Both the position numbers and the translations under genes were made by a program. A stretch of 64,000 nt of DNA from Rubrobacter taiwanensis (GTDB lineage Bacteria > Actinomycetota > Rubrobacteria > Rubrobacterales > Rubrobacteraceae): positions 1 through 64,000 of the forward strand of contig NZ_SKBU01000008.1 in NCBI RefSeq assembly GCF_004337705.1. The letters are read 5' to 3'. Shown piece by piece: positions 1-64,000 of the stretch. Below the pieces are notes generated by a model, which saw only the letters and a list, made by a program, of their open reading frames with translations, did not search any database and was not told the DNA's origin. Position 1 is the stretch's first letter. Each line of letters begins with the position of its first letter.

Positions 1-21
1 ATCCACCGGGTGTCGCACCAT
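1..21 (-). CDS. 5' end of a gene running left out of the window
   Basis: Only seven codons are visible (M V R H P V D). An ATG at 21-19 on the minus strand is preceded by a strong AAAGGAGG ribosome binding site six bases upstream, which is the reason for calling it. It lies downstream of the anti-sigma gene on the same strand and could belong to the same operon. The product cannot be named. Confidence 0.4.
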
Positions 22-71
22 GTCCGTCCTCCTTTAGCAGGAGTGAGCATGATGCCAGAGCATACCACTAT

Positions 72-97
72 CTACAACTGTAGTACTAGGGCTACAG
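72..97. promoter_or_regulatory. Dyad symmetry after the anti-sigma gene
   Basis: CTACA-AC-TGTAG (72-83) is a perfect inverted repeat. CTGTAG (78-83) also pairs with CTACAG (92-97) across an 8-base loop, overlapping the stop codon of the anti-sigma gene. It could be a weak terminator of the sigma/anti-sigma operon or an operator for the gene that leaves the window to the left. The T-tract is poor, so the role is open. Confidence 0.3.
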
Positions 98-787
98 CTC
101 GGCCACGTAGACGGGATCGCTCGTCGGTGCGGGAGAGCCGCCCGCAGGCTCTTCGGTCACGGCTACGAGCTCCGCTCCCTCGATGGGGGTCGTCACGGGG
201 GCGGCGGCGCGCCCGTTGTGGACCTCGAAGAGGCCGCTCGGGACCGGTTCACCATCGCGGATGACCCAGATCTCGTACGTCCTGTCCTCCGGCAGCTCCG
301 GGATGTTTCGCGCCATCAGGACGGTCTCGCCGGTCTCCTCCATGTGCACGATCTCTCCTACCGGGGCCGAGGTCTCTGCAGAGACGAGCTCGTAGGTCCG
401 CTGCTCCTGGAGCTGGCTCATCAGTGCGACATTCCAGATGAGCAGCCCGGCCAGCACTACGGCGGCCATTCCGGCGGCCAGCCGCTGCCAGCTCAGAGCC
501 GCCCGGATACGGGCCGGGAGCGAAGGCCACAGCGCTCCCCGCGCCGACCGGCGGGCCTCGGGCTCCACGAGCGAGAGGAGGTTCCGCCGCAGCTCCGGCG
601 GCGGCTCGTGCTCCTCACAGCCCAGAGCCAGCAGGTCCGCCACGGTGGCGAGCTCGTCTATCTCGCTCTGGAGCTCCGGGTGTGCGGCCAGGTAGGTCTC
701 AAACTCCCGCTTCTCCTCTTCCGGGAGTGCCTTCAGAACGTACGCCTCTTTCAGATCGTCGAACCTTGCACGGTCCATAGGGGTCAA
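92..787 (-). CDS. RskA-type anti-sigma factor
   Basis: This is a 231-residue single-pass membrane protein that should hold the adjacent ECF sigma factor inactive at the inner face of the membrane. The N-terminal 80 residues are an acidic helical anti-sigma domain containing ALPEEE and YLAAHPEL. A membrane helix follows at about 105-125 (LAAGMAAVVLAGLLIWNVAL). The remainder is the RskA C-terminal domain with the typical YEIWVIRDGEPVPSGLF stretch and an Ala/Pro/Thr-rich tail. It lacks the HxxxCxxC zinc motif of ZAS anti-sigmas. The probable TTG start overlaps the sigma stop codon (TTGA), so the pair is translationally coupled; an ATG three codons later is possible. In M. tuberculosis the RskA equivalent is cleaved by regulated proteolysis; that is inference here. 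Confidence 0.85.
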   Translation of the reverse strand: MTPMDRARFDDLKEAYVLKALPEEEKREFETYLAAHPELQSEIDELATVADLLALGCEEHEPPPELRRNLLSLVEPEARRSARGALWPSLPARIRAALSWQRLAAGMAAVVLAGLLIWNVALMSQLQEQRTYELVSAETSAPVGEIVHMEETGETVLMARNIPELPEDRTYEIWVIRDGEPVPSGLFEVHNGRAAAPVTTPIEGAELVAVTEEPAGGSPAPTSDPVYVAEL

Positions 788-1371
788 CCCGGCACCCCCA
801 TTCCCTGGCTCTCAAAGAACTCTCTGATCTTCTTCAGACCCAGCCTCATCCTGCCCTTCACGGTGCCGAGCGGGATATCCAGCATCTCCGCGATCTCGGC
901 GTGAGTGTAGCCCGAGAAATACGCCAGCTCCAGCACCTTCAGCTGTTCCGGCGGCAGGTGCCGGAGCGCTGCCCGCACCTGCTCCCGCCGGGTGTTTCCC
1001 CAAACCTCTCTGAACGCCTCGCTCGGCTGCGAGGTCTGGGCGGTGGTGCGCACCCGCTCCTGCGTCCGGCGGCGGGAAGCCGCCGACCGGAGCTGGTCTA
1101 TGCCCCGGTTGTGGACTATGGAGAGGATCCACGTCCTGACGCTGCCGCGCTCTGCCCGGTAGCTGCGCGCCGCCCGCCAGACCTCCAGGAAGGCCTCCTG
1201 TGCCAGGTCTTCGGCCGCCTGCCGGTCGCCCATCATCCGGTAGGCCAGCGAGTAGGCGGCGCGGCCGTGCCGATCGTAGAGCGTGGCGAATGCCGATGAG
1301 TCTCGGGCAGCGACCAGAGAGATCAGATCCTCGTCCGCCAGCAGCAGGTATTGTTGGGTGCCCTTCGCCAC
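784..1371 (-). CDS. ECF RNA polymerase sigma factor (SigK-like)
   Basis: This is a 195-residue sigma-70 family protein of group 4. Region 2 lies at about 25-95 (YDRHGRAAYSLAYRM, AEDLAQEAFLEVWR, SVRTWILSIVHNRGID). Region 4 lies at about 135-185 (LPPEQLKVLELAYF, GYTHAEIAEMLDIPLGTVKGR). There is no region 1.1 or 3. The start is taken as GTG at 1371. It is co-transcribed with an RskA-type anti-sigma factor and is divergent from the exported ferritin-like genes at 1521, which makes them candidate targets. The combination suggests a response to envelope or oxidative stress, but the regulon cannot be read from the sequence. Confidence 0.9.
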   Translation of the reverse strand: MAKGTQQYLLLADEDLISLVAARDSSAFATLYDRHGRAAYSLAYRMMGDRQAAEDLAQEAFLEVWRAARSYRAERGSVRTWILSIVHNRGIDQLRSAASRRRTQERVRTTAQTSQPSEAFREVWGNTRREQVRAALRHLPPEQLKVLELAYFSGYTHAEIAEMLDIPLGTVKGRMRLGLKKIREFFESQGMGVPG

Positions 1372-1520
1372 ACCTGCATTCTACGGGTTTCCGGCGGCGC
1401 CAGATCACGTCTTCAGAAGTCCGGAGATTCAGGCCGGAGAATGATCCGGGCCGGATAAGCGTCCGTAGGAACACGCGAAGAGCTCTGATGGCCCTGTGGA
1501 GTAGAGAAAGGAGTGGGAGA

Positions 1521-2195
1521 ATGAGCGAGGCGAGGGGCCGCATACACCTGGCCGGGACGAGGCCCGGTCTGGAGGTGTCGCGGCGTAACTTCATCAAGAC
1601 CGCCGCCTGGGCGGGTGCTGCGCTCGCCGCCGCCGGGATCGGAGGCATCGGCTGGGCGACCCGGTACGCCGGCGCGCAGGAGGGCGGCGAGCCGTTCGAG
1701 ACCTATCAGGGGCTCGGTGATGCGGCCATCCTGCAGTTCGCCTACCAGCTGGAGCTGTTGGAAGGCACCTTCTACCAGATGGGTGCGGACATGGGCGTGG
1801 TAAGCGGCGACGCCCTGGCGCAGATCCAGGCCATTCGCGACCACGAGTTCGCGCACGCCGACGCGCTGGCCGCCACATTGCAGCAGCTCGGGGCCGAGGT
1901 GCCGGCCACGCCGGACTTCACCTATCCGGATGGTGTCTTCGAGGACACGGCCGCCTTCCTGGACCTGGCGAACACCTTCGAGCCGGTCGGCATCGGCGCG
2001 TATCAGGGTGCGGCTCCGGCGCTGGAGAGCAAGGAGATCCTGGGCGCGGCGCTCTCGATCCACAACTCCGAGTGCGAGCACTGGAACGGGATCAAGATCC
2101 TGCTGGGCATAGACCCGCCCAACAACGTGGCCTTCGAGGAGGCTCTGCCGCTGCCGCAGGTGCAGGAAGCCGTAGCGCCGTTCGGCGTAGGTTAA
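1521..2195 (+). CDS. Tat-exported ferritin-like domain protein 1
   Basis: This is a protein of about 224 residues starting at ATG 1521, behind a GAAAGGAG ribosome binding site; the open frame extends upstream but that part lacks a good start. A twin-arginine signal (VSRRNFIKTAAW plus a hydrophobic stretch ending at AGAQ) directs export of the folded protein. The mature part is a four-helix ferritin-like bundle (Ferritin_2/desiccation-related type) with carboxylate/His ligands in QLELLEGTFY, RDHEFAHADAL and NSECEHWNGIK, as expected for a di-iron site. It is paralogous to the next gene. It may store or oxidise iron or protect against peroxide outside the membrane; its precise activity is unknown. 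Confidence 0.85.
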   Translation: MSEARGRIHLAGTRPGLEVSRRNFIKTAAWAGAALAAAGIGGIGWATRYAGAQEGGEPFETYQGLGDAAILQFAYQLELLEGTFYQMGADMGVVSGDALAQIQAIRDHEFAHADALAATLQQLGAEVPATPDFTYPDGVFEDTAAFLDLANTFEPVGIGAYQGAAPALESKEILGAALSIHNSECEHWNGIKILLGIDPPNNVAFEEALPLPQVQEAVAPFGVG

Positions 2196-2212
2196 GGAGG
2201 GAGTAGCTGACC

Positions 2213-2905
2213 ATGGCTAACCAGAAGATAGAGGTTCCGGGTGCGGGGGTGCTCTCCCGGCCTCACAGCCGGAGGGACTTCTTGAAGACTCTCGCCGCGG
2301 CCGGCATCGGGGCGGCCGCCGGCGGCATGATGCTGTCCCGCCCGGCGGGAGCGCAGCTCGGCGAGATCAAAGACGACATAGACATAGCCAACTTCGCCCT
2401 CACGCTGGAGTTCCTGGAGGCGGAGTTCTACACGCAGGCGGTGGATGCCGGGGTTCTCTCGGGCTCCGCTCTGGGCGTGGTGACCAATCTGCGCGACCAC
2501 GAGATCGCGCACGCCGAGGCGATCATCGATCTGATCGAGCAGTTCGGCGGCACGCCGGTGGAGAAGCCGGAGTTCACCTTCCCGCCGGAGTCGCTCGCCA
2601 GCCAGCAGGGGGTTCTGGAGCTGGCGAGCGTCCTGGAGCCCACGGGCCAGGGCGCATACATCGGTGCCGGCCCGCTTATACAAGACCCGACGGTCCTGGC
2701 CGCCGCCGGGAGCATCGCGGGCGTCGAGGGCGAGCACGTGGTCTCGGTTAGAAACCTGCTCGGGTTCGTTCCCCCGACGACCGAGGCTTTCCCGGCGGCG
2801 CTCACCGTGGACGAGGTGCTCGCGGCCGTCGCGCCGTTCCTCGGCATGGGCGAGATGATGGACACCGGCGGTCCGGTCGCCGGCGGGACGCACCGCCCGG
2901 TTTGA
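2213..2905 (+). CDS. Tat-exported ferritin-like domain protein 2
   Basis: This is a 230-residue paralogue of the preceding protein, with ATG preceded by AAGGAGGGAG. It has a twin-arginine signal (SRRDFLKTLAAAG) with a cleavage region near AGAQ. The ferritin-like bundle again carries E and ExxH-type ligands (LEFLEAEFY, RDHEIAHAEAI, EGEHVVSVRN). The tandem copy lies 17 bp downstream of the first, so the two probably form one operon and perhaps a hetero-oligomer. The C-terminal tail is Gly/Pro-rich. The stop codon overlaps the start of the sortase gene. The function in metal or oxidative-stress handling is inferred from the fold only. Confidence 0.85.
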   Translation: MANQKIEVPGAGVLSRPHSRRDFLKTLAAAGIGAAAGGMMLSRPAGAQLGEIKDDIDIANFALTLEFLEAEFYTQAVDAGVLSGSALGVVTNLRDHEIAHAEAIIDLIEQFGGTPVEKPEFTFPPESLASQQGVLELASVLEPTGQGAYIGAGPLIQDPTVLAAAGSIAGVEGEHVVSVRNLLGFVPPTTEAFPAALTVDEVLAAVAPFLGMGEMMDTGGPVAGGTHRPV

Positions 2906-3702
2906 TCGGACGCACCGTGCTCTCTCCGGGCAGCAGGGCGGCACTCGCCGCCCTGCTGCTCGCCGCCGTCCTCGTGCTGGCGGGCTGCACCGGCACCCAG
3001 GAGAGAGCATCCGGCCCTTCTGAGAACGCTTCCGAACGATCCGGGGTCGCCGGCGGAAGCGACGATCTGCAGGAGAGGATAGAGGCCGCCTCCGAGGCCG
3101 CTACCCCCGACCTGGAGAATCTGCAGGGGCCGCCGGAGTTCAGGGATTGGGACGACCCGGCCGCCGAGGACTACACGCCCGAGACGGCCCGGTTCTTCAG
3201 GACCGGCGGCTCGGCCGGTGCCATACCGGCCGTCAAGCCGTTCAATTTCGGGCGGGACCCCGGCGGCCCGGAGGACAAGACGCTCTACCTCACGGTCCCG
3301 AAGATCGGGCTTGAGAATGTGGAGGTTTACAACTCCCTCTCCGAAGAGGCGCTCACCGACTCGGCCGTGCACGTTCCGGCTACGGGGTTTCCTTGGCAGG
3401 AGGGCGCGAACACCTACATCGCCGGCCACCGGCTCGGCTACCCGGGCACGGGTTCGTACCGGATCTTCTACGATCTGGACAGGCTGGAAGAAGGGGATGA
3501 GATCATACTCCGCGACGCCGCCGGGAATGAGTATACCTACCGGGTCACCCGCACGCTCGTCACCGACCCCTACGACGTGGAGGTGATGAACCCGGTGGAG
3601 GGCAGGAATATCGTCACGCTCCAGACCTGCACCCTCCCGGACTACCGGGACCGGATCGTGGTGCAGGGGGAGATGGTCGAGGGAGAGACGATCCCCTCCT
3701 GA
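2902..3702 (+). CDS. Sortase (class E-like) with lipobox
   Basis: This is a 266-residue cysteine transpeptidase that should cut and join sorting-signal proteins to the cell envelope. The catalytic residues are all visible: His176 in YIAGHRLGYP, Cys243 in TLQTC and Arg251 in DYRDRIVVQ. The N-terminus is short and hydrophobic and ends in VLAGC, a lipobox with Cys29, so the enzyme may be anchored by lipid rather than by a transmembrane helix. A Ser/Glu-rich linker of about 100 residues follows. The TTG start overlaps the previous stop; GTG at 2917 is an alternative. No LPxTG-type substrate is encoded nearby. Confidence 0.85.
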   Translation: MIGRTVLSPGSRAALAALLLAAVLVLAGCTGTQERASGPSENASERSGVAGGSDDLQERIEAASEAATPDLENLQGPPEFRDWDDPAAEDYTPETARFFRTGGSAGAIPAVKPFNFGRDPGGPEDKTLYLTVPKIGLENVEVYNSLSEEALTDSAVHVPATGFPWQEGANTYIAGHRLGYPGTGSYRIFYDLDRLEEGDEIILRDAAGNEYTYRVTRTLVTDPYDVEVMNPVEGRNIVTLQTCTLPDYRDRIVVQGEMVEGETIPS

Positions 3703-3774
3703 GGCCGGCCGGGCCTCGCAACGTGCTAACATGTCCCGGATGCAGAGGGTAGTTCCCGCAACGGAGCCGCGGGC

Positions 3775-4563
3775 TTGCGGCTGAGCGTCCTCGCCAGCGG
3801 CAGCTCCGGAAACGCCACCCTGGTGGAAGCGAGAGGTGCGAGCGTGCTCGTGGACGCCGGGATCTCCTGCCGCCGGTTGCGGGGGCTGGTCGAGCGCCTC
3901 GGACGCAGGCTGGAGAGCGTGGACGCCGTGCTGGTCACCCACGGCCATAGTGACCACACCTCCGGGATCCGGCGGCTCGTCCGGGAGTGCGGGACGGAAG
4001 TCTATGCCGGGCCGGGCGTGGCGGAGGAGATCGGGGCCCGCCGGGTCGAGGCCGGGGAGGCTCTGGATTTTGGCGGCCTGGTGGCCGAGTTCTTCCCGGT
4101 GCCGCACGACTCTCCGGCGTGCGGAATCCGGCTCTCCGGCGGGGAGCGGACCGTGGCGTTGGCGACCGACCTCGGAGAGGTCACGCCGGAGGTGCTGGAG
4201 CGGCTGCGCGGTGCGGCGGTCGTGGTGCTGGAGGCGAACCACGACCCGGAGTGGCTGTGGCACGGGCCCTATCCCGAGCGCCTCAAGCGCAGGGTCGCTT
4301 CCGAAAGGGGGCATCTCTCGAACGTGCAGGCGGCCGAGGCGGCGCTGGCGCTGGCCTCGGGTGGGCTCGAAGATCTGGTGCTGGCCCACCTCTCCAGGAC
4401 CAACAACTCCCCGGCCCGGGCTTTGGGGACGGTGCGGCGGGTGCTGCGGGCGGCGGGTTTTGAGCGCGTCCGGGTGCACGTGGCGCGGCGGGAGCGACCG
4501 ATCCCCTGGGTTGGGGCGGGCGGGCGGACCGCCGTCGAGCCGGCGCTCTTCGATGCGGGATGA
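3775..4563 (+). CDS. MBL-fold metal-dependent hydrolase (YycJ/WalJ-like)
   Basis: This is a 262-residue metallo-beta-lactamase-fold protein. The metal-binding motif HGHSDH is in VTHGHSDHTSG, with further ligands in VPHDSPACG, ATDLGEV and NHDPEWL. The N-terminal LSVLASGSSGNATLVE is typical of the YycJ/WalJ branch, which are probable nucleases linked to DNA replication or repair and cell-wall signalling. The TTG start is chosen because homology begins there; an ATG upstream is out of frame. The stop overlaps the rlmH start by four bases. Confidence 0.85.
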   Translation: MRLSVLASGSSGNATLVEARGASVLVDAGISCRRLRGLVERLGRRLESVDAVLVTHGHSDHTSGIRRLVRECGTEVYAGPGVAEEIGARRVEAGEALDFGGLVAEFFPVPHDSPACGIRLSGGERTVALATDLGEVTPEVLERLRGAAVVVLEANHDPEWLWHGPYPERLKRRVASERGHLSNVQAAEAALALASGGLEDLVLAHLSRTNNSPARALGTVRRVLRAAGFERVRVHVARRERPIPWVGAGGRTAVEPALFDAG

Positions 4564-5033
4564 TCCGCCGGGCCACCGTTCTGGCGGTCGGGAGCCTGAA
4601 GGGGTGGGCCCGGGAGGGCTCGGAGGACTACCTGCGGCGGCTCCGGAGGTACTTCCCCGTGGAGGTGGCCGAGGTTGCCGAAGAAGACCTGAACCGCCGG
4701 ACGCCGGAGGAGGTTCTGATGGCCGAATCAGAGCGACTGCGGAGGCGGCTCCCCGAAGGGGCGTATGTGATGGCGCTCGACCGCGAGCGGGGCAGGCCCA
4801 CCTCCTCCACCGCTTTCGCGGAGCGGCTGGAAAGGCTGGGGCTGGAGGGGCGGAGTCACGTGGCGTTCGTCATCGGGGGTGCGCTCGGGCTGGACGAGGC
4901 TCTCCTGCGGCGGGCCGACGCGCGCGTCTCCTTCGGTCCCATAACCCTGCCGCACGCTCTGGCGCGGATCGTGCTGCTGGAGCAGCTCTTCCGGGCCGTG
5001 AAGATCTCGCGGGGCGAAAAGTACCACTGGTGA
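4560..5033 (+). CDS. rlmH: 23S rRNA (pseudouridine-1915-N3)-methyltransferase RlmH
   Basis: This is a 157-residue SPOUT-class methyltransferase that methylates pseudouridine 1915 in helix 69 of 23S rRNA on the assembled ribosome, using S-adenosylmethionine. The trefoil-knot signatures are present: HVAFVIGGALGLDEALL and the C-terminal TLPHALARIVLLEQLFRA, ending in KYHW. Length and ending match the family. It is translationally coupled to the preceding MBL hydrolase, a pairing often seen in Gram-positives. Confidence 0.93.
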   Translation: MIRRATVLAVGSLKGWAREGSEDYLRRLRRYFPVEVAEVAEEDLNRRTPEEVLMAESERLRRRLPEGAYVMALDRERGRPTSSTAFAERLERLGLEGRSHVAFVIGGALGLDEALLRRADARVSFGPITLPHALARIVLLEQLFRAVKISRGEKYHW

Positions 5034-5057
5034 AGCCGCCGGCGCGAGGCGGACTGC

Positions 5058-5071
5058 TATCATAAGCGTGT
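5058..5071 (+). promoter_or_regulatory. Candidate leaderless promoter of the DUF3006 gene
   Basis: A -10-like TATCAT (5058-5063) ends eight bases before the ATG at 5072, and no Shine-Dalgarno sequence lies in between. Transcription would start at or next to the start codon. No clear -35 box is seen. Confidence 0.35.
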
Positions 5072-5293
5072 ATGCGCGTGCAGCTGGATCATTTCGAAGA
5101 TAACGGTTGGGCCGTCATGATTCTGGGCCGGACGACCTTCGACGTGCCCCGGGATCTGCTCCCTGCGGACGCCCGGCCCGGCGACGTGTTCGACGTGGAG
5201 TTCAGGAAAGACGAGCGCGAGACCGGGCGTCTGCGGGAAGAGAACCGGCGTCTCCTGGACGAGCTGTTGCGAGGAGGGGCTGAAGAGACATGA
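5072..5293 (+). CDS. DUF3006 domain small protein
   Basis: This is a 73-residue protein matching the DUF3006 pattern: an N-terminal beta-rich part beginning RVQLDHFEDNGWAVMIL, then FDVPRDLLPADARPGDVFDVEF, then a charged helix (RETGRLREENRRLLDELL). The domain has no known activity and often occurs as a short stand-alone protein. It overlaps the argS start, so it is likely co-translated with arginyl-tRNA synthetase. Confidence 0.75.
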   Translation: MRVQLDHFEDNGWAVMILGRTTFDVPRDLLPADARPGDVFDVEFRKDERETGRLREENRRLLDELLRGGAEET

Positions 5294-6927
5294 GCATGGA
5301 GGCTCGGATCGCCGAGGAAGTCCGGCGGGCGGTGCGCAGCGCCACCGGGTTGGAGCTGGACGGCGTTCACGTTGAGCGGCCCAACGACCCGGGGCACGGG
5401 GACTACGCGACGAACGTGGCTCTGGCCCACGCCCGCACCTTCCGGCGCAACCCGCGTGAAGTGGCTGGCGAGATAGCCGGTGCTCTGGACGCTGCGTTCG
5501 TAGAGAAGGTCGAGGTCGCCGGGCCGGGGTTCATCAACTTCTGGCTCTCAGCCGGAGCGCTGGCGGGCGAGCTCACCGTGCTGCTCCGGTCGGGTGAGGC
5601 CTACGGCCGACGGGAACCGTCCGGGAAGCCGGTGAACCTGGAGTTTGTGAGCGCCAACCCCACCGGCCCGCTCCACGTGGGGCATGGGCGGCACGCGGCC
5701 TACGGCGACTCGCTGGCGCGCATCCTCGCGGCTGCCGGACGCAAGGTTTCGCGCGAGTTCTACTTCAACGACGGGGGGAACCAGATCCGGCTCCTCGGGG
5801 AGTCCGTTGCCGCCCGCTACGCGGAGCTCTACGGCCGGGAGTGGCCGGTCTCCGACCCGGACGCCTTGTACAAGGGAGAGTACATAGCGGAGATCGCGCG
5901 CACAGCGGCCGACCGCGCCGGCGAGAGATACCTGGAGATGGAGCCTGCGGCTGCGGTACGGGAGCTGAGCGAGTTCGCCGCGGACTGGTGCATGAGGGAC
6001 ATCCGGCGCACGCTAAAGCGGGCCCGCACGCCCTTCGACATCTTCTTCAACGAGCGGAGCCTCTACGACTCCGGCGAGGTAGAGCGCGTCGTAGAGCGTC
6101 TCAGGGAGGGCGGCTACACCTACGAGAGGGACGGGGCTCTCTGGCTGCGCTCCACGGACTTCGGCGACGACAAGGACCGGGTGCTGGTCAAGAGCGACGG
6201 CGGCTACACCTACATGGCTCCGGATCTCGCCTACCACCTGAACAAGTGGGAGCGGGGCTTCGCCCGGGCGGTGGATATCTGGGGAGCGGACCACGCCGGT
6301 TATCCGCCGCGCATCCGGGCCGGCCTCCTCGCCCTCGGCCTCCCGGAGGACTTCTTCGATGTGGAGATCGTGCGGCTTGTTAAGCTCATGCGTGAGGGCC
6401 GGCAGGTCAAGGCCAGCAAGCGGGCCGGGAACTTCGTGACCTTCGACGAGCTGCTGGACGAGGTCGGGGTGGACGTGGCCCGGTACTTCTTCGTGCGCTC
6501 CTCGCACCGGACGGAGATGAACTTCGATCTGGATCTGGCCGTTCGGCAGTCCGACGAGAACCCCGTCTACTACGTGCAGTACGCTCACGCCCGGATAGCC
6601 AGCATCTTCCGCAGGGCGGGCCTCGGGCCGGAGGAGATTAGGGAGGTGCCCGAAGGGGAGTTCGCTCCGGAGGAGCGGCTGCTGGTGCTGGAGCTGCTGG
6701 ACTATCCGCGCATTCTGGAGAGCGCCGCTGCCCGGCGCGAAGTGCACCCCGTCCCGATATATCTGGAGGCGCTGGCCACGAAGTTCCACCAGTTCTACAC
6801 CGTTCACCGCGTGCTGGTCGGGGACGAGGCGCTGCAGCGGCGGCGGCTCGCCCTCTGCGCCGCCACCAAGACCGTGCTCAAGTCCGGGCTGGAGCTGCTG
6901 GGTGTGGAGGCTCCGGAGAGGATGTGA
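5290..6927 (+). CDS. argS: Arginyl-tRNA synthetase
   Basis: This is a 545-residue class Ia aminoacyl-tRNA synthetase that charges tRNA-Arg in the cytoplasm. The N-terminal ArgRS-specific domain covers about 1-100. The HIGH signature appears as HVGHGRHAAYGDS near 129, the KMSK loop as KASKRAGNF near 375, and the C-terminal anticodon-binding DALR domain at about 430-545. Length is normal for the family. ATG overlaps the upstream stop codon, and the stop overlaps the next GTG start. Confidence 0.96.
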   Translation: MSMEARIAEEVRRAVRSATGLELDGVHVERPNDPGHGDYATNVALAHARTFRRNPREVAGEIAGALDAAFVEKVEVAGPGFINFWLSAGALAGELTVLLRSGEAYGRREPSGKPVNLEFVSANPTGPLHVGHGRHAAYGDSLARILAAAGRKVSREFYFNDGGNQIRLLGESVAARYAELYGREWPVSDPDALYKGEYIAEIARTAADRAGERYLEMEPAAAVRELSEFAADWCMRDIRRTLKRARTPFDIFFNERSLYDSGEVERVVERLREGGYTYERDGALWLRSTDFGDDKDRVLVKSDGGYTYMAPDLAYHLNKWERGFARAVDIWGADHAGYPPRIRAGLLALGLPEDFFDVEIVRLVKLMREGRQVKASKRAGNFVTFDELLDEVGVDVARYFFVRSSHRTEMNFDLDLAVRQSDENPVYYVQYAHARIASIFRRAGLGPEEIREVPEGEFAPEERLLVLELLDYPRILESAAARREVHPVPIYLEALATKFHQFYTVHRVLVGDEALQRRRLALCAATKTVLKSGLELLGVEAPERM

Positions 6928-7544
6928 GTGGCAGGCTCGGCGCTCTCGCCGGAGCGCTATTTCTGATCCTTTCCCTCTCCGGCTGCGCGGCGGGGGAGCT
7001 GGTTGACACCGCCGTGGAGACACACGTGCGGCCGGACGGGAGCGCCGAGCGGCGCGTCATGATCTCCGCCGGGCGGGAAGGGATCCCGCTGAGTCCGGAG
7101 CGCGCCTGGTCGCTGCCGGAGCCCGGGGTGAGCCTGGAGGGGAGGGGCGTAGTGCGGGGCCGGGTATTCGAAGACCTGCGGCGGGAGGGCGACGGGATGC
7201 GGCTCGCCGCCACGGACCGGGGCTTCTGGGTCACCTACGAGTTCGCCGACCGCTTGGAAGGCTGGGATGCATCCGGGGGGACGGCCTACAAGCTGGTCAT
7301 GCCCGGACGCATCTCTGAAGCTCCGGGAGGGAGGGTTGATGGAGGTGTTGCGATCTGGCGGCTCGCGGAAGGGGAGCGGGAGGAGGTCCGGGCCAGTTCC
7401 ACGTATATCAGATGGTGGGCGGTGGTCGCTGCCGGAGCGGCGCTGCTGGCGGGCATCGCTCTGGTGGTCGGGGGAAGGGCCGCCGCCCTCGTGAGGGGGG
7501 TGGGGCTCTGGCTCTGGACCGGGGACGTAAAGCGCCGGGAATAG
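6924..7544 (+). CDS. Membrane-anchored lipoprotein, unknown function (LppM-like)
   Basis: This is a 206-residue protein with a short signal peptide ending in the lipobox LSGC (Cys near 21) and a C-terminal membrane helix at about 160-182 (WWAVVAAGAALLAGIALVV) followed by a basic tail. The extracytoplasmic part contains VETHVRPDGSAERRVMI, a pattern shared with LppM/DUF3153-type actinobacterial lipoproteins, but similarity is weak. The GTG start overlaps the argS stop (GTGA). The function is unknown. Confidence 0.6.
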   Translation: MSGRLGALAGALFLILSLSGCAAGELVDTAVETHVRPDGSAERRVMISAGREGIPLSPERAWSLPEPGVSLEGRGVVRGRVFEDLRREGDGMRLAATDRGFWVTYEFADRLEGWDASGGTAYKLVMPGRISEAPGGRVDGGVAIWRLAEGEREEVRASSTYIRWWAVVAAGAALLAGIALVVGGRAAALVRGVGLWLWTGDVKRRE

Positions 7545-7563
7545 GTTAAACTGAAGCCTGCGG

Positions 7564-7569
7564 TAGAAT
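7564..7569 (+). promoter_or_regulatory. Candidate -10 box before the metallophosphoesterase gene
   Basis: TAGAAT lies 15 bases upstream of the GTG at 7585 in the short gap after the lipoprotein gene. No convincing -35 partner is present, so this is tentative. Confidence 0.25.
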
Positions 7570-7584
7570 TCTCGTAGGACCGGG

Positions 7585-8412
7585 GTGAGGAGCGTGAACA
7601 AGGACGGCCGGGTCACCATCTGCCAGATCAGCGACATCCACTGCGGGAGTCCGTACTTCGTACCGGATCTCCTGGAGCGCTCGATACTGGAGATCAACGA
7701 CGCGGACCCGACGGCGGTCGTGATCTCCGGCGACCTCACGAACGCCGGTTACCGGCAGGAGTTCGAGGAGGCGGCGCGGTACGTGGAGAAGATTCGCTGC
7801 GAGCACGTGATGGTCATCCCCGGCAACCACGACTCGCGCAACGTCGGCTACATACACTTCGAGCGGCTCTTCGGCGACCGGTTCTCCGTCATGGAGTTCG
7901 ACGACATCCTCATGGTGGGGGTGGACTCCTCCGAACCGGACCTGAACGACGGCCGGGTCGGGCGCGAGCACTATGAGTTCATCCGCGAGACCTTCTCCGG
8001 TGCGCAGGACAGGCTCAAGATCTTCGTGATCCACCACCACCTCATCCCCCTGCCCGGCACGGGCCGGGAGCGCAACATCATCTATGACGCCGGGGACATA
8101 CTAGAGATACTGGTGGATTCTGGCGTGGACCTGGTTCTCTCCGGGCACAAGCACGTGCCGTACTCCTGGAAGCTGGAGGACATGTTCATCGTAAACGCCG
8201 GCACGGCTTCCACTACGCGGCTGCGCGGCAACACTCGGCCCTGCTACAACATCATCGAGGTCGATGATGGAAGGGTGCGGGTGTTCCGCAAGTATCCCTT
8301 CAAGGACCGGGAGCTCATCGTGGACTTCAACTCCCGCACGCGGGAGTACTCCCGCTTCGAGGAGCGCATAGACAGCGAGGTAGCCAGTCCCGGCGGCGAG
8401 CAGCGGCGGTGA
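7585..8412 (+). CDS. Calcineurin-like metallophosphoesterase
   Basis: This is a 275-residue dinuclear metallophosphoesterase. The five family motifs are in order: ISDIHCG (D-x-H), VVISGDLTN (GD), IPGNHDSRN (GNHD), IHHHLIPLP (H) and LSGHKHVPY (GHxH). No signal peptide is seen, so it acts in the cytoplasm. Its substrate is not evident; relatives include cyclic-nucleotide and phosphodiester hydrolases. The stop overlaps the start of the cyclic 2,3-diphosphoglycerate synthetase gene. That coupling makes a phosphate-ester substrate linked to the cDPG pathway worth testing, but this is inference. GTG at 7594 is an alternative start. Confidence 0.85.
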   Translation: MRSVNKDGRVTICQISDIHCGSPYFVPDLLERSILEINDADPTAVVISGDLTNAGYRQEFEEAARYVEKIRCEHVMVIPGNHDSRNVGYIHFERLFGDRFSVMEFDDILMVGVDSSEPDLNDGRVGREHYEFIRETFSGAQDRLKIFVIHHHLIPLPGTGRERNIIYDAGDILEILVDSGVDLVLSGHKHVPYSWKLEDMFIVNAGTASTTRLRGNTRPCYNIIEVDDGRVRVFRKYPFKDRELIVDFNSRTREYSRFEERIDSEVASPGGEQRR

Positions 8413-9728
8413 GGGTGCTCTTCCTCATAGACGGCGAGCACTATCCGCCCGTGGTACGCCGGGCCATCCGGAGCGTGGAGGAGCGGCTGGGGGCCGAGGG
8501 CGTCGCCGCTGCCTTCTTGGGCGGCGCGGAGAAGATAAGCGGGGGTGAGGACTACGGCGTGCCGCTGGTGCGGGGGTCGGACCCCGTAGCGACCCTGAGG
8601 CGGGCCCTCTCCGAGCATCCGGCCGACGCGGTCGCCGACCTCTCGGACGAGCCCGTCATCGGCTACCGGGAGCGGATGCGGCTGGCCTCGCACGCGCTCG
8701 CCGCCGGAGCCCGCTACATCGGCAGCGATTTCGAGCTGCGCCCGCCCGGCTTCCGCCGCGTCTCGACCAAGCCGTCTCTGGCTGTGATCGGGACCGGCAA
8801 GCGCGTGGGGAAGACCGCCGTGGCCGGATACCTGGCCCGCCTGCTGGCACAGGAGGGGTTCGATCCCGCCGTCGTTTCGATGGGGCGCGGCGGACCCGAG
8901 CATCCGGAGGTTCTGAACGGGCACCTGATGCAGCTCGGCAGCGGGTATCTGCTTGAGGCGCTGGAGAAGGGGGCGCACGCCGCCAGCGATTACTACGAGA
9001 CCGCGGCGCTCAGCCGGGTCGTGACCGTCGGCTGCCGCCGGTGCGGCGGGGGGCTCGCGGGCGAGCCCTTCATATCCAACGTGCTGGAGGGCGCGAAGAT
9101 CGCGGACACGCTCGAGACCTCCATGACCGTCTTCGACGGTTCCGGAGCGGCCGTCCCGCCCGTAGCGGTACAGCGCCGGGTGCTCGTGGCCGGGGCGCAT
9201 CAGGACCCGGAGTACATCGCGGGGTATCTGGGAGCTTACCGCGTCCTGATCTCCGACCTGCTCATCCTCACCATGAGCGAGGAGCCGATGGCGGCCCCGG
9301 AGCGGGTGGAGGAGATAACGGCTCTGGTCCGGGAGGTGAAGCCTGAGATCCGGGTCATCCCCACCGTCTTCCGCCCCCGGCCCGCGGAGAGCGTGGAGGG
9401 GCTGCGCGTAGCCTATGTCTCCACCGCTCCCGGGAGCATGCTGGAGAAGCTCGCGGGGTATCTGGAGCGGGAGTTCGGCTGCGAGGTGGCCGCCGTCTCC
9501 GGCAACCTCTCCAACCGGAGGCTGCTCGCGCAAGATCTGGAGGCGGTGGGGGAAGTGGACGCATATCTCACCGAGATAAAGGCCGCCGCTGTGGACGTGG
9601 TGACCCGCCGCGCTGCGGAGAGGGGTGTCGGGGTCGTCTACTGCGACAACGAGCCGGTGGCCCGGGGGCTTGACTCCGCGCTGCTGGAGCTGGCCCGCGG
9701 AGCGGTGGAGGACGCTTCCTGCAACTGA
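8409..9728 (+). CDS. cpgS: Cyclic 2,3-diphosphoglycerate synthetase homologue
   Basis: This is a 439-residue protein that matches the cDPG synthetase family, which closes 2,3-bisphosphoglycerate to the cyclic form at the cost of ATP. An N-terminal domain (RVLFLIDGEHYPPVV, DLSDEPVIGYRERM) leads into a P-loop GTGKRVGKT at 128-136, followed by VSMGRGGPEHPEVL and YYETAALSRVVTVGCRRCGGG. The C-terminal half contains the conserved NLSNRRLLAQDLE and YLTEIKAAAVDVV. Length is close to that of the methanogen enzyme. In methanogens cDPG is a thermoprotective solute and phosphate reserve. It is coupled to the metallophosphoesterase upstream. Activity on this substrate is inferred from overall family resemblance. 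Confidence 0.75.
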   Translation: MRVLFLIDGEHYPPVVRRAIRSVEERLGAEGVAAAFLGGAEKISGGEDYGVPLVRGSDPVATLRRALSEHPADAVADLSDEPVIGYRERMRLASHALAAGARYIGSDFELRPPGFRRVSTKPSLAVIGTGKRVGKTAVAGYLARLLAQEGFDPAVVSMGRGGPEHPEVLNGHLMQLGSGYLLEALEKGAHAASDYYETAALSRVVTVGCRRCGGGLAGEPFISNVLEGAKIADTLETSMTVFDGSGAAVPPVAVQRRVLVAGAHQDPEYIAGYLGAYRVLISDLLILTMSEEPMAAPERVEEITALVREVKPEIRVIPTVFRPRPAESVEGLRVAYVSTAPGSMLEKLAGYLEREFGCEVAAVSGNLSNRRLLAQDLEAVGEVDAYLTEIKAAAVDVVTRRAAERGVGVVYCDNEPVARGLDSALLELARGAVEDASCN

Positions 9729-9773
9729 ACGAGAGCTTGAGGGAGGCTCGTAGCCGGACGGGGGAGCATGCGG

Positions 9774-9779
9774 TATAAT
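9774..9779 (+). promoter_or_regulatory. TATAAT -10 box in the 172-bp gap before the GlpX-like gene
   Basis: A perfect TATAAT (9774-9779) lies in the intergenic region 9729-9900. The region 17 bp upstream does not match a -35 consensus. The transcript would have a leader of about 115-130 nt; I see no known riboswitch in it. Confidence 0.45.
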
Positions 9780-9900
9780 CTCGGCGCAAGACGCAGCTTC
9801 GGGGATTCTCGGGATCCCTTCGCAGTCTCACGCAGCTCTAACCGCTAATTGGTCCTGCTGAGGGGCCTGCTACCCGGCAGTCTCTCAACAGGAATGGGAG

Positions 9901-10929
9901 GTGGGTGATCTCATCTTGAGCGTTACCGAGCCCCATCCGGGATCTCTGGAAGCCTCGGCCGTAGGGCACTCCGTGGTGACCGAGAAGGTCGCTCTGGAGG
10001 TAGCCCGTCTCGAGGGGTCGGGCGTTCCGGAGCGGGCCTACAGTCTGGCCGAGGAGGCTTTCCGGCGCGAGATCGGCAAGCTGCGCATCTCGGCGCGCGT
10101 GGCGGTCGTAAAGCGCGAGCGTCTGGAGGTTGAGTCTCCGGAGGAGTTCGCCGGGCTCTCCGTGGGGGAGGAGCTTGGGGCCGGGGGGGTGGAGCTGGAT
10201 CTCGCCGTGGAGCCCGTTGAGGGTTTGAACCTGCTGGCCAAGGGGCAGGAGGGATCTGTCTCCGCTGCGGCCTTCGCTCCGCGGGGGAGCATCCTGCGTG
10301 TCCCGGACATGTACATGAAGAAGATCATCGTCGGCCCCCGGGTGTGTGGGAGCATAGACATCGACGCGCCGATCGGGGAGAACATAGAGGCCATCGCCTC
10401 CGCGATGGAGCGCAGGCCCTCGGAGATCACGGTCGCCGTGCTGGATCGGCCGCGGCACGAGGATCTCATAGAGGAGATCCGGCGGGTGGGGGCCAGGATC
10501 CAGCTCCGCTCCGAGGGGGACCTCACCCCGGCCATAGCCGTCGGGATGCGCGGGACGGGGCTGCACGCCGTGATCGGCATCGGAGGGACCTCCGAGGGAA
10601 TGCTGGCCGCCGCTGTGATAAAATGCCTCGGCGGGGAGATGCAGGCCAAGATGTGGCCCACCCGTCGGCAGCAGGTCGACCAGCTGCGCGAGGTCGGCAT
10701 CGACGATCCGGACCGGAAGTTCACCACCGAGGATCTCATCCAGGGCGACGACGTCGTCTTCGTGGCGACCGGCATAACGCAGGGAGATCCTCTGCGGGGG
10801 GTCCGCTACTTCCGGGGTGGTGGCAGGACACATTCGGTGGTAATGTCTACGAAGCCCCGGACGGTGCGGTTTATAGACACGATCCACATGCTGGAGCTCG
10901 GGGCGGAGGCGCAGGGCATCCAGCTCTAG
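9901..10929 (+). CDS. GlpX-like (class II fructose-1,6-bisphosphatase) protein with altered metal site
   Basis: This is a 342-residue protein of the GlpX/SBPase family. The C-terminal two thirds are well conserved (PDMYMKKIIVGP, VAVLDRPRHEDLI, GIGGTSEGMLAAA, CLGGEMQAKMWP, GVRYFRGGGRTHS). The N-terminal metal/catalytic part is not: the family's GRGDKNxAD segment and IGEGExDEAPML loop are replaced by unrelated residues, and DPxEGTN reads EPVEGLN. It may be inactive as a phosphatase, bind a ligand, or act on a different substrate. The start is GTG 9901, or TTG 9916, which has better spacing from GGGAGG. Confidence 0.75.
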   Translation: MGDLILSVTEPHPGSLEASAVGHSVVTEKVALEVARLEGSGVPERAYSLAEEAFRREIGKLRISARVAVVKRERLEVESPEEFAGLSVGEELGAGGVELDLAVEPVEGLNLLAKGQEGSVSAAAFAPRGSILRVPDMYMKKIIVGPRVCGSIDIDAPIGENIEAIASAMERRPSEITVAVLDRPRHEDLIEEIRRVGARIQLRSEGDLTPAIAVGMRGTGLHAVIGIGGTSEGMLAAAVIKCLGGEMQAKMWPTRRQQVDQLREVGIDDPDRKFTTEDLIQGDDVVFVATGITQGDPLRGVRYFRGGGRTHSVVMSTKPRTVRFIDTIHMLELGAEAQGIQL

Positions 10930-10985
10930 GGGATTTTCAGGGAAGAGATCGTTTTCTCGAACGTATAAGCGAGGTAAGAGAGAGC

Positions 10986-12482
10986 ATGACTGAGTTGGCT
11001 ACCCTTGAGCGCAAGCGCTTGAGCGATCTGCACCAGATCGCCTCCCAGCTGGGCATCAAGCAGTACCGGAAGTACCGCAAGAGCGAGCTGGCCCAGAAGA
11101 TATACGAGGTCGCCACCCGGCAGGCCGCAGAGCAGCAGGCCGCTGCGACGGATGGCCCGGCTGCCGCGGAACAGGAGCGTCAGACCGCCGTCGCCGTCGC
11201 GGAGCGGGACGGATCCGCGGAGGAGGCGGCCCGGAAGAGCCCGGAGGTGGATGCCTGGGGCGAGGCCGACACGGCGGTCGTGGAGCAGCCGCCCGCCGAG
11301 CAGAAGCCGGAGGAGCGGCCGCAGCAGAGGCCTCCGGAGCAGCAGCGGAGGGAGAAGGGCGAGGGAGCCGTTCAGAGCGGCGTTCTGGACATCCTCCCCG
11401 ACGGCTTCGGCTTCCTGCGCACCAGCGGCTACAGCCAGAGCGGCAAGGACATCTACGTCTCCACCTCCCAGATAAAGCGCTTCAACCTGAGGCGGGGGGA
11501 CCTGATCTCCGGTCAGGTGCGCCCCGCGCGCGACGGCGAGAAGTACGCCGCGCTGGTGCGCATCGAGTCCATAAACGGCCGGGAGCCCAAGAAGGGCCGC
11601 TGGCGGCCGAACTTCGACGACCTCACGCCGCTCTACCCGAACGAGCGGCTGCGGCTGGAGTGGAAGCCCACCGACATCGCGCCCCGGATCATCGACCTGG
11701 TTGCGCCCATCGGCAAGGGGCAGCGGGGGCTCGTTGTCTCCCCGCCGAAGGCGGGCAAGACCACGATCCTGAAGCAGATCGCGCAATCCATCGCGCTCAA
11801 CTACCCGGAGGTCAAGCTCTTCGTGCTGCTCGTGGATGAGCGGCCGGAGGAGGTCACCGACTGGCAGAGGAGCGTGCAGGAGGCGGAGGTCATCTCCTCG
11901 ACTTTCGACCAGCCCGCCGACAACCACATCGCCGTGGCCGAACTGGTGCTGGAGCGGATCAAGCGGCTGGTCGAGGAGGGTGAGGACGTCGTGGTGCTGC
12001 TGGACTCCATCACCCGGCTCGCCCGCGCCTACAACCTGGCGGCCCCGGCTTCGGGCCGGATCCTCTCCGGCGGTGTGGACTCGACGGCGCTCTACCCGCC
12101 GAAGAAGTTCTTCGGCGCGGCGCGCAATATCGAGAACGGCGGCTCGCTGACGATCGTGGCGAGCGCGCTGGTCGAGACCGGAAGCCGCATGGACGAGGTT
12201 ATCTACGAGGAGTTCAAGGGCACCGGCAACATGGAACTGCACCTGGACCGCAAGCTGGCCAACAAGCGCATCTACCCGGCCATAGATATCGAGTCCTCCG
12301 GCACGCGCAAGGAGGAACTGCTCATGGAGGCCGGCGAGGCCCAGCGGGTGTGGCAGGTCCGCAATATCCTCAACGCTCTGGACCCCGCCGCTCGCCTGGA
12401 GCTCCTTATCGCCAAGCTGAAGGAGACCAAGACCAACGCCGAGTTTCTGCGCGAGATCCAGCGCCAGCGCGGCCGGGTTTAG
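10986..12482 (+). CDS. rho: Transcription termination factor Rho
   Basis: This is a protein of about 498 residues starting at ATG 10986; the frame is open further upstream but overlaps the GlpX-like gene. The Rho N-terminal domain ([22 protein letters not shown]) is followed by a Gln/Glu/Pro/Ala-rich insertion of about 90 residues typical of actinobacterial Rho, the cold-shock RNA-binding domain ([14 protein letters not shown]) and the RecA-like ATPase with Walker [10 protein letters not shown] and Walker [11 protein letters not shown]. The secondary RNA-binding Q-loop and R-loop region is intact. It forms a hexameric RNA helicase that ends transcription. Confidence 0.96.
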
Positions 12483-12491
12483 AGGTCTGCC

Positions 12492-12533
12492 GCGGCCGCG
12501 CGCGGAGAAACTTCCCGCGCGCGGCCGCCGTTT
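12492..12533 (+). terminator. Intrinsic terminator after rho
   Basis: GCGGCCGCGCGCGG (12492-12505) pairs perfectly with CCGCGCGCGGCCGC (12515-12528) around a 9-base loop, a 14-bp stem, followed by CGTTTCT. The T-run is short but the stem is very strong. Confidence 0.8.
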
Positions 12534-12541
12534 CTGGGTGG

Positions 12542-12567
12542 TTGACAGAGGTAATACACTTTAGAGA
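12542..12567 (+). promoter_or_regulatory. Candidate promoter of rpmE
   Basis: A consensus -35 TTGACA (12542-12547) lies just after the rho terminator. The -10 is uncertain: TAGAGA (12562-12567) sits at only 14 bp spacing. Position between a terminator and rpmE supports a promoter here. Confidence 0.45.
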
Positions 12568-12599
12568 TCCTTATTCGGAGAGACGGAGGTTCTTCTGGC

Positions 12600-12815
12600 A
12601 TGAAGCAGGGCATACACCCCGAATACACGAAGACGCTCGTGCGCTGCAGCTGCGGTAATGAGTTCGAGACACGCTCGACGGCGGGAGAGGTCATAACGGT
12701 GGACGTCTGCTCCGCCTGCCACCCGTTCTACACCGGCCGCCAGCGCATCGTGGACAGCGGAGGCCGGGTGCAGCGATTCCAGGACCGTCTGGCGCGCCGC
12801 CGGAAGAACGGGTAG
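12600..12815 (+). CDS. rpmE: 50S ribosomal protein L31
   Basis: This is a 71-residue L31 of the zinc-binding (C+) type, with cysteines in VRCSCGNEF and in [12 protein letters not shown]. It is a late-assembling protein bridging the ribosomal subunits. ATG follows GGAGAGACGGAGG. Zinc-loaded L31 also serves as a zinc store in many bacteria; the paralogue lacking cysteines is not in the window. Confidence 0.95.
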
Positions 12816-12845
12816 GAAAGCGGGGGCATAAGAGGAGGGGAGCGG

Positions 12846-13760
12846 ATGATGAGGGTCGGGGGACAGGCCGTTATGGAGGGCGTTCTCATGCGCTCCCCGA
12901 ACTTCTGGAGCATGGCGGTCCGCGACCCCGAGGGCGAGCTGGAGGTGCGGGCCGAACCTTTCAACTCCATAACCCGCAGAAACCCCCTCTTCCGGCTGCC
13001 CGTGATCCGGGGCTTCCTCTCGCTGGCCGAGACGCTGTGGCTGGGTATGAAAGCCCTGACCATCTCCACGAACATCGCCCTCGGCGAGGAGGACGAGCTC
13101 TCCCGGAAGGAGATCGCAGCGACTTTAGGATTCGGGCTCGTGCTGGGACTGGCGCTCTTTCTCGCAGCCCCGGTGCTGGGTACCAAGGGGATAGACTGGC
13201 TGCTCGGCGGCGTCATAACCAACCCGCTGCTCTTCAACATCGTCGAGGGGATCATCCGGGTCCTGATCTTCGTCGCCTACCTCGTGGGCATCTCGGTCCT
13301 GAGCCGGGACATCAAGCGCTTCTTCGCTTACCACGGCGCGGAGCACAAGGCGATCAAGGTCTACGAACGGGGAGAGGAGCTCGTCCCCGAGAACGCCCGC
13401 AGACTGGATACCACGCACGTCCGCTGCGGAACGAGCTTCATCCTCTACGTGCTGGTAGCCAGCATCTTCATCTTTAGCCTGCTCCCTATAACCGGCTGGT
13501 TCTGGATGGTGCTGAGCCGGATCCTCGTCATCCCCCTGGTCGCCGGGCTGGCCTTCGAGTTCATAATGTGGAGCGCCCGCAATCAGAGTAACCCTGTGGT
13601 TCAGGTTTTGGTCTGGCCGGGGCTCCAGATGCAGAAGCTCACCACGCGCGAGCCGTCGGATGAGATGGTGGAGGTAGCCATGACGGCTTTGAGGAAGGTT
13701 CTGGCGATGGAGCGGGAGGCAAGGATAGCTCCGGATGCGACCGGCAGGCTGGTAATATAG
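12846..13760 (+). CDS. DUF1385 (YqhQ-like) membrane protein
   Basis: This is a 304-residue integral membrane protein of the YqhQ family. The family opening [23 protein letters not shown] is exact in style, and [13 protein letters not shown] is the second conserved block. At least four membrane helices are visible: about 95-115, 130-155, 200-222 and 230-245. It lies between rpmE and prfA, the usual location of yqhQ-type genes next to translation genes. No biochemical role is established for the family. Confidence 0.85.
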
Positions 13761-13765
13761 GGGAC

Positions 13766-14860
13766 ATGGACGGACAGGTCATCAAGCTCGCGGAGGAGAC
13801 GATCGGGCGCTACGAGGCGCTGACGCGGGAGCTCTCCGACCCGGAGATCTACTCGGACCGGCGGCGCTACGCGGAGCTCGCCCGGGAGCACGCCCGCCTG
13901 AGGAAGGGAGCGGAGCTCTGCCGGGAGCTGCTGGACGCCGTACGGGAGGCACGGGAGGCGCGGGAGCTCGTCTCGCAGGCGGAGTCGGCCGAGGAGCGGG
14001 AGTTCTACCTGGAGGAGGCCCGCAGCAACGAGGAGCGGGCCGAGGAGCTGGTGGAGGAGGTCCGGGCCGAGATCATAGATCGCGACCCGAACGATGAGAA
14101 GGACGTGATACTGGAGATCCGGGCCGGCACCGGCGGTGACGAGGCCGCGCTCTTCGCCGGAGACCTCTACAACATGTATGCCCGCTACGCCGACCGCCTG
14201 GGATTCAGGCACCGCATCCTCTCCTCCAGCGAGGCCGAGGTCGGCGGCTTTAAAGAGGTTATAGTTGAGATAGAGGGTGATGGAGCTTACTCGGTCTTCA
14301 AGCACGAGGGCGGCACGCACCGGGTGCAGCGGGTACCCAAGACGGAGAGTCAGGGGCGCATCCACACCTCTACCGCCACGGTAGCCGTGCTACCGGAGGC
14401 GGAGGAGGTCGAGGTGGAGATAAACCCTCAGGATCTGCAGGTGGACGTATTCCGCTCCAGTGGTCCGGGGGGCCAGAGCGTGAACACCACGGACTCGGCC
14501 GTCAGGATCACGCACAAACCGACCGGGCTGGTGGTGAGCTGCCAGGACGAGAAGAGCCAGCTGCAGAACAAGGAGCAGGCGCTGCGCATCCTGCGCTCGC
14601 GTCTGCTGGAGCGTGAGATGCGCGAGCGGGCCGAGCGGGAGGGTGCGCTGCGGCAGGCGCAGGTCGGCACCGGTGACCGTTCGGCCAAGGTCCGCACCTA
14701 CAACTTCCCGCAGAGCCGGGTGACGGATCACCGCGTCTCCCTGACCTCGCACGATCTGGAGGGGGTCCTGAACGGGGAGCTGGAGGAGTTCACCCGGGCG
14801 CTGGCGGCGCGGGAGCGGGCCGAGAGGCTCGCCGCCGAGACCGCCGAAGCAGCGGGTTAG
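13766..14860 (+). CDS. prfA: Peptide chain release factor 1
   Basis: This is a 364-residue class I release factor reading UAG and UAA. The GGQ peptidyl-tRNA hydrolysis motif is in [17 protein letters not shown] (near 235), and the codon-recognition region is in the domain containing [18 protein letters not shown]. It is followed at 13 bp by prmC, which methylates the glutamine of GGQ, the classical operon order. ATG start. Confidence 0.96.
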
Positions 14861-14873
14861 TTAGAGACTCCTG

Positions 14874-15743
14874 GTGCTTGCGGAAGGGACACGTGCGACC
14901 GCGCGCCGGGTGCTCTGTGCGGCCGTCCGGAGGCTGCAGGAGGCGGGGGTGCCCGAGCCCGAGGCGTCGGCCGAGATCCTGCTCTCCGAGCTCACCGGGC
15001 TGCGGCGCGGGGAGCTCTATGCCGGGGAGTTCGATCTCTCCCGGCGGCAGCTCGAGCGGTACGCGGAGTGGATCGCGGCCCGCGAGCGGCGCGAGCCCGT
15101 CCAGCGCATACTGGGTTATGCCTACTTCCGGAACCTCCGGCTGCAACTCAACGAGGAGACCCTCGTACCGCGGCCCGAGACCGAGAGCGTCGTGGAGGCG
15201 GTGCTGGAACGGGTAGACCGCCGGGGCGGAAGCTGCCGCGTCCTGGACCTCGGTACCGGCTCGGGGGCCATCGCCGTCTCCGTGGCCCAGGAGCGCCCCC
15301 GCTGCCGGGTGTACGCCACGGACGTCTCGGAGGCCGCGCTGAGGATCGCACGCCTCAACGCTGCCGCCGCCGGGGTAGAGGTGGAGTTCCGGCGCGCGGA
15401 TCTCGCCGCCGGGTTGGAGGATCTGGTCAACGGCGTGGACCTGCTCGTCTCCAACCCGCCGTACGTACCTGCGGGTGATATACCCCGCCTCATGCCCGAG
15501 GTGAGGGACTGGGACCCGCCACGCGCTCTCGACGGCGGGCCGGACGGGCTCGCTTTCTATCGCCGCATCTTCTCCGAAGCAGGGCGCCTGCTCGCTCCGG
15601 GAGCGGAGCTGGTGCTGGAGGTCGGGGACGGCCGGGAAGGCGATGTGCTCAGGATCGGGGAGCTCTACGGTTACGTCGCACGCGGCGTCAGGACGGATCT
15701 CGGCAGCACGCCGCGCGCGGTCCTGCTGAGCAGGGAGGTGTGA
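14874..15743 (+). CDS. prmC: Release factor glutamine N5-methyltransferase
   Basis: This is a 289-residue class I methyltransferase that modifies the GGQ glutamine of release factors. The N-terminal helical PrmC domain covers about 1-75. The SAM-binding motif is VLDLGTGSGAIAVSVA, and the catalytic substrate-binding NPPY is in LLVSNPPYVPAGD. The GTG start is 13 bp after prfA. The stop overlaps the tsaC start. Confidence 0.95.
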   Translation: MLAEGTRATARRVLCAAVRRLQEAGVPEPEASAEILLSELTGLRRGELYAGEFDLSRRQLERYAEWIAARERREPVQRILGYAYFRNLRLQLNEETLVPRPETESVVEAVLERVDRRGGSCRVLDLGTGSGAIAVSVAQERPRCRVYATDVSEAALRIARLNAAAAGVEVEFRRADLAAGLEDLVNGVDLLVSNPPYVPAGDIPRLMPEVRDWDPPRALDGGPDGLAFYRRIFSEAGRLLAPGAELVLEVGDGREGDVLRIGELYGYVARGVRTDLGSTPRAVLLSREV

Positions 15744-16318
15744 TGGAGGATAAGTTGCTCTCTCCGGAGGAGGCTGCTAAAGCTCTACGTGAGGGTAAGG
15801 TGGGTCTCATCCCCACGGAGACGGTCGTGGGGCTCGTCGCCGCGGAGGACCGGCGGCTTAACGAGATGAAGCTGCGGGAGCCCGGCAAGCCGGTTGCCCT
15901 TCTCTGCCGCAGTGTGGAGGAGGCGTTCTCTCTCGCGCGGAGCGTCCCCGGGGCCGCTCGGCGGCTGGCGGAGCGTCTCTGGCCCGGGCCCCTGACGCTG
16001 GTTCTGGAGTCCGGGGACGGGGGGACCGTGGGGGTCAGGGTTCCTGGGCGTTCGGCCGTAGTGGAGGTTCTGAGGCACTACGGGGCTCCTCTGTACGCGA
16101 CCAGTGCTAACATCACCGGTCAGCCGGCGCCCGCCGCGCTGGAAGAGGTTGACCCGAGGGTGTTCTCCGCTGTAGATTTCGCGGTGGCAGGAGAGCGAGG
16201 GAGCGGAGAGGCATCGGCCGTCGTGGATTTCTCTCAGGCAACGCCCCGGGTGCTGCGTCCGGCCGGTGAGGTCACGGAAGGGTATGTTCGCCGGCTGCAT
16301 TCGGGGGAAGGGTCGTGA
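15740..16318 (+). CDS. tsaC: L-threonylcarbamoyladenylate synthase (Sua5/YciO/YrdC)
   Basis: This is a protein of about 191 residues making threonylcarbamoyl-AMP for the t6A modification at position 37 of ANN-decoding tRNAs. YrdC-fold signatures are KVGLIPTETVVGLVA, REPGKPVALLCR, LWPGPLTLVLE, GVRVPGRSAVVEVLR and LYATSANITGQPA. It has only the catalytic domain, without the C-terminal Sua5 domain. ATG 15743 is equally possible; GTG 15740 is in the same frame. It is part of the prfA-prmC-tsaC-phosphatase-glyA run. Confidence 0.92.
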   Translation: MMEDKLLSPEEAAKALREGKVGLIPTETVVGLVAAEDRRLNEMKLREPGKPVALLCRSVEEAFSLARSVPGAARRLAERLWPGPLTLVLESGDGGTVGVRVPGRSAVVEVLRHYGAPLYATSANITGQPAPAALEEVDPRVFSAVDFAVAGERGSGEASAVVDFSQATPRVLRPAGEVTEGYVRRLHSGEGS

Positions 16319-16806
16319 AGAAGATTCTCTTCGTGTGCACCGCCAACATCTGCCGGAGCCCGATGGCCAGCATGCTCTTCAACGCGCTTGCCCGGGAGCG
16401 CGGCATCGCGGCCCGGGCCGAGAGTGCCGGAGTGGCTGCTCTCGAAGGGGAGCAGATGGCCGAGAACTCGGCGCTGGCCCTGCGGGAGGCGGGGGTGGAG
16501 CCGGACCCGCAGCATCGCGCCCGGCAGGTCACCGGGGAGATGTTGCGGGAGGCGGATCTCATTCTGACGATGAGTCCCCAGCACGCGGCTGCCATCCGGA
16601 AGCTGCTCGGAGAGTCTCCGGAGAAGCTCTATACCCTGCCCGAGTACGCCGCGGGCTCTCCGGATAGCATATCCGACCCCTACGGCGGCAGCTTCTCCGG
16701 TTACCGGGCCTCCCTGCGCCAGATCCTCGGCTACGTCGAAGGCGCGCTGGACCGTCTGCAGCGGGAGGACACCGGCAGGAATGAATCTCAAGTGGAGGTA
16801 GAGTAA
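16315..16806 (+). CDS. Low-molecular-weight protein-tyrosine/arginine phosphatase
   Basis: This is a 163-residue LMW phosphatase with the P-loop CTANICRSP at residues 8-16 (C-x5-R-S) and the general-acid loop SDPYGGSF. Its place after tsaC and before glyA is the same as that of ywlE (protein-arginine phosphatase) in Bacillus. However, the residue that is threonine in YwlE is isoleucine here, as in tyrosine phosphatases, so specificity is undecided. The GTG start overlaps the tsaC stop. Confidence 0.87.
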
Positions 16807-16808
16807 GA

Positions 16809-18032
16809 GTGATAGGCCCGTATACGGAGGTGGTAGACCCCGAGGTTCAGGCGGCGCTGGACGGAGAGCTGGACCGCCAGCGGATGAACGTGGAGCTCAT
16901 AGCCAGTGAGAACTTCGCTTCTCCGGCGGTACTGGCGGCTCAGGGCTCGGTGCTGACGAACAAGTATGCCGAGGGGTACCCGGGTCGCCGCTACTACGGC
17001 GGGTGCGAGTGGGTAGACCGGGTTGAGCGGCTTGCGATTGACCGGGCGAAGGAGCTCTTCGGGGCCGAGCACGTCAACGTACAGCCGCACTCCGGGAGTC
17101 AGGCCAACGAGGGTGCGTACGCGACGCTGCTGGATCCGGGGGACAGGGTGCTCTCGATGGATCTGGCGCATGGCGGGCACCTTACGCACGGGATGAAGAT
17201 CAACTTCTCCGGCCGCACCTACGAGTTTTCCCACTACGGTGTGGGTTCGGACGGCTTCATAGACTACGATCAGGTGCGCAAGATCGCTCTGCGGGAGAGG
17301 CCGAAGATGATCTTAGCCGGGGCCAGTGCCTATCCCCGCGTTCTGCACTTCGATCTCTTCCGCGAGATCGCCGATTCCGTGGGGGCTTACCTGCTGGTGG
17401 ATATGGCCCACATCTCCGGGCTGGTCGCCGGCGGGGTGCATCCCTCGCCGGTGCCGTACGCCGAGATGGTCACTACGACCACGCACAAGACGCTCCGGGG
17501 GCCGCGGGGCGGCATGGTCCTCTGCCGGGAGGAGTTCGCGAAGAAGCTGAACAGCCGCATCTTCCCCGGCCTGCAGGGCGGGCCGCTGATGCACGCCATA
17601 GCCGGCAAGGCGGTAGCTCTGGGCGAGGCGCTGCGGCCGGAGTTCCGGGACTATGCCCACCGGATCGTCGCCAACGCCCGGGCGATGGCGGAGAAGCTCC
17701 TGGAGGAGGGGCTGGATCTCGTCTCCGGCGGCACCGATAACCACATGATGCTCGTGGACCTGCGGGGTACGGGAGTTACAGGCAAGGAGCTGGAGGAGCG
17801 GCTGGATTCCATCGGGGTCACCTGCAACAAGAACATGGTCCCGGGCGATCCTGCCCCGCCGACCGTGACCAGTGGGGTCCGGCTCGGAACCCCGGCCATG
17901 ACTACCCGGGGCATGGGAGAAGAGGAGATGCGGGAGATCGCGGACATAATAGCCCGGGCGGTGCGCGGTGAGCTGAAGGGGTTGCGCGACCGGGTGCTCG
18001 CGCTCACGGAGGCGTTCCCGCTCTATGCTTAA
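16809..18032 (+). CDS. glyA: Serine hydroxymethyltransferase
   Basis: This is a 407-residue PLP enzyme converting serine and tetrahydrofolate to glycine and methylene-THF, the main source of one-carbon units. The PLP lysine lies in [14 protein letters not shown] (near 227). [15 protein letters not shown] and the [14 protein letters not shown] opening are family hallmarks. The start is GTG or an adjacent codon, two bases after the phosphatase stop. It overlaps upp by 8 bp. Confidence 0.96.
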
Positions 18033-18660
18033 GTCGGAGCGGCTGCACGTCGTGGATCACCCCCTCAGCCGGCAGAAGCTGGCCGTGCTGCGGGACGAGA
18101 ACACGCGCCAGCGCGAGTTCCGGCAGGCCATGCGCGAGCTGGCGCTGGTGCTCGTGAGCGAGGCTGCCCGCCGGATGCCGACCGAGGCGGTACGGGTGAA
18201 CACTCCGCTCGCTCCCACCGAGGTGCACCGCATCTCTGAGCCGGTTTGTCTGGTGCCCGTGCTGCGGGCCGGTCTGGGGATGCTCGACGGGGCGCTCGCC
18301 CTGCTGCCCGAAGCCACCGTCGGGTTTATTGGGCTCTTCCGGGACGAGGAGACCGCCCTGCCGGTCGAGTACTACGCCAATCTGCCCCGGGAGCTCGAGA
18401 GGTATCGCGTCATGGTGCTGGATCCCATGCTGGCGACCGGCGGCAGCCTCTCGGCCACGCTGGCCAAGCTCAAGGACCACGGGGCGCGTCGCATCTCGTG
18501 CGTGAGCGCCGTGGCCGCCGTCCCCGGCGTGGAGCGGGTGCTGCGCGATCATCCGGACGTGGATCTCTACGTGGGGGTCGTGGACCCCGAGCTGGACGAC
18601 CGGGCGTTCATCGTGCCGGGGCTCGGCGACGCCGGGGACCGGCTCTACGGGACGCTCTGA
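18025..18660 (+). CDS. upp: Uracil phosphoribosyltransferase
   Basis: This is a 211-residue salvage enzyme that makes UMP from uracil and PRPP. The PRPP loop is [15 protein letters not shown], and the uracil-binding C-terminus ends [29 protein letters not shown], as in the family. [13 protein letters not shown] is also characteristic. It lies between glyA and a dCMP deaminase, a nucleotide-metabolism run. Confidence 0.96.
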
Positions 18661-18671
18661 GGTGATCTCCG

Positions 18672-19127
18672 ATGAGGCCGTCCTGGGACGAGTACTTCAT
18701 GCGCATAGCTCAGGAGGTGGCCACACGCTCCACCTGTCCCCGCCTGGCGGTGGGGGCGGTGATAGTACGTGACCGCCGCATCCTCACCACCGGCTACAAC
18801 GGCAGCCCCTCCGGGCTGCCGCACTGTGAGGATGTGGGGTGCCTGATCCGTATCGTCGACGGCCGGGAGAGCTGCCAGCGGACACTGCACGCCGAGCAGA
18901 ACGCCATAATTCAGGCCGCGGTTCACGGGGTCTCCGTGCGAGGCGCGACCCTCTACTGTACCCACCAGCCGTGTCTGCTGTGCACGAAGATGATCATCAA
19001 TGCGGGTATAGAAGCCGTATACTACGGGCAGGGATATCCCGACCCGCTGGCCATCGAACTCGCGTCCGAGGCCGGTCTGGAGGTGGTGAAGCTGGAGTTC
19101 GACCAGGAGAGGACGGGTGGTATTTAG
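18672..19127 (+). CDS. Deoxycytidylate deaminase (ComEB-like)
   Basis: This is a 151-residue zinc deaminase of the dCMP/ComEB type. Zinc ligands are in TLHAEQNAI (HAE) and [11 protein letters not shown] (PCxxC). It converts dCMP to dUMP, feeding thymidylate synthesis. ATG follows AGGTGAT. Neighbouring upp supports a pyrimidine role. Its end overlaps the next GTG start by 11 bp. Confidence 0.92.
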
Positions 19128-20190
19128 CCCGGACACGCTCTCCGCGCTCGCCGAAGTCTTCGCGGTGGTCTCAGTCTTCACATTCGGTGCCTGTCTGTTT
19201 ATCCGCTGGATGGGATTCAAGTTCAAACTGCTGGACTACCCGGAGCCTCTCCGGCGCGTCCACAGCAAGCCCGTGCCCCGCAACGGAGGCTGGGCCCTCT
19301 ACGCCGCCGTGCTGGTCGGCGCGCTGCTGTTTTTGCCGACGAACATGTTCTGGGTGCAGGGGATGCTCCTCGCCATGACGGTCGTGTTCGCAGCCTCCAT
19401 CCTGGACGACATCTACGACCTCTCGCCCGCCTGGCAGTTCGCCTCCCACGTGGCGGCCGGGATCATCCTCTTCTATTTCGGAGTGACCATCGAGCGGATC
19501 ACCAACCCCTTCGCCGCCGGAGGCTTCTCGTATCTGGAGTACCTCAGCTTTCCGGCCACCGTCCTCTGGGTGGTCCTGATTATCAATGCCATCAACTTTG
19601 TAGACGGCCTGGACGGCCTGGCAGCCGGAGTGGCCGGCATAGCCTCGGTCTCCTTCGCCATCATCTCCCTGGAGCAGGGCAAGTTCTTCGTCGCCGTGCT
19701 CTGCGTCATCCTGCTCGGCGTCACGCTCGGCTTCCTCCCGCTCAACTTCCACCCGGCCATGATCTTCATGGGCACCACCGGCAGCGCCGTCCTCGGGATA
19801 ATGCTGGCGACCATAACGATCCAGGGCACGCTCAAGATAACCTCCACCGTCTCGCTGCTCCTGCCGCTTCTGGTGCTGGGCGTACCGTTCTTCGACGCCT
19901 CGTTCGCCGTCGTGCGGCGCTTCAAGAACCGCATGCCCATCTTCCGGCCCGACCGCGGACACGTGCACCACCGCCTCATCAACGTCGGCTTCTCACACCG
20001 CCGGGCGGTTTTCCTGATCTACGGCTGGTGCGCCACCATGAGCGCCCTGGGACTCGCTATCGGCTACAAGCACGTCCCCGCCATCGTGGCCGCCGGGACG
20101 CTCGCCGCCGGAAGTACCCTCCTCATGGCCCGGCTGCTGGAGATAGACTGGAGATTCCGCCGCAAAGGCCCCGGCTGGGACGGAGATTGA
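19117..20190 (+). CDS. MraY/WecA-family polyprenyl-phosphate sugar-1-phosphate transferase, altered metal ligand
   Basis: This is a 357-residue integral membrane protein with about ten helices. The family normally moves a UDP-HexNAc-1-phosphate onto undecaprenyl phosphate to start cell-wall polymer synthesis. LDDIYDL (metal-binding aspartates), [15 protein letters not shown] and the HIH-like RGHVHHRLI are present. The usual FMGDxGS motif reads FMGTTGS, so the Mg-ligating aspartate is threonine at residue 220. The position after upp/comEB and before atp genes is the usual place of wecA/tagO in actinobacteria. GTG start. Confidence 0.85.
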
Positions 20191-20196
20191 CACTGC

Positions 20197-20231
20197 TTGC
20201 AACAGTTTGAGCCACAAGGTATACTTATAAT
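20197..20231 (+). promoter_or_regulatory. Promoter of the ATP synthase operon, probably leaderless
   Basis: -35 TTGCAA (20197-20202), 17 bp spacer, -10 TATACT (20220-20225). Transcription starting six to seven bases later would begin at the A of the atpZ ATG (20232). A second TATAAT abuts the ATG. No Shine-Dalgarno sequence stands at a usable distance. Confidence 0.65.
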
Positions 20232-20462
20232 ATGGCGGCCGACGGGAACTCCGGTGATCGAGGACCGGGGGCGTCCTATGCGCGGTACATAGGGGTCGGA
20301 TTTACATTCGTGTTGACGCTGGGGATCGCGGGTGTGATCGGGTTCTTCGTGGACCGTTGGCTGGGGACGCTGCCGCTCTTCTTGCTGGCCGGGCTGGTGC
20401 TGGGGTTTGCGGGCGGTCTCTATTACGTTTACGGGATTCTGAGGCGAATGGAGAATGAGTGA
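20232..20462 (+). CDS. atpZ: AtpZ/AtpI family membrane protein
   Basis: This is a 76-residue protein with two membrane helices (about 16-37 and 43-63) separated by a short loop with FFVDRWLGTLP, typical of AtpZ. AtpZ/AtpI proteins help assemble the c-ring and have been linked to Mg/Ca transport. It is first in the atp operon and overlaps the next gene by four bases. It probably starts translation on a leaderless mRNA. Confidence 0.8.
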   Translation: MAADGNSGDRGPGASYARYIGVGFTFVLTLGIAGVIGFFVDRWLGTLPLFLLAGLVLGFAGGLYYVYGILRRMENE

Positions 20463-20875
20463 GTCATTGGCGGCTGGCGCTGGGTTACTCGCTGCTGGTC
20501 GCTTCGGGAGCGGTCGTCATAGGGGGGATCATTTGGGTATACTACGCCGGGGCGCAGGCCGGGGGGTTCGCCTACGGTGTGGCCGTTGGGCTTGCGAGCT
20601 TCGTATCGACGGCTCTGACCGTTTCGATGCTGACGAGCGGGAGCGTGCTCTGGCGGGCCATTGGGGCCGGCTCTTTCGTTGTCCGCTACGGGTTCGTGGC
20701 GGTGGCGCTAGGCGTCCCCGCCTATTTGGGGCTCTGGCCGGTGATACCGATGGTTGCTGGTTTTGCGGGGGTCTATCTCGCAGAGAATCTTATACTCATT
20801 CCGGGAGCTTTGAGGATGATCGGTGGTTCGAGACGGGAGCATAAGAAGGGAGCGGAACGGAGGGTGACGGCGTGA
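20459..20875 (+). CDS. atpI: ATP synthase subunit I-like membrane protein
   Basis: This is a 138-residue protein with four hydrophobic helices (about 8-30, 36-58, 66-88, 92-115) and a basic C-terminus. The position between atpZ and atpB and the AtpI-like layout support assignment as the AtpI assembly chaperone of the c-ring; sequence similarity alone is modest. The GTG start overlaps the atpZ stop (GTGA), and the stop overlaps atpB. Confidence 0.7.
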   Translation: MSHWRLALGYSLLVASGAVVIGGIIWVYYAGAQAGGFAYGVAVGLASFVSTALTVSMLTSGSVLWRAIGAGSFVVRYGFVAVALGVPAYLGLWPVIPMVAGFAGVYLAENLILIPGALRMIGGSRREHKKGAERRVTA

Positions 20876-21672
20876 GACCTATGCTGGCTCTGCTGCAGCA
20901 GATAACGCAGGAGGAGCTCAGGCACGAGATCCTGCACACCTGGGAGACGGCCAAGACCAAGTGGGTCATCCCCATCGAGGTCTTCGGGGTGGATCTCTCG
21001 ATCAACAAGATCGTCTGGTTCCTGTTCATCGGGGCGGCGGTAACGTTCCTGCTCCTGTTCATTGGGAGCCGCATCCTCAAGGACCGGCCCGGTGCGTACC
21101 AGGTGATCGTGGAGGAGATCTACGGCTTCGGGCGCAACCACCTCGGCGGGCAGATGGGCGAGGAGGGCAAGAAGTGGTTCCCCTACACGCTGACCCTCTT
21201 CGTCTTCATTCTGGTGCTGAACCTCATGGGGCTCATCCCCGGTTCGTATCCGGTGACGAGCAACATCACGTTCACGATCACGCTGGCCCTGATAACCTTC
21301 CTGATCGTGCAGCAGCAGGGGATCGCCCGCAACGGTGTCGTCAAGTACTTCAAGAGCTGGGCGCCGACCGACGTGCCGGCCCGGCCGGTGCTCTATCCTT
21401 TCATGTGGATCGTGCACCTCATCGGGGAGTTTGCCAAGCCGCTCACGCTCGGCGTCCGGCTCTACGCCAACATGCTGGCCGGGAGTCTGGTGATATATGT
21501 GTTCCTGAGCCTTATTCTGTACTTCGGGGTCTTCACCGCCTTCATCTCGGTGCCGGCGGCGATCATCTTCTACGCTTTCAAGCTGTTCATCGCGGTGCTG
21601 CAGGCTTACATATTCGCGATACTCACGCAGGTGTACATAGAGCTGGCAATGTTCGCCGACGAGTCCCACTAG
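20872..21672 (+). CDS. atpB: F0 ATP synthase subunit a
   Basis: This is a 266-residue proton-channel subunit. The essential arginine is in LTLGVRLYANMLAGS, facing the c-ring glutamate. Five to six helices are visible, with FVFILVLNLMGLIPGS and the C-terminal ILTQVYIELA. GTG start, or ATG at 20881 three codons later. It precedes atpE by 71 bp. Confidence 0.95.
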   Translation: MRPMLALLQQITQEELRHEILHTWETAKTKWVIPIEVFGVDLSINKIVWFLFIGAAVTFLLLFIGSRILKDRPGAYQVIVEEIYGFGRNHLGGQMGEEGKKWFPYTLTLFVFILVLNLMGLIPGSYPVTSNITFTITLALITFLIVQQQGIARNGVVKYFKSWAPTDVPARPVLYPFMWIVHLIGEFAKPLTLGVRLYANMLAGSLVIYVFLSLILYFGVFTAFISVPAAIIFYAFKLFIAVLQAYIFAILTQVYIELAMFADESH

Positions 21673-21743
21673 GGATTTTCCGGTAGGATTCGCGGCGGGA
21701 GTGATTGAAAGAGATGTCGAGTAGAGAGAGGAGAAGAGGATAG

Positions 21744-21998
<255 letters not shown>

Positions 21999-22040
21999 AG
22001 AAGGATAGCGGGGGGTAAGAATAAGAGAGGAGCCGGAATA

Positions 22041-22562
22041 ATGGGCACCGTCTTCGACATAGGAAATCTGGGCTTGATGTTCTGGCAGCTGATCACCTTC
22101 GCGATCCTGCTCCTGCTGCTGTACAAGTTCGTCTATCCGCCGATCCGGGACCAGATCATCAAGCGCCAGCGCTCCATAGAGCAGGCCATCGACGAGGCGG
22201 AGCAGACCCGGGCCGAGGCCCGGCGGCTGCTGGAGGAGTACCGGCAGCAGATCGCCGAGGCCCGCGGCGAGGCCCGCCAGATACTGGAGGAGGCCCGGCG
22301 GCAGGGGGAGGCTCAGCGGGAGCGGACGCTGCGGGAGGCCCGCGAGGAGGGTGAGCGCATCATCCAGCGCGCCCGGGAGGAGATAGAGCGCGAGCGGGCT
22401 CAGGCTCTCTCCGAGATCCGGCGGGAGGTCGCCGACATGGTGATCATGGCCTCCGAGCAGGTGGTACGCAAGAGTCTGGAGCGCGAAGATCACGAGCGCT
22501 TGATAGAGGAGGCGCTGCGGGAGCTGGACGTTGAGTTGAAGGAGAAGGAAGTCACCCGGTGA
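22041..22562 (+). CDS. atpF: F0 ATP synthase subunit b
   Basis: This is a 173-residue peripheral-stalk subunit with one N-terminal membrane helix (about 8-30) and a long Arg/Glu-rich coiled coil to the C-terminus. A single b subunit gene is present, and there is no b' gene. SD GAGAGGAG lies before ATG. It overlaps atpH by four bases. Confidence 0.95.
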   Translation: MGTVFDIGNLGLMFWQLITFAILLLLLYKFVYPPIRDQIIKRQRSIEQAIDEAEQTRAEARRLLEEYRQQIAEARGEARQILEEARRQGEAQRERTLREAREEGERIIQRAREEIERERAQALSEIRREVADMVIMASEQVVRKSLEREDHERLIEEALRELDVELKEKEVTR

Positions 22563-23098
22563 GCGTGGTGTCCACATACGCCGAGGCGCTCTTCGAGGCG
22601 GCGCAGGAGCGGGGCAACCTGGAGGAGACGCTTCAGGATCTCAAGGACTTCGCCGGGGCGCTGCGGGAGAACGAGGAGCTGCGTCGCTTCTACTACCACG
22701 CGCAGGTGACGAAGCCGCAGAAGCGTCGGGTGCTGGACCAGCTCACCGAGGGTATGCAGCAGACCGCCCGCAACTTCCTCAAGGTTCTGGCGGACAAGGA
22801 CCGGGAGGAGTATCTGGAGGAGATCCTGCTGCGCTACGAGGAGCTGGTGAAGGATCATCTCGGGCGCGTGGAGGTGGAGCTCACCACGGCGGTGGAGCTT
22901 CCCGGGGAGACGCTGCGGCGCATAGAGGAGCGCCTGAAGGAGATCCTGGGGCGGCGCGAGGTGGTTCTGGAGAATCGGGTAGATGAAGATATACTCGGGG
23001 GCGCCGTCTTCCGGTTCGGCGGCATGATGCTGGACGGCAGCGTCCGGGGGCAGCTCGAGGGTCTCCGGGAGAAGATGTTAGAGAGAGGTGTTGTGTAG
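22559..23098 (+). CDS. atpH: F1 ATP synthase subunit delta
   Basis: This is a 179-residue OSCP/delta subunit joining the stalk to the top of F1. [15 protein letters not shown] at the N-terminus and [24 protein letters not shown] at the C-terminus are family signatures. It is translationally coupled on both sides. Confidence 0.95.
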
Positions 23099-24675
23099 TG
23101 GCAGGCAGACTGCGGCCCGAAGAGATTTCCTCCATACTCAAGGGTGCTATCACGGACTACGAGGGTCAGGTCCGCACCGAGGAGGTGGGGCAGGTACTGG
23201 AGGTCGGGGACGGCATCGCCCGCGTGCACGGCCTCGCCAACGTCATGTACCAGGAGATGGTCGAGTTCGAGGACGCGCGGGGCGAGAAGATCATCGGGCT
23301 CGCGCTGAACCTGGAGGAGGACAACGTCGGCGTCATCATCGCCGGCGAGGACCGGCACATCCAGGAGGGCAGCACCGTCCGCCGCACGGGGAAGCTGGCG
23401 AGCGTGCCTGTGGGCTACGGGGTTCTGGGGCGCGTCATCAACGCGCTCGGAGCCCCAATGGACGGCCGGGGCGAGATAGAGACCGAGGACACCCGGCCCG
23501 TGGAGATCGTGGCCCCCGGTATCATCCGCCGTCAGCCGGTCAACACGCCGCTTCAGACCGGGATCAAGGCCATAGACTCCATGATCCCGATCGGCCGCGG
23601 GCAGCGGGAGCTGATCATCGGCGACCGGCAGACCGGGAAGACCTCGCTCGCGATAGACACGATTATCAACCAGGCCGAAGAGGGCGTGAAGTGCATCTAC
23701 GTGGCCGTCGGGCAGAAGGACTCCTCGATAGCCGGCGTGGTGGCCGCTCTGGAGGAGGCCGGCGCGATGGACTACACGACGGTCATCAACGCTTCGGCTT
23801 CCCAGTCGGCGACGCTGCAGTACCTGGCCCCCTATGCGGGGTGCGCCATCGGGGAGTACTTCATGCACCAGGGAGAGGATGCGCTCGTGATCTACGACGA
23901 CCTCTCCAAGCACGCCGTCGCCTACCGGCAGATGATGCTGCTGCTGCGGCGGCCGCCGGGCCGCGAGGCCTACCCCGGGGACATCTTCTACCTGCACTCG
24001 CGGCTGCTTGAGCGGGCGGCCAGGATGAGCGACGAGTACGGCGGCGGTTCGCTGACGGCGCTGCCGGTCGTGGAGACCAAGGCCGGCGACATCTCCGCGT
24101 ACATCCCGACGAACGTCATCTCGATCACGGACGGCCAGATCTTCCTGGATGTGGACCTCTTCAACGCCAACCAGCGGCCGGCGATCGACGTCGGCAACTC
24201 GGTCAGCCGGGTTGGGAGCTCGGCCCAGATCAAGGCCATGAAGAAGGTCGCCGGTACGCTGAAGCTGGACCTCTCGCAGTACCGGGAGCTGGCCAGCTTC
24301 GCCCAGTTCGGGAGCGATCTGGACAAGGCGACTCAGGAGACGTTGGCTCGCGGCGAGCGGCTGACCGCGATCCTTAAGCAGGGCGAGCGGGACCCGATGC
24401 CGGTTGAGGAACAGGTGGCGGTCATCTTCGGGGCCACCCAGGGGCTCCTGCGCGACGTGGAGCCCGACGACGTGCCGGACTGGGAGGCGCAACTACGCGA
24501 CTATCTGCGCGACTCGCACGGCGAGATCCTGCAGACCATCCGCGAGACGAAGGAGCTCTCCGACGAGACCGCCGACCGGCTCCGGCGGGCGATAGAGCGC
24601 TTCAACGAGGGCTTTGAGCCGAGCGAGTCGGCGGTCTCGGTGAGCACCGCTCCGGACGAGGAGGACGGGAGCTAG
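23098..24675 (+). CDS. atpA: F1 ATP synthase subunit alpha
   Basis: This is a 525-residue regulatory nucleotide-binding subunit of F1. Walker A is GDRQTGKTS, and the signature [17 protein letters not shown] is present. It has a short acidic C-terminal extension (APDEEDGS). GTG start directly at the atpH stop. Confidence 0.97.
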
Positions 24676-24678
24676 AAG

Positions 24679-25560
24679 TTGGCTTCGCTCAGGGACCTAA
24701 AGCGTCAGATACAGTCCGTCAAGAACATCGCCAAGGTGACGGACGCCTTGCAGGCCGTCTCCGCCGTGAAGTTCCGCAAGGCCGAGGCGCGGGTCAAGCG
24801 CGCCCGGCCCTATGCGGAGAACCTGGAGGAGATGATGCGGGCCATCGCCGCCAAGGCCACCAGCAAGAGCCCGATGCTCGTGGGCCGGGAGGTGAGGACC
24901 GTCGCCGTGGCGACCCTGACGGCCGACCGGGGTCTCTGCGGTGGCTTCAACGCGCAGGCCGTCCGGCGCACCATGGAGTTCCGCTCTCAGCAGAGCGCCG
25001 ATCTGCTGCAGGTGGTCAGCGGCCGGAAGGGGATAGCCTTCTTCCGGTTCCGGAGGATAGGGCTCGCCGAGTCCTACAGCGGCTTCTCCGACAACCCCGA
25101 CTACGAGAAGGCGCGGGAGATCGGACGGCGGCTCACGCAGCTCTTCCAGGAGGAAGAGGCCGACGCGGTGTACCTGATCTACAACCGCTTCGTGAACCCG
25201 GCCGTCCAGCGTCCGGTGCTGATGCGTCTGCTGCCCATCGCGCCGGAGGATGCCGAAGAGGAACGGGAGCGGGAGGAGCCCGGCTTCGGGGCCGAGGCCC
25301 CGTTCGAGTTCATCCCGGATGCGGACGAGATCCTGAACGAGCTCGTTCCCCGCTACGTGGAGACGATGGTCTTCCAGGCGCTACTGGAGAGCGCGGCGGG
25401 GGAGCACGGGGCCAGGATGACGGCGATGAAGAACGCCACCGACAACGCCAACGAGATGGTTGACGACCTGACGCTGCAGATGAACAAGGCCCGGCAGGCT
25501 CAGATCACGCGCGAGATAAGCGAGATCGCTGCGGGCGCGGAGGCTCTGTCGGCGGGTTAG
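24679..25560 (+). CDS. atpG: F1 ATP synthase subunit gamma
   Basis: This is a 293-residue central shaft subunit. The N-terminal and C-terminal coiled-coil helices (LRDLKRQIQSVKNIAKVTDALQ; MTAMKNATDNANEMVDDL) enclose the globular domain containing LTADRGLCGGFNAQ. TTG start three bases after atpA. Confidence 0.96.
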   Translation: MASLRDLKRQIQSVKNIAKVTDALQAVSAVKFRKAEARVKRARPYAENLEEMMRAIAAKATSKSPMLVGREVRTVAVATLTADRGLCGGFNAQAVRRTMEFRSQQSADLLQVVSGRKGIAFFRFRRIGLAESYSGFSDNPDYEKAREIGRRLTQLFQEEEADAVYLIYNRFVNPAVQRPVLMRLLPIAPEDAEEEREREEPGFGAEAPFEFIPDADEILNELVPRYVETMVFQALLESAAGEHGARMTAMKNATDNANEMVDDLTLQMNKARQAQITREISEIAAGAEALSAG

Positions 25561-27107
<1,547 letters not shown>

Positions 27108-27108
<1 letters not shown>

Positions 27109-27548
27109 TGGCCGACGGCGGGCGCACGCTCTTCTGCCGCGTCATCACGCCGGAGCGCACCGTCTTCGACGGCGAGGTGGACCGGGTGGTCGCCACGATC
27201 GCGGACGGGGAGATCGGGGTCCTGCCGGACCACGCTCCCCTCATCGCGACGACCAAGATCGGTACCGTCCGCATCAAGCGGGATGAGGAATACCTGGTCT
27301 TCGCTACCTCCGACGGCTTCTTCAAGGTTTCGGAGAACCTGGCGCAGGTGCTGGTCGAGGAGGCCGTGCCCGCCGGGGAGATAGATGTGGACGAGGCCGG
27401 AAACCGGGTCGAGGAGGCCAACCGGGAGCTGGAGGGGCTGACCGTCGAGGACGAAGAGGGGTACCGGAAGCGCCGGGCGGAGATCGAGCGGCGCGTCAGG
27501 ATGGGAGAGAATCTGGTGCACGTGGCGCGGAAGTACGGCGAGGCTTAG
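27108..27548 (+). CDS. atpC: F1 ATP synthase subunit epsilon
   Basis: This is a 146-residue rotor subunit with the N-terminal beta-barrel (VITPERTVFDGEVDRVVA, GEIGVLPDHAPLI) and a C-terminal helical pair that can inhibit ATP hydrolysis. GTG start at the last base of atpD. It ends the ATP synthase genes. Confidence 0.95.
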
Positions 27549-27584
27549 AGGGGCCATCCGCGCCGAGAGGGGGGAGATAGGGCT

Positions 27585-28862
27585 TTGAGCAGGTTCATAG
27601 TCGAGGGCGGCAACCGATTGCGGGGTGAGGTCCGGGTCTCCGGAGCCAAGAACGCGGCCCTCAAGCTCGTGGCCGCGGCGCTGTTGACCTCCGGGCGTAC
27701 GGTGCTGCACAACGTGCCCGATATAAAGGACATCGGGACGATGCGGGCCGTGATCGAGGAGATGGGCGCGAGGACGGAGCATGACTCCGGAACGCTCACC
27801 GTGGAGGCGGAGGGGGTCGACTCCTTCGTCGCTCCTTACGAGCTGGTGCGCCAGATGCGGGCCTCCATACTGGTACTCGGCCCGCTGGTGGCCCGCTTCG
27901 GGCAGGCCGAGGTCTCGGCGCCCGGGGGTTGCGATCTGGGCTTCCGCAAGTTCGACTTCCACATGAACGGCCTGCGGGCTCTGGGCGCGGAGGTGGAGCT
28001 GGATCACGGCTTCATCAAGGCCCGGGCCCCGCGCGGGCTCAGGGGGGCCGATATCTACTTCGACTACCCCAGCGTAACCGCGACCGAGAACGTAATGATG
28101 GCCGCCGTGCTGGCCCGCGGCCGGACCGTCATAGAGAACGCGGCCCGCGAGCCGGAGGTGGTCGAGTTCGCAAACTTCCTGAACAGGATGGGAGCCCGGA
28201 TCCGCAACGCCGGCTCCAGCCGCGTTGAGATAGAGGGGGTCGAGGAGCTGCATCCCGTCGAGCACACGGTGATGCCGGATAGGATCGAAGCCGGAACCTT
28301 CATCATGGCCGCGGCCGCCACCGGCGGCGACGTGCGGGTGGTCGGAGCGGTGCCCCGGCATCTCGGTCTGACCCTCGACAAGCTGCGGGCCATGGGCGTG
28401 GAGCTGGAGGAGTTCGCCGGCGGGATCCGCGTGCGGGTCGACGATCCGCGAGAGCTGGCGGCAGTGGATGTCTCCACCCTGCCGTTCCCCGGTTACGCCA
28501 CCGACCTCCAGCCGCAGATGATGGTGCTGCTCACGCAGGTCTCGGGAGCCGGCGTTATCACCGAGAACGTGTTCGAGAACCGGCTGCGGGTGGCCGAGGA
28601 GCTGAACAGAATGGGGGCCGGAATAGACGTCTTCGGCGGCCACCGGGCCATAGTGCGCGGTCCGAAACGGCTCTCGGGTACCATCGTGCAGGCACCGGAT
28701 CTGCGGGGTGGCGCCGCCTTGGTGATGGCCGGTCTCGCGGCTGAGGGAGTCACGACCGTAGACCGGGCGACGCACATCCTGCGCGGCTACGAGCGGTTCG
28801 AGGCGAAGCTCTCGGGCCTTGGGGCGGCGATCTCCTACGAGTCTAGCGCCGCGCTGGTCTAG
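27585..28862 (+). CDS. murA: UDP-N-acetylglucosamine 1-carboxyvinyltransferase
   Basis: This is a 425-residue enzyme of the first committed step of peptidoglycan synthesis (EPT/RTPC fold). The catalytic cysteine is kept in VSAPGGCDLGFR (near 111), so the enzyme should be fosfomycin-sensitive. KNAALKLVAAALL at the N-terminus binds UDP-GlcNAc. TTG start with GGGGGAGA upstream. It follows atpC by 36 bp, as in several Gram-positives. Confidence 0.95.
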   Translation: MSRFIVEGGNRLRGEVRVSGAKNAALKLVAAALLTSGRTVLHNVPDIKDIGTMRAVIEEMGARTEHDSGTLTVEAEGVDSFVAPYELVRQMRASILVLGPLVARFGQAEVSAPGGCDLGFRKFDFHMNGLRALGAEVELDHGFIKARAPRGLRGADIYFDYPSVTATENVMMAAVLARGRTVIENAAREPEVVEFANFLNRMGARIRNAGSSRVEIEGVEELHPVEHTVMPDRIEAGTFIMAAAATGGDVRVVGAVPRHLGLTLDKLRAMGVELEEFAGGIRVRVDDPRELAAVDVSTLPFPGYATDLQPQMMVLLTQVSGAGVITENVFENRLRVAEELNRMGAGIDVFGGHRAIVRGPKRLSGTIVQAPDLRGGAALVMAGLAAEGVTTVDRATHILRGYERFEAKLSGLGAAISYESSAALV

Positions 28863-28887
28863 CGGCCGGGAAGGCAGGGGACCCATA

Positions 28888-28919
28888 TATAATGCCGGCG
28901 GCGTCCCTGCGGACGCCGC
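28888..28919 (+). promoter_or_regulatory. TATAAT box and hairpin before the M20 peptidase
   Basis: TATAAT at 28888-28893 is followed by a hairpin GCGGCGTCC (28898-28906) / GGACGCCGC (28911-28919) with a CTGC loop. The hairpin could end murA transcription (T-tail weak: TTCCC) or sit at the 5' end of the new transcript. Confidence 0.5.
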
Positions 28920-28944
28920 TTCCCGATTCTGACCGGAGACGGAG

Positions 28945-30075
28945 GTGCAGGGTCTGAAGCTCGGAATCGACGGGACGGAGGTTCTCGCTCTGACCCGGCG
29001 TCTGGTGCGCTACCGCTCGTACACGCCGGACGCGGCCGAGGCCGCCATGGACTTCATCGCCGACTGGTGCAAGAGCCGGGGGCTCCAGACGGTGCGCTAC
29101 CGGGGCGCCGGCCCCCGGGGAGAGCACAGCGCGATGGCCGTGCGTACCGGTTCGGGGAACCCCCGGCTGCTCCTGCACGGCCACGTGGACGTCGTGCCCG
29201 CCGAACCCCACCAGTTCGACCCCCACGAGGAGAATGGCGAGCTCTACGGTCGCGGCGTCTACGACATGAAGGGAGCCCTGGCCGCGATGCTCTACGCCAT
29301 GCACGATCTGGACCTGATGCGGTGCGATGCCACCGTGGAACTGCTCATCGTGCCGGACGAGGAGCGGGACTACGGCGGCATGACCGGCGCGGAGCTGCTC
29401 ATAAGCCGGGGACACGTGGGGGACTTCCTCATAACCGGCGAGCCGACCAATTTCCACATCGGCGTGCAGGCCAAGGGGGTGCTGGACGTCCGTGTCACGC
29501 TCAGAGGCAAGAGCGCGCACGGCTCCCGGCCCTGGCTCGGGAAGAACGCGATCCTGCTGGCGTACGAGCACTTCCGGCGCCTCCGAAAGCTGCCGTTCTA
29601 CGGCGAGCGCAACGACCTCTTCCCGTACCCCAGCGTCAACCTGGCCCGGATCGTCGGCGGAGACGTGATCAACCGCGTCCCCGACCGCTGCACCTACGAT
29701 CTAGATATCCGCTACCTGCCCGAGCAGAACCCGCGGGAGATAGTGCGCCAGATAGAATCCATCGACCCGGCCGCCGAGATCGAAGTCCTGAACGTCCGCG
29801 AACCCACTTACGTCCCGCGCTCCAACCCCTTCGTGAAGATGCTCCGGGAGGTCGCCGCCCGCCACTACCAGGGAAACCCGGTCAGCGTCGGCCGCCACGG
29901 CGCAAGCGACATAGTGTACTTCCAGCGCCACGGCGTGCCGGGCGTGGAGTTCGGCCCCATCGGAGGCGGCCACCACGGCCCGCAGGAGTTCGTGCTCTCC
30001 GCATCGCTGGAACGCTACCGGCAGATGCTCGTGCAGTTCGTGCAGCTCGTCGCCGGCAAGGGCGCGGAGCGGTAG
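28945..30075 (+). CDS. M20-family metallopeptidase (ArgE/DapE-like)
   Basis: This is a 376-residue zinc deacylase/peptidase. Zinc ligands are visible in LLHGHVDVVPAE (H-x-D), GRGVYDMKGALAAM (D), VPDEERDYGG (EE), TGEPTNFHIG (E) and GGGHHGPQEFV (H). A dimerisation domain lies at about 175-285. It resembles succinyl-diaminopimelate desuccinylase and acetylornithine deacetylase; which one cannot be told from context, though the preceding murA makes a cell-wall precursor role possible. GTG start with GGAGACGGAG upstream. Confidence 0.85.
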   Translation: MQGLKLGIDGTEVLALTRRLVRYRSYTPDAAEAAMDFIADWCKSRGLQTVRYRGAGPRGEHSAMAVRTGSGNPRLLLHGHVDVVPAEPHQFDPHEENGELYGRGVYDMKGALAAMLYAMHDLDLMRCDATVELLIVPDEERDYGGMTGAELLISRGHVGDFLITGEPTNFHIGVQAKGVLDVRVTLRGKSAHGSRPWLGKNAILLAYEHFRRLRKLPFYGERNDLFPYPSVNLARIVGGDVINRVPDRCTYDLDIRYLPEQNPREIVRQIESIDPAAEIEVLNVREPTYVPRSNPFVKMLREVAARHYQGNPVSVGRHGASDIVYFQRHGVPGVEFGPIGGGHHGPQEFVLSASLERYRQMLVQFVQLVAGKGAER

Positions 30076-30116
30076 CCGGATACACTTAGCATCACTTTGC
30101 AACTATTAGTAGCGTG

Positions 30117-30146
30117 TTGAAATAGCTGCGCTTCGCATGTTATATT
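30117..30146 (+). promoter_or_regulatory. Promoter of the nuo operon
   Basis: -35 TTGAAA (30117-30122) and -10 TATATT (30141-30146) are 18 bp apart, in an AT-rich island of 120 bp between the M20 gene and nuoA. The leader would be about 45 nt, with GAAAGG before the TTG start. Confidence 0.7.
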
Positions 30147-30198
30147 CTGGATACTTCTTGAGATCTTCGGTCTGACAACGCGAGAAAGGTCGGGGCTG

Positions 30199-30588
30199 TT
30201 GCTGGCGCTGTTACAAACCGAGATGCCGTACACCGCGCTATATGCCTACGTCGGGCTCTCGATGGTTTTTATCGTGGGTTTCGTTCTGGTGGTTTTGATG
30301 GTTGCGCGGTTGATCGCGCCCAGCAGGAAGAGTTCGACTCAGAAGGGGCAGTCGTATGAGACTGCGGAGGCGCCGGTTTCGGATCCCTGGCGGCCGTTTC
30401 CCGTACGGTATTACATCTTCGCGTTGATGTTCCTGATCTTCGACGTTGAGACGGCATTTCTGTTGCCGTGGGCGGTGGTCTACGGGCAGCTGGGGCTGTA
30501 CGGGTTTGTGCAGATGGTCATCTTTATCGGGATCATAACCTTGGGGCTTATCTACGAGTGGAAGAAGGGGGCCCTCAGATGGGTGTGA
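30199..30588 (+). CDS. nuoA: NADH-quinone oxidoreductase subunit A
   Basis: This is a 129-residue membrane subunit of complex I with three helices (about 10-35, 75-95, 102-122). [26 protein letters not shown] is the conserved loop-helix. TTG start after GAAAGG. First of an 11-gene operon; it overlaps nuoB by 10 bp. Confidence 0.94.
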
Positions 30589-31307
30589 TGCAGAGGTTCA
30601 ACGAGCCGAACATATTGACGGTCAGTTCGGACAAGCTCTTCAACTGGGCGCGCAAGAACTCCATGTGGCCCCTGCAGTTCGGGCTGGCCTGCTGTGCCAT
30701 TGAGATGATGTCCACCGGGATGGCGCACAACGATCTGGACCGTTTCGGGGCGGGGTTCTTCTCCGGCAGTCCGCGGCAGGCCGACGTCATGATCGTCTCC
30801 GGCACCGTCTCCACCAAGATGGCCGAGCGCATGACGCGGCTCTACGAGCAGATGCCCGAGCCCAAGTGGGTTATAGCGATGGGAGCGTGTGCCATCTCCG
30901 GCGGTCCGTTTCTGGACGGCTACTCGGTCTTGATGGGGGCAGATAGGGTCATTCCGGTGGACGTGTACGTACCCGGGTGTCCGCCGCGGCCGGAGGCCTT
31001 GATCTTCGGGATCATGACCCTGCAGAAGAAGATCGAGAGGGAGTCGCAGGTCGGGTACGAGAAGCCGCGTCCGGCGCTCGTGACCGAGGACGGTGAGTTT
31101 CTGGAGTATCTTCCGGAGCGCGAGTACACCAACATCTCCGAGGGCAAGTCCAACCGGCCTTCCGGCATCAAGCGTCTCAAGCGCACCTACGTCTTCGAGC
31201 GCAGGGGTATGCCGCCCGAGTCCCAGACCGATGTGGGCTGGATCCCGCAGGAGGTCAGGGAGAGGATCAGGCAGAGGGAGAGAGACGGCGGAGAAGGGGG
31301 CGAGTAG
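30579..31307 (+). CDS. nuoB: NADH-quinone oxidoreductase subunit B
   Basis: This is a protein of about 242 residues from ATG 30579, chosen because homology begins there. It carries cluster N2, with cysteines in [22 protein letters not shown] and [11 protein letters not shown]. The C-terminal part after 150 is longer than in E. coli. N2 passes electrons to quinone at the membrane junction. Confidence 0.95.
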
Positions 31308-31308
31308 G

Positions 31309-31803
31309 TTGGCCATCTCGCTACCGGAGGGGAGCCTTGAAGAGCGTTTGCGGCGGTACTTGGAGGGGTTAAGCGGCAGTCACGGGCTCGAAGAGGCCGG
31401 GATAGAGGGGAACGTCGTGCGGGTTGTGGCGCGGCCGGAGGACGTTCCGGCGGTGCTCGCGACCGCCCGCGAGCGGCTCGGCATCCTGCACCTCTCGTTC
31501 ATCACGGTGGTGGATCGGGGGGATGGGGACTTCGAGCTCACCTACGAGCTTTTGGACCTCCGGGGGGGGCGGGTACGGGTCAGGACGAACCTTCGGAGCG
31601 AGGAGCCCGTCATAGGTACGGTGACGCACATCTACCCGACGGCCAACTGGCACGAGCGGGAGGCGTACGATATGTTTGGGGTGGCTTTCGCGGGGCATCC
31701 GGATCTGCGCCGCGTCTACATGTGGCAGGATCACTTCGACCACCACCCGCTCCTGAAGAGCTTCGAGATCAGCACCAAGCGGACATTCGAGGGGTTGCGG
31801 TAG
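31309..31803 (+). CDS. nuoC: NADH-quinone oxidoreductase subunit C
   Basis: This is a protein of about 164 residues from TTG 31309, directly after the nuoB stop. The 30-kDa subunit signature is ANWHEREAYDMFGVAFAGHPDLRR. It is a peripheral-arm structural subunit and is separate from nuoD, not fused. Confidence 0.92.
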   Translation: MAISLPEGSLEERLRRYLEGLSGSHGLEEAGIEGNVVRVVARPEDVPAVLATARERLGILHLSFITVVDRGDGDFELTYELLDLRGGRVRVRTNLRSEEPVIGTVTHIYPTANWHEREAYDMFGVAFAGHPDLRRVYMWQDHFDHHPLLKSFEISTKRTFEGLR

Positions 31804-32964
31804 ATGTTGGAAGAGAAGCGGAAGACGGTGACCGAGCGGCTGGCGAGCCCCGACATCCGGGACGAGTTCGGCCTGGAGACCATGGACATGAACATGGGGC
31901 CGCAGCACCCGGCGATGCACGGGCTATTGCGCCTCATCTTGGAGCTGGACGGCGAGACGATCGTCCGCTGCGATCCCATAATGGGGTATCTGCACCGCTG
32001 TCAGGAGAAGATCGCCGAGAACCGGATGTATCCGGCCGTCATCCCGCTTACCGACCGGCTCGATTACTTCGCCAACATGCACAACGAGCACGGGTACTGT
32101 CTGGCGGTAGAGGATCTGCTGGACGTGGAGATCCCTCCGCGGGCGGAGTACATCCGGGTTCTGATGTGCGAGCTGATGCGGATCGCGAGCCACATCCCCT
32201 CGATAGGGTTCTTGCTCTTGGAGCTCGGGGCGTTCACTCCGATCCTGTACGCCTTCAGGGAGCGGGAGCGGATACAGGACATCTTCGAGGCCGTCACCGG
32301 GGCTCGCATGATGTTCCACTACATCCGCATCGGCGGCGTGAAGGCCGATCTTCCGCCGGAGATCCCGGAGAAGATCTGGAACTACATCGAGGGATTGGAG
32401 CGGCGCATCCAGCCCGACTTCATAGACCTCATCGAGGGGAATGAGATCTTCATCTCCCGCACCCGCGGCGTCGGGAAGATGACGCCGGAGCAGGCCGTGG
32501 AGCTCGGGCTTACCGGGCCGCCCCTGAGGTGCACCGGTGTGGACTTCGACGTGCGGCGGGACTATCCGTACAGCGTCTACCCGGAGCTGGAGTTCGACGT
32601 GATCACGGACGATGCCGGGGATGTGGAGGCCTCCTACCGGGTGCGGATCAGAGAGGTCTGGCAGAGTATCCGGATCATCAAGCAATGTCTGGAGAAGATG
32701 CCCGAGGGGGAGGTCATGGCGGATCTGGGGCGTAGGCTGCGGCCGCCGGAGGGCGAGGGGTTCGGGCGCGTTGAGGGACCGCGCGGGGAGTTTGCGGTAC
32801 ACGTCGTCTCTGACGGCTCCGACGTGCCTTACCGGGTGCATTACCGGGATCCCAGCTTCGTGAACATGCAGCTGCTGCAGGAGATCGTACCCGGGCACTA
32901 CCTGCCGGACATCATGCCGATCATGGGTCTCATAGATCCGGTCAGCGGCGGTTGGGACAAGTAG
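31804..32964 (+). CDS. nuoD: NADH-quinone oxidoreductase subunit D
   Basis: This is a 386-residue 49-kDa subunit forming the quinone pocket with Nuo[16 protein letters not shown] and [12 protein letters not shown] are conserved. The C-terminus ends DPVSGGWDK rather than the common VDR ending. ATG is adjacent to the nuoC stop. It is followed directly by nuoH: no nuoE, F or G genes lie between. Confidence 0.95.
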
Positions 32965-32981
32965 GGGGAGGTTAGGAGCGC

Positions 32982-33974
32982 GTGCTGGAAGTTCTCAATC
33001 AGGAGCCCTTCAGGTTCCTGCTGACCTTCGGGGCGCTGATCTTCCTCGTGCTGAATCTGGCCGCCGTTCTCACGCTGGCCGAGCGGAAGGTCTCGGCCTA
33101 CATTCAGCTCCGCTACGGGCCCAACCGGGTCGGTCCGCGCGGGCTTCTGCAGCCGGCGGCGGACGTCATCAAGCTGTTCACGAAGGAGAACATTCCGCTC
33201 AACCGGGCCGACCGCTGGGTCTTCCTGCTGGCCCCGGCGTTCATGTTCCTGCCGGCCGTGGCGGTGTGGCTGGTGATCCCCTTCTCGCAGAACGCGGTCG
33301 TTGCGGATCTCAACATCGGGGTGCTCTTCTTCGTGGCCATAACCTCCATAGGGGCTTTGGGCGTGATCATGGCCGGCTACGGCAGCCGTTCCAGCTACTC
33401 GCTGCTCGGAGCTCTGCGGGGGGCGGCGCAGATGATCTCCTACGAGGTGCCGCTCATCCTGAGCCTGCTCGGCGTCGTCATGCTCACCGGCAGTCTGGCG
33501 CTCTCGGACGTGGTGAACGCGCAGGGCGGGGGCTTCTGGAACTGGTACATCTGGCCGCAGCTGCCGATGTTTCTGATCTTCTTCATCTCCGGCATAGCGG
33601 AGGTCAAGCGCATCCCGTTCGATCTGCCGGAGGGTGAGAGCGAGATCGTTGGCGGGTTCATGATCGAGTACTCGGGGATGACGTGGGCGCTCATTCAGGC
33701 CTCCGAGTTCGCCATGATGGCGGTCGTCTCGGCGGTTACGGCCACGCTCTTCCTCGGGGGCTGGCAGCCGCCGCTGCCGTTCCTGGATCTGGGAGCGTTC
33801 AACTGGCTGTGGTTCGCCATCAAGACGACCCTGCTGCTGTTCGTCTTTCAGTGGATCCGCTGGAGCATCCCGCGCTTCCGGATGGATCAGCTCATGGATC
33901 TGGGCTGGAAGGTGCTGATCCCGCTGACCCTGATCTGGATCTTTGTGACCGCGCTCTGGATGCTGATCTTCTGA
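32982..33974 (+). CDS. nuoH: NADH-quinone oxidoreductase subunit H
   Basis: This is a 330-residue membrane subunit with eight helices that links the quinone site to the pumping modules. AERKVSAYIQLRYGPNRVGPRG and IPFDLPEGESEIVGGFMIEYSGM are the hallmark loops. GTG start after GGGGGAGG. Confidence 0.95.
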   Translation: MLEVLNQEPFRFLLTFGALIFLVLNLAAVLTLAERKVSAYIQLRYGPNRVGPRGLLQPAADVIKLFTKENIPLNRADRWVFLLAPAFMFLPAVAVWLVIPFSQNAVVADLNIGVLFFVAITSIGALGVIMAGYGSRSSYSLLGALRGAAQMISYEVPLILSLLGVVMLTGSLALSDVVNAQGGGFWNWYIWPQLPMFLIFFISGIAEVKRIPFDLPEGESEIVGGFMIEYSGMTWALIQASEFAMMAVVSAVTATLFLGGWQPPLPFLDLGAFNWLWFAIKTTLLLFVFQWIRWSIPRFRMDQLMDLGWKVLIPLTLIWIFVTALWMLIF

Positions 33975-33988
33975 GGAGGGATTTCTAA

Positions 33989-34468
33989 GTGCCCGGCCTG
34001 GGACAGGGAATATTGAAGGGGATGGCGATAACCATCCGGCGGATGTTCGAGCCGAAGATCACCCGCCAGTATCCGGAGTACCGGCGGGAGCTGCCGGAGC
34101 GGAGCCGGGGGATGCTCACCGTGGACATGGACCGGTGCATCGCCTGCCTGCAGTGCATGCGCATCTGTCCGGACCATTGCATCTCCATCGAGCAGGAGAA
34201 GCGGGACTTCGACGGCTCCGGGAAGGTTCGCCCCTATGCCGTGGGCTTCTCCATAGACGACTCGCGGTGCATGTACTGCTCGTTGTGCGTGGAGGTCTGT
34301 CCGGTCAACTGCATCTACCACACCGAGGAGTTCGAGGTGCAGGCATATGACCGGCTGGAGCTCGCCCGGCAGTTCGGCGAGCGGCCGGTGGACCCGAGGA
34401 GGGATCCCATCCCGGTCCGGAAGAGGAGGGCGTCCCGCGCGAAGACGGTAAGAAAGGAGGCCGCTTGA
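33989..34468 (+). CDS. nuoI: NADH-quinone oxidoreductase subunit I
   Basis: This is a 159-residue ferredoxin-like subunit with two 4Fe-4S motifs, CIACLQCMRICPDHC and CMYCSLCVEVCPVNC (clusters N6a and N6b). In a complex lacking NuoEFG this is the entry point for electrons from an external donor. GTG start; it overlaps nuoJ by four bases. Confidence 0.95.
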   Translation: MPGLGQGILKGMAITIRRMFEPKITRQYPEYRRELPERSRGMLTVDMDRCIACLQCMRICPDHCISIEQEKRDFDGSGKVRPYAVGFSIDDSRCMYCSLCVEVCPVNCIYHTEEFEVQAYDRLELARQFGERPVDPRRDPIPVRKRRASRAKTVRKEAA

Positions 34469-34986
34469 CGGTAGCATTCGTCGTACTGGCCGCTCTGACG
34501 TTGCTCGCCGGGCTGGGGGTGGTTCTGAGCCGCCACGTGGTGCACTCGGCGCTCTTTATGGCGGCCTCTTTCCTCGGGGTGGCCGGGTTCTTCGTGATGC
34601 TGAACGCTCCGGTGCTCGCGGGCTTTCAGGTTCTCATCTATGTTGGAGCCGTAACGGTGCTGGTCCTGTTCGCCATAATGTTCACTCAGCGGCCGCAGGC
34701 GCGCTCCTTCCGGTTGATACTGCAGCGGCAGCACGTCCCCGGGTTGCTCGCCGCTCTGGGGCTCGGCGTCTTCCTGGCCTACGTGCTCGCCATTCAGGAT
34801 TGGGGAGAGGTTTCTCCGGGGCAGGGTCCGCGGGCCGTCGAGGACTTCGGGGCTCTCCTGCTCGGGGCGGGCGAGTATCCGGACGTCTTCGCCCTCCTCT
34901 TCCAGCTGGGGGCGGTGATCCTGCTGATAGCCACGATCGCGGCGATCGTGATCAGCCGCCGGCGCAGAGAGGAGGATGAGCTTTGA
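34465..34986 (+). CDS. nuoJ: NADH-quinone oxidoreductase subunit J
   Basis: This is a 173-residue membrane subunit with five helices. HSALFMAASFLGVAGFFVMLNAPVLAGFQVLIYVGAVTVLVLFAIM is the conserved core spanning the pi-bulge helix. TTG start coupled to nuoI (TTGA); the stop overlaps nuoK. Confidence 0.93.
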   Translation: MTVAFVVLAALTLLAGLGVVLSRHVVHSALFMAASFLGVAGFFVMLNAPVLAGFQVLIYVGAVTVLVLFAIMFTQRPQARSFRLILQRQHVPGLLAALGLGVFLAYVLAIQDWGEVSPGQGPRAVEDFGALLLGAGEYPDVFALLFQLGAVILLIATIAAIVISRRRREEDEL

Positions 34987-35291
34987 TACCGCTGGAGGCT
35001 TATCTGGTGGTCGGGGCGCTGCTCTTCGCCATCGGGACCTACGGCGCGCTGGTGCGGCGCAACGCCGTGGTCGTCTTCATGTGCGTGGAGCTGATGCTCA
35101 ACTCGGTGAACCTGACGCTCGTGAGCTTCGCGGACTACCTGCCGGGGGCCATGGGCGCGGGAGCCGGCTACGCTATCCTGATCATCGCGGTGGCGGCGGC
35201 CGAGGTGGCCGTGGGGCTCGCCATTGTGCTGGCCGTGTTCCGGGCGCGGCGGACGGTCAACGTGGACGAGATCAATCTGATGAAGCGTTAG
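34983..35291 (+). CDS. nuoK: NADH-quinone oxidoreductase subunit K
   Basis: This is a 102-residue, three-helix subunit homologous to MrpC. The functional glutamates are in MCVELMLNSVNLT and AAAEVAVGLAI. TTG start coupled to nuoJ. Confidence 0.94.
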   Translation: MIPLEAYLVVGALLFAIGTYGALVRRNAVVVFMCVELMLNSVNLTLVSFADYLPGAMGAGAGYAILIIAVAAAEVAVGLAIVLAVFRARRTVNVDEINLMKR

Positions 35292-35305
35292 GAGGGGATG
35301 CGGGT

Positions 35306-35344
35306 ATGCTACCTCACGAAGGGTGGAAGGATATGAATAGATGA
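35306..35344 (+). CDS. 12-codon ORF coupled to nuoL
   Basis: ATG 35306 stands eight bases after a strong GGAGGGG. The frame encodes MLPHEGWKDMNR and its TGA overlaps the nuoL ATG (ATGA). nuoL itself has only a moderate ribosome binding site (GAAGG), so reading this short frame may deliver ribosomes to nuoL. No homology can be judged at this size. Confidence 0.35.
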   Translation: MLPHEGWKDMNR

Positions 35345-37290
35345 GCGCGGGGCAGCAGCTGCTGATCCTGGCCATCCCGGTGCTCCCGGCACTGGCCTTC
35401 TTCGTGCTGGCGCTCTTCGGACGTCTCATCGGCGAGAACGCCCAGTATGTAGCGGTCTTCGTCAACGCCACCGCGTTTATCTTCTCCTGTTTTGCGCTCT
35501 TTCTGGTCATAACGGACGGGCCCATCTCCTTCTCCGTCAGCTGGATAGATCTGGGCGAGGGCGGATCTTTCTCGATGGGCGTTCTCATAGACGAGCTGGC
35601 GGCCGTAATGATAGTGGTCGTCACGTTCGTGAGCCTGATGATCAACCTGTATTCCGGGGCCTTCATGGAGGGAGATTCGCGGTACGCCTGGTACTTCGCG
35701 GTCCTGAATCTCTTCACGGCCTCGATGCTGGGGCTGGTCATAGCGCCGAACTTCATACAGCTCTACGTCTTCTGGGAGCTGGTGGGCCTCTGCTCGTATC
35801 TCTTGATCGGGCACTGGTTCGAGAAGCCGGCGGCCCGGGACGCGGCCCAGAAGGCGTTCATCGTCACGCGTATCGGGGACGCGGCACTGCTTGTGGGCAT
35901 CCTGATCTTCTGGCGGGCCACGGGCACCACCTCCTTCGCCGAGATCTCGCAGGCCGCTCAGGCCGGCTTCATCGGCGGTCTGCTGCTCACGGCGGCGCTG
36001 GTGCTGGTCTTCATCGGGGCCGTCGGCAAGAGCGCGCAGTTCCCGCTGCACGTCTGGCTCCCGGACGCCATGGAGGGACCCACGCCGGTCTCCGCGCTCA
36101 TCCACGCGGCGACGATGGTCGCCGCGGGCGTCTACCTGGTCGCCCGGACCTACGACATCTTCGTGCAGAGCCCGGCGGCGATGCTGATCGTGGCCTACAT
36201 CGGCGGGTTCACGGCCCTGATGGCCGCGACTATGGCGCTGGTGAAGAAGGACATCAAGCGCATCATCGCCTACTCGACCGTCTCGCAGCTCGGATACATG
36301 ATGATGGCGCTCGGGATCGGGGCGTACACGGCCGGGTTCTTCCACCTGTACAACCACGCCTTCTTCAAGGCGCTCCTCTTCCTCGGGGCCGGGAGCATCA
36401 TCTACGCGATGACCTCCTACAACATCTTCGACATGGGCGGTCTGAAGCGCCGGATGCCGATCACGTTCTGGACCATGGTTATCGCGGGGCTCTCGCTGGC
36501 CGGCATCTTCCCGCTCGCCGGGTTCTGGAGCAAGGACCTGATCGTCGCCGGCGCCTTCGAGAAGCACTACTACATCCTGTTCGGGATGGCGCTCGTGACG
36601 GTCTTCCTGACCGCGTTCTACATCTTCCGCGCCATCTTCGTCGCCTTCCTGGGCGAGCCGCGCACCGAGGCCGCGCGCGCGGCGGTGGACCCGCCGGGGG
36701 TCATGACCGTGCCGATGGTGATCCTGGCGGCGCTCTCGATCGGCAGCGGCTGGATCGGCACGCCGGTCGCCGATCTCTTCGGCGGCTTCGTCACGCCCAG
36801 CGAGTTCGCGGCCGGGGTACTCGCCATAGAGGAGCACGCGTTCAGCTACGCGCTGGCGGCCCTCTCGGTCGCGGTGGGGCTTGCGGGCATCGCGCTCGCG
36901 TACGCCATGTACGCTCCGGGGCGCGAGCACGTCGCGGAGAGCGCCTACCGACGCTTCCGGCCCGTGCATGCCTTCCTGGACAGGCGCTGGTACATCGACG
37001 ACCTCTACAACGCCACCTTCGTGAGGGGCGCGATGGCACTGGGTGTGGCCGTGCGCGAGTTCGACCGGCGGGGGCTGGACGGTGCGGTCACCGGTCTCGG
37101 ACGCGCGGTGAGCTGGACCGGTGAGCGGCTGCGGCCGCTGCAGACCGGCGGCGTTCAGAACTACGCGCTGTTCATAGTCATCAGCGTTCTTGCGCTCGCC
37201 GCCGTCGTGCTCGGCGACGCGCTCATCCTTGCGGCCGGGCTGCTGGTCCTGATAATCCTGGGCTCGATAGCTGTGGGGGTGAGGCTGTGA
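35341..37290 (+). CDS. nuoL: NADH-quinone oxidoreductase subunit L
   Basis: This is a 649-residue antiporter-like pump subunit with about 16 helices. The essential Glu is in LYVFWELVGLCSYLLIG, and the lysines are in HVWLPDAMEGPTPVSALIHAATM and KKDIKRIIAYSTVSQLGYM. The long amphipathic lateral helix region is at the C-terminus. Confidence 0.96.
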   Translation: MSAGQQLLILAIPVLPALAFFVLALFGRLIGENAQYVAVFVNATAFIFSCFALFLVITDGPISFSVSWIDLGEGGSFSMGVLIDELAAVMIVVVTFVSLMINLYSGAFMEGDSRYAWYFAVLNLFTASMLGLVIAPNFIQLYVFWELVGLCSYLLIGHWFEKPAARDAAQKAFIVTRIGDAALLVGILIFWRATGTTSFAEISQAAQAGFIGGLLLTAALVLVFIGAVGKSAQFPLHVWLPDAMEGPTPVSALIHAATMVAAGVYLVARTYDIFVQSPAAMLIVAYIGGFTALMAATMALVKKDIKRIIAYSTVSQLGYMMMALGIGAYTAGFFHLYNHAFFKALLFLGAGSIIYAMTSYNIFDMGGLKRRMPITFWTMVIAGLSLAGIFPLAGFWSKDLIVAGAFEKHYYILFGMALVTVFLTAFYIFRAIFVAFLGEPRTEAARAAVDPPGVMTVPMVILAALSIGSGWIGTPVADLFGGFVTPSEFAAGVLAIEEHAFSYALAALSVAVGLAGIALAYAMYAPGREHVAESAYRRFRPVHAFLDRRWYIDDLYNATFVRGAMALGVAVREFDRRGLDGAVTGLGRAVSWTGERLRPLQTGGVQNYALFIVISVLALAAVVLGDALILAAGLLVLIILGSIAVGVRL

Positions 37291-38741
37291 TAACAACCGT
37301 TGCGATCTTCATTCCGCTGCTGGGAGCCCTGCTGGTCGCGCTGCTCCCGGACGAGCGGCGCATAATCCAGCCGGTGGCCCTGGGTGTCGCCGCCGTGCCG
37401 CTGGCGCTGGTCCTGTACATCTATGTGGCATTCGGGAGCAACCTGGATGCCCCGGCCCTCTCCCAGAGCTACACCTGGATCGAATCTTTAGGCATCGGGT
37501 ACCGCGTCGGGCTGGACGGGCTGGGCTTCGGGATGTTCTTCCTGGCCGCTTTCCTGACTTTGATCGCGGTGATCGCCGCCTGGGACGTACAGCGGAATCT
37601 GAAGCAGTACTACGCGATACTCTTCCTCGCCGAGGTCGGCATGCTCGGGGTGTTCGCGGCGCAGGATCTGATCCTCTTCTACGTCTTCTTCGAGCTCACC
37701 CTCATCCCGATGTACCTGCTGGTCGGGATGTGGGGCGACGAGAACCGGCGGCCGGCCGCGATCAAGTTCTTCATCTACACCTTCCTGGGCTCCACGATCA
37801 TGCTCGGCGGGTTCCTAACGCTGGGGATCCTGGCCGGGACCTTCGCGCTGGAGGAGCTGACCGGAGGTGGCGGGCTCGGCCGGACGGCGCAGATCCTGAT
37901 CGCCGCCCCCATCATCTTCGGGCTTGCGGTCAAGGTGCCGGTCGTGCCGCTGCACAGCTGGTTGCCGGACGTCTACCTCTCCAGCCCGATCTCCACGAAC
38001 GTGGTGCTCTCGGGCGTGCTGCCGAAGCTGGGCACCATCGGCATCCTCAAGATAGCAATCCCGCTCCTGCCGCAGGGCGTGGAGCCGTACCTGCCGTACA
38101 TCGCGGCCTTCGGCGCGCTGAACATCATCTACGGCGCGTTCGCGGCCTTCATGCAGACCGACCTGAAGGCGCTCGTGGCCTACTCCTCAATCGGGACGCT
38201 CGGGTTCATCCTGCTCGGGGCGGCTTCGTTTAACGCCATGGGGCTGAACGGTGCGGTGCTGCAGCAGGTAACGCACGGCCTGTACTCGGCCCTCCTGTTC
38301 ATCCTGGTCGGGATCATCGCGGCGAGGACCGGGACCCGCAGGATCGCGGACATGGGCGGGCTCGCTCTGAGCATGCCGTGGGTCGGCGGGCTGCTGGCTC
38401 TGGGCGCTCTGGCGGCCATGGGGTTGCCGGGGCTGGCGGTCTTCGTCTCCGAGGTTATGAGCCTGCTCGGCGGTTTCGACGCGCACCCGGTGCAGGGTAC
38501 GGTCGCGGCGCTGGGCGTCATCCTGAGCGCCATGTACTTCCTCTACATGCTGGCGCGCACCATCTTCGGTCCGCTGCGGCGGCCGGAGTGGCAGGGCCTG
38601 AGGGATGCCGGGCCGGCCGAGATGGCCGCCATCGTGCCGCCCGCCGCCCTGCTCCTGATACTCGGAATCTTCCCGGCCCTGCTGGTGAACATTCAGCGTC
38701 CGGCGGTGGAGCTGGTCCTGAGCGTCATAGGAGGCGGTTAG
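37287..38741 (+). CDS. nuoM: NADH-quinone oxidoreductase subunit M
   Basis: This is a 484-residue pump subunit. Key residues are in FYVFFELTLIPMYLLVG (Glu) and VPLHSWLPDVYLSSPISTNVVL. TDLKALVAYSSIGTLG carries the conserved lysine. GTG start, coupled to nuoL. Confidence 0.96.
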   Translation: MITTVAIFIPLLGALLVALLPDERRIIQPVALGVAAVPLALVLYIYVAFGSNLDAPALSQSYTWIESLGIGYRVGLDGLGFGMFFLAAFLTLIAVIAAWDVQRNLKQYYAILFLAEVGMLGVFAAQDLILFYVFFELTLIPMYLLVGMWGDENRRPAAIKFFIYTFLGSTIMLGGFLTLGILAGTFALEELTGGGGLGRTAQILIAAPIIFGLAVKVPVVPLHSWLPDVYLSSPISTNVVLSGVLPKLGTIGILKIAIPLLPQGVEPYLPYIAAFGALNIIYGAFAAFMQTDLKALVAYSSIGTLGFILLGAASFNAMGLNGAVLQQVTHGLYSALLFILVGIIAARTGTRRIADMGGLALSMPWVGGLLALGALAAMGLPGLAVFVSEVMSLLGGFDAHPVQGTVAALGVILSAMYFLYMLARTIFGPLRRPEWQGLRDAGPAEMAAIVPPAALLLILGIFPALLVNIQRPAVELVLSVIGGG

Positions 38742-38744
38742 CAG

Positions 38745-40178
38745 ATGGAAGCACCCCTGATCACGGCAGACACGCTGGTAGCGCTAATCCCTGAGATACT
38801 CGCGCTCGCGTTCATCGCGGTGGTGCTTCTGACGGAGGTGTTCGGATCGCGCTCCCCCAACCTGTCGAGCGGGCTGGCGGCGCTCGGCGCGCTGGCGCTC
38901 GCGGGCTCCGCGACGGTCTTGCTGGCCGCCGGGTTCGAGGGCAGCTTCTTCGGTGACGGCTACGTGGTTGATGGCTTCGCGCTGCTCTTCAAGATCCTGG
39001 TCGGTCTTGTGGCTTTCTTCTCGGTGCTGGCCGCGGCCCGGTGGTCGGCCCGGACCGGGGACACGGGCGAGTACATGTCCCTCATCCTCGCCGTGGCGCT
39101 CGGGGCGTCGCTTCTGGTCTCGGGGCGGGATCTGTTCGTGATCTTCGTCTCGCTGGAGCTCGCCACGATCCCCTCCTACGCGATGGTGGCCTTCGACCGC
39201 CGCCGGCGCGAGAGTTCCGAGGGTGGCATGAAGTACCTGCTCACCGGCGTGGTCGCCAGCTCGGTGCTGCTCTACGGGCTGGTGCTGATCTACGGCGTGA
39301 CCGGCTCGGCCAACCTCTCGGAGGTAGCTGCTGCCTTCACTGCGGATCTCTCGCCCGCGGCGCTCCTGGGGCTGGTGCTCTTCCTCTCCGGCGTGGCGTT
39401 TAAGCTCTCGGTGGTCCCGTTCCACTTCTGGACGCCGGACGCCTATCAGGGGGCGCCCACCAACGCGGCGGCGTTCCTCTCGGTCGCGCCCAAGATGGCC
39501 ACCTTCGCGCTGCTGCTGCGCGTTCTGATCGAGGGCATGCCCGAGACCGCGCAGGCCTATACCTGGCTGTTCGCCCTTCTGGCCATCCTCTCCATGTTCG
39601 CGGGCAACCTCTTCGCCCTGCGGCAGACCAACCTCAAGCGGATGCTGGCCTACAGCTCCGTGGCTCACTCCGGGTACATCCTGGCCGCGTTCGCGGCGCT
39701 CACCGGTCCGGCGCTCGAGACGGCCGTTCAGGCCGTGATCGTCTACGCCGTTGCCTACGCGGTCATGAACCTGGGGGCGTTCTTCGTGGTCGAGCTTGTG
39801 GGCGAGGAGGGCAAGAGCTTCAACGGGCTCTTCAGGACCCAGCCGGCGCTCGCCGTCAGCATGGCGGTTTTCATGGCCGCGCTGGTGGGCATCCCGCCGC
39901 TCTCCGGCTTCTGGGGCAAGGCGTGGGTGATCTTCGCCACCGCGCAGGCCGGGGCCTGGGTCGTAGTCGGGGCCGTGATAATCAACAGCGTGCTCTCCGT
40001 CCCGTACTACTTCGGCGTCATCCGGAGCATGTTCTTCGAGGAGCCGGCGGGAGTCGGGCCCGTCAAGGACGGCTCCGGGGCGCTGAGGTTCTCTATCTAC
40101 GCCATGGCGGTCTTCACGGTGCTCTTCGCGTTCATCCTGGGGCCGCTCGTTCTGCTCGCGCAGGCGATCGGGCTGTAA
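38745..40178 (+). CDS. nuoN: NADH-quinone oxidoreductase subunit N
   Basis: This is a 477-residue pump subunit. Conserved segments are FVSLELATIPSYAMVAF, VPFHFWTPDAYQGAPT and TNLKRMLAYSSVAHSGYI. It is the last gene of the nuo operon, three bases after nuoM. Confidence 0.95.
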   Translation: MEAPLITADTLVALIPEILALAFIAVVLLTEVFGSRSPNLSSGLAALGALALAGSATVLLAAGFEGSFFGDGYVVDGFALLFKILVGLVAFFSVLAAARWSARTGDTGEYMSLILAVALGASLLVSGRDLFVIFVSLELATIPSYAMVAFDRRRRESSEGGMKYLLTGVVASSVLLYGLVLIYGVTGSANLSEVAAAFTADLSPAALLGLVLFLSGVAFKLSVVPFHFWTPDAYQGAPTNAAAFLSVAPKMATFALLLRVLIEGMPETAQAYTWLFALLAILSMFAGNLFALRQTNLKRMLAYSSVAHSGYILAAFAALTGPALETAVQAVIVYAVAYAVMNLGAFFVVELVGEEGKSFNGLFRTQPALAVSMAVFMAALVGIPPLSGFWGKAWVIFATAQAGAWVVVGAVIINSVLSVPYYFGVIRSMFFEEPAGVGPVKDGSGALRFSIYAMAVFTVLFAFILGPLVLLAQAIGL

Positions 40179-40189
40179 GGAGGCTGTAT

Positions 40190-41290
40190 ATGCAGGCTGT
40201 AGTGCTGGTGGGGGGACAGGGGAGTCGGCTGCGGCCGATAACCTACGACGTGCCCAAGCCCATGGTGCCGCTGCGCAACCGGCCGTTCATCAGCTATATG
40301 GTGGACTTTCTGCGCTCCGGCGGGGTCGACCGGGCCGTGCTCTCTATGGGCTATCTCCCGGACCCCATCCAGGAGTACTTCGAGAAGCAAAAGATGGACG
40401 GCTTCGAGCTGGATTATGTGGTCGAGGACCGGCCGCTGGGCACGGCCGGTGGCCTGAAGAACGCCCAGAGCGCCCTGGACGGCGGACCGGTCGTGGTGAC
40501 CAACGGCGATGTGCTGACCGGGATGAGGCTGGAGAGCCTCATAGAGGCGCACCGGGAGAGCGGGGCCCTGGCCACCATCGCGCTCACCTCGGTCGAGGAC
40601 CCCACGGCCTACGGGCTGGTCGAGGTGGACCACAACATGAAGGTGCACCGCTTCGTGGAGAAACCGGCCTACGATGAGATCTCCACGAGCCTCATCAACG
40701 CCGGCATCTACGTGCTGGAGCCGGAGGTACTGGAGATGATCCCGGCCGGGAAGGAGGTCTCGATAGAGCGTGAGATCTTCCCCCGGCTGCAGCAGTCCGG
40801 GCGGCTGTACGCGTATGTCTCCAGCTCCTACTGGAAGGACATCGGCACGCCCCGCAGCTATCTGACGGCTTCTCAGGACGTACTCTCCGGCGCGATAGCC
40901 GGCGGGGAGGACTTCGACTACCGCGAGAGCCACCCCTCCATAGAGGTGGGCAAGAGCGTGAAGATCCTGCCGCCGTTCTCCATCGAGCGGGACTGCGTGC
41001 TGGAGAACGGCTGCACCGTCGGCGGCCGCACCGCGCTGGGCCGCGGCTGCCGCATCGGAGAGGAGGCCGTGGTGGAGGGGAGCATCCTCTTCGACGGGGT
41101 GCGGGTGGAGCCCGGCGCTATAATCCGGGGCTCGATCGTGGGGCCGAACGTCAGGATCGGCCACCGCGCCATCGTGCGCGGGCTCGCGGTGCTTGGGGCC
41201 GAGTGCGTTATCGGGGAGGGGAACGTCCTGGATCAGGGCATCCGCGTGAACCCGCGGGTCAATCTCCCACCGCGCAGCCTGCGCTTCTAG
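40190..41290 (+). CDS. Sugar-1-phosphate nucleotidyltransferase with left-handed beta-helix
   Basis: This is a protein of about 366 residues from ATG 40190, with AAGGAGG upstream. The N-terminal nucleotidyltransferase domain has VLVGGQGSRLRPIT (G-rich loop) and KPMVPLRNRPFI. The C-terminal third has hexapeptide repeats (GCTVGGRTALGRGCRIGEEAVVEGSILFDGVRVEPGAII region). This is the architecture of mannose-1-phosphate guanylyltransferase and glucose-1-phosphate nucleotidyltransferases; the substrate is not decided. It probably serves envelope glycan or compatible-solute synthesis. Confidence 0.85.
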   Translation: MQAVVLVGGQGSRLRPITYDVPKPMVPLRNRPFISYMVDFLRSGGVDRAVLSMGYLPDPIQEYFEKQKMDGFELDYVVEDRPLGTAGGLKNAQSALDGGPVVVTNGDVLTGMRLESLIEAHRESGALATIALTSVEDPTAYGLVEVDHNMKVHRFVEKPAYDEISTSLINAGIYVLEPEVLEMIPAGKEVSIEREIFPRLQQSGRLYAYVSSSYWKDIGTPRSYLTASQDVLSGAIAGGEDFDYRESHPSIEVGKSVKILPPFSIERDCVLENGCTVGGRTALGRGCRIGEEAVVEGSILFDGVRVEPGAIIRGSIVGPNVRIGHRAIVRGLAVLGAECVIGEGNVLDQGIRVNPRVNLPPRSLRF

Positions 41291-41297
41291 CCGCCCG

Positions 41298-41981
41298 GTG
41301 GCCGGCGGATATCTCACCGCGCTGGCGGACTTCTTCTACCCGCAGCGGTGCGTCTCCTGTAACGCCCGGGCGAGCGATCTTCTGTGTCGCGCGTGCTACG
41401 AGAACCTGCCCGAGATCGCGGCCCCCATCTGTGGCCGGTGCGGGATGCCGGCGGCGTTCGAGACGTACGGCTGCGACGAGTGCGGGAACCAGGACTTCGC
41501 CTTCCGTGCGGCGCGGGCTGCGCTGCGCTACGACGGCGTCGGCAAAGAGCTCGTGCACGCCATCAAATACCGGGGGAGGGTGGAGGCCGCGGAGCGGCTG
41601 GCCGCGCCGCTCATGGCCGGAGCGCTGGACGAGAGGGGTTTCGACGTGGTGGTGCCCGTGCCGCTGCACCGGATGAGGAGCCTCAGGCGGGGCTTCAATC
41701 AGGCGGAGCTGCTCGCCCGGGGTGTGGCGCGGAAGATAAACGCCCGGGTTTCGGATAAACTAAGAGCCGTGAGGAAGACCGCAGACCAGGTCGGGCTTAC
41801 GGCCGGGGCGCGCGCGGCGAACGTCCGGGGGGCGTACGCCGCCCGGGGGCAGGTTGCGGGGAAGGTGCTGCTGGTGGACGACGTCTTCACCACGGGTGCA
41901 ACGCTCGATACGTGCGCCCGGGCGTTGATCGGGGCCGGGGCCGACGAGGTCTTCGCCCTCACTCTGTGCCGCACGTGCTAA
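41298..41981 (+). CDS. ComF family phosphoribosyltransferase-like protein
   Basis: This is a 227-residue protein with an N-terminal zinc-ribbon-like cysteine set (CVSCNARASDLLCRAC, CGRCGMP, CDECG) and a C-terminal PRTase domain with VLLVDDVFTTGATLD. ComF proteins take part in DNA uptake or are amidophosphoribosyltransferase-like. No comFA or other competence gene is nearby. GTG start. Confidence 0.88.
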   Translation: MAGGYLTALADFFYPQRCVSCNARASDLLCRACYENLPEIAAPICGRCGMPAAFETYGCDECGNQDFAFRAARAALRYDGVGKELVHAIKYRGRVEAAERLAAPLMAGALDERGFDVVVPVPLHRMRSLRRGFNQAELLARGVARKINARVSDKLRAVRKTADQVGLTAGARAANVRGAYAARGQVAGKVLLVDDVFTTGATLDTCARALIGAGADEVFALTLCRTC

Positions 41982-42063
41982 GGGAGGGCCGGCTGCCAAT
42001 CGTCAGCGATTTCTCGGAGGAGGGCCGGGGAGCCGGTCTTTAGGAAAGGAGGGACCCCAGCTG

Positions 42064-42624
42064 ATGGAGATATCCGTTCAGGGCAGGAACATCTCGGTAA
42101 CCGAGGCGCTGGAGCGCTACGCCAGAGAGAAGGTCGAGCGGGTGACCAAGTTCTTCGACGACGAGAAGAGCCACGCCCGCGCCGAGGTCGAGCTCATACA
42201 CGAGCGCAATCCCTCCATCGCCGACAACCAGGTGGCCGAGACCACGCTGTTCATCAACAGCGCGGTTCTCAAGGCGCGCGAGGCCTCGGGCGACATGTAC
42301 GCCTCCATAGACCGGATGGTGGACAAGCTGGAGCGGCAGGTCCGGCGCTACCGGGGGCGGCAGATAGACCGCTGGCAGGGCCGGCTCAAGAACAGTGCTC
42401 CCGGACCGCAGGATTCCGTGAGCGTGCTGGAAGACGAGATAGAGAGTAAGATAGTACGCACCAAGCAGTTTCAGATGAAGCCGATGCTGCCGGACGAGGC
42501 GGCGCTGCAGATGGAGTTGCTAGACCACTCGTTCTTCGTGTTCACCAACGCCGATACCGGCGATATAAATGTGGTATACCGTCGCAGGGATGGAAACTAC
42601 GGACTCATAGAACCCGCGAGGTAG
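42064..42624 (+). CDS. hpf: Ribosome hibernation-promoting factor, long form
   Basis: This is a 186-residue protein with the N-terminal YfiA/HPF domain (1-100; [20 protein letters not shown]) and the C-terminal dimerisation domain (about 130-186; [33 protein letters not shown]), which pairs 70S ribosomes into 100S. AAAGGAGG lies 11 bp upstream. It is followed directly by secA, a common order in actinobacteria and Firmicutes. Confidence 0.94.
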
Positions 42625-42631
42625 AGAGATA

Positions 42632-45313
<2,682 letters not shown>

Positions 45314-45325
45314 CGGTGAGGGGGT

Positions 45326-46408
45326 TTGGAGGAGCACCTCAAAAACCTGCGGGCGCGGCTGGAGGAGCTGGGGAACATCCTGGATGTGGAAGGACTCCGG
45401 AAGCGTACGCGCGAGCTCGCGGAGCGGATGAGCCGCCCGGACTTCTGGGACGATCCGGAGGAGGCCCGGAGCGTCTCTGCCGAGTTCTCGCGCATAGAGG
45501 GCAGGCTCAAGACCTATGACGGCCTGCGGGACCGGCTCACCGACGCCGAGGAGCTCTATGAGCTGGCCGAGGGGGACGAGGCTCTGCTGCGGGAGGTCGA
45601 GGAGGAGGTGCGCCGGATAGAGCGCGAGCTGGAGGTGCAAGAGCTGGAGCGTCTCTTCGTCGGCGAGTACGATGAGTCCGCGGCCATCTTGGCCATAAAC
45701 CCCGGTGCGGGCGGTGTAGATTCCCAGGACTGGGCGGAGATGCTGGCCCGCATGTACCGGCGCTGGGCCGAGCGCAACGGCTACCGGCTGGAGGTCGTGG
45801 AGTACACGCCCGCGGAAGAGGGCGGGATAAAGAGCGCCACCTTCACCATCTCCGGGGATCACGCCTTCGGGCTGCTCTCCGCCGAGCGGGGGGTGCACCG
45901 GCTGGTCAGGATAAGCCCCTACGATGCCTCCGGGCGGCGGCACACCAGCTTCGCTTCGGTGGCGGTGGCTCCGGTGGTGGACGACGAGGTCACGGTCGAG
46001 ATAGACGAGAAGGATCTGAAAGTGGACACCTACCGGGCTTCGGGGGCGGGCGGGCAGCACGTCAACAAGACCGACTCGGCGGTGCGCATAACGCACCTCC
46101 CCACGGGCATGGTGGTGCAGTGCCAGAACGAGCGGAGCCAGCACCAGAACCGGGAGGTAGCGATGCGGATCCTGCGTGCCCGGCTCTTCGAGCTGGAGCG
46201 CCAGAAGCGGCAGGAGGAGATAGCCGCACAGAGCGGGGAGAAGGCCGAGATCGGCTGGGGCTCCCAGATCCGCTCTTACGTCCTGCATCCCTACAGGATG
46301 GTCAAGGATCTGCGCACCGGGGTTGAGACCTCGGATGTGGACCGGGTGCTGGACGGTGATCTGGACGAGTTCATATACTCCTACCTCAGAAGCCGGGCAG
46401 TTGCCTAG
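45326..46408 (+). CDS. prfB: Peptide chain release factor 2
   Basis: This is a 360-residue release factor for UGA and UAA. The GGQ motif is in ASGAGGQHVNKTDSAVR, and the RF2 opening LEELGNILDVEGLRKRTRELAERMSRPDFWDDP is complete in one frame. The autoregulatory +1 frameshift present in many bacteria is therefore absent. TTG start 12 bases after secA, as in other Gram-positives. Confidence 0.95.
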   Translation: MEEHLKNLRARLEELGNILDVEGLRKRTRELAERMSRPDFWDDPEEARSVSAEFSRIEGRLKTYDGLRDRLTDAEELYELAEGDEALLREVEEEVRRIERELEVQELERLFVGEYDESAAILAINPGAGGVDSQDWAEMLARMYRRWAERNGYRLEVVEYTPAEEGGIKSATFTISGDHAFGLLSAERGVHRLVRISPYDASGRRHTSFASVAVAPVVDDEVTVEIDEKDLKVDTYRASGAGGQHVNKTDSAVRITHLPTGMVVQCQNERSQHQNREVAMRILRARLFELERQKRQEEIAAQSGEKAEIGWGSQIRSYVLHPYRMVKDLRTGVETSDVDRVLDGDLDEFIYSYLRSRAVA

Positions 46409-47123
46409 TGCCCTGCGCGTGGCGATAGGCTCCGGCCTCATCTCGGCGGTGTTTCTGGTCATCGGGCTGTACACCTTCATCCCGGCGCTCGTGGATCAGC
46501 TGGTCGCCGGCGCCCTGCGCCAGCAGCTCGGGCTCTCGCAGACGCCGACCGTGCGTCTGCAGAGCGATCCTGCGCCGGCCGTGCTGCTCGGGGATTTCAC
46601 GGGCGGCCGGGTGGTCATCGAGGGGGGGGAGTTCGGGGGCGTGGAGGCGGAGCGCATCACGATAGATCTGAACCCCTTCGAGCTGAACCTGGTGCAGAGC
46701 CTCTGGAGCGGGCGGCTGATGGGTGAGGGGGAGATCTCAGGTGCGCTCCGGGCCGAGCTCTCGGAGGAGGAGGTGGCCGAGGTAGCCCGCGAGCAGGTCA
46801 CCCAGTTCCCGGTCGGGGAGGTCACGCTGGAGGGGGGGAGGGTGACCGTGGGATCGGATGTGGAGGTCTTCGGGCTGGGGGTGCCCATCACGGTCGAGGG
46901 GGAGGTGGAGCTGTTGGAGAGCGGGGAGCTGGAGTTCCTGCCCCGGCGTGTTGAGGCGTTCGGGGTGCCCGTCCCGGAGGAGATAACGGACCGCCTGCTG
47001 GCCGACTCAGACTTCAGGTTCGCGCTGGAGGAGCTGCCGTTCGAGATGGAGCTCGAGGAAGTCGGGGTGGAGGAGGGGCGGCTCTACGTCTCCGGGGAGG
47101 TGAGGGATCTCCTCCCCGGTTGA
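46401..47123 (+). CDS. DUF2993 (LmeA-like) lipid-binding protein
   Basis: This is a protein of about 240 residues from TTG 46401; GTG 46419 is an alternative. An N-terminal signal-anchor helix (GSGLISAVFLVIGLYTFIPALV) is followed by an all-beta/alpha TULIP-like region typical of DUF2993, with repeated VxVEGGxxxG strands. Relatives such as LmeA in mycobacteria bind phospholipid and affect envelope lipoglycan synthesis. It overlaps the prfB stop. Confidence 0.75.
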   Translation: MPSALRVAIGSGLISAVFLVIGLYTFIPALVDQLVAGALRQQLGLSQTPTVRLQSDPAPAVLLGDFTGGRVVIEGGEFGGVEAERITIDLNPFELNLVQSLWSGRLMGEGEISGALRAELSEEEVAEVAREQVTQFPVGEVTLEGGRVTVGSDVEVFGLGVPITVEGEVELLESGELEFLPRRVEAFGVPVPEEITDRLLADSDFRFALEELPFEMELEEVGVEEGRLYVSGEVRDLLPG

Positions 47124-47222
47124 TATACCGGGAGGCGCTTGGTATCTTTTGAGCGGTCTGGAGGGACATTGCAGGATGCAAGGATTCCCGCGAAGCACAT
47201 GGCCGCACGGGAAGGATGTGCT

Positions 47223-47253
47223 GCGATCGCCGATGATCCGGGCGATCGCCGAT
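47223..47253 (+). repeat. Short direct repeat upstream of ftsE
   Basis: GCGATCGCCGAT occurs at 47223-47234 and again at 47242-47253, seven bases apart, in the 143-bp gap before ftsE. A TTGCA-GGA-TGCAA dyad lies at 47169-47181. Either could be a regulator site. Confidence 0.4.
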
Positions 47254-47266
47254 CCGGGAGAGTAGC

Positions 47267-47953
47267 GTGATTCGATTCGACAACGTCACCAAAGTCTACG
47301 GCAACGACGTTCTGGCTCTGGAGCGCGTCAGCATGGAGATCGGTCAGGGAGAGTTCGTCTTCCTGGTGGGAGCGAGCGGGTCGGGCAAATCCACGGTGGT
47401 GCGCCTGATCCTCAAGGAGATCGAACCCTCTGCCGGGACCGTCTACGTCAACGGCCGGCGGCTGTCCGCCATACCCCGGCGGCAGATACCCCGTCACCGG
47501 CGCTCCATCGGGTGTGTGTTCCAGGACTTCAAGCTGTTGCCGAACAAGACGGCTGCGGAGAACGTGGCCTATGCCATGGAGGTCACGGGACAGCGGCGGC
47601 GTGCGATCCGTACGAAGGTGCCGCAGATACTAGAGCTCGTGGGACTGGCCAACAAGATGGACAAGTATCCGGACCAGCTCTCCGGCGGGGAGCAGCAGCG
47701 GGTCTCCATCGCGCGGGCGTTCGTCTCGCAGCCGCCGATCCTGATCGCGGACGAGCCTACGGGGAACCTCGATCCGGAGACGAGCGTGGGGATCATGCAG
47801 CTTCTGCACAGGATCAACCGCATCGGCACCACCGTTCTGGTCGCCACCCACGACAAGGAGATGGTGGACGTGATGCGCAAGCGCGTCATCGCGCTGGAGG
47901 ACGGCCGGATCGTCCGCGACCGCGTGAAGGGGGCGTATCTGGATGAGGTTTAA
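47267..47953 (+). CDS. ftsE: Cell division ATP-binding protein FtsE
   Basis: This is a 228-residue ABC ATPase. Walker [10 protein letters not shown], signature [15 protein letters not shown], Walker [13 protein letters not shown]. With FtsX it activates peptidoglycan hydrolases at the division site. GTG start; it overlaps ftsX by 11 bp. Confidence 0.95.
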
Positions 47954-48821
47954 TCTGGGCTTCTTCCTGCGCGAGGCGTTCAAGAACATGCGGCTCAACC
48001 TGCTCATGAGCGTCACGGCCGCGACCACAACCTTCATGTGCATTCTGGTGCTCGGCATCGGGATGCTGGTCAACGCGCACGTCTCGGACATCATCCGCTC
48101 CATCGGCGAGCGGGTGGAGATAACGGCCTTCTTCCCGGAGGATGCGACACAGCAGGAGATCCGGCAGGCCCGGGAGGAGGTGCAGAGCTGGCCGGAGGTG
48201 CGGGAGAGCACCTACGTCTCCAAGGAGGAGGCGCTGCAGCGCTTCCAGGAGAGCCTGCCGGAGATCGCGCAGAATCTGGAGGACAACCCGCTGCCGGCGT
48301 CGATCGAGATCTCGCTGCACGACCCGGCGGACTCGCAGGCCGTCGCCGACCGGCTGGTGGAGAGCGGGTATTTCGCCCGGGAGGATATTAGCTATCCGGC
48401 TCAGACCATAGACCGGCTCAATACCATAACCGGTTACATCACCTGGGCGCTGCGCGGGGCGACGGCGCTGTTCCTGATCTCCAGCGTGCTCCTGATCTCC
48501 AACGCCATCCGGCTCTCCATCTTCGCCCGGCGGAAGGAGATCGAGATCCAGAAGCTCGTCGGGGCTTCGGACAACTTCGTTCGCATGCCGTTCGTGGTGG
48601 AGGGCATGGTGCAGGGGCTGATCGGCTCCGCTGTGGCGGCCCTGGTTGTGGTGTGGCTGAACTTCTTCTTCGTGGACTGGGCGAACCGGAATATCCCGTT
48701 CTTCCCCATCTCGGCCACGGCCGTAGACACGGTCTCTACCATGGCCATCCTGATCGCCGTGGGTGTGATCATCGGGGTGGCGGGCAGCTACCTCTCGGTG
48801 CGCCGGTTCTTGAAGGTTTAG
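47943..48821 (+). CDS. ftsX: Cell division protein FtsX
   Basis: This is a 292-residue membrane partner of FtsE with four helices (about 22-45, 165-188, 215-238, 262-285) and a large extracellular loop (about 50-160) that in other bacteria contacts a hydrolase or its adaptor. The N-terminal [18 protein letters not shown] is typical. Confidence 0.94.
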
Positions 48822-48863
48822 CCCTTTTGCGAAGTGGCTCTCGGGATTCTCTGCGGCCCGTGA

Positions 48864-48885
48864 TAGACTCTGCATTGTAATGCAG
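48864..48885 (+). promoter_or_regulatory. -10 box and 16-bp palindrome before RNase R
   Basis: TAGACT (48864-48869) is followed at once by CTGCATTGTAATGCAG (48870-48885), a perfect dyad with 7-bp arms around GT. It covers the expected transcription start, the classical place for a repressor operator. The regulator is unknown. Confidence 0.55.
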
Positions 48886-48913
48886 GCTATTTTACGGAGC
48901 TCGTTCGACCGCC

Positions 48914-50527
48914 ATGCTCATACCGGCGATCCTGATCCGGCGCGGGAAGTACTCCATAGCCGACCCGCTCTTCGTGAGCGAGCGGCGGCCCATCCTGGTC
49001 TCCCGTAAGGCCCGGAAGGGGGCCGAGGCCGGGGACATCGTTCTGGTGCGCACCTGGGAGAGCGACCGCTCGCTGCGCGGCGAGGTGGATCGTGTGCTGG
49101 GGCCTGCGCGGGACCCCCGCACCGTATATGATGCGCTCTTCGCCTCGATAGAGACTTCCCGCGAGTTCCCCGAGCGGCTGGAGGAGGAGGCCGAACGGGC
49201 GGCCGGAACCCCGGCCGGGGAGCGCGCCGATCTGAGGCGCCTGCCGACCGTGACGATAGACGGCGAGGACGCCAAGGACTTCGACGACGCCATCAGCGTG
49301 GAGCGCACGGATGAGGGATACCGGGTCTGGGTGCATATCGCGGACGTAACGCACTACGTGCGCCCGAACACCGCTCTGGACCGCGAGGCCCGGCGGCGCG
49401 GCAACTCCGTCTATCTGCCCGGGACGGTGGCCCCCATGCTGCCGGCGGCCCTGTCTGCGGATGCCTGCTCTCTCGTTCCGCATCGGGAGCGGGCCGCGGT
49501 CACGGTGGAGATGGAGGTAAGCTACGCCGGAGAGATGAAGTCCTGCCGGGCGTTCCGGAGCCAGATCGCCAGCGACGCCCGGCTCACCTACGAGGCGGTA
49601 GATGCCATGCTCTCCGGCGGCGAGAAGGTGCCGCAGGCGGAGATGGTGCTGGTGGCGCACGAGCTCTCCCGGGTGCTGCGGAGGAAGGCGCTGGAGCGAG
49701 GGAAGCTGGAGCTGGAGAGCAAGGAGCCGGAGTACGAGCTGGACGAGAACCGGGTGCCGGTGGAGGCCCGGATGCGGCGCTCGACCCCGGCCCGGGAGCT
49801 CATCGAGGAGCTCATGGTTCTGGCCAACGAGGCCGTGGCGAAGATGGTCCGGGAGAGGCCCGGAGCCGTCTACCGGGTGCACGAGCGGCCGAGCCTCGCG
49901 GACCTGGAGGAGCTGGGGCGGAAGCTCGCCGCGATCGGGTTCATAGCGGAGCCCACGCCGGAGAACCTGAGCGCGATAGCGGCCAAGATCGGCTCCGACG
50001 CCGGCCGGTACCTGATCCTGCGCTCCATCCCGCGGGCTCTCTACTCGCCGCACAGGATCGGGCACTACGGGCTCGCTCTGGAGGACTACGTGCACTTCAC
50101 CTCGCCCATCCGGCGCTACTCGGATGTCCTCGTGCACCGGTCGCTGCTTGGGGAGGAGCCGCCGCACGACCCGGAGGCCGTCGCGGATCACATCTCCGAG
50201 CGCGAGTGGCAGAGCATGCTTGCGGAGCGCACTGCGGACGAATACACCCTGATGTGGCTGATGCGGGACCGCGTCGGTGATACCATGAGGGGCACCGTGG
50301 TCGGTACGGCTTCCTTCGGCATGTTCGTGGAGCTGGAGACCGGGGCCACGGGCCTCGTGCACGTGAGCAAGCTCCCCGGCTGGTGGGAGCTGGAACCGAG
50401 CGGTGTTGTGCTCTCCAACCCCGAGATAGGCGGGCGCTACGCCGTGGGCGACGAGGTGCTGGTGGAGCTGGTGGATGTCTTCCCGCTGATGCAGCGGGCG
50501 GAGCTGAGAGTGGTGAGGCGGCTGTGA
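48914..50527 (+). CDS. rnr: RNase R-type exoribonuclease (RNB family)
   Basis: This is a 537-residue 3'-to-5' exoribonuclease. The RNB active site is DGEDAKDFDDAISV with four aspartates, followed by the HIADVTHYV strand and HFTSPIRRYSDVLVHR. A C-terminal S1 domain lies at about 455-535. It is shorter than E. coli RNase R (about 800) because the N-terminal helix-turn-helix and most of the cold-shock domains are missing. It is coupled to smpB and close to ssrA, fitting a role in degrading messages of stalled ribosomes. Confidence 0.88.
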   Translation: MLIPAILIRRGKYSIADPLFVSERRPILVSRKARKGAEAGDIVLVRTWESDRSLRGEVDRVLGPARDPRTVYDALFASIETSREFPERLEEEAERAAGTPAGERADLRRLPTVTIDGEDAKDFDDAISVERTDEGYRVWVHIADVTHYVRPNTALDREARRRGNSVYLPGTVAPMLPAALSADACSLVPHRERAAVTVEMEVSYAGEMKSCRAFRSQIASDARLTYEAVDAMLSGGEKVPQAEMVLVAHELSRVLRRKALERGKLELESKEPEYELDENRVPVEARMRRSTPARELIEELMVLANEAVAKMVRERPGAVYRVHERPSLADLEELGRKLAAIGFIAEPTPENLSAIAAKIGSDAGRYLILRSIPRALYSPHRIGHYGLALEDYVHFTSPIRRYSDVLVHRSLLGEEPPHDPEAVADHISEREWQSMLAERTADEYTLMWLMRDRVGDTMRGTVVGTASFGMFVELETGATGLVHVSKLPGWWELEPSGVVLSNPEIGGRYAVGDEVLVELVDVFPLMQRAELRVVRRL

Positions 50528-50985
50528 AGCTCTTCGCACAGAACAAGAAGGCTCTCCACGACTTCAACGTGGAGGAGACGTACGAGGCCGGGATCGCGCT
50601 CACCGGCCCGGAGGTCAAATCTATCCGCGAGGGGCGGGCGAATCTGAGGGAGAGCTACGCCCGCGTCCGGAACGGGGAGGTGTTCCTGATCGGGGCTCAT
50701 GTCTCTCCCTACAAGAACGCCACGAACGTCCCGCAGAACCCGACGCGGGACCGCAAGCTGCTGCTGCACCGGGGCGAGATCTCGCGCCTTTCGGGCAAGA
50801 GCCAGGAGGAGGGAAAGACCCTCATCCCCCTCAAGCTCTACGGGAAGAACGGGAAGATCAAGGTCGAACTCGCGGTGGCCAGCCGCAAGAAGCAGTACGA
50901 CAAGCGGCGCGAGATCGCCCGCAAGAGCGCCGAGCGCGAGATGCAGCGGGCGATCAAGGACAGCCTCCGGCGCTCCCGCCCGTGA
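50524..50985 (+). CDS. smpB: SsrA-binding protein SmpB
   Basis: This is a protein of about 153 residues from GTG 50524, overlapping the RNase R stop. The oligonucleotide-binding beta-barrel (ALTGPEVKSIREGRANLRES) and the basic tail (KKQYDKRREIARKSAERE) are complete. It binds tmRNA and mimics the anticodon stem in trans-translation. The tmRNA gene follows 37 bp later. Confidence 0.96.
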   Translation: MKLFAQNKKALHDFNVEETYEAGIALTGPEVKSIREGRANLRESYARVRNGEVFLIGAHVSPYKNATNVPQNPTRDRKLLLHRGEISRLSGKSQEEGKTLIPLKLYGKNGKIKVELAVASRKKQYDKRREIARKSAEREMQRAIKDSLRRSRP

Positions 50986-51015
50986 TTGAAACGGGCCGAT
51001 CTGTGGTAAAATAAT
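50986..51015 (+). promoter_or_regulatory. Promoter of ssrA
   Basis: -35 TTGAAA (50986-50991) overlaps the smpB stop. AATAAT (51010-51015) at 18 bp or TAAAAT (51007-51012) at 15 bp serves as -10, just before the tmRNA 5' end. Confidence 0.65.
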
Positions 51016-51022
51016 CGCCCAC

Positions 51023-51380
51023 GGGGGCGAAAAGGCTTCGACGGGAGTGGACAGCGCCCTGTGAGACGAGCCGAGCTTGCCGGAAGCTCGTAAAACCCCG
51101 GCGACATAAACACACACGCCAACGATAGAGAGATGGCGCTCGCTGCCTAAAACCATTTTGGCAGCGCATCGGCCCGGATGGCCCGCGATCCGGTGTCCGG
51201 TGTCAGAGTAGCGGGCTCACCTCCGGGACTGTGGCCCCAGGCCCGGGGGGACATCTGAGGGGCTAGCCCGGCTGTGGGGCCCCGGTCCGCAGCCGGTAGC
51301 GAAGACAAACCGGGTGCAACGCTCGTACAATCTCACGGGTGGCGCACTCGCGGACGCGGGTTCGATTCCCGCCGCCTCCA
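51023..51380 (+). ncRNA. ssrA: Transfer-messenger RNA
   Basis: The tRNA-like ends pair: GGGGGCG at 51023 with CGCCTCC ending at 51379, then discriminator A. The T arm GCGGGTTCGATTCCCGC is standard; CCA is not encoded. The reading frame at 51118-51150 encodes the tag ANDREMALAA followed by TAA, ending in the ALAA degron recognised by ClpXP-type proteases. The AAGGCTTCGACGGG 5' segment is typical. The 3' flank has a CCGGCG-CTG-CGCCGG hairpin at 51393-51407. Confidence 0.95.
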
Positions 51381-51434
51381 CTCTCTTTTCTTCCGGCGCT
51401 GCGCCGGGGTGCGGGATGAGGCACACTGAGCCTC

Positions 51435-52364
51435 ATGAAGGTCTTCTACAGCGACACGTTCGTGCTCCCGCTGCCGGAGGGGCACCGTTTCCCGATGCGC
51501 AAGTACTCCATGCTGCGCGAGCGGGTGGAGCGGGAGCTTGAGGCTCTGGTGGAGCTCGTCGTGCCGCATGCCGCGACTGAAGGGGAGCTGGTTAGCGCTC
51601 ACGACCCGGAGTACGTACGCCGTGTACGGGTGGGAGGGCTGACGGCATCTGAGATGCGGCGCATCGGGTTCCCCTGGTCGCCGGAGATGGTGGAGCGCTC
51701 CCGGCGCTCCGTCGGGGCCACGATAGAGGCGTGCCGGGCGGCGCTGGAGGAGGGATACGCCGCCAACCTGGCCGGGGGGACGCATCACGCGTTCCGGGAC
51801 CGGGGGGAGGGGTTCTGCGTATTCAACGACGGTGCGGTCGCCGCGCGGACCGTACGGGCGGAGGGGCTCGTGGAGCGCGTGGTGATCGTGGATGCCGACG
51901 TGCACCAGGGGAACGGCACGGCCTCCATCCTGGAGGGAGACTCCTCGGTCTTCACCTTCTCCGTACACGGGGCCAAGAACTTCCCCTTCGAGAAGGAGCG
52001 CAGCGACCTGGACGTGGAGCTCCCCGACGGGGCGGACGACGGCGAGTACCTGGAGGCTTTCGAGCGCGGGCTGCTGGAGGCGCTGGAGCGGGCGGACGCC
52101 GGGCTCGCCGTCTATCTGGCGGGGGCCGACCCCTACGAGGGCGACCGGCTCGGCCGGCTCGCTCTCAGCAAGGCCGGGCTCGGGGAGCGGGACCGGCTCT
52201 TCTTCGAGCACGCCCGGGCTGCCGGGCTGCCGGTGGCGATCACGATGTCCGGCGGGTACGCAAGGAGCATAGAAGACACGGTGGACATCCACTTCAGTAC
52301 CGTGCGGCGGGCCGCCGGGCTCGCCGCGGCGGAGCGGGCGAGATCTGGGGAGGTATATGAATGA
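51435..52364 (+). CDS. Histone deacetylase family (class II-like) zinc hydrolase
   Basis: This is a 309-residue arginase/deacetylase-fold protein. Active-site motifs are GGTHHAFRDRGEGFCVFNDG (tandem His), VDADVHQGNGTA (D-x-H zinc ligands) and AGADPYEGDRLG (zinc Asp), with TMSGGYARS at the end. Bacterial relatives act on acetylated polyamines, acetoin-related substrates or lysine. It overlaps the following SDR gene. There is no good Shine-Dalgarno sequence in front of the ATG. Confidence 0.88.
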   Translation: MKVFYSDTFVLPLPEGHRFPMRKYSMLRERVERELEALVELVVPHAATEGELVSAHDPEYVRRVRVGGLTASEMRRIGFPWSPEMVERSRRSVGATIEACRAALEEGYAANLAGGTHHAFRDRGEGFCVFNDGAVAARTVRAEGLVERVVIVDADVHQGNGTASILEGDSSVFTFSVHGAKNFPFEKERSDLDVELPDGADDGEYLEAFERGLLEALERADAGLAVYLAGADPYEGDRLGRLALSKAGLGERDRLFFEHARAAGLPVAITMSGGYARSIEDTVDIHFSTVRRAAGLAAAERARSGEVYE

Positions 52365-53254
52365 GGGTTCTGGTGAGCGGCGCTTCCGGTTTTCTGGGTT
52401 CCGCGCTGAGGGAGAGTCTCGAAGCCGATCGGCACGAGGTAGTGAAGCTGACCCGCCGGCCGCCGGCCGCCGGCGAGCGGGCGATCCGCTGGAATCCCGC
52501 CGCCGGGAGCCTCAACGTCTCGGTGCTCGAGGGGATGGATGCCGTCGTTCATCTGGCCGGTGAGAACGTGGCGGGCCGCTGGACCGCGGCCAAGAAGGCC
52601 CGTATCCGGGAGAGCCGCGTCGGGGGCACCCGGCTTCTGGCCGAGTCGCTCGCCCGGATGCAGAACCCGCCCGGGGTGATGGTGTGCGCTTCGGCCGCCG
52701 GGTACTACGGCGATCGGGGAGACGAGGTGCTCACCGAGGAGAGTCCGCCCGGATCGGGCTTCCTGGCGGAGGTTGCCCGCGAGTGGGAGGCCGCCGCAGA
52801 CCCGGCGCGCCAGAAGGGCATCCGGGTGGTGCATCTGCGCTTCGGCATCGTGCTCTCGCCCGAAGGCGGGGCTCTGCGGCTCATGCTGCTCCCCTTCCGG
52901 ATGGGGCTCGGGGGGAAGCTCGGCAGCGGCCGGCAGTACATGGCCTGGATCTCGCTCCCCGACGCCGTCGGCGCGGTCCGGCACGCGCTGGACACCGGGG
53001 AGCTCGAAGGGCCGGTCAACGCCGTTGCTCCCCACCCGGTACGCAACGAGGAGTTTACCAGGACTCTAGGGAGGGTGCTCTCGCGCCCGACACCCTTCAC
53101 GCTGCCGGAGTTCGCCGGGAAGCTCGTCATGGGTGAGATGGCTGAGGAGATGCTCTTCGTCAGCCAGCGCGTAGAGCCCGTGCGGCTGCTGGAGACCGGC
53201 TACGGCTTCAAGCACCCGCGGCTGGAAGAGGCGCTCCGCGACATGCTCGGCTGA
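52361..53254 (+). CDS. SDR39U1/TIGR01777 family epimerase-like protein
   Basis: This is a 297-residue atypical short-chain dehydrogenase. The nucleotide-binding loop is VSGASGFLGSAL, followed by VVHLAGENVAGRWTAAKKARIRESRV and CASAAGYYGDRGDEVLTE, with a C-terminal DUF1731-type domain (LGRVLSRPTPFTLPEFAGKL). The substrate of the family is unknown. ATG overlaps the deacetylase-like gene. Confidence 0.9.
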   Translation: MRVLVSGASGFLGSALRESLEADRHEVVKLTRRPPAAGERAIRWNPAAGSLNVSVLEGMDAVVHLAGENVAGRWTAAKKARIRESRVGGTRLLAESLARMQNPPGVMVCASAAGYYGDRGDEVLTEESPPGSGFLAEVAREWEAAADPARQKGIRVVHLRFGIVLSPEGGALRLMLLPFRMGLGGKLGSGRQYMAWISLPDAVGAVRHALDTGELEGPVNAVAPHPVRNEEFTRTLGRVLSRPTPFTLPEFAGKLVMGEMAEEMLFVSQRVEPVRLLETGYGFKHPRLEEALRDMLG

Positions 53255-53309
53255 GTCCCGGTCGCGCGCTCTCTGCGGCCGGGCGGTGCATATCCCGCGG
53301 GCGAATAGA

Positions 53310-53315
53310 TATAAT
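53310..53315 (+). promoter_or_regulatory. Candidate leaderless promoter of murI
   Basis: TATAAT ends eight bases before the GTG start at 53324 and there is no Shine-Dalgarno sequence between. The -35 region (TGCATA, 53287-53292) is weak. Confidence 0.5.
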
Positions 53316-53323
53316 CTCTCGCC

Positions 53324-54136
53324 GTGAGCGATCCCCGTCCCATAGGAGTCTTCGATTCGGGAGTCGGCGGCCTGACGGTGCTGGCCGAGGTCCGGGATCG
53401 CCTGCCCTTCGAGCACATCGTGTACTTTGGTGACACGGCGCGAGTACCGTACGGTGTGCGGGATCTGGACGAGGTCCGGGAGTTCGCCTTCGAGATTATC
53501 GAGTACCTCACCGGTCTGGACGTGAAGCTCGTCGTGATCGCCTGCAACACGGCGACCGCGGCGGCGCTGGAGGCGGCTCAGGCTGCGTTCGACGTTCCCA
53601 TTATCGGGGTCATAGAACCGGGGGCCCGCGCAGCCGTGCTGGAGACCCGGCTGCGCAGCGTCGGGGTTCTGGCGACCGAGGGAACGGTCAACAGCCACGC
53701 CTACCGCCGGGCTGTGCACTACCTCGACGCCGGGATCCGGGTCTACGAGCAGGCCGCTCCGGCGCTCGTGCCCCTGATCGAGCGCGGCATCGTAGACGGC
53801 CCGGAGCTGGAGCGAGCCGTGCGCTGGTACCTGCACCCATTGCAACGGCAGGGGGTGGACGCCGTGATCCTGGGCTGCACCCACTACCCGCTCATCTCGG
53901 CCACCATAAACCGGGTGCTGGGTCCCTCGGTGCGCCTCATATCCTCCGCCGGGCAGACGGCCCTCGAAGTCCGGCGCGTGCTCTCCCGCCGCGGTTATCT
54001 GCGGCACGTCCCCAAGATGGGCGACGAGGGCAGAACGACCTTCATCTGCAGCGGAGATCCCAGACAGTTCGCAACCCTGGGCAGCATGTTCCTGGGCGAG
54101 GAGATAGAGGTGGTGGCCCCCGCCGCCGCGCTTTGA
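53324..54136 (+). CDS. murI: Glutamate racemase
   Basis: This is a 270-residue cofactor-independent racemase supplying D-glutamate for peptidoglycan. The two catalytic cysteines are in VIACNTATAAA and ILGCTHYPL. The opening PIGVFDSGVGGLTVLAEV is the family signature. GTG start. Confidence 0.96.
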   Translation: MSDPRPIGVFDSGVGGLTVLAEVRDRLPFEHIVYFGDTARVPYGVRDLDEVREFAFEIIEYLTGLDVKLVVIACNTATAAALEAAQAAFDVPIIGVIEPGARAAVLETRLRSVGVLATEGTVNSHAYRRAVHYLDAGIRVYEQAAPALVPLIERGIVDGPELERAVRWYLHPLQRQGVDAVILGCTHYPLISATINRVLGPSVRLISSAGQTALEVRRVLSRRGYLRHVPKMGDEGRTTFICSGDPRQFATLGSMFLGEEIEVVAPAAAL

Positions 54137-54160
54137 AGCCCCAAGGAGCTCTGTTATACT
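54133..54160 (+). promoter_or_regulatory. Promoter of the tRNA cluster
   Basis: TTGAAG (54133-54138), 16 bp spacer, TATACT (54155-54160), ending 15 bases before tRNA-Pro. Confidence 0.6.
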
Positions 54161-54175
54161 CTCAGGGGTTCCCGG

Positions 54176-54251
<76 letters not shown>

Positions 54252-54265
54252 CCGGGAGAGTACGC

Positions 54266-54336
54266 GCGGGTGTAGCTCAATGGCAGAGCTCCAGCCTTCC
54301 AAGCTGGCGATGGGGGTTCGATTCCCCTCACCCGCT
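54266..54336 (+). tRNA. tRNA-Gly (anticodon TCC)
   Basis: A 71-nt cloverleaf: acceptor GCGGGTG/CACCCGC, anticodon stem CCAGC/GCTGG with loop CTTCCAA, T arm loop TTCGATTC. CCA is not encoded. Confidence 0.95.
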
Positions 54337-54344
54337 CTTCTCAG

Positions 54345-54417
54345 GCGCCCGTAGCTCAGGGGACAGAGCAGCGGACTTCTAATCCGCCGGTCGCAGGTTC
54401 GAATCCTGCCGGGCGCG
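54345..54417 (+). tRNA. tRNA-Arg (anticodon TCT)
   Basis: A 73-nt cloverleaf: acceptor GCGCCCG/CGGGCGC, anticodon stem GCGGA/TCCGC with loop CTTCTAA, T arm GCAGG-TTCGAAT-CCTGC. The integrase gene lies 95 bp downstream and points towards it, so this is the insertion target of the element. Confidence 0.95.
54380..54417. other. Presumed attachment site (left end of the integrative element)
   Basis: Tyrosine integrases of this kind use the 3' half of a tRNA as the core site. I found no second copy of the T arm/acceptor segment to the right up to 64000, so the other end is outside the window. The exact core length cannot be set. Confidence 0.5.
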
Positions 54418-54461
54418 CTTCGAGAAGCCTTGATTTGCAGGTGAAACGCAAACAACAGAGA

Positions 54462-54510
54462 AGCCCCCGGTTCGACGTCGGGGGCTATTTACCGCAACCG
54501 TACCGCAACC
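54462..54510 (-). terminator. Hairpin and direct repeats between tRNA-Arg and the integrase
   Basis: AGCCCCCG (54462-54469) and CGGGGGCT (54479-54486) form an 8-bp stem that may end integrase transcription. ACCGCAACC occurs twice (54491-54499, 54502-54510), which would suit integrase arm-type sites. Confidence 0.5.
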
Positions 54511-54512
54511 CG

Positions 54513-55640
54513 TTATCCCAAAGCGTCGTCCATCGCGTCCGCCAGACCGTCGCCCATGCCGGGGAGCACGTGGGAGTAGGTGTCGAGCGTGATGCCGATG
54601 TTGGCATGCCCGAGGAGTTCCTGGACGTACTTGGGGTGCTGGCCCACCTTAAGAAGTATGGTGGCGCAGGTGTGCCGGAGGTCGTGCACGCGCACGGTGC
54701 GGGGAAGTCCGGCGCGCTCCAGGATCTGCTTGAAGGAGCGGGCAGTGAGGTTCTTGGCGTTCATGGTCTTGCCGACCTGGTTGGGGAAGACGAGCCCGTG
54801 ATCCTCCCACAGCCCCGCCGCCCGCAGACGCTCCTCCAGCTGCGCTTTGCGATGGCGCCTGAGCGCCTTCATAGCCCCGGTGGTGAGCTTGATGCGGCGC
54901 CCCTTGCCGTTCTTGGGGGCTTCGAAACGGTGCCCCGTTCGCGTCTCCGAGAGCGTGCGGCGCACGGCGAGCGTGCCGGCGTCGAGGTCCACGTCCTCCC
55001 ACTTGAGCCCCAGCAACTCGCCCTCCCGCAAACCACAGTGCACGGCGAGCACGTACAGGGTCTCGAAGCGGTCGCCGCGCGCGGCGTCGAGGAAGGCGCG
55101 GGCCTGGTCGGGAGACAGGGGCCGTATCTCTTTCTTGGTGGGCCTCGGCGCCTTTATGGCCTCGGACGCGTTGCGGGGTATCAGCTCGTCCCTCACGGCC
55201 TGCTTGAGCGCCTTGTGGAGCGTGACGTGGATGTACTGGACGGTGCGGGGCGAGAGTCCGGCGCCCAGCTTCTCCCGGTAGAGGCCCCGGACATGCGCCG
55301 GAGCGAGGGTCTTCAGTTTGATCCGCCCCAGCGTGGGCTTGATGTGCACCCGGACTATGGACTCGTACCGCTCGTAGGTGCGCTGCCTCACCGTGTCCCG
55401 CACGGAGTCCGAAAGCCAGCGATCCAGGTACTCGCCGACGGTCAGCTTCCCGGCGTCGTACACGATGCCGCCATTGCGGTCCGCTATCGCCTTCGCCAGC
55501 TTCTCCGCCACCTCCCTGCGCGTCTTGCCGTACAGCGTCTTCCGCTTGCGCCCCTCGGCCGTGTACACGGTGTACTCGGCGCGCCAGGTGCCGTTCTTGC
55601 GACGGCTGATGCTGCCCTCGCCGTTGCCGCGTTTACCCAT
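54513..55640 (-). CDS. int: Tyrosine site-specific integrase
   Basis: This is a 375-residue phage/ICE-type integrase. The N-terminal arm-binding part (EGSISRRKNGTWRAEYTV) and the core-binding SAM-like domain precede the catalytic domain with Arg in AVHCGLREGELLGLKW, HxxR in RVHDLRHTCATIL and His/Tyr in LLGHANIGITLDTYSHV. ATG follows AAGGAG. Convergence on tRNA-Arg and the xis-like gene upstream show that it drives excision and integration of this element. Confidence 0.95.
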   Translation of the reverse strand: MGKRGNGEGSISRRKNGTWRAEYTVYTAEGRKRKTLYGKTRREVAEKLAKAIADRNGGIVYDAGKLTVGEYLDRWLSDSVRDTVRQRTYERYESIVRVHIKPTLGRIKLKTLAPAHVRGLYREKLGAGLSPRTVQYIHVTLHKALKQAVRDELIPRNASEAIKAPRPTKKEIRPLSPDQARAFLDAARGDRFETLYVLAVHCGLREGELLGLKWEDVDLDAGTLAVRRTLSETRTGHRFEAPKNGKGRRIKLTTGAMKALRRHRKAQLEERLRAAGLWEDHGLVFPNQVGKTMNAKNLTARSFKQILERAGLPRTVRVHDLRHTCATILLKVGQHPKYVQELLGHANIGITLDTYSHVLPGMGDGLADAMDDALG

Positions 55641-55826
55641 CTTCTCCTTCCCTTCCGGTCCCGGCGACGAGCGTCGCCACTTACAACACCTCTCAACATC
55701 CGGGTGCCTTTATCCTGCTTGGATCCACCTCCCCAACCATGAGCCTGCCGTCCGACGATCTTTGATCGCTGCGTAGACAATGTCAATGATCCACCTGTTA
55801 CGAGGTAGGGATCCTCCCCGACGGGT
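55641..55826. other. Intergenic segment between integrase and excisionase-like gene
   Basis: This 186-bp stretch has a GGCGAC-GAGC-GTCGCC hairpin (55663-55678) just ahead of the integrase start and otherwise no gene that I can support. It may hold the integrase promoter. Confidence 0.4.
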
Positions 55827-56027
55827 CTACTTCCGCCTGGCTTCCGGATAGCGTTGCTCTTCGAGCCAGCGATCGAGCTCCCTGCGGCTCACCCGGACGC
55901 TGCGCCCGATCCTCACCGATGGGATCTGCCCCGAGCCGACCAGCTCGTACGCCCGGCTGCGCGCGATCTGCAGGACCTCCGCCACCTCCGGTACCTTCAG
56001 CCACTCTCGCTCCCTGTTCACCCACAC
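55827..56027 (-). CDS. Excisionase-type helix-turn-helix protein
   Basis: This is a protein of up to 66 residues with a MerR-like winged HTH of the excisionase family (EWLKVPEVAEVLQIARSRAYELV, IPSVRIGRSVRVSRRELDRWLEE). Such proteins bend DNA at att sites to favour excision. It lies between the integrase and the divergent repressor gene. GTG at 56027 or, better spaced from GGGGAG, GTG at 56021. Confidence 0.85.
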   Translation of the reverse strand: MWVNREREWLKVPEVAEVLQIARSRAYELVGSGQIPSVRIGRSVRVSRRELDRWLEEQRYPEARRK

Positions 56028-56049
56028 TCCCCTCTTCTGTCCTGTTCCC

Positions 56050-56100
56050 TACTGTAGTACAAATACACATTTGCGGTCAAGGCCAGGATCGTCTACAGTA
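56050..56100. promoter_or_regulatory. Divergent promoter/operator between xis and the LexA-like repressor
   Basis: TACTGTAG (56050-56057) and CTACAGTA (56093-56100) form a perfect 8-bp inverted repeat 35 bp apart. Each contains a TACAGT -10 box: minus strand TTGACC (56080-56075) at 18 bp, plus strand TTGCGG (56071-56076) at 17 bp. A single repressor could control both directions. Confidence 0.6.
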
Positions 56101-56134
56101 CCCTCGAATACGCCTTCGGGGAGGGACATAAGCG

Positions 56135-56764
56135 ATGCGAGAGAACCTGGAGAAGAGGTTGGAGATCCTGGGCTACCTGGCCCGCAGGGCCGCCAGGGGC
56201 GAGGGGGCGCCGAGCGTGAAGGAGGTGGGGGAGGCCGTGGGCTTGAGGAGCACACAGACCGCCCACAAGCATCTCAAGAAGCTCGAAGAGGCCGGTTACG
56301 TCGAGCGGGAGGTCGGGAAGGCCCGGGGCCTGAGGCTCACCCCTACAGGCTGGGAGGTGGCGGGGAGGACGCCTCTATTGGGCCGGATCGCCGCCGGGCG
56401 CGGGTTCGAGGCCATCGTGGACGAGAGCACAACCTTCTCTCTGCCCGCAGAACTCCTCTACTCCCCCTCAGGCAGGGAACGCTACTCGCTGCGGGTGGTC
56501 GGGCAGAGCATGACCGGAGCCGGCATCGAGGACGGAGACCTTCTGGTCGTCGAGGAGGACGAGGACCCGCCCGACGGGGCGGTAGTGGTGGCGCTGCTTC
56601 GGGGAGGCGAGGAGGTCACCGTCAAGAGGCTCTACCGGGAGGGTAAGTACCTGCGGCTAAAGCCCGAGAACGGCGAGCACGAGGACATCGTCGTGCCCGA
56701 TGAGGAGACGATCATCCAGGGACGGGTCGTCTACGTGATACACCCGCCCAGGAGACGCCATTAG
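56135..56764 (+). CDS. LexA/CI-like self-cleaving repressor
   Basis: This is a 209-residue protein with an N-terminal winged HTH (1-65; SVKEVGEAVGLRSTQTAHKHLKKLEEAGYV) and a C-terminal S24 peptidase domain. The cleavage dipeptide Ala87-Gly88 is in LLGRIAAGRG, the nucleophile is Ser125 in VVGQSMTGAGI and the general base is Lys164 in VTVKRLY. It should repress the element until DNA damage triggers cleavage. It is probably the element's own switch rather than the host SOS LexA, judging from its place beside int/xis. Confidence 0.88.
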   Translation: MRENLEKRLEILGYLARRAARGEGAPSVKEVGEAVGLRSTQTAHKHLKKLEEAGYVEREVGKARGLRLTPTGWEVAGRTPLLGRIAAGRGFEAIVDESTTFSLPAELLYSPSGRERYSLRVVGQSMTGAGIEDGDLLVVEEDEDPPDGAVVVALLRGGEEVTVKRLYREGKYLRLKPENGEHEDIVVPDEETIIQGRVVYVIHPPRRRH

Positions 56765-56773
56765 GAGGGCGTC

Positions 56774-59044
56774 GTGAGGCCGCTGGAGCGCGTGCTGGAG
56801 GTCCTGGAGGTAGACAGGGGTCCCGACCATCGAGGCGAGTACCTGGCCTTCTGCCCGGCCCACGACGACAGGAACACCCCCAACCTGCGCGTCGAGGAGG
56901 CAGAGGACGGCCGCGTCCTGCTCCACTGCTTTGCCGGCTGCTCGCAGGACGAAGTGCTGTCGGCCCTGGAAGAGCGGGGAATTCGCAGGCGCGACCTGTT
57001 CTCCCGGAACGGCCGCGGAGTGGAGGAGGGGAGTAACCTCCCCCCGTATAGGACTGCAACGCTGCAACCCCGCTCTGTAAAGGGCGAAGATAAGCGGGAG
57101 AAGGGGTTGCGCGACCCCGCGCAACCGGGTGCGACGGTGCAACCTCCCTGCACCCTCGAAGCCTATGCCGGGGCCAAGGAACTGCCCGTGGAGTTTCTCC
57201 GGGAGCTCGGCCTCTCGACCGTCAGCTACATGGGCACGAAGGCTGTGCGGATGCCGTACCTCACGGAGGACGGCCGGGAGGGAGCCGTGCGCCTGCGGCT
57301 GGCCCTGGAGAAGTCTCCGCAGGGCGACAACCGCTTCCGGTGGCGCAAGGGCTCGAAGCCTACCCTCTACGGCCTGTGGCGCATGGAGCGCGTCCGGGAG
57401 GCCGGCTACGTCGTGCTGGTCGAGGGCGAGAGCGACTGCCACACTCTCTGGCACCATGGCATCGAGGCGCTGGGCGTCCCCGGCGCTTCCAACTGGAAGG
57501 AGGAGTGGGCGGCGCACCTCGAAGGGATCGGGAAGGTCTACGCCGTGATCGAGCCGGACGAGGGAGGCGAGATGTTGAAGGAGAGGCTCGCCGCCTCGGG
57601 CATCCGGGACCTGCTACGCTTCGTGGAGCTCGACGGAGCGAAGGACGTCAGCGAGCTTCACCTGTCCGAACCCACCCGCTTCCTGGAGAACCTACGCTCC
57701 GCCTTCGGGCGCGCGGCGCCTCTAATCGACCAGGAGAAGGAGCGGGCTGAGGCTCGTGCCCGTGAAGTCCGGGAAGCCTGCGAGGGCCTGGCCCGCGAGG
57801 GACGCATACTCGACCGGTTCGCCGCCGAGCTCGGGCGCTCCGGTGTCGCCGGCGAGAGCCGGGCGGCGAAGCTCCTCTACCTGGCCCTCACGAGCCGTCT
57901 CCTGGAGAGAATCGTGAGTGTCGCGGTCAAGGGGCCGTCCTCCGGCGGCAAGACCTACCTTGTGGAGCGTGTCCTCTCCTTCTTCCCGGAGGACGCCTAC
58001 TACGCTTTAACCGCGATGAGCGAGCGGACGCTCGCCTACTCCGAAGAGCCCATAAAGCACCGCTTCCTGGTGATCTACGAGGCCGAGGGCATGAGCGGCG
58101 ACTTCGCCACCTACCTGATGCGCTCTCTGCTCTCTGAGGGGCGCGTCCGCTACGAGACGGTCGAGAGCACCAAAGACGGCATAAGGCCCCGCCTCATAGA
58201 GCGGGAAGGCCCCACGGGCCTGATCGTCACCACCACCGCCGTCAAGCTCCACCCCGAGAACGAGACCCGCCTGCTCTCTTTGACCGTCGCCGACACCCAG
58301 GAGCAGACCAGGAACGTGCTGCGGGCTTTGGCCAGGGGTAGGATCGGCGAGCCAGACCTCAAACCCTGGCTCGCCCTCCAGGAGTGGCTGGTGACGGCCG
58401 AACGCCAGGTCGTCATCCCCTACGCCGGGGATCTCGCCGAGCTGGTCCCGCCCGTGGCCGTCAGGCTGCGCCGGGACTTCGGTGCGGTCCTGAATCTGAT
58501 CCGTGCCCATGCCGTCCTGCACCAGGCCACTCGCGAGAAGGATGCCGACGGCCGCATCGTCGCCACCCTCGACGACTACGTCGCCGTCAGGGAACTGGTG
58601 GCCGACCTGGTGAGCGAAGGCATCGAAGCAACCGTGCCCAAAGGCGTGCGCGAGGCCGTGCACGCCGTTGCACGCCTGCACGCCGGGAACTCCGAGCCGG
58701 TGACCGTGGCAGAGGTCGCCCGGGAGCTGGAGCTCGACCGCTCCGCCGCCTCCCGCAGGATCAAGACAGCCAGAGAACAGGGCTATCTCAGAGATCTCGA
58801 AGATAACCCCCGCAAGCCTTCCCGCTTGGTGCCCGGAGATCCCTTGCCCGAGGACCTGGAGATACTGCCGCCTCCGGATGCATTGAAAGCGTGCAAGCGT
58901 GCAGGCGAAAACGGGGGGATAGACACCCCCCTCCCCCCGTCGAACGGCGATGAGGAAGGCGGGGGAGGGGGTGCATACCCCTCCGAAAACGGTGCACGCC
59001 TGCACGCCCCGGACGAAGACGGGCGCGTGAGGTTCACATTATGA
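56774..59044 (+). CDS. Primase-helicase-like protein (CHC2 zinc, Toprim, P-loop ATPase)
   Basis: This is a 756-residue protein. Residues 20-60 hold a primase-type zinc motif (FCPAHDDRN, LHCFAGC). A Toprim domain lies at about 210-300 (VVLVEGESDCHTLW; VIEPDEGGE). A P-loop ATPase follows with Walker A GPSSGGKT at 387-394 and LVIYEAEGMSG as Walker B-like. A C-terminal HTH (VAEVARELELDRSAASRRIKTAREQGYL) and a Gly/Pro-rich tail end the protein. It resembles plasmid and phage replication proteins, and implies that the element can replicate on its own. GTG after TAGGAGG. Confidence 0.8.
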   Translation: MRPLERVLEVLEVDRGPDHRGEYLAFCPAHDDRNTPNLRVEEAEDGRVLLHCFAGCSQDEVLSALEERGIRRRDLFSRNGRGVEEGSNLPPYRTATLQPRSVKGEDKREKGLRDPAQPGATVQPPCTLEAYAGAKELPVEFLRELGLSTVSYMGTKAVRMPYLTEDGREGAVRLRLALEKSPQGDNRFRWRKGSKPTLYGLWRMERVREAGYVVLVEGESDCHTLWHHGIEALGVPGASNWKEEWAAHLEGIGKVYAVIEPDEGGEMLKERLAASGIRDLLRFVELDGAKDVSELHLSEPTRFLENLRSAFGRAAPLIDQEKERAEARAREVREACEGLAREGRILDRFAAELGRSGVAGESRAAKLLYLALTSRLLERIVSVAVKGPSSGGKTYLVERVLSFFPEDAYYALTAMSERTLAYSEEPIKHRFLVIYEAEGMSGDFATYLMRSLLSEGRVRYETVESTKDGIRPRLIEREGPTGLIVTTTAVKLHPENETRLLSLTVADTQEQTRNVLRALARGRIGEPDLKPWLALQEWLVTAERQVVIPYAGDLAELVPPVAVRLRRDFGAVLNLIRAHAVLHQATREKDADGRIVATLDDYVAVRELVADLVSEGIEATVPKGVREAVHAVARLHAGNSEPVTVAEVARELELDRSAASRRIKTAREQGYLRDLEDNPRKPSRLVPGDPLPEDLEILPPPDALKACKRAGENGGIDTPLPPSNGDEEGGGGGAYPSENGARLHAPDEDGRVRFTL

Positions 59045-59388
59045 GTGCTCGCGCACTGCTTGAGGAGCTGCGTACGCGCGACGTGCGTCTGGAAGCCAGC
59101 GGCCTCACGCTGCGCGTAGACGCTCCCGCCGGCGCCGCAACCGACGAGCTGCGCGCCGTCCTCCGCGAGCACAAGCGAGCCCTGATCCGGCACCTCGAAC
59201 GCGAGCGCCGCAGGCTGGAGGAGGCGGACCGCCGGGGGCTCGTGATCCGGTGGGCCAGAGAGCCCGGCTACGTCGCCCTGCACGACCCTACCACCGGCGA
59301 GTGGCACGAGGTCGCGGTGTCCGGGTGCCCGCCCTGGGTGCTGGAGGATGCGAAGGCGTACCGCCGCCGGGAAAGGAGCGAAGCATGA
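59041..59388 (+). CDS. TubC_N-like docking-domain small protein
   Basis: This is a 115-residue protein whose first 60 residues match the TubC N-terminal docking pattern (LLEELRTRDVRLEASGLTLRVDAPAGAATDELRAVLREHKRALIRHL). The second half is a short unknown domain with WVLEDAKAYRRRE. TubC_N was defined in polyketide/NRPS assembly lines but recurs beside Toprim primases in mobile elements; here it overlaps the primase stop by four bases. It probably works with that protein; its activity is unknown. Confidence 0.65.
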   Translation: MSARALLEELRTRDVRLEASGLTLRVDAPAGAATDELRAVLREHKRALIRHLERERRRLEEADRRGLVIRWAREPGYVALHDPTTGEWHEVAVSGCPPWVLEDAKAYRRRERSEA

Positions 59389-59654
59389 GCAGCTACGACG
59401 AGGTGGTCCGCCGCAGGGAGGTCAATACCCTCTACCGCAAGCTCTGCTTCCTGGGCCTCGAAGCCTATGCCGAACCTGACGCGGAGCGGCCGGCAGGCTA
59501 CAGGGTAGTGGTCGAGGGCCTGAAGTCCTTGAACCCCGACCACGCCGACCGCCTGATGCGGCTGGTGCGGGACAACGAGGCCGCGCTGGCAGAGGTACTG
59601 CCGAAGAGATGTCCCCGTCTTCGGCTCGTCCGCGGCAACGGACCGGTCCCTTGA
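59385..59654 (+). CDS. Small hypothetical protein of the element
   Basis: This is an 89-residue protein from ATG 59385 (SD GAAAGGAG), coupled to the preceding gene. It is mostly helical and charged (SYDEVVRRREVNTLYRKLCFLGLEAYAE; DHADRLMRLVRDNEAALAEVLP). I do not recognise a family. Confidence 0.6.
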   Translation: MSSYDEVVRRREVNTLYRKLCFLGLEAYAEPDAERPAGYRVVVEGLKSLNPDHADRLMRLVRDNEAALAEVLPKRCPRLRLVRGNGPVP

Positions 59655-59881
59655 GAGCACGTCTCCTATCCGTCTGCGTGTCCCGCGCCCGGGAGGGCGG
59701 TCTGAAGATAACCCTGCGGTACGCTTACGAGGGCAGACCTCCGTCCTTGAGGCAGCGCGCCGGGATGGTGAAGGCCCTGCTGGCCGAGGCCCTCGGCCGC
59801 CTGGAAAAAGGTAAGCCCATGGACGCGGGCTTCAGCGAGGACGCCGTAAGGCGCGTCCGCACCGACACGATGGAGACGTAG
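59651..59881 (+). CDS. Small hypothetical protein of the element
   Basis: This is a protein of about 76 residues from TTG 59651, overlapping the previous stop (TTGA). The C-terminal half is helical (RAGMVKALLAEALGRLEKGKPMD). The coupling in a four-gene overlapping run supports it as real. No family is recognised. Confidence 0.5.
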   Translation: MRARLLSVCVSRAREGGLKITLRYAYEGRPPSLRQRAGMVKALLAEALGRLEKGKPMDAGFSEDAVRRVRTDTMET

Positions 59882-59887
59882 CCGTCC

Positions 59888-60610
59888 GTGCCGGAAGAGG
59901 GCGTATCCGTGTGTGAGAAACCCCTATATAAGAGAGAAGATCACACGCACGGGCGGGAGAAGGCGAGGCGCTTGGACTTCGACACCTCAAAGAGCAACGG
60001 CAGGGACCGCCGACGGCCGTCCGGCGGTAACAGCTTCCCTGACTTCTCGACGGGTAGAGCCGGCCGCCCGGGTCGAGGTTTCGACACCTCCCGCCGTTAC
60101 CGTCACCAGAGCGGGATCGACGGGGGTGTCGGCGAGGACTTCCGTATACCGGCGGGCGCGAGGAAGGCCGCGCTGGTCCACCTGGCGCTCGAAGCGTGGC
60201 GCGCTGGCCTGCTCGACCCGAAGGAACTCGGTGAGGTGAGGGGCCGCGACGTGGACGAGGCAGGATTGCAACGCGCCCTCTACCGCTCCTCCATGGGCGA
60301 GATCGAGCACGTCCTCGGCCCGATAGTGAGGGGTAAGCGCATCGTCGTGGAAGGCCATCTCGCCGGCACGGGACGTACCGCCATAGAGAGGCTCGGCGCC
60401 GAGGTGGAGGAGCTAAGGCTCGAAGACGAGAGGCGCTACATAGACATGACTCCCGTCATCTTCGTTGTTGCAGCGGTCGCTATGGCCGTCCGCTACGTCT
60501 CTTTGGGCCTGGACGACCAGAGCCTCTACATCCTCGCCGGCATAGCCTTCGCCCTCATGTACGGCCTCAGGCCTTTCTTCTTCAAGATGCAGAGGCCCAG
60601 GGACGAATAG
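59888..60610 (+). CDS. Hypothetical membrane-anchored protein of the element
   Basis: This is a 240-residue protein. The N-terminal 90 residues are polar and low in complexity, with FDTS occurring twice; a helical region with ARKAALVHLALEAWRAGLLDP follows. Two C-terminal membrane helices lie at about 190-208 and 212-230 (FVVAAVAMAVRYVSLGL; YILAGIAFALMYGL). GTG start; an internal GTG is possible. It is unrecognised, but its place before the membrane nuclease suggests the two may work together. Confidence 0.5.
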   Translation: MPEEGVSVCEKPLYKREDHTHGREKARRLDFDTSKSNGRDRRRPSGGNSFPDFSTGRAGRPGRGFDTSRRYRHQSGIDGGVGEDFRIPAGARKAALVHLALEAWRAGLLDPKELGEVRGRDVDEAGLQRALYRSSMGEIEHVLGPIVRGKRIVVEGHLAGTGRTAIERLGAEVEELRLEDERRYIDMTPVIFVVAAVAMAVRYVSLGLDDQSLYILAGIAFALMYGLRPFFFKMQRPRDE

Positions 60611-60619
60611 GAGCATGCC

Positions 60620-61630
60620 GTGAAGGTCGCTACCCACATAGTCTTCGGCGAGTGCTGCCTGTTCGCCGCCTCCGCCGTCTTCGACTTCCACTACGAGATA
60701 CCCTCGGTCTTGGCGGCTGCCGTCTGCTCCGTCCTGCCCGACGCCGACTACCCCAAGAGCTGGCTCGGCCACCAGCTCGGCAGCGTCTCAGAGGATCTGT
60801 ATGGCGCCTTCGGGCACCGCTCCTTCCTACACAGCTTACTGGCTCTCGTGCTCGTCACGGCTGCTCTCGGCTCGCTTTTGTGGTGGATCACCGGCCAGCC
60901 TGCCACGATGATCGCCGTGGGGGTGGGCTATGGCTCTCACCTCTTCGCCGACATGATGACTTTAGGAGGAGTGCAGCTCTTCTGGCCCTCTCGTCTGATC
61001 GCCGTCTTCCCTGGTCGCGACGAGTACCGCGTCGTCAGCGGCGGTAACTCCGAGCGCGTGTTTGTCGCCGTTGCTCTCATCTTTGCGCTGCTCTTCTACC
61101 CTGTCTCGCGAGTAGGCTTCGACGGCCTGATCTACCGCATGGGTGGCTCCGACCAGCTCTACGGCGAGGTGACCAGAGTGACCGACGGCGACACCATAGA
61201 GGTAGAGACCCAGGGCCGCACTACTCCCGTGCGTCTCATAGGCGTGGACACCCCGGAGACCGTGGCGCCTGACCAGCCTATAGGTTGCTTTGGACCGCAG
61301 GCATCTGACTACACGAAGCAGGTCCTCTACGAGCGCCAGATCAACGAAGAAGGTGAGGTCGTGCGCGAAGGCCGTCTCGTGAGGCTGGAGATCCCGCGCA
61401 TAGGAGATTCCGAGGACGCCTACGGCCGTACTCTTGCCTACGTCTACATCGATGCGAACGATGACGGCTCCTACGAGCGCCTCTTCAACGAAGACCTTAT
61501 CGAACTCGGGCTCGCCCGCACCACGACTTTCGCCCACACCTACCGCCGCGAGTTCGAGCGAGCAAGGGAAGAGGCCGAGGAGAGGGGCGCGGGATTGTGG
61601 AGCGCCTGTCCCGAAGTGGACACTCCCTGA
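60620..61630 (+). CDS. DUF457/YdjM-like membrane hydrolase fused to a thermonuclease
   Basis: This is a 336-residue two-domain protein. Residues 1-170 are a DUF457 (YdjM) membrane metal-hydrolase domain with His6, Asp41/Asp43 in PDADYP, His66/His71 in GHRSFLHS and His107/Asp111 in GYGSHLFADM; four hydrophobic helices end at about 165. Residues 180-332 are a staphylococcal-nuclease domain with all key residues kept: Asp191, Arg205, Asp210, Glu213 and Arg270. The nuclease would sit next to the membrane. SD TAGGAG precedes GTG 60620. Confidence 0.85.
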   Translation: MKVATHIVFGECCLFAASAVFDFHYEIPSVLAAAVCSVLPDADYPKSWLGHQLGSVSEDLYGAFGHRSFLHSLLALVLVTAALGSLLWWITGQPATMIAVGVGYGSHLFADMMTLGGVQLFWPSRLIAVFPGRDEYRVVSGGNSERVFVAVALIFALLFYPVSRVGFDGLIYRMGGSDQLYGEVTRVTDGDTIEVETQGRTTPVRLIGVDTPETVAPDQPIGCFGPQASDYTKQVLYERQINEEGEVVREGRLVRLEIPRIGDSEDAYGRTLAYVYIDANDDGSYERLFNEDLIELGLARTTTFAHTYRREFERAREEAEERGAGLWSACPEVDTP

Positions 61631-62208
61631 CGGGCTAACGCCGTTGCGAGGAGGCTTCACAGGCGGGAGCCATTAGGCGACACCAGACTCCCGTGGCGGG
61701 TCTGCGCACCCACCCCGGGCTGCGCTCTCCCGGCCGCGGAAGGGTGGAAGGCGCAACTCCGCGTGACGGTCCGCAGGCCGCCCCCGAGGGTCGGCCCCCG
61801 GCCCTGCGCCTCTCGTCCGTAGCGGGCGAGACTCGGTATGGCGGCCAGCTTGCGCTCGCCGCTACGCAGGATCATCCTCGCCGGCACGGTCCGCCGTCGG
61901 CTAAAGCCGACCCCGGCCCTCCACCAATGATCAGCTATAGCGGAACGCGGCAAGGCGGAGAGCCGTCCTGACGGCCGGCACCCCGCCCCAGACCACCTTG
62001 AGGATGCAGAGCGAGGGTTCCCACCAACTTCGAGACCAGCGTCTGGAGCCTGATGGAGACGATGTGTTGCCAGCGCCCCAGAAGGCTACACCGGCAGGGC
62101 GGGGACGGCTTCGCCGCCCTTTCAGGGTGTCGAGGCTCTCCATACCGGCCGTGCCCTGGCCTTGACATCCCCGTCCCCCGGCCCCTTACGCCCCCAGGCA
62201 GGCAACAC
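61631..62208. other. Non-coding 578-bp region with strong hairpins
   Basis: No credible gene. CGTAGCGGGCGAG (61818-61830) pairs with CTCGCCGCTACG (61855-61866) with one bulge; GTCGGC-TAAA-GCCGAC (61896-61911) is a perfect hairpin with an AAA-type loop of the sort found at IS200/IS605 ends; a further CGGC-TTC-GCCG hairpin lies near 62110. It could be a decayed insertion sequence, a structured RNA or a transfer origin. Confidence 0.5.
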
Positions 62209-62616
62209 ATGATTTCCTCCACCGCACACCCGTTCCCCCTATCCGGCGTCGTGGCCTTCGCGGGCTCCCGGCACGGCTCCCCGTTCCCGGTGGCGCCGCT
62301 TGTCTCTGCCGTCCTTGCCGCAGGTGGATCGGTGCGCGTGGGCTGCGCCCCCGGCGTTGACGCTGTCGTCCGCTCCTGTTGCCTCTTGGCCGTGGTGGTG
62401 CGCGCCTCGTCGTTTCCCGGCCCGCCGCGTGCCCGGCTCGCTGCCCGTACCCGGGTGGTCGTTGCCGGTGCCTCGGCTCTGTGCGTCTTTCCACCCGCCG
62501 GCGGCGCGCTCGGTCCCGGCTCCTCGCTGACGACGAGGGCGATCCTTGACTTTCCCCTGAGGAGAGCTACACTGGTCGTTATTAATCAAGTAAATTTGAT
62601 AAAAAGGTGGTTCGGC
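62209..62616 (+). pseudogene. SLOG/DprA-like fragment, 3' end lost
   Basis: From ATG 62209 the frame encodes VVAFAGSRHGSPFPVAPLV, VRVGCAPGVDAVVRSCC and GALGPGSSLTTRAIL, the pattern of small SLOG-fold proteins common in mobile elements. The usual final segment after the GSxLT stretch is missing, and the frame runs without a stop through the arsR promoter and operator into arsR. I read this as a gene cut off near 62545 by insertion of the metal-resistance module. Confidence 0.55.
62546..62600 (+). promoter_or_regulatory. arsR promoter and ArsR/SmtB operator
   Basis: -35 TTGACT (62546-62551), 16 bp, -10 TACACT (62568-62573). Eleven bases later is ATCAA-GTAAAT-TTGAT (62585-62600), the inverted-repeat operator form used by ArsR/SmtB metal sensors. 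Confidence 0.75.
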
Positions 62617-62976
62617 TTGGACGAGTGCTACAGCGAGATACCCAGGGTGCGGCGGGGGGACCTGCAACTGCTCCCCGAGGGGGAGGCGTCGGCCCTGGCG
62701 GCCTACGGGAAGGCTCTCGGAGACCCGATCCGGCTGCAGATGGTCCGCCTTCTGGAGCAGCGAGAGGACCTCTGCACCTGCGAGTTCGAGGAGCTCCTGG
62801 GTCTCGGCCAATCGAAGGTCTCCTACCACCTGAAGGTCCTGCTCAAAGCGGGGGTCGTGGAGCGCGAGTTGCACGGCACCTGGAGCCACTACAGCCTGCG
62901 CGACCCGAGGCTCCTGGAGCGGCTCGGGTTGCTCTTCTCGGCGACGCACGAACGTAACGAGGCGTTGACCGCATAA
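62617..62976 (+). CDS. ArsR/SmtB-family metal-responsive repressor
   Basis: This is a protein of about 119 residues from TTG 62617, seven bases after AAGGTGG. The winged HTH is LGQSKVSYHLKVLLKAGVVERE. Metal-binding candidates are Cys53 and Cys55 in LCTCEF (the alpha-3 CxC site), Cys4 and the C-terminal His101. Derepression by Cd, Pb or Zn (or As, as in true ArsR) is likely because a CadA/ZntA-type ATPase follows with the same operator. Autoregulated. Confidence 0.88.
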   Translation: MDECYSEIPRVRRGDLQLLPEGEASALAAYGKALGDPIRLQMVRLLEQREDLCTCEFEELLGLGQSKVSYHLKVLLKAGVVERELHGTWSHYSLRDPRLLERLGLLFSATHERNEALTA

Positions 62977-63006
62977 GTTCATAAGGCGCGCGTTCGGCGG
63001 TCCGTT

Positions 63007-63034
63007 TACACTCATTTAATCAAATTTCCTTGAT
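63007..63034 (+). promoter_or_regulatory. Second ArsR/SmtB operator before the metal ATPase
   Basis: -10 TACACT (63007-63012) is followed by ATCAA-ATTTCC-TTGAT (63019-63034), the same half-sites and spacing as the arsR operator. It ends just before the AAAGGAG ribosome binding site. Confidence 0.75.
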
Positions 63035-63049
63035 CATAAAGGAGACGGT

Positions 63050-64000
63050 TTGAAAGAGCGGTTCGAAGAGCGGGAGGTAGGGCCGCCCGTGGAGGATGGA
63101 AACGGCGGCGGTGACGGACGGGTGGCGGTCTACGAGGTCGAGGGCGCTGGTTGCCTGGACTGCGCCGGGGAGGTCGAGGAGGCCATAGCGGATCTTCCGG
63201 GTGTAGAGGAGGACGACTTCAACCCGGTGGCCGGTAGGCTGACGGTGATCGGCGAGGCCGACACGGAGGCCATCCGGAGGATCACGAAGAGCGAAGGGTG
63301 GGCGGTCAGGCCGCAGGGCTCCCGGAGCCCGAACGGTTCTGTGGCTGCGGCCGCAGGGGCGCCACCGGCCGGGGATACGCCGGCAAGAGAGGAGCCCAGG
63401 CCCTGGTGGAGGCAGACCCGGCAGGTGCTTCTGGCTCTCTCGGCGTCGCTGCTCATGTTGGGCCTCGTCTTCGAGTGGACCGGCCTGGCCGACAGGCTCG
63501 GAGGTGGGGAGCTCCTGGCACGAATTCTGTTCGGCGCGTCCATCCTCGTCGGTATCTACGCGCCCGCGCGCAGCGCCTACGCTTCCCTCAAGCGCAAGAG
63601 GATCACGATCAACACGCTTCTGGTCGTGGGCAGCGCGGGGGCGCTGTGGCTGGGGCTGTGGGAAGAGGCGGCGAGCCTGGTGGTCATCTTCTCGCTCGGG
63701 GAGGTGATGGAGGTCTACGCCACCGACCGCGCCCGGCGCAACCTCAAGGCACTCATGGACCTGGCACCGCCTTCGGCACTCGTGGTGCGCCAGGGCGGAA
63801 TGGAGGAGACCGTGCCCGTGGAGGCGGTGCGTACCGGAGACCTGATCCGGATCAAGCCCGGGACCAGGATCCCCCTGGACGGCGAGGTGGTCGAGGGCGG
63901 CTCCGCGGTGGACGAGGCGCCCATCACCGGCGAGTCCATGCCGGCGGACAAGGGGAGAGGCGACGAGGTCTTCGCCGGGACGATGAACCTGAATGGCGTC
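63050..64000 (+). CDS. CadA/ZntA-like heavy-metal P-type ATPase, cut by the window end
   Basis: 317 codons are visible from TTG 63050 (SD AAAGGAG). An N-terminal HMA domain carries Cys35 and Cys38 (GAGCLDCAGEVEEAI). A Pro/Ala-rich linker, paired membrane helices and the actuator domain with PITGESMPADKG follow. EVMEVYATDRARRNLKALMDLAP resembles the Zn/Cd/Pb-exporting P1B-2 group. The CPx and DKTGT motifs lie beyond 64000. It exports toxic divalent metal from the cytoplasm under control of the adjacent ArsR protein. Confidence 0.88.
   Translation, partial: MKERFEEREVGPPVEDGNGGGDGRVAVYEVEGAGCLDCAGEVEEAIADLPGVEEDDFNPVAGRLTVIGEADTEAIRRITKSEGWAVRPQGSRSPNGSVAAAAGAPPAGDTPAREEPRPWWRQTRQVLLALSASLLMLGLVFEWTGLADRLGGGELLARILFGASILVGIYAPARSAYASLKRKRITINTLLVVGSAGALWLGLWEEAASLVVIFSLGEVMEVYATDRARRNLKALMDLAPPSALVVRQGGMEETVPVEAVRTGDLIRIKPGTRIPLDGEVVEGGSAVDEAPITGESMPADKGRGDEVFAGTMNLNGV

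Follow-up and report, generated by a model that had tools for sequence, protein, structure and literature searches.

A fusion of a YdjM membrane domain to a staphylococcal nuclease in Rubrobacter mobile elements, and its relatives on bacterial and archaeal plasmids

The gene at positions 60620-61630 (forward strand) of the window, by which we mean the whole stretch of 64,000 nucleotides of Rubrobacter taiwanensis DNA analyzed here, raises the question of what a membrane metal-hydrolase domain and a nuclease do together in one reading frame of a mobile element. The preliminary description had proposed that a YdjM-like membrane domain is joined to a staphylococcal nuclease (SNase) domain, with the metal residues of the former (His6, Asp41/43, His66/71, and His107) and the catalytic residues of the latter in place, and both proposals are borne out. 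From a GTG start, the stop-free frame encodes 336 amino acids, full-length homologues exist, and both Pfam domains score above their cut-offs: YdjM (DUF457, PF04307) over residues 1-162 (60620-61105; 113.4 bits against a curated cut-off of 29, E=1.1e-32) and SNase (PF00565) over residues 204-328 (67 bits against a cut-off of 21, E=3.1e-18), the nuclease domain as a whole, defined by Pfam, residue alignment, an AlphaFold2 model, and Foldseek, covering residues 184-328 (61169-61603). The last transmembrane helix, recognized by hydropathy, and a conserved LFYPVS linker (residues 147-165, 61058-61114) stand between them, and a similar linker is present in plasmid YdjMs. Throughout the 12 full-length fusions, His6, Asp41, Asp43, His66, His71, His107, and Asp111 of the YdjM half are invariant, as are Asp189, Asp191, Arg205, Asp210, Thr211, Glu213, and Arg270 of the SNase half, which correspond in an alignment with the PDB structure to D19, D21, R35, D40, T41, E43, and R87 of Staphylococcus aureus nuclease. 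The catalytic set R35/E43/R87 is represented by R205, E213, and R270 and the calcium site D21/D40/T41 by D191, D210, and T211; these SNase residues are kept almost everywhere across 43 relatives. An AlphaFold2 model from a 43-row alignment of relatives, from which two plasmid-database protein rows were left out and which replaced an initial 12-row model of pLDDT 55, gave pLDDT values mostly of 75-94 for the SNase half, and Foldseek matched this half to staphylococcal nuclease with a TM score of 0.90 on the target (E about 1e-11). The YdjM half was modeled less well than the SNase half, and a fold search of the PDB with it returned no match.

Fusion copies, full-length or partial, were found in 16 of 39 Rubrobacteraceae genomes, with up to three full-length copies per genome. 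One, in an independent genome of another genus, is identical, and other full-length copies are 67-92% identical; therefore, chance is excluded, as are the two objections that the preliminary description had named, a sequencing error that removed a stop codon and a fusion unique to one genome. Within the collections covered, the suggested search for the two-domain architecture and its neighbors placed the fusion in Rubrobacteraceae only, accompanied by a partner gene considered below. The 396 Actinomycetota genomes contained none outside this family, plasmid and phage databases yielded no record spanning 80% of the query, and no relative was present among viral contigs. A scan of 84,980 species, using two peptide patterns that are both Rubrobacter-like, so that distant fusions may escape it, matched only Rubrobacter (R. 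marinus included), Rubrobacteraceae, or unnamed actinobacterial records, one of which carries an identical fusion protein. Purifying selection acts on both halves, with median pairwise dN/dS values of 0.16 (YdjM) and 0.15 (SNase), which indicates that both are in use. The fusion is thus a genuine and conserved protein of Rubrobacter mobile elements, predicted to lie in the membrane. A few copies, at four loci, contain stops or frameshifts, reflecting either decay or metagenome assembly errors, and the R. marinus copy (locus L044, position 9165) apparently starts at CTG, the others starting at GTG or ATG. Nearly every member of the Rubrobacteraceae also has one short standalone YdjM. These chromosomal proteins form one clade (support 100/100) and the fusion YdjMs another (100/99), the latter on the side of the plasmid YdjMs with weak support (82/78), and a recent origin of the fusion YdjM as a copy of the host chromosomal gene is not supported.

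The element itself is delimited by attL (54375-54419, forward strand), located in the 3' half of tRNA-Arg(TCT) (54345-54418), and by a 45-bp copy with 97.8% identity, attR, which lies beyond the window at contig positions 81974-82018, making the element about 27.6 kb long. Next to attL are genes for a tyrosine integrase (54513-55640, reverse strand; PF00589, E=8e-28) and an excisionase-like HTH_17 protein (55827-56027, reverse strand; PF12728, E=4e-16). The earlier prediction of a nuclease that is anchored in the membrane, carried by a mobile element, and intact in every catalytic residue is supported. On the forward strand, the fusion is the final gene of a tightly packed operon, with overlaps or gaps of at most 10 bp, in the order lexA (56135-56764), a primase/helicase-like replication gene (56774-59044; PHROG primase, E=9e-18), a gene for a TubC_N docking-domain protein (59041-59388; PF18563, E=2e-12), g134 (59385-59654, its ATG at 59385 lying inside a mechanically called ORF of 59250-59654), g90 (59609-59881), the partner gene g240 (59888-60610), and the fusion. 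In other elements the primase is exchanged for another protein plus a DUF3987 protein, with TubC_N, g134, g240, and the fusion retained, and g90 is found in some elements. The TubC_N protein, of a type familiar from polyketide and peptide synthases, is a fixed neighbor of the replication gene in these elements.

From the tRNAs onward, 11 kb (window 54174-64000, compared with locus L036) are 99.5% identical to a genome placed in another genus, whereas the chromosome to the left of the element is just 72-77% identical to that genome, which points to a very recent transfer into the same tRNA-Arg. An empty-site comparison through the right-hand flank gene found that gene matched in two relatives only. 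The slot after the fusion (61631-64000 in the window, and at five further loci) is a cargo hot spot, holding metal resistance genes, DUF6079, an Eco57I-type methylase, an NB-ARC/TPR protein, Fic, or a DNA methylase, and PADLOC returned generic SNase/HTH matches only. With a tyrosine integrase and an excisionase at a tRNA 3' end and a replication gene, the element resembles the actinomycete integrative and conjugative elements (AICEs), of which a survey recorded none in Rubrobacteridae (PMC3218068), but it differs from them in having no FtsK/TraB transfer gene: no FtsK/TraB was found at the elements, each genome containing one FtsK locus above cut-off, of the chromosomal type. AICE membership was therefore rejected, the FtsK/SpoIIIE-type Tra being absent. 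Relaxase-type mobilization was likewise rejected: of six genomes searched for the relaxase family PF03432, five had no match, and the match in the other was not near the element.

The element-encoded LexA-like repressor (TIGR00498, 151.5 bits against a cut-off of 111) retains its Ala-Gly cleavage site, Ser, and Lys in all eight elements aligned. Between the divergent xis and lexA genes lies a predicted operator, CAAATACACATTTG (56060-56073), of the form CAAAY-N4-RTTTG; this is the only exact match in the whole genome, and a similar palindrome precedes lexA in 8/8 elements examined. The genome G008 has four matches, three of them at its three elements; the fourth, in a region without element genes, was taken as chance. 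The preliminary description had supposed control by the element's own repressor, and because the fusion shares an operon with it, the operator is unique, and the self-cleavage residues are intact, predicted DNA-damage control of the fusion operon by the element LexA is well supported in sequence. The element copies are also the only TIGR00498 matches in the R. taiwanensis genome, in G008 (three), and in genome G019 (one), and no match was found in 8 of the 39 Rubrobacteraceae genomes. Some Rubrobacter species thus appear to obtain their only LexA from a mobile element; for R. radiotolerans, the genome paper reported that the type strain encodes LexA in mobile regions and that strain RSPS-4 has none (PMC4148983).

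Hydropathy and the AlphaFold2 model give the YdjM half about five hydrophobic helices, with the metal residues at alternating helix ends on the same side, and the loops on that side, within residues 113-146, are rich in arginine. By the positive-inside rule, the side of the metal site would therefore be cytoplasmic, and with an odd number of helices the C-terminal SNase would be outside. Of 28 standalone relatives, 16 have cysteines at both position 223 and position 330 and 12 have neither (p=3e-8), a perfect covariation of the kind expected from a disulfide, which argues for an extracytoplasmic SNase. Many of the standalone relatives have lipobox-like, signal-peptide-like, or transmembrane N-termini, and together with the covarying cysteines these exported proteins would place the nuclease outside the cell. 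The SNase half thus probably faces outward, most of the evidence on its topology being indirect.

The gene directly upstream, g240, was present together with the fusion in all 12 genomes that carry it in a 60-genome sample. It has no Pfam family or domain, so no AAA ATPase domain is recognized in it. Its C-terminus matches, at 39-47% identity and E-values down to 3e-12 in BLAST, the C-termini of AAA ATPases encoded next to YdjM on plasmids. An HMM of this two-transmembrane domain, built from six plasmid ATPases only, recovered g240 of the Rubrobacter elements with E-values of about 1e-17 to 1e-21 (about 1e-20 for the domain at 60368-60601 here). It also matched the gene beside YdjM on plasmids of Nitrosococcus, Allochromatium, Methylobacter, Nostoc, Synechocystis, Gloeocapsa, Moorena, Thermus, Desulfocapsa, a fusobacterium, and the archaeon Thermococcus barophilus, and in every case the domain forms the very end of the protein. 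Apart from weaker matches to the ends of integrase-annotated proteins on Bacteroidota plasmids, no further match was obtained among 3,863 open frames. In the stretches read around YdjM of Microcystis, pSYSM, and Shewanella plasmids, no two-helix gene was found. The fusion turns out to be a variant of a two-gene membrane module on bacterial and archaeal plasmids that is apparently undescribed, no description of the partner domain or of the module being found in a limited search of the open literature. The cassette of an ATPase with a C-terminal two-helix domain, followed by a YdjM with an extra C-terminal domain, was seen at 14 loci spanning several bacterial phyla and the archaeal plasmid.

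On plasmids, the nuclease appears as a neighbor rather than as a fused domain. A separate SNase gene lies just beyond YdjM in 9 of 10 module-bearing Thermus plasmids, although these plasmids are related and the nine are not independent cases, and Synechococcus UTEX 3055 encodes a signal-peptide-bearing SNase about 2 kb before the module. SNases with signal peptides are thus found close to YdjM in both Thermus and Synechococcus plasmids, which speaks for an outward-facing nuclease. In two Thermus plasmids (L169 7902-8516 and L172 6662-7348), the thermonuclease gene directly follows YdjM in convergent orientation, and the pL4C thermonuclease carries an Excalibur calcium-binding domain. A gene neighborhood seen in one phylum combined with a fusion seen in a different one is classical evidence for joint action, so YdjM and SNase probably cooperate and would have been fused in Rubrobacter. 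The cassettes of Thermus plasmids (pL4C, pTCCB09), composed of AAA-2TM/TolC/YdjM/thermonuclease, share with the Rubrobacter pair a homologous two-helix partner domain, YdjM, and SNase, but differ in that the genes are separate, the AAA domain is present, and YdjM has a C-terminal region of its own. Beyond the SNase genes, YdjM is immediately followed by a gene for a TrwB/HerA-like ATPase at five loci on cyanobacterial plasmids, the Thermus cassettes contain a TolC/OEP-family gene, and MOB typing classed the plasmids with a two-helix ATPase as non-mobilizable in 22/22 and 43/45 records.

Our leading reading, which we hold tentatively, is that mobile elements encode a membrane module in which the fusion serves as the anchored subunit that cuts DNA, faces outward, and destroys incoming DNA. 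The approximately five YdjM helices would anchor the protein, with its N-terminus and metal site in the cytoplasm and a Ca2+-type thermonuclease domain, presumably active, on the outer side of the membrane; g240, probably in complex with YdjM, would be held in that membrane by the two helices at its C-terminus. The fusion would be made together with the replication genes of the element under the control of its LexA, at a basal level and more strongly after DNA damage, and the surface nuclease would cut DNA that arrives from outside, by transformation or with competing elements, thereby guarding the element against being replaced or out-competed. An outward DNase is favored because the element-borne DNases YokF, Dns, and IdeA lower transformation 10- to 1000-fold (PMC4774983) and because ComEC is encoded in 8/8 hosts tested. 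However, ComEC occurs in poorly transformable species too, our literature search found no account of transformation in Rubrobacter, a nuclease that serves exclusion has no need to be linked to an excision and replication operon, and the DNA-pump-like and outer-membrane-channel neighbors of the plasmid modules fit transfer instead.

These pump-like and channel-like neighbors make a DNA-transfer machine the chief rival and a serious one, even if we regard it as rather unlikely. Here, the partner, YdjM, and the nuclease would belong to an uncharacterized machine by which elements that lack classical conjugation pass DNA through the envelope; the nuclease would trim or linearize DNA during export or uptake, much as NucA and EndA do in competence. 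The non-mobilizable typing, the TrwB/HerA-like ATPase, the TolC-family and SNase genes of the plasmids, and the spread of Rubrobacter elements across genera without a recognized relaxase or TraB are all in its favor, and one account of transjugation in Thermus indicates that unconventional DNA donation exists (PMC5365140). Yet no DNA-pump gene was recognized in the Rubrobacter element examined, its partner protein lacks the AAA domain, and the MOB-suite class "non-mobilizable" includes many plasmids without any transfer at all.

Lysis, nutrition, and abortive defense are less likely still. A housekeeping or nutritional surface DNase, with YdjM as a mere anchor, would suit the exported standalone SNases common in the phylum but sits poorly with the invariant YdjM metal residues, the accompanying partner, and the location of the gene in the mobile core, apart from the variable cargo, and we consider it improbable. 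It is more improbable again that an SOS response releases the element, with excision and replication switched on, YdjM harming the membrane, SNase degrading DNA, and the host lysing: predicted co-expression with LexA, xis, and primase and the profile relationship of YdjM to zinc phospholipase C toxins (PMC8557891) would agree with this, but an outward-facing nuclease would spare its producer, a single genome can tolerate as many as three intact copies, and no holin or lysin was recognized. To the same low degree we credit a defense effector in which invasion is sensed by a partner with a STAND-like ATPase, and membrane or DNA is attacked by YdjM and the domain at its C-terminus; partner ATPases do match AAA_16, nSTAND1, and NB-ARC, and defense-type genes often follow the fusion, but the Rubrobacter partner has no ATPase domain and PADLOC gave nothing beyond a generic SNase match.

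Each domain, and DNases on mobile elements, are already known; what is new is the variant in which the two domains are fused in a conserved core gene controlled, as predicted, by the LexA of the element, and the novelty of the partner domain and the two-gene module is provisional. E. coli ydjM is LexA-regulated, and its product has a membrane metal-hydrolase domain of the same family (PF04307) but no SNase; in the tree, the fusion YdjMs group separately from the chromosomal YdjM of the host. As with YokF of SPbeta, itself an SNase homologue, Dns of CJIE1, and IdeA of a Vibrio cholerae ICE (PMC4774983), a DNase gene is carried on an integrated element, but those nucleases are not described as YdjM fusions; here, the polytopic YdjM domain, the two-helix partner, and the element LexA operon are added. 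A YdjM with a C-terminal beta-sandwich has been proposed as a phospholipase toxin (PMC8557891); the fusion likewise has a YdjM followed by a C-terminal domain, but this domain is an SNase, the protein is predicted to span the membrane, and it bears no sign of a toxin role.

More broadly, and with somewhat less confidence than we place in the destruction of incoming DNA, the two-helix domain and YdjM may constitute a widespread, undescribed machine in the membrane that bacterial and archaeal plasmids and integrative elements use to handle DNA at the surface of the cell. A nuclease is associated with it twice in distant lineages, as a neighboring gene in Thermus and as a fusion in Rubrobacter, and the machine would serve elements that have no recognized transfer genes, whether for moving DNA or for keeping it out. 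Gene fusion and gene neighborhood together tie YdjM/DUF457, a family of unknown function, to the DNA handling of mobile elements, and the partner domain, absent from Pfam, marks the module on many plasmids typed as non-mobilizable. Since the module occurs in tractable hosts (Thermus thermophilus, Synechocystis 6803, and Synechococcus elongatus), its plasmid role at the membrane is directly testable. On three Bacteroidota plasmids (L162 4957-6474, L164 1664-3169, and L168 1564-3138), the two-helix domain ends an integrase-annotated protein adjoining YdjM, the HMM matches being weak in two of the three; the one protein scanned combines a tyrosine recombinase with an AAA domain, which suggests a membrane-anchored recombinase.
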